This document shows, piece after piece, positions 1 to 26,345 of a stretch of 26,345 bases of DNA; position 1 is the stretch's first letter; each line of letters begins with the position of its first letter. A model generated the notes under the pieces. That model worked only from the letters and a program-made list of their open reading frames with translations. It did no database searches and had not been told where the DNA came from. Origin of the DNA: a virus; the IMG/VR virus record IMGVR_UViG_3300028666_000097, positions 1 through 26,345 of that record; one strand, written 5' to 3'. The position numbers and the translations under genes are program-made.

Positions 1-63
1 TGACACGGCCACGGCCATATTGCGGGGCGCCCTTAGATCACTTGCACAAGCGAAAGGAAGCAC

Positions 64-120
64 ATGAGTATTCTAGCAGATAAGATCGAACAGGCGGCAC
101 GGAAAGGACGTGCAGAATGA
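64..120 (+). CDS. Possible 18-residue leader peptide
   Basis: A short frame runs ATG to TGA and encodes MSILADKIEQAARKGRAE. A purine-rich AAAGGAAG stretch lies just upstream at a workable ribosome-binding distance. Its stop overlaps the ATG of the next gene as ATGA (117-120), the same coupling seen elsewhere in this window. It may be a real micro-gene or a translational leader for the 117-383 gene. Nothing in the peptide suggests a function. The call rests only on the ribosome-binding site and the overlap. Confidence 0.3.
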   Translation: MSILADKIEQAARKGRAE

Positions 121-383
121 GAATCACCGACGAACGGCTGGCGGAACTTGTCGCAGACCCAAACTCGGGGTCCATCTACGCCGCCGCCAAAGCCTACGAG
201 GAGTTGCAGGAGTTGCGGGCGGTGACCGACACGGTGACGCTGCCGCGTGATCTGGTGAAGGATGTCGCGAACATACTGGACGTGGTCGCGGCCAACGGCT
301 ACTTCGGCGAAAAAGGATCAATGGTTGCCGCGCGATTCCGCGAAGCCCTCGTAGTTCAAGCCATGAAAGGAGCGAGCAAATGA
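117..383 (+). CDS. Hypothetical small phage protein (88 aa)
   Basis: Unrecognised 88-residue protein, mostly predicted helical, acidic in its first third and without membrane segments or Cys motifs. The ATG overlaps the preceding short frame by ATGA, and its stop overlaps the next ATG by ATGA (380-383), so the small genes look translationally coupled. It shares the segment ELQELRAV with the next gene, encoded by a nearly identical 26-base DNA stretch, which suggests a partial duplication. It lies two genes upstream of the terminase, where a small terminase subunit is often found. I see no helix-turn-helix or other small-subunit feature that would justify that name. Confidence 0.6.
   Translation: MRITDERLAELVADPNSGSIYAAAKAYEELQELRAVTDTVTLPRDLVKDVANILDVVAANGYFGEKGSMVAARFREALVVQAMKGASK
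199..224 (+). repeat. 26-base direct repeat, copy 1
   Basis: This stretch matches 438-463 with one mismatch (T at 213 against C in the second copy). Both copies are in frame within consecutive genes and encode ELQELRAV. The third-position identity is higher than protein-level conservation alone would need, so a recent duplication or recombination is likely. Confidence 0.75.
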
Positions 384-658
384 AATCCCGAACCGAAGAA
401 ATCAACGAACTCACGCGGCTGCTGGCCATGGCGAATCAGGAGTTGCAGGAGCTGCGGGCGGTGGTTTCTCAGTTCCCCAAGTTCGCCGACACGGGAAAAA
501 CTATCACACCTGATTCAACCTGCTGGTCATACCACGGAGGATCTGATCCGCCGCTCGATTACTTCTCTGGTAGGACGGCGATCATGTGCCCGCACGATTG
601 GTACTCCACCCGCTCGGCAGCCGAAGCGGCCAAACCTCAAGGAAAACCCCATGCCTAA
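380..658 (+). CDS. Hypothetical small phage protein (92 aa)
   Basis: Unrecognised 92-residue protein. The first 28 residues form a likely helix containing ELQELRAV, shared with the preceding gene. The remainder is rich in aromatic residues, Pro and Cys (a segment around residues 47-72 has two Cys and two His). AAAGGAG sits 7 bases before the ATG, a strong ribosome-binding site. The stop overlaps the terminase start by 8 bases. The two halves look unlike one another, as if a helical N-terminal module shared with the upstream gene were joined to a different C-terminal domain. No function can be assigned. Confidence 0.6.
   Translation: MKSRTEEINELTRLLAMANQELQELRAVVSQFPKFADTGKTITPDSTCWSYHGGSDPPLDYFSGRTAIMCPHDWYSTRSAAEAAKPQGKPHA
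438..463 (+). repeat. 26-base direct repeat, copy 2
   Basis: Second copy of the repeat at 199-224, with one mismatch, again in frame and encoding ELQELRAV near the N terminus of the 380-658 protein. Confidence 0.75.
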
Positions 659-3224
659 TTTCGACGAACTCACCCCTGACCAGCAATATGACATCGCCAA
701 GCGAAGCCATCCGGCCAGCTACGCGGAGTACGTCACATACGACGCCAGGACCAAGACCAGTGAATGGCGGGCGGCGAGGCACCTGGACTTCATTAGCAAG
801 AAGATTGTGCGCGGGATGGCCAAGGGGGGGCTGCGGCTCATAGTCAACGTCCCCGCTCGCCACGGAAAACTGTTGGCGCACAGCACGCCCATGCTCACGA
901 CCGATGGGTGGAAAACGCACGGGGACCTGCGGCCGGGGGATTGTGTCTACGGGTTGGATGGGAAGCCCACCAAAATCGTTGCGGTTGGGCAGGAGGACTG
1001 GGCTAGTATGGAAGTCGAGCTTGCCATCGGAGGAGGAAGCCAGACCACTACGAAGATCAAAACCCACCCCGACCACGAATGGGCCATCACAGCACGGTCG
1101 GGAAATGCAACGGCGCCGAAGAACGCCAATGGTACATGGACATATATTAGGGACACCCTCTGGCTGGCAGGCATGACGCCGTACGGCACCCCCAGAGGAA
1201 AGAAACGGGTGCTTAGGTCGGGAAAAACCCCCCGCTGCACATACCAAGTGCCCCAACGCTCGTGTTTGCAGTTCCCCTATCAGGAGCAGCCCCTTCATCC
1301 CTACTTCCTAGGGGTGTGGCTGGGCGACGGCAGGTCGTCTGGTGCGGACTTCTGCTACGCGGACAAAGATGAAGTGGTCCTGAGGGCAGTTGAGGAGTTG
1401 GGGTACTCGCACTCATGGTACTCCAAGCACAAGACTACCGGAGTGAATTATGTCGGTTTCAAGGACGTGAGGAAGCATCTGATCGACTTGCGGGTACTCA
1501 ATAACAAGCATATTCCTGCCGCCTATAAGTACGCGTCTCGCGACCAGAGGCTGGAGCTTTTGGCCGGTCTTGTGGACACCGATGGATATGTAGATAAGAC
1601 TGGGAGGGTGGTGTTTGTCACGGTAAGCGACCTGCTTCGGGACGACCTAATGGAATTGGTGCGTGGATTGGGGTGGAACGTGTTCAGTCACACAACTGCC
1701 CCAGCTTTAAGTACCAGCGGCATACAAGGCAAACTTCCAGTGCATTCAGTCACCTTCATACCTGGAGGGAAGGTGCCCACTAGGATTCCGAGAAAGGTTA
1801 TCGAGGAAGATCCTGAGTACGTGTTTAAGCGGTCAGGGTTCGTGTCTGCTGTTCCCTGCACTCCTGAGATGGGCAGGTGTATTCAGGTCGAGGCTGAGGA
1901 CGGCATTTATCTGGCAGGAAAGGAACTCATCCCCACCCATAACAGTATGCTTATATCCAAATGGACGCCGATCTGGTTTCTCGAAACTTTCCCGACAAAA
2001 CGTGTGGTGGTCTGCTCCTACGGCAGCAACTTGGCCGAGTACTGGGGCGCCGAGGCCCGCAACGAGATCCAAAAGAACAAACGCATCCATGTGAGCCTGC
2101 GGGAGGATAGCCAAGCGGTCGGGCAGTGGCGCACGCCGCAGGGCGGGGGCATGAAGGCCGAGGGTGTGGGTGGCAGTTTGCTGGGGTTTGGGTTTGACCT
2201 CGGCTTGATCGACGATCCGATCAAAAACTACGACGACGCGGTAAGTGAGGCGATCCAAGACACCCTCTGGAACTGGTTCCAGTACACCTTCCTGACCCGC
2301 AAGGAGCCAGGCGCCAACATCGTCATCCTGATGCACCGCTGGGCCACCAACGACTTTTGCGGCCGGCTCATGATGGAGGACAAGGATACGTGGGAGTGCA
2401 TCAAGCTGCCGTGCTTGGCCGATGTGGGCGATCCCCTTGGTCGCTCCCCCGGAGAGGCCCTGTGGCCGGAGCGGTGGCCCGCAGACTGCAAGGAGATCAA
2501 GGAGGCGCAGAAAAGCGTGGCATGGTGGCCGATGTTCCAGCAGAACCCCAAACTCGAAAACGAGTCGCGCGTTTACGACCATTTCACACAGGACGGCAAC
2601 CTTGACAAGAATACGGTACTGAAAAAAGGCCCCGATGAGGTGCTGGCCTTCACCATCGACTTCAACACCAACCCCGGCTCGCACGCGGAGATCTGCCAGT
2701 ATGACGCGCGGGCGGACATGTTCATCTTCCACGACGAGATCCATGGCCCCGGCTACCGCACGGAGCATGTGATGAAGGACTTCATCAAGTGGCTGGCGAA
2801 CGAGGGCCACCGGCCGGGGGCGTGCCCGTGGAAGCATGTGGCGATCTACGGCGACCGCAGCGGCAACAGCCCGACGACGGTGACGACGCAAACGGACTAC
2901 GGCCTGATCCAGAAGATGCTCAAGGAGGCGGGGGTGCCTTTTCGTATGTATATACCTATGAAAAATCCCTCGGTGAACGACCGGGTGTTGACGGTGAACA
3001 TGGCCCTGCGGGATTTGGAGGGTCGGGTGCATTTAAAGGTCAACCCCCGGTGCAAGCGACTGGTGGTGGACTTTGCAACCCAGCCGCGGGATGATGTGGG
3101 GCAGCCGGAGAAGGAGAAGGATCGAAAGCTGGGCCACGCGTCGGATGCGACTGGGTATATATGTTTTTGGCTACGTCCGGTGAACCGGATGGAGTTCAAG
3201 CCTCAACGCGTACTAGGTGGATGA
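651..3224 (+). CDS. terL: Terminase large subunit interrupted by an intein
   Basis: The DNA-packaging motor ATPase and headful nuclease, 857 codons of which 358 are an intein, leaving a 499-residue mature protein, normal for TerL. The ATPase domain shows a Walker A motif (VPARHGK, residues 67-73) that continues with Ser432 after the intein. Walker B is LIDD (519-522), with a motif III-like LMHRWATND around 560-567. The C-terminal RNase H-like nuclease domain shows the three expected acidic positions: Asp670 (FTIDF), Asp735 (YGDRSGN) and Asp832 (HASDATGY). The ATG has AAGGA upstream and overlaps the previous stop. The mature protein can hydrolyse ATP only if the intein is removed, because the P-loop is split. 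The stop overlaps the next gene as ATGA. No small-subunit gene is recognised beside it. Confidence 0.95.
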   Translation: MPNFDELTPDQQYDIAKRSHPASYAEYVTYDARTKTSEWRAARHLDFISKKIVRGMAKGGLRLIVNVPARHGKLLAHSTPMLTTDGWKTHGDLRPGDCVYGLDGKPTKIVAVGQEDWASMEVELAIGGGSQTTTKIKTHPDHEWAITARSGNATAPKNANGTWTYIRDTLWLAGMTPYGTPRGKKRVLRSGKTPRCTYQVPQRSCLQFPYQEQPLHPYFLGVWLGDGRSSGADFCYADKDEVVLRAVEELGYSHSWYSKHKTTGVNYVGFKDVRKHLIDLRVLNNKHIPAAYKYASRDQRLELLAGLVDTDGYVDKTGRVVFVTVSDLLRDDLMELVRGLGWNVFSHTTAPALSTSGIQGKLPVHSVTFIPGGKVPTRIPRKVIEEDPEYVFKRSGFVSAVPCTPEMGRCIQVEAEDGIYLAGKELIPTHNSMLISKWTPIWFLETFPTKRVVVCSYGSNLAEYWGAEARNEIQKNKRIHVSLREDSQAVGQWRTPQGGGMKAEGVGGSLLGFGFDLGLIDDPIKNYDDAVSEAIQDTLWNWFQYTFLTRKEPGANIVILMHRWATNDFCGRLMMEDKDTWECIKLPCLADVGDPLGRSPGEALWPERWPADCKEIKEAQKSVAWWPMFQQNPKLENESRVYDHFTQDGNLDKNTVLKKGPDEVLAFTIDFNTNPGSHAEICQYDARADMFIFHDEIHGPGYRTEHVMKDFIKWLANEGHRPGACPWKHVAIYGDRSGNSPTTVTTQTDYGLIQKMLKEAGVPFRMYIPMKNPSVNDRVLTVNMALRDLEGRVHLKVNPRCKRLVVDFATQPRDDVGQPEKEKDRKLGHASDATGYICFWLRPVNRMEFKPQRVLGG
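870..1943 (+). other. Class 3-type intein with LAGLIDADG endonuclease in TerL
   Basis: Protein-level insertion of 358 residues (74-431) inside the terminase P-loop, ending in the canonical THN followed by Ser432. Residue 1 of the intein is Leu (CTG at 870), not Cys or Ser. The splicing-domain residues match the class 3 signature: Trp144 two residues after block B His142, Cys410 at the block F position usually held by Asp (RCIQV), and Thr429 just before the penultimate His430. In class 3 inteins the block F Cys starts the reaction. A homing endonuclease sits inside, with motifs FLGVWLGDG (219-227) and LAGLVDTDG (304-312). The intein DNA reads visibly less GC-rich than the flanking exteins, which fits separate acquisition. 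Splicing is predicted from sequence, not shown. Confidence 0.9.
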
Positions 3225-3520
3225 TGGCCGTATATGTAGATATTTTGATGGAATTTGGGTGGATACTTCGGGGACGCCCCACGAAGTCCTGCCACTTGTT
3301 TTCCCCCAACCTTGACGAACTCCATGACCTCGCCCGGCGCATTGGCATGAAGAGGTCATGGTTCCAGGAACACGGCAGCATCCCTCACTATGATCTTACC
3401 CCGAGCAGGCGTGCCGAGGCGATTGTGGCAGGGGCTGTCGAAGTCGATCACCGGGAGTTGGTGGAGTTCATGAGGATCATCCGCGCCCGGATGAATGAGT
3501 TGACATGCAAAACGCCCTAA
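3224..3520 (+). CDS. DUF4031 family protein
   Basis: A 98-residue protein that follows the DUF4031 pattern: MAVYVD at the start, then a Trp/Arg-Gly segment, SCHLFSPN, DLARRIG.KRSWFQ, HYDLTPSRRAEAI and GAVEVDHREL. The family is small, found in actinobacteria and phages, and has no established activity; the conserved His, Asp and Arg residues hint at an enzyme or nucleotide-binding fold. The tandem ATGATG at 3221-3226 allows either start. I chose 3224 because the family begins MAVYVD and because AGGTGG at 3215-3220 is too close to 3221. The terminase stop lies within this overlap, so translation is probably coupled. Family call by memory of the motif pattern. Confidence 0.8.
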   Translation: MAVYVDILMEFGWILRGRPTKSCHLFSPNLDELHDLARRIGMKRSWFQEHGSIPHYDLTPSRRAEAIVAGAVEVDHRELVEFMRIIRARMNELTCKTP

Positions 3521-3690
3521 AAGAACTCGTAGCCCTGCTCCAGACCCAGCCCATCATCGTGCGCCAGCGCCGCTCCGAGGACGGCCGCAATGAGGGGCCG
3601 GTGCTGGAGGTCATCGCCGCGCAGGTGCCGGTGGAGTTGCTGCGGCGGGCTGAAATGGCACTGGCGGATCAGCAGGAGATAGAAACGTGA
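3505..3690 (+). CDS. Hypothetical small phage protein (61 aa)
   Basis: Unrecognised 61-residue protein that starts 16 bases inside the end of the DUF4031 gene and ends in a GTGA overlap with the next start. It is predicted to be alpha/beta, with an N-terminal helix, a short charged strand region (IIVRQRR), and a C-terminal helix. It has no Cys, signal peptide or membrane segment. Tight overlaps on both sides support it as a real gene in the terminase-portal interval. No function is proposed. Confidence 0.6.
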   Translation: MQNALKELVALLQTQPIIVRQRRSEDGRNEGPVLEVIAAQVPVELLRRAEMALADQQEIET

Positions 3691-3947
3691 GCGACTACGC
3701 TGACTGGGTCATGGTCAAGGCCACCCGCAAGCACCACCGCTGCGTCTGGTGTGGGCAGTCCATTGTGGTGGGGACATCGTGCTGCAACCAGACCGGAATT
3801 GGCGACGATGGGCCGTTTAGCCAGCACCTGCATCATGAATGTGCCTACGACATGGAATGTGCAATTAAGGCCAATGGCGGGTATCCGGTGGAGTTTGGGT
3901 ATGGGGACGCGGACAGGGAAGAAATCCTTGTGAGGCTTCGTCCTTGA
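3687..3947 (+). CDS. Small zinc-binding phage protein
   Basis: An 86-residue protein with a likely zinc site: CVWCG (Cys19 and Cys22) followed by a HLHHEC segment near residue 51, plus a Cys pair between them. This CxxC...HxxC arrangement, with basic residues before it, recurs in small phage proteins thought to bind nucleic acid or act as treble-clef fingers, but their role is not established. The GTG start at 3687 overlaps the previous stop and has AGGAG 8 bases upstream, which decides the start. It lies just before the portal. Confidence 0.65.
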   Translation: MSDYADWVMVKATRKHHRCVWCGQSIVVGTSCCNQTGIGDDGPFSQHLHHECAYDMECAIKANGGYPVEFGYGDADREEILVRLRP

Positions 3948-3968
3948 TGGGCCTGCCGATTGCCCTTC

Positions 3969-5570
3969 ATGAACAACATCAAGGGCACACCTATCAATTT
4001 TGCCTTGAACCCAGAGATGCCTCGGGTGGTTCCGGGCGAGCCGCCTCCGACCGGGGACAGCACGGGGAAGCAGGCCGCCCAGTTCCAACCCAGCAACACG
4101 GCCGCGCTCGCGGGTGTCGTTGGGATCGCAGACCCGTGGGCACAAAACGCGTGGGGATGGAGGTCTGAAGCCACCGCCAACCTCCCCGGAGGCACCCCGG
4201 CGCCAGGCCTGTTCAGCAACTACAGCGTGAACGGCCTCCCCATTTCTTGGCCGGGGCAATATTCGTACTTCCGAAGAATCCTCAACGACCCCAGCGTCCG
4301 CTTCGTGCGCGCGATGGCCTTCGCCCCCGTCCTGACCACCAAATGGGTCGTGCAGGCGTCCAAGGACGCTCCCAAGGACGCCGCGGCCACCATCCAGACC
4401 ATGTTCGACGACCTGCGGCTCCAGTTCCTTGACGACGCCCTCCGCGGCGTGGACTACGGCTGGTGCGGCTTCGAGCAGTGCTTTGAGATGCTCAAGGACG
4501 GCCCCCACGCCGGCACCTTCTGGCTGACCAAGCTCAAGGCCCTAATGCACGACCTCACGAGCATCTACGTGGACGAGCACGGGGACTTCAACGGCTTCAA
4601 CAACAATGGGCAGCTCGTGTCCCCGGTCAAGACCTGCCTTTACACCCACGATGGGGAGTCTGGTAACCTCTATGGCCGCGGCCGGTGCTGGAACCTGCTG
4701 GAAGTGGTGCCGTGGTGGAGGGACGCCAATGAGGGCGCCGCACGCTACGACCGCAAGATCGCCGGGGTGTTCCTGGTCTGCCACTACCCGCCTGGCCAGA
4801 GCATCAACCGTGACGGGCACCTGACGGAGAACTACCAGATCGCCCAGACGATGCTTGACAGCATCGCCGCGGGCAAGCCCATCGCCGTGTGCAACGAATT
4901 CGCCGGGGAGATGGAGAACAACTTCCTCAACAACATCGGCATGGCTGACCGCACCCGCTGGAAGATCGAGATGTTGGAGGACAAGGGCAGCCGGCAGCCG
5001 GGGTTCAGTGACCGTCTCGCGTACCTTGACAGGCAGAAGGCCCGCGCGTACCTGGTCCCGGAGCGGAGCGCGTTTGAGGCCCAGAAATCAGGCTCCAAGG
5101 CCGACAGCGAATCCCACGGCGACATCATCCTGGTGCAAGCCGCGATCATCAACGAGCGGCTGACGAGCATCCTCAACGGCAAGGCCATTGACCCCAACAG
5201 CCCGGTGAACAACATCCTGCGAGTGAACTGGGGCGAGGCAGCGGTGGGGACGGTCAAGATCCTGCCCGACGCCATCCAAGAGGACATGAAGAAGTTCATG
5301 CGCGACATCACCATGCAGATCATTGGTGATGACCCTGTGACCGTCAACACCCTCAGCAACATCCAGCAGATCATGGCCAAGGCCGGGATGCCCCTGCCCA
5401 CAGACCCCATGAGTGACGAGGAACTGACCGTGGAACTGGAGGGCATTGTGGCCAAACGGGTCAAGGCCATGGGTCCAGTGGGCGGCGGCGGTGATGGCGG
5501 CAAGGAAACGATGTCGCGCATCCGTGAGGCCGTTATAAAACTCAATGGCAACGGACATACCGGCAACTGA
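3969..5570 (+). CDS. Portal protein (DUF935/Mu gp29-like)
   Basis: Predicted dodecameric ring at the capsid vertex through which DNA enters and leaves. The 533-residue length is typical. The segment YGRGRCWNLLEVVPWWRD (around residues 236-253) matches the G.G..R......WW pattern of DUF935 portals, and the protein sits directly between the terminase and the protease/scaffold gene, the usual place. A central helix-rich region and a Gly-rich C-terminal tail are visible. The start is uncertain: ATG 3969 is chosen, but an in-frame TTG at 3960 and ATG at 4017 also exist, and none has a clear Shine-Dalgarno site. The assignment rests on length, motif and order. Confidence 0.85.
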   Translation: MNNIKGTPINFALNPEMPRVVPGEPPPTGDSTGKQAAQFQPSNTAALAGVVGIADPWAQNAWGWRSEATANLPGGTPAPGLFSNYSVNGLPISWPGQYSYFRRILNDPSVRFVRAMAFAPVLTTKWVVQASKDAPKDAAATIQTMFDDLRLQFLDDALRGVDYGWCGFEQCFEMLKDGPHAGTFWLTKLKALMHDLTSIYVDEHGDFNGFNNNGQLVSPVKTCLYTHDGESGNLYGRGRCWNLLEVVPWWRDANEGAARYDRKIAGVFLVCHYPPGQSINRDGHLTENYQIAQTMLDSIAAGKPIAVCNEFAGEMENNFLNNIGMADRTRWKIEMLEDKGSRQPGFSDRLAYLDRQKARAYLVPERSAFEAQKSGSKADSESHGDIILVQAAIINERLTSILNGKAIDPNSPVNNILRVNWGEAAVGTVKILPDAIQEDMKKFMRDITMQIIGDDPVTVNTLSNIQQIMAKAGMPLPTDPMSDEELTVELEGIVAKRVKAMGPVGGGGDGGKETMSRIREAVIKLNGNGHTGN

Positions 5571-5676
5571 CGCGTGTTTTTGACCTCCGACAAGGGATTT
5601 GACCTTTTTCAACCCTAAAAACGGAATTTCCACTTTTTTGTAGTACGAAGTAGCACGTTACCTTTACGAGGACCTC
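5571..5676 (+). other. Intergenic gap before protease gene, possible promoter
   Basis: A 106-base AT-richer gap, one of the longest in the rightward block. It contains two TTGACC hexamers (5580-5585 and 5599-5604) that resemble -35 elements, but no convincing -10 box at 16-18 bases from either. GAGGA (5668-5672) is the ribosome-binding site for the next gene. A promoter for capsid genes is possible but weakly supported. Confidence 0.25.
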
Positions 5677-7002
5677 ATGAGTACCAGAATCCTGTTCAGC
5701 ACCCAAGGAACCGGCCTCGGTACTTTCACGAAGGCGTCGGGGGTCTACCGCAAGGACTTCATCCGTGAAGGCACCTTCATCATTCGCAATGGCAAATTGA
5801 AGTTCTCCGTGGACGCGAACCGGATCAAGAAGTGGGAGAAGCACTTCCAACTGTTCCGCGAACGGGGAATTTCTGTGCCCCTGACCGTGGACCACATCCA
5901 GGTGACACAGGACGGGAAACCCCTCCTGCGCAAGCTGACCCCCGGCATGGCCGAGGCCAAGCGCGGCGACGTGGTGAACATGTTCCGCGACGACTCCGGG
6001 CGTGGGATGTTCGACGTGACGCCCTCGGACGCGGACGCTGAGGCCCTCATGATGCGGTGCCCAGAGGTCAGCCTTGAGCTGGACCGCGACTACATTGACG
6101 CCCATGGCAACCATTACGACGAGGCCATTACCGCCATCACCTTGACGGCCAAGCCCGAAATTCCGGGCCAAATCATGGAATGGGAGCAGGTGGGGGGCAC
6201 GACCGCGGCCATTGCCGCCTGCCGTGATCCCCGAGACGAGGGCAGGGAGGTTCTCTGCCTGTCTGCCGAACCCTATGTAGAGTCCAACCAGGAGAGTGAT
6301 ATGGCTTCTATGAGCCCCAGTCTGCTTGCCCGAGCCCGTGCTGCCCTCAAAATGCACAACGATCCCGAGGATGAGGTCCATTCGAAGATGGTGGATCACA
6401 TGGAACACTGCTCCCGCGGCAGCAGCTATTTGAGCCGCGAAGAAGCGGACAAGGCCATCGCCGACGCCGTTACCGCCGCCACGACCAAGGCCGTCGCGGA
6501 AACCACCGAGAAACTCGCCAAGGAGTCCTCGGACAAGGTGCTGAGCCTGTCCAAGGAACTTGAACAGGCCAAGACCGGCACGCGGATGTTGACCATCGCG
6601 GAGCTGGCGAAGGATGTGGACGAAGATGCTCTGGAGATGGCGGCCGGGGCCATCAAGACCCGCATTGATGCCCTCGGCGCCAAAGCCACGCCCGCGCAGA
6701 AGAAAATGCTCATGAGCAAGCTCGTGGGCGAGGAGGGCAAACGTAACGTCCTGGCCCTGAGCAAGAAAACAGCCACCAAGGTCGGGCTCGACGGCATCCT
6801 CTCGGACATGGTATTGAGCATCTTCGAGGCCGGCGACCCGGTGGAGATGGCCAAACTGCTCAAGGAAGAGTCCGGCCACCAGCGCACGGTCCTCAGCCGC
6901 GAAACCAACCCTGAAGGCACGCCATCGGAATGCGATGCGGCCACGACCCAGAAAATGATCGACAACGCGAACGGCCGCGTGGCCGCCACACTCGTGCTGT
7001 AA
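5677..7002 (+). CDS. Capsid maturation protease/scaffold fusion (Mu I-like)
   Basis: A 441-residue protein with an N-terminal protease domain and a helical scaffold domain, as in Mu protein I/Z. The protease half shows PLTVDH (His73), a motif FDVTP, then CPEVSLEL (Ser132) and ITLTAKPEIPG (151-164), which match the catalytic His, Ser and closing strand of this herpesvirus-like serine protease family. From about residue 235 the protein is Ala/Glu/Lys-rich and helical, as expected for a scaffold that is degraded after assembly. GAGGA precedes the ATG. An internal start with its own ribosome-binding site gives the scaffold alone. It lies just upstream of the decoration and major capsid genes. Confidence 0.85.
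   Translation: MSTRILFSTQGTGLGTFTKASGVYRKDFIREGTFIIRNGKLKFSVDANRIKKWEKHFQLFRERGISVPLTVDHIQVTQDGKPLLRKLTPGMAEAKRGDVVNMFRDDSGRGMFDVTPSDADAEALMMRCPEVSLELDRDYIDAHGNHYDEAITAITLTAKPEIPGQIMEWEQVGGTTAAIAACRDPRDEGREVLCLSAEPYVESNQESDMASMSPSLLARARAALKMHNDPEDEVHSKMVDHMEHCSRGSSYLSREEADKAIADAVTAATTKAVAETTEKLAKESSDKVLSLSKELEQAKTGTRMLTIAELAKDVDEDALEMAAGAIKTRIDALGAKATPAQKKMLMSKLVGEEGKRNVLALSKKTATKVGLDGILSDMVLSIFEAGDPVEMAKLLKEESGHQRTVLSRETNPEGTPSECDAATTQKMIDNANGRVAATLVL
6290..6294 (+). promoter_or_regulatory. Internal ribosome-binding site for scaffold
   Basis: AGGAG lies 6 bases before an in-frame ATG at 6301 in the middle of the protease/scaffold gene. This is as good as the sites in front of whole genes here, and it sits at the boundary between the protease and scaffold halves. 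Confidence 0.65.
6301..7002 (+). CDS. Nested scaffold protein from internal start
   Basis: In-frame product of 233 residues, starting at Met209 of the protease/scaffold protein. It would contain only the helical scaffold region, which has a coiled-coil-like stretch after the SREEADKAIADAVTAAT segment. Nested expression of protease and scaffold from one frame is established for Mu (I/Z) and lambda (C/Nu3), so the arrangement is expected. The evidence here is the AGGAG site and its placement at the domain boundary. Expression has not been shown. Confidence 0.65.
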   Translation: MASMSPSLLARARAALKMHNDPEDEVHSKMVDHMEHCSRGSSYLSREEADKAIADAVTAATTKAVAETTEKLAKESSDKVLSLSKELEQAKTGTRMLTIAELAKDVDEDALEMAAGAIKTRIDALGAKATPAQKKMLMSKLVGEEGKRNVLALSKKTATKVGLDGILSDMVLSIFEAGDPVEMAKLLKEESGHQRTVLSRETNPEGTPSECDAATTQKMIDNANGRVAATLVL

Positions 7003-7074
7003 CGGCGCACTGCCGATGGCTTTTTGAACCAAGCGGGCGTCTTGCCCAGATGAGTCCTCCCAAGGAGATCGAAA

Positions 7075-7830
7075 ATGTCTCAATTTCCTGTCAGCCAACC
7101 TGGGTTCGGTCCCGGATCTCTGACCCTGACCCCCCGCATGTTGTTCATCATGGACACCTCGGCGGGCGATTTCCTGCCGCAAGGCCGGTGCATCGACGGG
7201 TACAACACCCGTGACCCCGACAACGGTGCCGTGAACGTCGCCGAACTTCGCCCCGGCTTGGTCCTCGGCAAGGTCACTTCCGCCACCACCGGTGGCAACG
7301 CGACGGCTCCCATCGTGGGCCAGTATGCGGCCTCCATCGTCGGCACATTGACCAACGCCATCACCAACGCCACCACGCAGACCTCCATCGTCACGACCAA
7401 CTATTCGGGCACGGAACTCGTGCGGCGCGTCGGCACCTCCGGCACTTTGGTCCTGACGGGTCCCCCGACCACCCTCGGCACTGTGGCCACCTATTCGGGT
7501 GCCTACTCGGCCGTCGCCATTGGCACCACGACCTCCACTGTGACCCTGACGGCGCCGGGCACCGCGTTCATCGCGGGCACTTGGATCGGCGTGCTGGACG
7601 GCAGCCACATCCCCACCACGGTTCTCTGCGGCGACCTGTTCCCGGTGCGCGTGACCGACATCAACGGCAACAGCATGGCGAACGTGCCCCTGCGGCTCAT
7701 CCCGATCACCAACAAGCCGTTCAAGACGGCCAACATCATCAACTACAACAGCGCGAACTCCTTGGGGGCCTACCTCAAGACCAAGATGCGCGTTGTGGTC
7801 CCCGGCTTCACTTTTGACGACGACTTTTAA
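7075..7830 (+). CDS. Candidate head decoration protein
   Basis: A 251-residue protein between the scaffold and major capsid genes, the usual place of lambda D-like decoration (cement) proteins. A short motif RPGLVLGKVTSA (around residues 59-70) resembles the G..LGK.T strand found in that family. The middle part (residues 70-180) is rich in Thr, Gly, Ala and Val, like a beta-sandwich insertion, so the protein is about twice the length of lambda gpD. AAGGAG sits 7 bases before the ATG. An alternative is a capsid-surface fibre. The position makes a virion role likely. Confidence 0.6.
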   Translation: MSQFPVSQPGFGPGSLTLTPRMLFIMDTSAGDFLPQGRCIDGYNTRDPDNGAVNVAELRPGLVLGKVTSATTGGNATAPIVGQYAASIVGTLTNAITNATTQTSIVTTNYSGTELVRRVGTSGTLVLTGPPTTLGTVATYSGAYSAVAIGTTTSTVTLTAPGTAFIAGTWIGVLDGSHIPTTVLCGDLFPVRVTDINGNSMANVPLRLIPITNKPFKTANIINYNSANSLGAYLKTKMRVVVPGFTFDDDF

Positions 7831-7831
7831 C

Positions 7832-7850
7832 AGCGGGGTGTGACCCCGCT
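7832..7850 (+). other. Hairpin between decoration and capsid genes
   Basis: A perfect 8-base stem, AGCGGGGT pairing with ACCCCGCT around a GTG loop, directly after the decoration stop. There is no T-run after it, so it is not a standard terminator. It could protect or process the mRNA upstream of the highly expressed capsid gene. Confidence 0.6.
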
Positions 7851-7905
7851 CCTTGATCTGTAATTTCGACCCTTTCCGGTCATCCCACTGTCGGAGAACC
7901 CCAAA

Positions 7906-9003
7906 ATGGCAACTCTTGAACAAATCCTGCAATTCCGCAACCTTACCGGCGTCATTCGCGCGGTCAAAAGCGGCATCCCGCAGATCGCCCCCGACGACTT
8001 CATGAAGCCGGGTCGCCAGTTCCCCGGCAACCGCGGCGAATACTTCCGCATCACCGGCACCCGCCAAACGGCGCGGTCGGTGCAGTACGGCTCTCCGGCC
8101 GTGCGGCGTGACCTGCGCAACGTGGACAACATCCCGTTCACCGCCTTCCACACCTTTGAGTCCCAGCAATGGCCCATGGCCCTTATGATCGCCCTCACCA
8201 AGATGACCTCCCTTGACCGGGACCAGAAGGGTCAGGAACAGGCCGAGTACCAGACCGCCGAGTTCAAGCGCTTCTTCTCCAACCTCCGCATCGCCACGTC
8301 TCTCCAGGCACTGTTCCAGGGCAAGGTCTACTTCGACAGCACTGGCAACCTCGCCGTGGTGGACAACGCCACCGCCGGCGGCACCACGGTCAATTACAAC
8401 CTCCCGACCAACAACGTGAATTTCACCGCAAGCTGCTCGTCCACCAGCGTCAACTGGAACAACGCCACGGCGACGATCATGACCGACCTGCTCCAGATCC
8501 AGACCAACTCCGTCAAGCTCACCGGCTACGAACTGACCCACTGCTTCTACGACGACACCGTGCCTGGCTACATCGGCAACAACACCAACGCCCAGCAGTA
8601 CCTCAAACTCAACCCCGCGATGAATCAGCAATACCTGACCCAGAATGTGATCCCGGACGGCTTCGGCGGCATCAAAAAGTGGATTCCGGCCGGCCGCGCG
8701 TTCTTCAACGACCAGAACGGCACCAACCAGAAACTGCTCACGAACAACGGCGTCGTCTTTACGCCCGACCCCTCGCCGGAATGGTGGGAGATCTTTGAGG
8801 GCTCCTACCTGGTGCCCAACTCCGTCACGCCGGTCATCGGCGGCGACTCCAGCATCATCAGCGCCAACAGCACCGAAGTCTTTGGCATGTTCGGCTACGG
8901 CGTCCTGGCCCTCAACCCCTTCATGGTTGAGCAGTTTGCCGGGGATACGTTCTTCCCGGCCATCAAGGTGCCGGGTTGCGTGTACTCCTTCCCGGTTGCC
9001 TAA
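7906..9003 (+). CDS. Major capsid protein (lambda E-like/HK97 fold)
   Basis: A 365-residue protein expected to form the icosahedral shell. The N-terminal part has the lambda E-like arrangement: a helical start (ATLEQILQF), GRQFPGNRGEYFRI, then SVQYGSPAVRRDLRNVDN and a segment of strands and helix ending near residue 125. The last third contains WEIFEGSYLVPN and a compact C terminus. It is preceded by the scaffold and decoration genes and followed by a strong terminator, all usual for this gene. GGAGA before the ATG supports the start. No long propeptide is visible, so processing would act mainly on the scaffold. Confidence 0.85.
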   Translation: MATLEQILQFRNLTGVIRAVKSGIPQIAPDDFMKPGRQFPGNRGEYFRITGTRQTARSVQYGSPAVRRDLRNVDNIPFTAFHTFESQQWPMALMIALTKMTSLDRDQKGQEQAEYQTAEFKRFFSNLRIATSLQALFQGKVYFDSTGNLAVVDNATAGGTTVNYNLPTNNVNFTASCSSTSVNWNNATATIMTDLLQIQTNSVKLTGYELTHCFYDDTVPGYIGNNTNAQQYLKLNPAMNQQYLTQNVIPDGFGGIKKWIPAGRAFFNDQNGTNQKLLTNNGVVFTPDPSPEWWEIFEGSYLVPNSVTPVIGGDSSIISANSTEVFGMFGYGVLALNPFMVEQFAGDTFFPAIKVPGCVYSFPVA

Positions 9004-9026
9004 GCCGCCCTCCAAGTTGCATGAAC

Positions 9027-9063
9027 AGGTGCCCGCCCCTCTCCGGGCGGGCACCTCTTTTTA
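9027..9063 (+). terminator. Strong intrinsic terminator after capsid gene
   Basis: A perfect 12-base stem (AGGTGCCCGCCC at 9027-9038 with GGGCGGGCACCT at 9045-9056), a 6-base loop and five Ts at 9058-9062. It lies between the capsid stop and the connector gene, so it likely reduces expression of downstream tail genes relative to capsid protein. Confidence 0.92.
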
Positions 9064-9074
9064 GGGGCCTGAGC

Positions 9075-9500
9075 ATGTCGGTCATCACGATCCAGCAGAG
9101 CGACATTGAGGCCGTCTGGGGGACGGTGTTTGTGGCCCAGTGGTCCAACGTGGGCGGGGTGCAGCAATCACCGGCCGCTAACCAAGCCCGCATCAACGCC
9201 GCCATCGCCCGCGGCTACGCTCAGGTCAATGGCTACCTCAACAACAGCCCCTATCAGGTCCCCCTCAACGCCACCGATGACACCTTTATCCCGGTGGAGA
9301 TCGTGGATGCGATGGCCACCATTGCTGGCGTGTGGTTGTTCAAGTCCTCGGGCATGAACTACGAGAAGGACACCTTCAAATGGATCGAGAGCAATATCAA
9401 ACGGGTCAATGACCTGTTGCAGCAGATACGCATTGGCAACTACCAAGTGGCGTGTGCTTTCAACACCGGGCGGCGGCAAACGCCCCAGGTCTGTCGTTAA
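9075..9500 (+). CDS. Head-tail connector (DUF1320/gp36-like)
   Basis: A 141-residue protein whose pattern fits small head-tail adaptors: an N-terminal residue run ITIQQSDIEAVWG, then INAAIARGYAQVNGYL...PYQVPL, then VEIVDAMATIAGVWLF. This corresponds to the helices in DUF1320/HK97 gp6-like adaptors. It is the first gene after the capsid terminator, the usual place. I chose ATG 9075, with AGGGG upstream; the frame stays open back through the terminator, but that part is not coding. The C terminus carries two Cys and a basic tail. Confidence 0.7.
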   Translation: MSVITIQQSDIEAVWGTVFVAQWSNVGGVQQSPAANQARINAAIARGYAQVNGYLNNSPYQVPLNATDDTFIPVEIVDAMATIAGVWLFKSSGMNYEKDTFKWIESNIKRVNDLLQQIRIGNYQVACAFNTGRRQTPQVCR

Positions 9501-9510
9501 AGGGTGAGTC

Positions 9511-10416
9511 ATGGCTGACAATGTATTTTTGAGCAACGCCACGTCCCCTAATTGGACCACGGCCGGGAGCTGGTCCACCGGGTCGGCGCCGGTCAACGGT
9601 GACATCGTGTTCCTCACCAACAACAACACCCTGCTTACGCTCGGCCTCAACAACAGCACCGTCGCTCTGACCTCCCTGAACATGGTCATGGACTTCACCG
9701 GGCAGCTCGGGGTCAACAACTCCAGCAACCAGTACCTCCAAATCGCGGCCACGACGGGCAACATTGGACTGGCGTCGGCGGGCGGGCAGATCGGTTCCGG
9801 CAGCACGGTGTTCAACTGGGACGCCGGCACCAGCAGCACGGTGGTCAACATCTTGACCTCCAGCAACGGCGGCAGCGTCGGCAACGCCCCCATCAAGATT
9901 AAGGGCACGGCACTGACCATCAACCAGGTCGGTGGCATTTTCAGCGTGGCGGCTCTAGCGAGCGAGACGGCCACGGTCAACACCCTGACCGTGACGAGTT
10001 CGGCCCAAGGCGTGTCGCCGCAGGCGTGGGTCGGCCCTCAATGCAACATGAAAACCCTCACCATGTCCTCGGGTGCCGTCTACGACAGCTCCCAGCAGAT
10101 TACCACGTCCGCGTCCCTGTCACGGTCGGGTACCCTGCTCACCTACACGGGCACGGGTGGCTTCGCCACGTTGGAGGTCGATGCGGGGGCGGCGGTGCGG
10201 TACAACGGCAACGGCAGCGTCAATAGCGTGATCCTGACGGGCAGCATTGACCTGAGTGGCGGGGGTGGCGCGGTGACGTTCGGCAACACGACCCTGTACC
10301 GGGGCGCGAGCATCAACGATCCCTTGGGGCGGCTGGTGTTTACCAACCCGCCGACGATTGTGGGATGCTCGCGCACCGAAGTGAGCATCAACCTCGGTGT
10401 CGGGAGGTACGTCTAA
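9511..10416 (+). CDS. Beta-solenoid-like virion protein
   Basis: A 301-residue protein, very rich in Thr, Ser, Asn and Gly, with short repeating strand units (VALTSL, LQIAATTGNIGL, KTLTMSSGAVYD, VILTGSIDLSG) that look like turns of a right-handed beta-helix. The start, with SPNWTTAGSWSTG and GDIVFLTNN, resembles the capping W..AGSW....P..GD pattern of pectin-lyase-like and adhesin proteins. It interrupts the connector gene series, so it may be a capsid fibre, decoration or adhesin displayed at the neck. AAAGGGTGAGTC precedes the ATG. Function unproven. Confidence 0.6.
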   Translation: MADNVFLSNATSPNWTTAGSWSTGSAPVNGDIVFLTNNNTLLTLGLNNSTVALTSLNMVMDFTGQLGVNNSSNQYLQIAATTGNIGLASAGGQIGSGSTVFNWDAGTSSTVVNILTSSNGGSVGNAPIKIKGTALTINQVGGIFSVAALASETATVNTLTVTSSAQGVSPQAWVGPQCNMKTLTMSSGAVYDSSQQITTSASLSRSGTLLTYTGTGGFATLEVDAGAAVRYNGNGSVNSVILTGSIDLSGGGGAVTFGNTTLYRGASINDPLGRLVFTNPPTIVGCSRTEVSINLGVGRYV

Positions 10417-10842
10417 GTGGTGATGGTGGACTTGACGGACAGCCTTGCTCCGATTTTGAACAAGTGGCTGATGGGCCGCCTGACGGCCGCTGCGCAGTTG
10501 ATCGCGGATGACCGCGTGAACGACATCAAGGAGAGCATCGGCACGGAATGCCCCACTGAGTACAGCACGGGGAAGGCAGCCGCACACAGTCCTCCGGGGG
10601 CACCCCCCTATCGCGAGACAGGGTTGCTGGAGAAGGGCATTTCAGCGACGGTGGAAAACCGACTGCCGGAAGAAATCGACATTGTGGTGGTCAGCCGCAG
10701 GGCCGTGCGAGGCAGGGTTCCGACCTACTTGGAGTTTGGCACGCCCAAGATGGCCCCGCGCCCCTACATGGGTCCCGGCCGCAACCGAGCGATCCTACGG
10801 GTGCCTGAGATTCTCCAGCACGTCTGTGGCGGGGGTGTTTGA
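10417..10842 (+). CDS. Head-tail joining protein (HK97 gp10-like)
   Basis: A 141-residue protein resembling the HK97 gp10 family that joins head and tail. The diagnostic end segment is PTYLEFGTPKMAPRPYMGP (around residues 101-119), matching the Y..YLEFGT..M.ARPF pattern, and SPPGAPPYRETGLLEKGI precedes it. The GTG at 10417 has GGGAGG 9 bases upstream and begins directly after the previous stop. ATG 10423 is the alternative start and would remove two residues. The next gene overlaps its stop as TGATG. Confidence 0.8.
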   Translation: MVMVDLTDSLAPILNKWLMGRLTAAAQLIADDRVNDIKESIGTECPTEYSTGKAAAHSPPGAPPYRETGLLEKGISATVENRLPEEIDIVVVSRRAVRGRVPTYLEFGTPKMAPRPYMGPGRNRAILRVPEILQHVCGGGV

Positions 10843-11273
10843 TGCTCCGCGTGATGAATGCCCTTCAAGCCTTCATGGCCGCCAACGCGACCATGCAGAC
10901 CTTCATCGGCGTCAACGGCCCATACCTGTCCCTCCCCCAGCCGTATCCGGCCCTGCCTTATGCCATGCTGACGCAGGTAGGGGGCACCCCCAACTGGCAG
11001 AGCTTCCAAGGCATCTACGTGGCCCGGAGCCAAATCAGGATCACTTTATGGGACCGGGACCAGCAGCAAAACTGGACCAACGGGGAATTTGTCGCATCCG
11101 TGTTGGATGTGCAGTCGAGTTGGACCCTCGGAGGCAGCGACGAGTGCCGATTGCCTATTAGAATCGAGGAGCCTCGATACCTTGAAATGTCGCCCGACAA
11201 GAACGGGATGAAGATTTTCGGGTGTGTCTTGGACTACCGCTTTAACGTCCAGCGCACGCGGGGCGTTGCCTAA
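10842..11273 (+). CDS. Tail completion protein (DUF3168-like)
   Basis: A 143-residue protein with the layout of tail terminators: an N-terminal helix (ALQAFMAANATMQ), PALPYAMLTQVGG, a strand with IRITLWDRDQQ, a helix, and the ending CVLDYRFNVQ. This fits DUF3168 and similar tail-completion proteins, which close the tail tube near the head. It sits between the joining protein and the tail-tube candidate. ATG 10842 overlaps the previous stop, with a GGGGGTG stretch upstream. Family match is by pattern and position only. Confidence 0.65.
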   Translation: MLRVMNALQAFMAANATMQTFIGVNGPYLSLPQPYPALPYAMLTQVGGTPNWQSFQGIYVARSQIRITLWDRDQQQNWTNGEFVASVLDVQSSWTLGGSDECRLPIRIEEPRYLEMSPDKNGMKIFGCVLDYRFNVQRTRGVA

Positions 11274-11287
11274 CACGGAGATTTACC

Positions 11288-11695
11288 ATGGCCGGAACTA
11301 CTGGTGTACTTTTTGGCACCGATGCGTCCTGCTCGGGCAACATGCCGGGGCTCTACAATGCCTTTACCGTGACCGTCACGCAGGGCACGGCAAAGGCCGT
11401 GGGCTTTGGGGACGGCTGGATGCGCACGCGCGGCACGGTGGGCTCCATCAGCGGGTCCATGAGCGGCTTCGTGGAGAACGGCACCAACAACACGCCAGCC
11501 ACCGCCATCGCCAACATGGGCGGCCAGAACCGCACCGGCAGCACGGTGACGTTTACCTTCCAGACGGCCGGGGACAGTATCTCGTTCGTCGGTATCACCA
11601 GCGGTCTGGGATTTGATGTCCAGTACCTCGGCAACCAAACTCTGTCGGTCGGGTTTGAGGGCGATGGTTCGCCTACGGTCGCCTGGACGCAGTAA
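11288..11695 (+). CDS. Candidate major tail tube protein
   Basis: A 135-residue Gly/Thr-rich protein placed just before the tail chaperone and tape-measure genes, where the tube subunit is usual. The segment GFGDGWMRTRGTVGSISGSM (residues 39-58) looks like the beta-hairpin in tube proteins, followed by Thr- and Val-rich strands. No long C-terminal Ig domain is present. It is shorter than most tube subunits, but its size would suit a single-domain tube. ACGGAGA precedes the ATG. The call rests mainly on order. Confidence 0.6.
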   Translation: MAGTTGVLFGTDASCSGNMPGLYNAFTVTVTQGTAKAVGFGDGWMRTRGTVGSISGSMSGFVENGTNNTPATAIANMGGQNRTGSTVTFTFQTAGDSISFVGITSGLGFDVQYLGNQTLSVGFEGDGSPTVAWTQ

Positions 11696-11696
11696 T

Positions 11697-11716
11697 CGCC
11701 CCGCCACGGGCTTTTG
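11697..11716 (+). repeat. Intergenic hairpin repeat, copy 1
   Basis: CGCCCCGCCACGGGC followed by TTTTG, repeated at 12019. The arms GCCC and GGGC can pair with a CGCCAC loop and the T-run follows. It is located directly after the tail-tube stop. Confidence 0.6.
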
Positions 11717-11731
11717 AAAAGGGTCTGACCT

Positions 11732-12016
11732 ATGCAGTATTTTCAGCTCAAGTGTGAGATGGAGGGGGGCACGCCCCACACCTACGGCATCTCCAAGTCC
11801 CAGTCCGTGCACACGCCGGAGGCGGCGGCGCAGTTCGCCACCGAAGTCGTGGGCATGGCGGAAGATCGCCCGGTGACGCGTCTGCACTGGAAGGACCCCA
11901 CCACTGGTGAGTACACCAGCATCGCCAAGGTCCTGTCCTGCGAGATTATGGAAATGACCCCGATCATGCAGAGCAAGGTTGCCGCACTGATCCCGGCGCC
12001 CAAAGCTGTGTCCTGA
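11732..12016 (+). CDS. Hypothetical tail-module protein (94 aa)
   Basis: Unrecognised 94-residue protein between the tail-tube candidate and the tail chaperone. It has a beta-like first half (YFQLKCEMEGGTPHTYGI), an acidic helix around residues 29-43 and WKDPTTGEYTS. The leader AAAGGGTCTGACCT resembles that of the next gene, which suggests both are recent relatives in regulation. Small genes at this position sometimes encode minor tail or chaperone proteins, but I do not recognise a family. Confidence 0.6.
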   Translation: MQYFQLKCEMEGGTPHTYGISKSQSVHTPEAAAQFATEVVGMAEDRPVTRLHWKDPTTGEYTSIAKVLSCEIMEMTPIMQSKVAALIPAPKAVS

Positions 12017-12018
12017 TA

Positions 12019-12038
12019 CGCCCCGCCACGGGCGTTTT
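12019..12038 (+). repeat. Intergenic hairpin repeat, copy 2
   Basis: The same 15 bases as at 11697, here extended to a 5-base stem (CGCCC at 12019-12023 with GGGCG at 12030-12034) followed by four Ts. This looks like a weak intrinsic terminator or attenuator directly after the 94-residue gene. Confidence 0.6.
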
Positions 12039-12081
12039 GTCCAGCCCCCGCAAGGGCGTCCTCTTACGTAAAGGGTCTGTC

Positions 12082-12501
12082 ATGTCTTTTGGTGCCCCGT
12101 ATGTCCTCCCTCTCGACGACGGAACTACCCACGCTGTTTTCACCTTCCCCCTCCTTAAAATGCGTCAAGTCGCGGAACTCCAAGCGGCCATGACCGCGGA
12201 GCGCATCGCCATCCTGCGCAAGAACCTCGACGAGGCCAAGGTGCCGGCCTCGGAGCGCGCCCAGCGGCTGGCGGCCGTCGAGATCAACACCATCAACATC
12301 TTCGAGCTGCGCAACTGGGCCGAGACGCCAGCGGGCAGCCTCAAGGTCCTGGCCAAGTCCCTCGGCAAGACCGAGGACGAAACGGACATTTACCTGCTGG
12401 GGCTTGACCCAGTGCAGGTGGCCGAGGCCGCATTGCGTGTGACCGGATGGGTGCCCCCGGTCGTTGCCCCAACCCCCAAGGAGGAAAAGCCAAACCCTTA
12501 G
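12082..12501 (+). CDS. Tail assembly chaperone, short form (gpG-like)
   Basis: A 139-residue mostly helical protein placed directly before the tape-measure gene, expected to bind the tape-measure protein during tail assembly. The start ATG 12082 has AAAGGGTCTGTC before it. The frame ends at TAG 12499-12501, right after the slippery heptamer A AAC CCT. A second open frame, shifted by -1, continues to 12743, which is the classic organisation of lambda G and GT. The sequence itself is not diagnostic: Pro-rich near the end (VPPVVAPTPKEEKPNP), with a helix-rich core before. The call depends on order and frameshift signal. Confidence 0.75.
   Translation: MSFGAPYVLPLDDGTTHAVFTFPLLKMRQVAELQAAMTAERIAILRKNLDEAKVPASERAQRLAAVEINTINIFELRNWAETPAGSLKVLAKSLGKTEDETDIYLLGLDPVQVAEAALRVTGWVPPVVAPTPKEEKPNP
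12492..12498 (+). promoter_or_regulatory. Probable -1 ribosomal frameshift site AAACCCT
   Basis: Heptamer of the X XXY YYZ type, A AAC CCT in the chaperone frame, followed at once by TAG. Sliding back one base lets Asn-tRNA meet AAA and Pro-tRNA meet CCC, then reads TTA GCC TAC into the second frame (Leu-Ala-Tyr). The adjacent stop would make the ribosome pause. Both frames and the position fit; slippage efficiency is unknown and no stimulatory structure was worked out. Confidence 0.7.
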
Positions 12502-12743
12502 CCTACCGGCGCGAGATAGAATGGGTCCGTGATCGGTGGCTGATATCCCATTTCTACGGCGTGGACGCGATGGGATTGACGGTGCCGGAGTTTCTTGACG
12601 CCCTAGCCAACATCAGCAAGGTGCAGAGTGAACTCAGGCCCAAGACCCTAGAGGAGATCACGGCGATGATAGCCGGGACGCAGGCTGAGAGGTTCAAGCA
12701 GGCGCGCAAGGCCAAGGAAGCGGCCCAGATGAGTTTGTGGTGA
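12498..12743 (+). CDS. Tail assembly chaperone extension (T-like), by -1 shift
   Basis: Second half of the predicted frameshift product, 81 residues starting LAYRREIEWVRD and continuing helically with VPEFLDALANISKVQSEL and a Lys-rich end. The fused protein would be about 220 residues. The frame has no stop upstream until well before the slip site and no convincing own ribosome-binding site; an ATG at 12447 exists without one. The tape-measure gene starts 3 bases after the stop. An independent gene is the alternative. Confidence 0.7.
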   Translation, partial: LAYRREIEWVRDRWLISHFYGVDAMGLTVPEFLDALANISKVQSELRPKTLEEITAMIAGTQAERFKQARKAKEAAQMSLW

Positions 12744-12746
12744 CGT

Positions 12747-14324
12747 ATGGAAGAACTGGCTGACCTCGGTTTCAAGATCCGGCTCATGCTCCCGCAATGG
12801 ACGCAGGATCTGGCACAGGCCGACCAGGTTTTCAACCAGTACAAGATGAAGTGGGAGGCATCCACGCAGGTGTCGGAGCCAGCCCAGACCATCTACGGGT
12901 TCAAGCGGAGCGGGGCGTCTATTGCGGGGCCGGGGAACCCGTCCATCGGCGGGGGATTCACAGGGTTCGCCACGGGGGGCATTGGACCCAGCGGAACGCC
13001 GTTTGGTCGCAGCCTTGTGGGAGAGGGAATCAGTCCTTTGGCGGTGGCTTTGGAGCAGGAACGGCGGCAGCGAGTTATCCAGCAGCAGGGCATGGTCAAC
13101 ATCTCAGGTCAGGGTCCGCGGGGTCCGGGGTTCAGCAACATCTCCGCTGGGGGTATGGGGATGCCCAATCAGGAATTCTCCATCGTCGGGGACGCCCTCG
13201 CTGGCGTGGTCGGTGAACAGGCTTCCTTCGGTGACGAGGCCGCACGCAAGAACGCCGCTAACAAGTTAGGTCCTCAAGGCAAGATGGGCCTGCGCAACAT
13301 CATCTATGGAACTATATACGGCCTCGTGGCGGACGTGGTGGCTCAGGGCATTGGTGCGGCGTCCCAGTACAGTGCGGGCATGTCCCTCACCGGCAGTAAC
13401 CAAGGAGCGCAGGGGCGCCTCATGACCCAACTGCCCCGCCAAATTCTGGGGGCGGTGCCTATCATCGGAGGCGCTCTTTCGGGGCTTGCGGGTGCTGCGG
13501 GCCTTGACCAGATCGAGGCCCAGTTAAACCTCGCCGACGCGCAGGACATGGGTACTTCCATGCGGTCCTCGTCGGGGTATGCCACCCGGCAGTCGGGCAT
13601 CCAGTCGAGCAGGTATCAGGCGGGTGCCGGCCGCTTCTCGCAGGCTCGGTCGGATATTGAGTCCCAGAAGGTGGCCACCCAGCAGGCACGCGCTCAAGTG
13701 TCCAGGGACCTTATGGCACAGTGGGACAAAGAACATCCGGATGCTCGCAGCAGTTCCTGGTACACCTTGGGAGGTCGGGGGTACACCCCCAGCCTGCTCG
13801 GGGCGTCGTCGGTGGATTTGGCACAGGCAGACAGGGAGAGAGTTGACGCACGAAACGCCTACGCTAAGACGGTGGCCGCGGACACGAGCAAGGCGATGCA
13901 AGTCACCAAAGACGCCAGTGCCAATCAGGATCGCGAGGAGCAATACCAAATTAGCTCGGCCAAGAACGAAGTCCAGCGGTACAACCCGGCCAATCGGTAC
14001 ACCCCCTACGCCGCCATGGGCGACTACGAGCAGAACCAGTTTGGCTACGATGTCAGCCACCTTGGCCCCAAGGCCAATCGCAACGACTGGCAGTTGACCA
14101 TTGCTCAGGGCCAGATGGCGTCCAACCGCCTCGGGTCCGCGCAGCGGGACGTGGCCGAGCAGGTGGCCTTCGGCGGCGTGCGGCAATACAACCCCTACAC
14201 CGAAAGCACGCTCTCCTTCACGGATCGCAGCAAGGAGACTTCCATCGACGCCTACAACAGCCTCCAGAAGGCCATTGAGGATTTGAACGCGACCATCCAG
14301 CAACTGCAAAGGGCGCACCCATGA
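12747..14324 (+). CDS. Tail tape measure protein
   Basis: A 525-residue protein directly after the chaperone pair. It has a Gly-rich N-terminal third and two hydrophobic stretches in the centre (IIYGTIYGLVADVVAQGIGA and the ILGAVPIIGGALSGLAGAAG region), as seen in tape measures that reach the membrane. The C-terminal half is Gln-, Ala- and Ser-rich and helical. By the usual rule of about 1.5 angstrom per residue, the tail would be near 80 nm, short for a siphovirus. The ribosome-binding site is weak, fitting coupling to the previous stop. Ends in an ATGA overlap with the next gene. Confidence 0.8.
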   Translation: MEELADLGFKIRLMLPQWTQDLAQADQVFNQYKMKWEASTQVSEPAQTIYGFKRSGASIAGPGNPSIGGGFTGFATGGIGPSGTPFGRSLVGEGISPLAVALEQERRQRVIQQQGMVNISGQGPRGPGFSNISAGGMGMPNQEFSIVGDALAGVVGEQASFGDEAARKNAANKLGPQGKMGLRNIIYGTIYGLVADVVAQGIGAASQYSAGMSLTGSNQGAQGRLMTQLPRQILGAVPIIGGALSGLAGAAGLDQIEAQLNLADAQDMGTSMRSSSGYATRQSGIQSSRYQAGAGRFSQARSDIESQKVATQQARAQVSRDLMAQWDKEHPDARSSSWYTLGGRGYTPSLLGASSVDLAQADRERVDARNAYAKTVAADTSKAMQVTKDASANQDREEQYQISSAKNEVQRYNPANRYTPYAAMGDYEQNQFGYDVSHLGPKANRNDWQLTIAQGQMASNRLGSAQRDVAEQVAFGGVRQYNPYTESTLSFTDRSKETSIDAYNSLQKAIEDLNATIQQLQRAHP

Positions 14325-15511
14325 GCCAGGCCAACTTCCCCAACTTCGTTCTCAACCCCAACGGCACCAGTGGGTCGTTCGAGTCGTATTTACAAAACGA
14401 CATTGAAGGGTCATCACTCTCCATCACGCCCACGCTCATTTCGTGGATGGAAACTATCACTGTTTTTGGCTACGACAAGGACGGGAATGACCCCGGCAAC
14501 AACCTGTTCATGCTCTTGGACGCCTACAACAAACTTGCCACTGGTGCCAACTCGACTGATGCTCCCTTGGTGCGTGTGGGCGATCCGCACTACTCCGGCA
14601 ACGGGGCCTATGCTCAGTCCGTGGACCTGTCCCCCCGGACCTCCGACAGCACCGTCAATATCCGGCAATCCATCCGCTATATCATGCCGGGGGCCTTTGC
14701 GGAGGTTTCCTACGAGACATATCAGCAGACCGAGGTGCGCACTTTTGCCGAGGACCCGACCGGCTGGTTGGATGGTGCTGGAAATGACACCCGCCTGACC
14801 GTCATCAGCTTCGCGCCCCAGAGTCAGATCGGGAAGATCATGGTGGCGGCCACCAACACCAATGTACCGGTGGTGTCGCGGGTCAACGTGCCGTGCATCA
14901 CCAGAGCTATGAGGATAACTCAATATGAACTCCTATCCACTGCGGACAACGGACCTTCCATAAACTCGGGCGCTCATCGTCCTGTGTGGAATGCCAAGGC
15001 TGTTTGGGGGTTCCCTGCGGGTGCCTTGCTTTACATGGGCCGGCAGGCACAGACGGACGGCACCCCCATTCACCGATGCACCTACACCTTCCTCATTAAT
15101 CAGTACGGGTGGCACCACTTCTACGGCGTATACACTGCCCAAAACGGGTTGATCCCCTACGTCATCACCCCCATTGACCCCACCAAGGTCACTCCTCAGC
15201 AGGCAACGGTTCCCATGCCCGGTGCGGCGGGGGCAGGCGGCATCTTTGGCACGGCCATGGGTGCGCCCAATGGGACGGCCGCGTGGAGGATGCTGCCCTC
15301 AGTGGACTTCTCAGCCCTCTTCATGAACCTCAAGCCTCCCTTCAACAAGAACGGAGTTCCACTACCCGCTGCCGTTGCCGCACCGGACCTGTCCTCAGTG
15401 GGAGCTATCCCATCCTCCGACCCGTCCATGCCCATTCCCACGGACATCTTCTCCGGGTCGCTCCCTCCAATTACAACTGTTGGATTTCCCCAGCCCCCGA
15501 TAGGACTGTAA
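14321..15511 (+). CDS. Unrecognised tail tip protein (396 aa)
   Basis: A 396-residue protein that starts in an ATGA overlap with the tape-measure stop. It has many aromatic and Gly/Pro residues, a beta-rich body, and a Pro-rich end with repeated SSDPSMPIP-like motifs. Position after the tape measure is where distal tail (Dit) and tail-tip proteins occur, but I cannot find the diagnostic features of a Dit, gp27-like hub or tail lysozyme. A virion tail role is likely from context; no enzymatic motif is visible. It overlaps the next ATG by one base. Confidence 0.6.
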   Translation: MSQANFPNFVLNPNGTSGSFESYLQNDIEGSSLSITPTLISWMETITVFGYDKDGNDPGNNLFMLLDAYNKLATGANSTDAPLVRVGDPHYSGNGAYAQSVDLSPRTSDSTVNIRQSIRYIMPGAFAEVSYETYQQTEVRTFAEDPTGWLDGAGNDTRLTVISFAPQSQIGKIMVAATNTNVPVVSRVNVPCITRAMRITQYELLSTADNGPSINSGAHRPVWNAKAVWGFPAGALLYMGRQAQTDGTPIHRCTYTFLINQYGWHHFYGVYTAQNGLIPYVITPIDPTKVTPQQATVPMPGAAGAGGIFGTAMGAPNGTAAWRMLPSVDFSALFMNLKPPFNKNGVPLPAAVAAPDLSSVGAIPSSDPSMPIPTDIFSGSLPPITTVGFPQPPIGL

Positions 15512-16377
15512 TGAGCAGAACTCCCACACCTCCGATCAGCCCCAGCCCCTTCATCCCGCGGGGCACCACGCGGTCCCTGAACATGGTCCGCTCGCAGCTC
15601 AACGACCTGAGCATGATGTCGGGCCAGGCCGGGCACATGGCCGTGCAACGCGGCCCGTTGGGTACCAGCTTCATTGACACGTCGGTCGATCTCAATGGGG
15701 AGGGCGGGTTCTATGGCGTGCTGGTCAATGCCGGTCCAGCAGGCACAGCCGACTTCCCCGATGCCCGGTACTGGGTGCGTGAAGTCTCCCTCAGTCAGAC
15801 CCAGGGGGCGTCCATGACGGATTCCGTGGCGGCATACATGGGCGCCTCCTTTTTGAATTCAGACGGCAGCTATGGCGGGGCGAAGTGGCTGGTGGCCACG
15901 AACCTGCTGGAGTGTATGGTCGGAACCCACACCATGACCGTGCTGCCGGCCAACACGCCCATCTCGGCCGTTCTGCCGCCGACAGCGTGCATCGTGTGGG
16001 TGCAGAAGATCCAAGCCGGCAAGTTCACCAACCTGCCGCAGGACTACGGCAACGAGGTCTATGTTTTTGAGCCGGTCACGTCCGCGGGCGGACTCGCCTC
16101 CCTCTTCGTCAATATCACGGGCTACTCGGGCAGCGGGCCCACGAGCTGGAACCCCTACGTCGCGACGTTCCCCGACGCCTCCACGGGCAACGTGTACCAG
16201 CGCGAGGACCTTAATGGCATCGCGGGGACGCCGGGATCACTGGGGGCGAACGTGGCGACGGACGGAAGCACGACCGGAGGGTGTCATGTTCAGCCGGCGG
16301 GGCTTGGTCGCAGGCGCGTCGATTGGGACCCGACCATCCCCGGTTACGTGTTTGAATTCCAGAACTCGGCCCAGTAG
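15511..16377 (+). CDS. Unrecognised tail protein (288 aa)
   Basis: A 288-residue protein with a Pro-rich start (TPTPPISPSPFIPRG), then a beta-rich body with several Asn/Gly turns. The start ATG 15511 forms TAATG with the previous stop; the frame is open further upstream but the overlap makes this start the best. The C-terminal end has a basic GRRRVD run and closes with FEFQNSAQ. It may be a fibre or tip component by place. No family is recognised. Confidence 0.6.
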   Translation: MSRTPTPPISPSPFIPRGTTRSLNMVRSQLNDLSMMSGQAGHMAVQRGPLGTSFIDTSVDLNGEGGFYGVLVNAGPAGTADFPDARYWVREVSLSQTQGASMTDSVAAYMGASFLNSDGSYGGAKWLVATNLLECMVGTHTMTVLPANTPISAVLPPTACIVWVQKIQAGKFTNLPQDYGNEVYVFEPVTSAGGLASLFVNITGYSGSGPTSWNPYVATFPDASTGNVYQREDLNGIAGTPGSLGANVATDGSTTGGCHVQPAGLGRRRVDWDPTIPGYVFEFQNSAQ

Positions 16378-16388
16378 TAGGAGATGCG

Positions 16389-17255
16389 ATGCCCATCAAC
16401 GCCTGCTGCTGCGGCCGAAATCCTTGTGCCGATGGCTGCTGCCAGTTTGTGGGCGTCGTGGCTCCGGGTCGCATGGGTGTCGTCACAAACAACAGTGATG
16501 GCACTTTTGCTGCGGGATACAACATCATTGGCCCTACGGCTACTGTGGAGCTGCTCTGTTCGGCGTTCACGCGCAACGGAGACGGAAGCTGGACTGGAGT
16601 CCTCGACGTTTTCTCCGGAGGATCAGCGCCGTCGGCGACGATGACCAGCGTTGTCACTGACAGTGGTTGCCCGCCGCTGGGTGGCCCGATCTGGAACACA
16701 ACCAACAACTACGACGACGTCTACAACGGCGGAATCCCGACCGGCAGCGCAACGATACAGGAAATGATCTCGGCAGCGGTCTGCGCCAACGGGACGGCAT
16801 CCCGGCCGGCGACAACCAGCCTCATGCTCATGCTGGCGCTAATCGGCACCGGAAGCACGCTCACGCCGACGCACCTATCGGAAAATTTCCAGGGGCCGCA
16901 GTCCCACACCGCATCCAATTACACCGTCTGGGATGGGACGCTGGGATACAACGGGGGCTACTGGATTTCCAACCCCGGCAGCGGATTCACGGTCTCGATC
17001 AAGCAGAAAGATGGCACGTGGGGAGATTTTGTCATCTATATACATGATGGTGACCCGGACATTCAAATGGAGATCATCGTGGGTCCCGAGGACAGTGATG
17101 ATGTTGCGAGGATTGCCAATGCGATGGTCTGGAATTTACCCCAGCCCGGGCACATGGAATCGCCCGGTTACAGTTGGAACAACGAGTATGGCGTGACGGA
17201 GAATGGGGGATTCACGATGGGGCCGTTCCGCGTGGTGCTGGGGGCCGCACCATGA
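16389..17255 (+). CDS. Tail protein with Cys-rich N terminus
   Basis: A 288-residue protein with an unusual start, MPINACCCGRNPCADGCC, in which 6 of the first 18 residues are Cys. The rest is beta-rich with Trp, Gly and Asn (GTLGYNGGYWISNPGSG). The Cys cluster could bind a metal or form disulfides in the mature virion. It could also cap a fibre. AGGAG lies 6 bases before the ATG, which is a strong site. The stop overlaps the next ATG as ATGA. Family unknown. Confidence 0.6.
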   Translation: MPINACCCGRNPCADGCCQFVGVVAPGRMGVVTNNSDGTFAAGYNIIGPTATVELLCSAFTRNGDGSWTGVLDVFSGGSAPSATMTSVVTDSGCPPLGGPIWNTTNNYDDVYNGGIPTGSATIQEMISAAVCANGTASRPATTSLMLMLALIGTGSTLTPTHLSENFQGPQSHTASNYTVWDGTLGYNGGYWISNPGSGFTVSIKQKDGTWGDFVIYIHDGDPDIQMEIIVGPEDSDDVARIANAMVWNLPQPGHMESPGYSWNNEYGVTENGGFTMGPFRVVLGAAP

Positions 17256-17482
17256 GACCAGGATCGCGGCCATTCTCGGTACCGGCGGATTTTGACCGCG
17301 TGAAAGCGGCCGAGATGGGCGCGGTATTCAGCGCCGATGGAACGGGGGTGTGGATGCCCCCGGCCGACTTCGCGCGCGTCGCACGAGGTACCGCACCGCT
17401 GGACGCCGCCGTCCAAGCCCGGATAGCCCAGCAGCGCAGGCAATGTAGGGGCTGCGGGGACCCCGGCGTGGATGGCCTCTAA
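17252..17482 (+). CDS. Small protein with C-terminal CxxC (76 aa)
   Basis: Last rightward gene, 76 residues. The start overlaps the previous stop as ATGA. It contains a segment FDRVKAAEMGAVFSADGTG, a likely helix (LDAAVQARIAQQRRQ) and then CRGCG near the end. Phage tail genes often end with short chaperone or assembly proteins carrying a CxxC, but the role here is unknown. Coding potential is supported mainly by the ATGA overlap and codon use. Confidence 0.55.
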   Translation: MRPGSRPFSVPADFDRVKAAEMGAVFSADGTGVWMPPADFARVARGTAPLDAAVQARIAQQRRQCRGCGDPGVDGL

Positions 17483-17488
17483 CCCCCA

Positions 17489-17526
17489 TGCAAAAAATAA
17501 AAACTCCTCAGTGCAAAAAATAAAAA
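17489..17526 (+). repeat. Two direct copies of TGCAAAAAATAAAAA
   Basis: A 15-base AT-rich sequence occurs at 17489-17503 and again at 17512-17526, 23 bases apart, in the gap between the converging gene blocks. The second copy supplies the U-run of the leftward terminator. Confidence 0.8.
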
Positions 17527-17550
17527 AGCCGGAGCTGCTCAGGCCCCGGC
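17513..17550 (-). terminator. Leftward intrinsic terminator
   Basis: Read on the minus strand, GCCGGGGC pairs with GCTCCGGC (8 pairs, one G-U) around a 7-base loop, followed by TTTTTTATTTTTT. It lies downstream of the last leftward gene and close to the end of the rightward block, so it closes the leftward operon. Confidence 0.85.
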
Positions 17551-17629
17551 CGCGGCACACGCCGCCCTTCGACGAGGCCCTTTCCAGTCGCACCATGAAT
17601 GGTAGATGCCTCGGGGAGGTCTGGTCAGT

Positions 17630-18127
17630 TTATTGTTGTCGCCTCGTCAGCACAGGTCCTGGCACCCACACACTCATCCACTTGAGGATTTTGTCGTCAT
17701 CCTTCGGGCTTGTCACCACAGTATCCCCCACAACCTTCGCGTGAACCGCCTTGGTCAGGGACACCAACCGCTTGGCCAGTGCGGGGGCGCTGCCCATGCC
17801 CGGCATGACCACCCGGCCTTCTGAGAAGTGTCCCAACAACCAGAACAGAATCGCGTTCTCGTCAAGCACCGTGTTGGCCGGCATGGTCGCCTCCCCACTC
17901 CAATACCAGTTGCGATAAGTGTGCATCAGGAAGGAACTTGTCCGGGTGGAGAACCGCACGCGGTCGGTGCCCGTGGAGTCGATGCGGAAATCGAACAGGT
18001 TCATGTTCGGGTCCTGGCACTTGGCCATGATGATCGCCATGCCCATCGAAGCCCACCGCTTGCGCGATCGGGCCAGTCGCAGGCGGCACCCAGACCCCTG
18101 CACATGCAGGGTGGCTCCGAACAACAT
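17630..18127 (-). CDS. Hypothetical protein at end of leftward operon (165 aa)
   Basis: Unrecognised 165-residue protein, starting 7 bases after the stop of the sigma-like gene. The ATG at 18127 is chosen because it follows that stop; the frame is open further into the sigma gene but that is an overlap. It has a basic segment (RLRLARSRKRW, residues 15-25), a mixed alpha/beta middle with FDFRIDSTGTDRVRF, and an ending with WMSVWVPG. No membrane segment is visible. Transcription would end at the terminator near 17513-17550. The function is unknown; the nearness to a sigma-like gene may be coincidental. Confidence 0.6.
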   Translation of the reverse strand: MLFGATLHVQGSGCRLRLARSRKRWASMGMAIIMAKCQDPNMNLFDFRIDSTGTDRVRFSTRTSSFLMHTYRNWYWSGEATMPANTVLDENAILFWLLGHFSEGRVVMPGMGSAPALAKRLVSLTKAVHAKVVGDTVVTSPKDDDKILKWMSVWVPGPVLTRRQQ

Positions 18128-18134
18128 CAAGCAG

Positions 18135-18659
18135 TCAATCAAGTGGTACAAGTTGTCGAAGCGCAGCGGTCTGTTCGTAGATGGTGGTTTTAGAGACACC
18201 CAGAACTCCTTGCAGCTGGGTTTCGGTGCAGCCGCAGAATATCTTGCCAATCAGGATGCAGATGCCGTAGCCCGGCCCTCCCGCAGTCTCCAAGGTCTTG
18301 ACCATGTTGCGAAGGGACTCGGCCTCCCGCAGGTCCTCGGATGGGTCACTCTCCTCGGCGGCGTCGTAGTCCTCGACCGAGCTGCGTTTGCGGTTGGCCT
18401 CGTGCCGGGCCGTGCCTTTGCGGCCCTCCAAACTGCGCACCTCTTCAATGACGAGGAAGTGGGTCTTGCTCTTGGCGTAGGGCTCAATATCGCCGCGGGA
18501 CTTGTCGTAGAGGTGCAGGGCCTTGAACAGGCACCCTCCCGTGAGATCCGACGCCTCCTCGCCCAGATGCTTGCGCACATGGGCCGTGACAGGACCCAGG
18601 AGGCGGCTGCTCCAAAGGCTGATTTCAGCGGGCGTCAATGGCGATGCCGTGGCGGGCAT
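18135..18659 (-). CDS. Sigma-70-like RNA polymerase sigma factor
   Basis: A 174-residue protein with the two-domain layout of short sigma factors. Residues 38-76 resemble region 2: SDLTGGCLFKALHLYDKSRG, then PYAKSKTHFLVIEEVRS, matching the pattern D..Q...L.....YD...G.F..Y.......I.DE.R. An acidic linker with EDYDAAEESDPSEDLREAE follows. Residues 144-168 form a helix-turn-helix (CTETQLQGVLGVSKTTIYEQ) fitting region 4, which contacts the -35 element. AGGGG lies upstream of the ATG. The factor could redirect host polymerase to phage late promoters; a host-derived factor acting on other genes cannot be excluded. It is at the end of a long leftward operon, beside the tail-fibre gene. Confidence 0.75.
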   Translation of the reverse strand: MPATASPLTPAEISLWSSRLLGPVTAHVRKHLGEEASDLTGGCLFKALHLYDKSRGDIEPYAKSKTHFLVIEEVRSLEGRKGTARHEANRKRSSVEDYDAAEESDPSEDLREAESLRNMVKTLETAGGPGYGICILIGKIFCGCTETQLQGVLGVSKTTIYEQTAALRQLVPLD

Positions 18660-18670
18660 GGGATGACCCC

Positions 18671-18994
18671 TTAACTGGTTTGGATCATGTTGATGGTGAC
18701 GATGATGGATTGCGAGCTGGTGGTGTCAGGACCGCCGCCCGTGGCTCCGCAGCCAAAGCCGGAGACATTGCCCACGGACTGGTTGGGGGCGCTTAGGCCG
18801 CCGACCAGTGTCGCGGTTTGACCGGGTCCTGCCCAGACTAGGGGACCGGATGCCCGCCTCACCGCCAGCCAGTTGGTGGTGCTGGTGTTGAAGAAGGCGA
18901 TGGCGCGGGCGCCACAGTCCGCGAGGATGGCCGCGGGGGTTGCGGAGGAGCTGCCGGCGACTGTGCCGAAGCCTAGGGTGGGGTCGATGGCCAT
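18671..18994 (-). CDS. Hypothetical small protein (107 aa)
   Basis: A 107-residue protein rich in Ala, Gly, Ser and Thr. The start at 18994 has AAGGAGG, the best ribosome-binding site in the leftward block, with a CA-rich unstructured leader before it. The sequence has ARAIAFFNTSTTNWLAVR and ends with SIIVTINMIQTS, compatible with a beta-sandwich, and is preceded by the tail-fibre gene, so a virion accessory or surface protein is plausible. No motif is recognised. Confidence 0.65.
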   Translation of the reverse strand: MAIDPTLGFGTVAGSSSATPAAILADCGARAIAFFNTSTTNWLAVRRASGPLVWAGPGQTATLVGGLSAPNQSVGNVSGFGCGATGGGPDTTSSQSIIVTINMIQTS

Positions 18995-19042
18995 GACGGC
19001 CTCCTTGGGTTAGGGTTGTTGGGTGTTGGTTGTTGAGCACAT

Positions 19043-21574
19043 TTAGTATCCACCTTTTGCGTTGTCCAAGAGCATGTTCAGCAGGAGCGATTCGTCTGAC
19101 CGCACCGTCGCTGGCCCCGTAATGAAGTCGGTGGATTCGCCAACCATTGCCCCATTAAAATCGATGGCTTTGACGGTCCAGGTGTGGCTCTGTGAGTCAT
19201 TGGCTTTGATCCCGGTGAAATTCTGGTTGAAGCACAAATATCCCTGACCGCCGTGGTCGATATCGACCGTCCAGTACACGGCCGCCGGATTCGTGTCGCT
19301 CCAGTACAGGTCCAGCGTGGCTCCCCTGACAATAAAGAGCCCGCTGACGGTGTAGTTGCTGATAGCAAGCGTAAGGGTTCCGGGCGTGAAAGACTCAGCC
19401 GAGTTGGTGCCCGTGACTGTCAGAATATCCGTCCCCACGGCCAAGGGGGCATAGGTCAGGGTGCCGCTGGTGGCCGCGCTGACGATGGTCAGTGTGCCCG
19501 AGGTCCCGATCAGCGCGCCGGTGGAAAGGTAGCCGTTCGTCGCGACGATGGTGAGGCTGCCGCTGATGCCCCGCGTGCTGGTGTCAGACCAGGAGAGCGG
19601 CATGAGGAGTCCGGCGGTGGCGGCACTGCCGTTGACGGCGGTGAGGGTGAGGGAGATGGAGGGCGCCAAAAGGTTACTCTCGAACGCGGCCAGAATGACG
19701 TGACCCGCCGTGTTGGGATGCAACGCGTCGGCAAGATTGCCCGCGGTCAGGACGGTAGACCTGTCCACATACTGGATGCTGGCGTTTGCGGCCGCAATGC
19801 CGATCTGTGTGCGGTAGTCGCTGAGAGACCGTCCGCCCGTGGACTCGGGGTTGGCGATGATCGGGGACTCAGCAATGATCTTCTTGCCCGGAGCCGCCGA
19901 CTTAAGAGCGGCGATGAAAGACGCATACCCGGCCCCGAACGCTGTGGCATTCCACACGCCGGTATTCCAGTCGTTGGTGCCCAGCGCGATGACGTAGGTG
20001 CTGGCCGAATAGTTGGCGAGTTGCGACGCGAGCGCGGCATAGTTGGCGCTGTACTCAAAGAGCGTTCGACCACCCGCCGCGTCGATGGCCAGGCCCTTCC
20101 CGTACTGGTTGCGCAGGAGGATGGTGTAGCCTTGCAGCGTTGGCGTGCCGCTTCCGACGCCCACCCCAATGGAGTCTGACAGCACGACCGCGGCGTTGGG
20201 CCCTGGCGCGGCGATGCTGTAACTGGCGGCGTTAGTGATCGAGAATGATTCAATGAACGAACCCAGCAAGGTAGATCCAGGAACATCCTGCCCGCCCCCG
20301 CGTAACGTGACCGTGTGTGCCCCCGCCGAGAGTGTGAGCGTATCTGATTCCGTTCCGTTGGCACCAAACGTGTGAATGAGGGCCGATGATGTGGCCCCGT
20401 CCGGGATGGCCACCATTGTCGCGCCGATGGTCTGGCCGAAGTTGTTCGTCAAGCCGGTGAACACGATCGCGCCGCCCCCAGCGTTGATGGTGGTGATGAC
20501 GTGGACTTCCGCCCAACATGATTGGCTGGGGTTGTCACTCACATTGTTGTAGGTGTTGTACCAGACGTTTGAGGCATTGACGCTGATGGTTCCCGTGGAC
20601 GTGCTGGACACGTAGGTCAGCGGCGAGGGGTCGGTGATGGCCGGGTTGCTGCTGGTCGAGAGCGTAATGTGACCTGTGACGGCGGGCGTGTAGGTGAACG
20701 TTTTGGCCGCGCTGCTGGCAGTCCAGATGATCGGATTGGTGGAGAATGTGCCCCCGCTGCCAAGGTCTGAGAGCGTGACGGTGCCGCTCCACGTTCCATT
20801 GGGCGTCAGTGTGAAATTGGTGCTGGCGACACCCGATAGGCCGCTGCCGGGCCCGGTGAAAGTGTAGGCGCTGGCGCTGGCCGATGACGTGAAGCCAAAG
20901 AGTGCCCCTGTGGTGAAATAGACCTCAGCGAAAGAGGTCGTGGTGATGATGCCGGAGAGGGTCGTGGAGGCCGCCAGCGTGGCGTTTCCCGCACCTATGT
21001 TCACATGGTTATTTGAGAAATCAGAGTTGGTGCCGGAGTCAGAGAATGGCGCGCCCAAAGCGAGCACGAGAGTTCCGCTGTCTCCGTCGCCGACAATGGC
21101 CACTGTGGTTCCGCTGGTGGTGTTGTTCAGCGGCCCCTGACCCCCGCTGCCAGTGAAGATCGAGAATGTATGATTGGCCTGATTGGGGATGGTTCCGCTG
21201 TCGGTCTTGTTGTCTACCAGGCTCCAAGTTGGTGAGCCGTCGGCGTGCATCAGGTACATGATGACGTTGCGGTCGATGCTGGTTGCGTTGGTGGTGATGA
21301 GGTAGGCTGTCGAGATGGAGGCGGTCCCGTGGTACCACCAGAGAACTTGCCCGTGATGCGTTCCGGGTTCGACGGCCGTATTGATATGTGACCATGCGCC
21401 TGTGGAGAGGTTGTCAATGATCGAAAATCCGTCATCGACGAGGTTGTCCACGAACGTTTTGGAGACGACCGCTGCCAGAATGTCGCCCGCGGCCATGCCG
21501 GCGATGGGGTAAGCCAGCGGCGTGGTGGAGCTGCTGGTGGCGACCCGTGGGAGCATCGTGGTTGTTTGTGCCAT
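19043..21574 (-). CDS. Tail fibre/spike with SGNH/GDSL esterase domain
   Basis: An 843-residue protein, the largest leftward product. The N-terminal half (1-455) is Ser/Thr/Gly-rich with beta-sandwich-like repeats. Residues of about 455-625 form an SGNH hydrolase: block I VVLSDSIGVG (Ser468), block II DAAGG, block III GTNDWN (Asn534) and block V DALHP (Asp616, His619). After this come Ig-like or beta-sandwich repeats and a short conserved end (LLNMLLDNAKGGY). SGNH domains in phage spikes typically remove acetyl groups from surface polysaccharide. GGAG 8 bases before ATG 21574 sets the start. Host recognition by enzymatic removal of a polysaccharide decoration is inferred. Confidence 0.85.
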   Translation of the reverse strand: MAQTTTMLPRVATSSSTTPLAYPIAGMAAGDILAAVVSKTFVDNLVDDGFSIIDNLSTGAWSHINTAVEPGTHHGQVLWWYHGTASISTAYLITTNATSIDRNVIMYLMHADGSPTWSLVDNKTDSGTIPNQANHTFSIFTGSGGQGPLNNTTSGTTVAIVGDGDSGTLVLALGAPFSDSGTNSDFSNNHVNIGAGNATLAASTTLSGIITTTSFAEVYFTTGALFGFTSSASASAYTFTGPGSGLSGVASTNFTLTPNGTWSGTVTLSDLGSGGTFSTNPIIWTASSAAKTFTYTPAVTGHITLSTSSNPAITDPSPLTYVSSTSTGTISVNASNVWYNTYNNVSDNPSQSCWAEVHVITTINAGGGAIVFTGLTNNFGQTIGATMVAIPDGATSSALIHTFGANGTESDTLTLSAGAHTVTLRGGGQDVPGSTLLGSFIESFSITNAASYSIAAPGPNAAVVLSDSIGVGVGSGTPTLQGYTILLRNQYGKGLAIDAAGGRTLFEYSANYAALASQLANYSASTYVIALGTNDWNTGVWNATAFGAGYASFIAALKSAAPGKKIIAESPIIANPESTGGRSLSDYRTQIGIAAANASIQYVDRSTVLTAGNLADALHPNTAGHVILAAFESNLLAPSISLTLTAVNGSAATAGLLMPLSWSDTSTRGISGSLTIVATNGYLSTGALIGTSGTLTIVSAATSGTLTYAPLAVGTDILTVTGTNSAESFTPGTLTLAISNYTVSGLFIVRGATLDLYWSDTNPAAVYWTVDIDHGGQGYLCFNQNFTGIKANDSQSHTWTVKAIDFNGAMVGESTDFITGPATVRSDESLLLNMLLDNAKGGY

Positions 21575-21578
21575 TGAG

Positions 21579-21806
21579 TCACTCCGTCTTTTCGAGAGTC
21601 GCCACACGCCGGCGGTACTGTTCGATGAGTTGCCGCACCACCACCAGTTCGGCCTTCTGTTTCTCGACCTCGACCAGGAGGCTGTCTCTCTGGAGGCGAT
21701 ATTCCCCCATCTCGATCGTCCGCGCTTGGCATAGCGCCCGCAACTTTTCGGGGTCCTCGTCGATGCGGGGATTGCGGGAAATATCAGGGTTGACTGTGCG
21801 TGTCAT
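21579..21806 (-). CDS. Small coiled-coil protein (75 aa)
   Basis: A 75-residue protein whose residues 20-70 form a long charged helix with heptad-like Leu/Val spacing (LLVEVEKQKAELVVVRQLIE). It ends 4 bases before the start of the fibre gene, a spacing consistent with coupling. Possible role as a fibre trimerisation aid or chaperone, only from position and shape. There is no signal peptide. GAG 7 bases before the ATG is a modest ribosome-binding site. Confidence 0.6.
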   Translation of the reverse strand: MTRTVNPDISRNPRIDEDPEKLRALCQARTIEMGEYRLQRDSLLVEVEKQKAELVVVRQLIEQYRRRVATLEKTE

Positions 21807-21820
21807 CGTTTAGCTCAATC

Positions 21821-22096
21821 CTAAATGCCAAAATCACGATAATTTGTCTGCGTTGAACTTGTCGCCAAAAAGGAGCATACGACACTAAAGGACTTCAACC
21901 CAAAGGTCATTTTGGGTGTAGCTGTATAATTGTCAGCAAGACTCGCCGCTTTCATCGTCGGTCCCGGCACGCCATTCACGAACGTCGTAGGGCCATTGAC
22001 CAGCGTGCCGTTGTTGCCATGGCCGGACGCGTCTAGAGAGTCGCCCGCCAGCGGCCATGCGGCTGAGTATCCGAGGATGCCGTCGATGGGGGTCAT
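21821..22096 (-). CDS. Truncated LamG/concanavalin-like protein
   Basis: A 91-residue protein that reads like the start of a LamG (laminin G-like, concanavalin fold) carbohydrate-binding domain: LAGDSLDASGHGNNGTLVNG, a short GVPGPTM segment, then KSFSVVCSFLATSS. It then ends at a TAG where the family normally continues for a further 80-100 residues. The stop is 14 bases before the start of the next gene, so there is no room for the missing part. The start overlaps the previous stop as ATGA (22093-22096). It is either a natural short form or the remnant of a shortened fibre. Confidence 0.6.
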   Translation of the reverse strand: MTPIDGILGYSAAWPLAGDSLDASGHGNNGTLVNGPTTFVNGVPGPTMKAASLADNYTATPKMTFGLKSFSVVCSFLATSSTQTNYRDFGI

Positions 22097-22755
22097 GGGG
22101 CTCCTGTCAGTTCGCGGTGGATGCGGACCTGAGCCGCGATGAGGTCGGGAATGTTGGGCACCTCGCAATGAGCTTGAACCGGAAGCATCCCAGCGGCGAG
22201 GGCGTTGCAGTTGATATTCACGCGGGGACAGTAGGGGCGAGGCGACGGTACGGGGGTCATCATGAGGATCGCCGCTTCGCCGTTAGTATCCCCCCAGTCC
22301 CACCAAAGCTCATGGTCGATCCGCCCATCGATGGGCTTCACCGGTACGCTGTTCGGCGTGGCCTTGTCGGGAGTGACCTGCCAGCAGATGACGCGGGCGA
22401 TTTCGGAGGGAACATAAAGATCCCAGCCCGCGATCCCAGCGGCATTGGGCACGCCGAGGGTGACGACAAGCAACCGACAGGGAATCGGCGTGGTGAATCC
22501 GTGGGTGAGGTACAGGAGGCTGGCAAGGCCGTGGCTGTACACGTAAATCACGTCGGCGGCCTGGACATCTTCGAGGGTGACGACGTTCGGGCCGGAGTTG
22601 TTGATGCACTGTTCGCGTTCGACGACGGTGTAGCCCTGGTCGCGGAGGGCCTGCACGATGTGCCAATCGCCCGCGTGCTGGAAGTGCCCGAGGATGACCA
22701 GCACAGTCAGTGCCAGTTTCTTGAACACCTGATCGAGTGGGGCGGGGTTGCTCAT
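22093..22755 (-). CDS. Alpha/beta-hydrolase-like protein
   Basis: A 220-residue protein with alpha/beta-hydrolase character: a strand and turn LTVLVILGHFQHAGDW near the N terminus, a helix (IVQALRDQGYTVVERE), then VIYVYSHGLASLLYL where a nucleophile elbow would be, and a late strand with a His near the C-terminal (AHCEVPN). The usual G-H-S-x-G is absent; the segment reads YSHGLAS, so catalysis is doubtful. It lies directly after the lysis-like cluster, and esterase lysins are known from some phages, but a lysis role here is speculative. AAAGGA 9 bases before ATG supports the start. It ends in an ATGA overlap. Confidence 0.5.
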   Translation of the reverse strand: MSNPAPLDQVFKKLALTVLVILGHFQHAGDWHIVQALRDQGYTVVEREQCINNSGPNVVTLEDVQAADVIYVYSHGLASLLYLTHGFTTPIPCRLLVVTLGVPNAAGIAGWDLYVPSEIARVICWQVTPDKATPNSVPVKPIDGRIDHELWWDWGDTNGEAAILMMTPVPSPRPYCPRVNINCNALAAGMLPVQAHCEVPNIPDLIAAQVRIHRELTGAP

Positions 22756-22822
22756 AAATCAGCATCCTTTCCGGGAGGGAATGGGCAGGGTGCGGAGCCT
22801 GGTGTGATGACCGGGCGAGATT

Positions 22823-22858
22823 TTACCACCGCTTAACCTGCGGCTTCTTCGTGGTCAT
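22823..22858 (-). CDS. Possible 11-residue micro-gene
   Basis: A frame MTTKKPQVKRW followed by TAA. Its ATG overlaps the stop of the lipoprotein gene as ATGA (22855-22858), and GGGAG sits 7 bases before it. This is the same coupling as in the genes around it. No upstream or downstream frame replaces it. Too short for any coding test, so confidence is low. Confidence 0.3.
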   Translation of the reverse strand: MTTKKPQVKRW

Positions 22859-23040
22859 GGCTTTGCTCCCTGAGTTGCCGCGGGCACCGTCGCGACCGTG
22901 GCCGTCAGCGTCGGCGTGGGACGTTTTGGGAACTGGACCGAAAGAGACGCACCGAAAAAGCTCACGGTCCAAATAGTTTCGCATCCGGTGAGAAACGCCA
23001 GAGCGATGGCGAGGACGGCGATGGATACCGGGCGTTTCAT
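22855..23040 (-). CDS. Small lipoprotein, possible outer-membrane spanin
   Basis: A 61-residue protein with a lipoprotein signal: basic start MKRP, hydrophobic core VSIAVLAIALAFL, then the lipobox LTGC (Cys22 at the lipidation site). The mature part is about 40 residues with several Pro and Thr. Size and type resemble Rz1-like outer-membrane spanin subunits that help disrupt the outer membrane. There is no partner with an Rz-like coiled coil and membrane segment that is certain; the 80-residue one-helix protein at 23721-23963 is a candidate. GGAGAG before ATG 23040 sets the start. Confidence 0.65.
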   Translation of the reverse strand: MKRPVSIAVLAIALAFLTGCETIWTVSFFGASLSVQFPKRPTPTLTATVATVPAATQGAKP

Positions 23041-23131
23041 GGCACTCTCCAAAAGGCCGGGGCGGCGGGGAGGACGGTCCCCGAAGGGTAGCATCGGTCT
23101 GCCTGACCGCGCCCTGTCCCGCCGCCAGAGG

Positions 23132-23521
23132 TCACTTCGCGGGCAGCGTCGTCACCGGGGGCGGGAGCTGCGTCGGCACCAACTGGGCCAGTGGCACAAG
23201 GAAGCCCGCAAGGGCCGCGTCGTACTGGGCCTGGGTCGGTGGCGTGTTGCTCGAGATGGACGCTCCAAGCCCGTTGATTGCGGCCTGTGCCTGCACCTCG
23301 AGGGCGTACAGGGCGGCGTATTGGGTCGCAGTAATCTTGCCCTGCTGGTAGGCGGCGAGCAGGCGGGCATTGCCTTGGGCGATGAGGACATCCCCGCCAA
23401 AGACCACGCCGACGCCGACGAGGGTATTACCCGCGTTGGGCGGTTGCCCCGGCGAGGCGCACCCCGCGATAGCGAGGCACGCGACGAGGGCGACGAATTC
23501 GAGGGTGATGAATTTCTTCAT
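23132..23521 (-). CDS. Lipoprotein (129 aa)
   Basis: A 129-residue protein with a signal peptide (MKKF, hydrophobic VALVACLAIAG) and lipobox IAGC (Cys20). The mature region is helical and Ala/Gln-rich (GKITATQYAALYALEVQAQA) and ends in a Pro-rich tail (QLPPPVTTLPAK). AAGGAG 9 bases before the ATG 23521 supports the start. It overlaps the previous gene by ATGA. Could be an outer-membrane spanin, a superinfection-exclusion lipoprotein, or a periplasmic lysis factor. Confidence 0.7.
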   Translation of the reverse strand: MKKFITLEFVALVACLAIAGCASPGQPPNAGNTLVGVGVVFGGDVLIAQGNARLLAAYQQGKITATQYAALYALEVQAQAAINGLGASISSNTPPTQAQYDAALAGFLVPLAQLVPTQLPPPVTTLPAK

Positions 23522-23724
23522 GGGGTTGGCTCCTTCGGGGTTTCGGTGACAGGGATAACGACGGGCTCGATGTACGCGACCCACTCATAGCCGCCGCCGC
23601 TATTGTACACCTTGTCGATCTTGGTGACGGTCACTTCGGGGCGGACTAAATGAGCGTTGAAGTGTTCCTGCAAAGCCTGCATTATCGTCTCATCGTTCAG
23701 GATCATTTTCGTGGACCCAATCAT
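23518..23724 (-). CDS. Hypothetical protein in lysis-like cluster (68 aa)
   Basis: Unrecognised 68-residue protein between the membrane genes and the lipoprotein genes. It has a short helix (DETIMQALQEHFNAH) and a strand-rich second half (VTVTKIDKVYN, WVAYIEPVVIPVT), and a Pro-rich end. No membrane span or signal is seen. AAGGG is upstream of the ATG and both ends have ATGA overlaps. A role in lysis is only suggested by position. Confidence 0.6.
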   Translation of the reverse strand: MIGSTKMILNDETIMQALQEHFNAHLVRPEVTVTKIDKVYNSGGGYEWVAYIEPVVIPVTETPKEPTP

Positions 23725-23963
23725 GCGTTCCCTTTCGGTTGGTCGGTGAACTGGGGCATCTCTCCCACGCCACGGTTTTGCAGGATGCCGCCGGGTAAGA
23801 GCGGCAGCGTGATGGCATCGGGCTGTTCAAGGGCCTTCAACCGGGCATCGTTGGCCGCGTGGTCTTTCTGCCCCTGCTGGATCTGCCGGATGATGACAAC
23901 GATGCACGGCGTCACCAGTACGATCATGCTTCCGAGGGCGGTGAAGAAGGTTTCCCAGTTCAT
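23721..23963 (-). CDS. One-helix membrane protein of lysis cluster
   Basis: An 80-residue protein with one hydrophobic helix near the N terminus (FTALGSMIVLVTPCIVVIIR, residues 6-25), followed by a hydrophilic helix (QIQQGQKDHAANDARLKALE) and a Pro-rich end. This layout could be a class III holin, an antiholin or an Rz-like inner-membrane spanin with a short coiled coil. GGGAG before ATG 23963 sets the start and the ATGA overlap with the upstream gene supports coupling. The neighbouring two-helix protein and lipoproteins place it in a lysis cassette. Confidence 0.6.
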   Translation of the reverse strand: MNWETFFTALGSMIVLVTPCIVVIIRQIQQGQKDHAANDARLKALEQPDAITLPLLPGGILQNRGVGEMPQFTDQPKGNA

Positions 23964-24169
23964 TTCCGCAACTCCCGCAATTTGCGTTTGATATCCAGCC
24001 CAATAGAAATGGCGCTCAAAAGCGCCACACACAAGCCCGCCCCCACCGCCGCGAATTGAAGCCACTCCGTCGCCCCGTTCAGGCTCGCGACGAAGTACGT
24101 CATTGCGGACCCCGCCACGCCCGTAACACCCTTTAACCCAGTGATGGTCATGTGGTCGATGAGGTCCAT
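23960..24169 (-). CDS. Candidate holin (two membrane helices)
   Basis: A 69-residue protein with two predicted membrane helices: residues 12-30 (weaker, GVTGVAGSAMTYFVASL) and 37-60 (FAAVGAGLCVALLSAISIGL), and a highly basic end KRKLRELRK. Size and layout match class II holins, which form lethal holes in the inner membrane at the end of the infection cycle. It is the first gene of the lysis-like cluster. GGGAGAG lies upstream of ATG 24169. Other small phage membrane proteins look similar, so this is tentative. Confidence 0.65.
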   Translation of the reverse strand: MDLIDHMTITGLKGVTGVAGSAMTYFVASLNGATEWLQFAAVGAGLCVALLSAISIGLDIKRKLRELRK

Positions 24170-24210
24170 GCGTGGATCTCTCCCTGAGGCGTTAAATGTG
24201 GCGTAACCAC

Positions 24211-24239
24211 ATCCTACCACCACCCAGCATGGAGTGCAA
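24211..24239 (-). promoter_or_regulatory. Possible promoter before lysis-like cluster
   Basis: In the 102-base gap between the 149-residue gene and the holin candidate, the minus strand reads TTGCAC, 17 bases, then TAGGAT. The spacing is ideal but the -35 matches only the first three bases of consensus and the -10 matches four of six. If the sigma-like factor of this phage has its own specificity, such boxes need not apply. Confidence 0.25.
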
Positions 24240-24271
24240 ATGCTTTTTGTGAATTTTCTTGACTTCTGCCC

Positions 24272-24721
24272 TTAACCGACAGGGGGGCAAAATGTGCCCG
24301 TAAACGCCAGCACGGGATTTTCCGACAGGGGGCTGGGGGCAGGCAGCAGGTTGGTCGCGGTGGGGCCTTTGGGCGTGATCCGCGGTCCGTAGTTGACCTC
24401 CGTGACCTCGGGCGCCGGTTCGGTCAGCAGGGGGATGAAGCCCTTGGGGTTGATCTGCCTGGCCGCCTCCAGGATCATGTCGTCGCCCATCATCTGGGAG
24501 TGGACCATGTGCCCGGCCCAGTGCTGCTCGGGCGGATGGAGTTCCAGGTTCTTGGCGTCCATGATGGCCTTGGCCTCGGAGTCGTCCTGCGCCATGGTGC
24601 CGGTGAGGATAATGTCGGCCGCCATGTCCTTCGTGTTGAAGGCGAATGCAGCCACCACGAACAGGTGAGCCTTGATGGGATGGGGGGCGGGTACGAGCGG
24701 GGGCTGAACGAGGTCAGACAC
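24272..24721 (-). CDS. Hypothetical protein (149 aa)
   Basis: Unrecognised 149-residue protein with a GTG start at 24721, chosen for AAAGGA 9 bases upstream and an 8-base overlap with the previous gene. It has a strand followed by a short helix (AHLFVVAAFAFNTKDMAADI), a His/Met-rich segment (EQHWAGHMVHSQMMGDDM), and a Pro-rich second half. The His-rich part may be a metal site but no family is recognised. It is the last gene before the possible promoter and lysis-like cluster. Confidence 0.6.
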   Translation of the reverse strand: MSDLVQPPLVPAPHPIKAHLFVVAAFAFNTKDMAADIILTGTMAQDDSEAKAIMDAKNLELHPPEQHWAGHMVHSQMMGDDMILEAARQINPKGFIPLLTEPAPEVTEVNYGPRITPKGPTATNLLPAPSPLSENPVLAFTGTFCPPVG

Positions 24722-25310
24722 GGCGGGCTTCCTTTAAAAATTTGGCCTTGAGGTTCTCATCACGATACCGCGTGGCCGCGTACTGAGCAAGGCCAATGGC
24801 ATCGACAACATGCTTGTAATCACCGAGGTTCAGGTCGGCTTGGCCGGGGATGCCGGCGTCCTTGCTGATGGCGATGTATTTGCCGGATGGACCGCCCTTG
24901 TAGACCCACAGTTCGTCCTCGATCCCGGCAGCGGTCAAAATGCGTTTGTGGTGGGCGAGTTTGTCCATCTGACCCTTCCACTGGCAGGGCAGGGGGAAGT
25001 AGCCCACGGTGATGCCTGCTAGGTCAGAGAGGTAGCACAGAGCCGCGCCCGCCACCTGGCCCAGATGCAGGATGTCGTCCGGGCGTTTGGTGCGGTTGGG
25101 GCCGGAAGGGTAAATCTCTTGGGCCTCGACGGCGAAGGCGTCGTAGAAGCTAGACATAAAGGACCGCTTGAGGGCTTGGATCATCTCCAGAGCGCCGCCG
25201 GCCTTGCTGCGGATCAGGTCGATGCGCACGCAGGCGAGTTTTTCGTCCACCCATACGATGGGCATGGTGTGCAGGTCGGGGTCGCAGCCGATGAAAAGGT
25301 TGGTGTTCAT
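24714..25310 (-). CDS. RuvC-like Holliday junction resolvase
   Basis: A 198-residue protein with the RNase H-fold layout of RuvC: Asp10 in FIGCDPDLHT, Glu62 in AFAVEAQEIY, a helix with LHLGQVAGAALCYL, then a late HVVDAIGLAQY (Asp170) that supplies the last acidic residue. The predicted activity is metal-dependent cutting of branched DNA during replication or before packaging. The start ATG 25310 is preceded by GGAG and overlaps the previous stop as ATGA. It is in the early-type part of the leftward block with other small genes. Phage RuvC-like proteins of this length are common. Confidence 0.75.
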   Translation of the reverse strand: MNTNLFIGCDPDLHTMPIVWVDEKLACVRIDLIRSKAGGALEMIQALKRSFMSSFYDAFAVEAQEIYPSGPNRTKRPDDILHLGQVAGAALCYLSDLAGITVGYFPLPCQWKGQMDKLAHHKRILTAAGIEDELWVYKGGPSGKYIAISKDAGIPGQADLNLGDYKHVVDAIGLAQYAATRYRDENLKAKFLKEARRV

Positions 25311-25876
25311 AAAGCTCCGTAGCAGTTCATGCAACACTTCTTGCCGTTTGTGTCCAGCCCATCCAAATGGAGATCTGCCATGTTGCAGTGGCAGGGGACC
25401 TCAACGCGTGGGTAGGGAACAGACGGTATGCTGTTCGGGGTGTTCTTGATGGTCGGCAGCTTGCCCAAGTCGCCGTCCTGCGGTGTCCCATGCTCATACA
25501 CGCCCCCACAATCGGGGCACTTGTCATACTCAGGCCCGCAAATAATTTTAAGGGGAGGAGGGACACACGCACATTTCTTTGGCGTCTCCTGCGGCGTCAC
25601 CGGCATCACTGCCCGATCCAAAATCAACCCCATGCAATTAGCATAGCCAGCAACATCGACGACACTGTCCCTGTGTCCCGGTGCGTGCCGCAGACGCTCG
25701 ATCTTGACAAGGATCTGGCACACGGCCACCTGCTCGGCCGTGATCTTCTGCCCTAGGTAGGTGGACCATAGGGCCGCGATGTTGCCGAAGTTCACGCTGG
25801 GGTGCCCGTACACGTCGGCGCGTTCGCCGGTGGTGATGCGGTCGGCCTGCTGGCATATGGTTTCGGGGGTCGTCAT
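25307..25876 (-). CDS. DUF6378-like protein with zinc-binding C terminus
   Basis: A 189-residue protein in two parts. Residues 1-90 follow the DUF6378 pattern: ICQQADRITTGERADVYG, then INLY...GNIAALWSTYLG-like, ITAEQVAVCQILVKIERL, and SVVDVAGYANC. This helical family is common in phages and has no assigned function. The second part (residues 105-189) carries many Cys, including CPDCG, a CHC and a final CCMNC, suggesting two zinc ribbons. Proteins of this family are usually about 90-110 residues, so the Cys-rich tail is unusual. ATG 25876 overlaps the previous stop as ATGA. Confidence 0.7.
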   Translation of the reverse strand: MTTPETICQQADRITTGERADVYGHPSVNFGNIAALWSTYLGQKITAEQVAVCQILVKIERLRHAPGHRDSVVDVAGYANCMGLILDRAVMPVTPQETPKKCACVPPPLKIICGPEYDKCPDCGGVYEHGTPQDGDLGKLPTIKNTPNSIPSVPYPRVEVPCHCNMADLHLDGLDTNGKKCCMNCYGAL

Positions 25877-26109
25877 TTGGTGCCTCGCTTCTTGATCTTG
25901 GCCTTGGGCTTGATGCCGTCCAGTCGCAGGTAGATGGTCACGGTGCCGTCGTACATGGAGTGGTTCCACACACTACCGCTGACATAATTGTCCGCCTTGG
26001 TGCCAAACGGGACGTTGGTTTCGATCCAGTCCGCGCGTTCCATCAGGTCCGTGATCTCCTTGATGATGGCTCGCTTGTCTTTTTTGGTGTTGGTGTAATG
26101 GGTCGTCAT
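25873..26109 (-). CDS. Hypothetical basic phage protein (78 aa)
   Basis: A 78-residue basic protein with a first helix (KKDKRAIIKEITDLMERADW) and then strands (NYVSGSVWN and VTIYLRLDGIK), ending with a Lys-rich tail (KPKAKIKKRGTK). This could suit DNA or RNA binding, but no family is recognised. Both ends are ATGA overlaps. Start ATG 26109 follows from the overlap. Confidence 0.6.
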   Translation of the reverse strand: MTTHYTNTKKDKRAIIKEITDLMERADWIETNVPFGTKADNYVSGSVWNHSMYDGTVTIYLRLDGIKPKAKIKKRGTK

Positions 26110-26309
26110 ACTTGGTCGGCCTCCAACTGTATCCGCCGCACCAAATCCGCCAGCACCGTCCGATGCCCTTCCCCGATCTGCGTCTTGCACCGGGGCACCA
26201 CGCTGATGCGCAGGCCCTTGATCTGGTGCTTGAACTCCCGCATGAGGGCGGCGTCGTTGTAGATGTCGTCCTCGATGTCGGTCTGCTGGTCATGCAGGAA
26301 TTTCGTCAT
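26106..26309 (-). CDS. Hypothetical small phage protein (67 aa)
   Basis: First leftward gene fully inside the window, 67 residues, mostly helical, with alternating acidic and basic patches (TDIEDDIYNDAALMREF, then KHQIKGLRI). AAGGA lies 8 bases before ATG 26309. The stop overlaps the next ATG by ATGA. No family is recognised. The gene is placed after a T-rich tract on the coding strand. Confidence 0.55.
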   Translation of the reverse strand: MTKFLHDQQTDIEDDIYNDAALMREFKHQIKGLRISVVPRCKTQIGEGHRTVLADLVRRIQLEADQV

Positions 26310-26321
26310 GTGGGGTTCCTT

Positions 26322-26334
26322 AAAAAAAAAAAAA
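26322..26334 (-). other. 13-base A/T homopolymer near window edge
   Basis: Thirteen As on the plus strand (Ts on the leftward coding strand) 12 bases before the last leftward gene. It may be the U-run of a terminator whose stem lies outside the window, or a sequencing or assembly artefact. The window ends 11 bases later. Confidence 0.5.
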
Positions 26335-26345
26335 TCGGGTTTTCC

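Follow-up and report, generated by a model that had tools for sequence, protein, structure and literature searches.

The TerL gene of the viral record analysed here, whose full 26,345 bases we call the window, appears to carry within its P-loop codons a mobile class 3-type intein that would be excised by the block F pathway and spread through LAGLIDADG homing, a reading to which, on sequence comparison and a structural model, we give a probability of roughly 0.95. That a class 3-type intein lies inside the TerL Walker A motif is well supported, since the assignment agrees with every sequence and structure test that was run. The insertion point is between K73 and S432, splitting the motif ARHGK/S between its invariant Lys and Ser (the slash marks the insertion), a site of the TerL1-a type (Lys/Ser or Lys/Thr), and joining the exteins gives a computed TerL of 499 aa. 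The features to which we refer are the following.

651–3224, + strand: TerL ORF, 857 aa, frame open throughout, stop codon at 3222–3224.
651–869, + strand: N-extein (TerL residues 1–73), ending ...VPARHGK; phrog TerL families, and alignment across the junction with intein-free TerLs.
870–1943, + strand: putative class 3-type intein, HINT splicing domain plus LAGLIDADG homing endonuclease, 358 aa (L74–N431).
870–911, + strand: block A, LLAHSTPMLTTDGW; residue 1 is Leu, not Cys/Ser.
1074–1082, + strand: block B, in THPDHEWAI, with His H69 (B:10) at 1074–1076 and Trp W71 (B:12) at 1080–1082; invariant in alignments A1 and A3.
1305–1331, + strand: LAGLIDADG motif 1, FLGVWLGDG, predicted catalytic Asp D153 (intein numbering); G-D-G invariant in A3, fold match to PI-SceI.
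1557–1586, + strand: LAGLIDADG motif 2, LLAGLVDTDG, predicted catalytic Asp D238 (intein numbering); Pfam, and phmmer to PI-SceI.
1878–1880, + strand: block F:4 Cys C337 (TerL C410), predicted initiating nucleophile; 6rix alignment and A1.
1935–1943, + strand: block G THN, i.e. Thr356 (G:5), His357 and Asn358, the Asn cyclisation end; 6rix alignment and A1.
1944–3221, + strand: C-extein, first residue Ser+1 (the Walker A Ser), SMLISKWTPIWFL...; phrog_38 and junction alignments.
3960–5570: Mu-type portal, downstream of TerL; Portal_Mu E 5e-10.
7906–9003: E-type major capsid protein, downstream of TerL; E 1e-5.

In TerL numbering the block B His and Trp are H142 and W144, the Trp lying two residues past the His, and block G reads T429-H430-N431, followed by S432 (+1). 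An earlier note on this DNA had given the limits of the 358-aa intein, its K73/S432 flanks and the 499-aa joined product, together with residues Leu1, H142, W144, C410, T429, H430 and N431, and every one of these was reproduced; the observation lies far beyond chance.

Class 3 inteins are defined by Trp B:12, Cys F:4 and Thr G:5 (PMC5222942; PMC7891396). An HMM built from about 165 class 3 relatives with the window sequence left out (a jackknife) gave one match to the 857-aa protein, over residues 75–431 at 309 bits (E ~1e-91, Z = 100,000), and this match takes in the whole of blocks A, B, F and G. In alignment A1, of eight terminase inteins, seven of them from isolated phages and the eighth that of the window, H69, W71, C337, T356 and N358 do not vary. 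The C-terminal 24 residues of the window intein (335–358) pair one-to-one with residues 122–145 of the mycobacterial DnaB intein MchDnaB1 (6rix), so that C337 falls on Cys124 and T356 on Thr143, both of which belong to the named catalytic triad of that protein (PMC7664689). The Trp-Cys-Thr set that the earlier note had proposed is borne out by A1, the 6rix alignment and the jackknife HMM, and alignment of blocks A, B, F and G with class 3 inteins puts C410 inside block F and W144 inside block B.

The predicted fold leads to the same assignment. An AlphaFold2 model of the intein, computed from the window sequence and 21 relatives from viral contigs, has a mean pLDDT of 91.6 and a pTM of 0.89; in a Foldseek search of the PDB, PI-SceI structures came top (TMq about 0.74–0.75), and 6riy and 6bs8, which are class 3 DnaB inteins, were matched at TMt 0.81–0.82. 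Both LAGLIDADG motifs are intact, with their acids present (WLGDG, LVDTDG), and Pfam LAGLIDADG_3 matches over 225–268 (E 3.5e-6). Pfam PF14890 (Intein_splicing) has no match in the window, so the intein call rests on the family alignment and the fold; apart from LAGLIDADG, Pfam and NCBIfam gave just weak terminase matches and a single weak one to an intein protein.

The identity of the host protein and the exact junction come from the exteins. phrog_38 matches the C-extein at E 1.8e-43, beginning at residue 432, and further TerL PHROGs match too. When the spliced exteins are aligned with intein-free TerLs from Streptomyces phage ZL12 and a viral contig (L011), the alignment is gapless at the junction, where both have RHGKS and the sequence reads PPRHGKSQRASRWGPLWYL in ZL12 and PPRHGKSWMVSKWTPIWFL in L011; the claim that the intein splits the terminase Walker A motif holds.

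The portal and major capsid protein downstream of TerL mark the region as the packaging end of a tailed-phage structural module. The 26,345-base record contains the intein only once, and searches across the window for RNA families, tRNAs and tandem repeats found none. Antisense ORFs over the intein (582–1298 and 1833–3032) are unsupported and resemble shadow frames cast by GC-rich coding sequence. A further antisense open frame, of 1170 codons, lies opposite the portal-capsid region (5542–9054, − strand) and is probably a shadow of high sense-strand GC3.

In the proposed mechanism, the TerL precursor would be unable to build its ATP site. C410 (F:4), aided by H142, W144 and T429, would attack the K73–L74 bond to give a branched thioester, from which the acyl group would pass to S432 (+1) as an ester; N431 would cyclise with the help of H430, releasing the intein, and an acyl shift would link GK to S, yielding the active 499-aa TerL. 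The LAGLIDADG endonuclease would drive homing into intein-free P-loop alleles, and the catalytic conservation of the target would shield the intein against loss. We infer splicing, the order of steps and endonuclease activity by homology. The strongest support for splicing is that the terminase P-loop in the record would be unusable without it, together with the activity of Baka TerL1-b, a class 3-like intein that splices and cuts the empty gene (PMC5050341); TerL1-a and TerL1-b are P-loop inteins of mycobacteriophages catalogued by Kelley et al. 2016 (PMC5050341).

Two other readings have to be weighed against this one. Ser+1 might attack the N-terminal junction directly, as in a class 2-like intein, with C410 merely structural; the non-nucleophilic residue 1, as in class 2, and the presence of a +1 nucleophile would suit such a route, but the W-C-T set is complete and invariant in A1, and in studied class 3 inteins changing the F:4 Cys to Ala abolishes splicing, the +1 residue being no substitute (PMC5222942), which makes this reading very improbable. 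Slimmer still is the chance of a decayed intein, dead for splicing, for although its closest relatives are distant and its activity is a prediction, all 857 codons are open, the splicing and endonuclease residues are all intact, and the intein sits in the single TerL Walker A loop of the record, so that TerL would be dead unless spliced. Arth_1007 of Arthrobacter sp. FB24 is reported to be splicing-dead and to have no real host protein (PMC3196547), whereas the window intein sits in the Walker A loop of TerL. For the mobile class 3-type intein, a GC3 of 0.66 against 0.77–0.80 in the exteins is consistent with acquisition from elsewhere.

Considering how widespread such elements are, the earlier note had the class 3 intein in the TerL Walker A motif right and its rarity wrong. 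Class 3 inteins were there called rare, whereas a 2020 survey counted 1701 of them, 82.5% with LAGLIDADG motifs (PMC7891396); a terminase P-loop example was taken to be unusual, whereas mycobacteriophage cases are known (PMC5050341) and the same site is occupied in many phages. With the intein as query, tblastn matched 698 phage records, 450 of which cover at least 80% of the query. In viral contigs the single intein sequence retrieved no relatives, which emerged with alignment A1 as query; searching viral and genome contigs for the family gave 160 loci, plus 80 from a later, partly overlapping search. Nearly all of the 217 distinct relatives extracted keep H-W-C-T-H-N, while residue 1 is Ala in 106, Leu in 51, Gln in 28 and otherwise various (including E), with Cys occurring once. 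The GK/intein/S site recurs in dozens of viral contigs and, among isolates, in phages of Gordonia, Bacteroides and Porphyromonas. On the tree, the window intein falls in a clade of 41 rows (SH-aLRT 98) made up almost wholly of inteins at GK/S or GK/T sites; its nearest relatives are 47–50% identical, and no phage record was more than 60% identical. Judged by its sequence, the window intein is a diverged, apparently intact member of a known terminase P-loop class 3 family, and it fits the pattern by which such elements occupy the sites hardest to lose from.

Among these relatives, the intein in the TerL of Acidovorax phage ACF1 (L007) combines a Cys at residue 1 with the complete W-C-T set, and so has the nucleophiles of class 1 and of class 3 together. 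A second intein, with a class 1-like end VHN/T, lies further downstream in the ATPase domain of two related terminases, after ...VCVVMM in L011 (3800–6304) and after ...RIVIVM in L014 (ORF from nt 944); the P-loop of L011 is empty and L014 carries both inteins.

Perhaps of more consequence than the window intein itself is a side finding among its relatives, which may outweigh the original target. Seven distinct terminase P-loop inteins (L014:1157–2164, L015:2498–3502, L017:2495–3529, L172, L173, L200 and L256) have Ser in place of the block F nucleophile and retain the Trp and THN. All seven have Thr at +1, against 5 of the 88 rows that carry Cys in the terminase tree (Fisher p 7e-8, uncorrected for kinship and representing only two or three independent contrasts), a suggestive association of Ser block F with Thr+1. 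The Cys/Ser exchange requires three changes on the tree, at least two of them forced by well-supported branches, and the grouping of all Ser inteins in one clade is rejected (p-AU 0.0025); by this phylogeny, Ser block F would have arisen at least twice independently. Three viral contigs from different datasets (L174–L176) contain the L015 intein again, sharing its sequence features and scoring identically, a recurrence that speaks against a base-calling error. Five of the seven have Gln, Ala or Leu as residue 1 and therefore no class 1 nucleophile; in L014 and L200 this residue is Ser. A search by coded Ser at block F returned eight contigs with TCN and found no block F inteins with AGY-coded Ser. 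The window intein groups with L012, L013 and L236, adjoining the Ser clade of L014, L015, L172 and L173 (bootstrap/SH-aLRT 92/89, not starred).

The 2020 survey demanded a block F Cys (PMC7891396), so the Ser inteins would have been left out of it, and a literature search, not extending to Tori and Perler 2011, found nothing on class 3 inteins with Ser at block F. In experiments on other inteins, Ser proved no substitute for a catalytic Cys (PMC5222942). The Ser-bearing W-S-T (WST) inteins may represent a form of class 3 splicing, all-oxoester and so far undescribed, and may either use Ser F:4 or rely on direct attack by Thr+1. We put at even odds the fuller proposal that terminase P-loop inteins repeatedly trade Cys for Ser at block F, in combination with Thr+1, giving a natural all-oxoester ‘WST’ form of class 3 missed by Cys-defined surveys. 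Substitution experiments on Cys nucleophiles say that an oxygen-ester class 3 route is difficult, and the WST inteins provide a natural experiment on whether oxygen esters can sustain it.

Occupied and empty forms of the P-loop site can also be compared directly in Streptomyces. With its class 3 intein removed, the TerL of one Streptomyces record, present in two collections (L074/L138), is 89% identical to that of ZL12 (L259) over 621 nt and gapless at the junction codon. The two make a natural homing pair, one filled and one empty, and their sequences point to a recent gain or loss at the P-loop site in relatives, as distinct from the phage of the window; the L074/L138 intein lies on a different branch of the family.

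Compared with known systems, the HINT fold of the window intein is common to the mycobacterial DnaB mini-inteins (6bs8 from M. smegmatis; 6rix/6riy, MchDnaB1), and H65, W67, C124 and T143 of MchDnaB1 correspond to its catalytic residues; the mini-inteins are without an endonuclease domain and reside in a replicative helicase, whereas the window intein has LAGLIDADG and resides in TerL. PI-SceI, the yeast VMA1 intein, has the same architecture of HINT plus double LAGLIDADG at 17% identity, and splices by class 1 chemistry. Among isolated phages, Gordonia phages Ali17, ViaConlectus and APunk and Bacteroides phage B124-14 have exactly the window arrangement, GK/...THN/S with W-C-T and LAGLIDADG, and Porphyromonas phage005b has a TerL P-loop intein with the same host protein and location. 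The Baka gp6 intein starts one residue later than that of the window, GKG/D...THN/S (read from Redno2), and Baka TerL1-b is about 34% identical to the window intein, with the same residues (H-L-W, Cys in RCIQVDAEDGIYLVGRSFIPTHN, THN). The TerL P-loop inteins of isolated phages share only 33–40% identity with that of the window, whose host TerL and phage are distant from known isolates. The closest systems found are two TerL inteins from IMG/VR viral contigs (L012 and L013), which are 49–50% identical in A3 and share GK/...THN/S, W-C-T and LAGLIDADG with the window intein, in TerLs and contigs that differ from those of the window.
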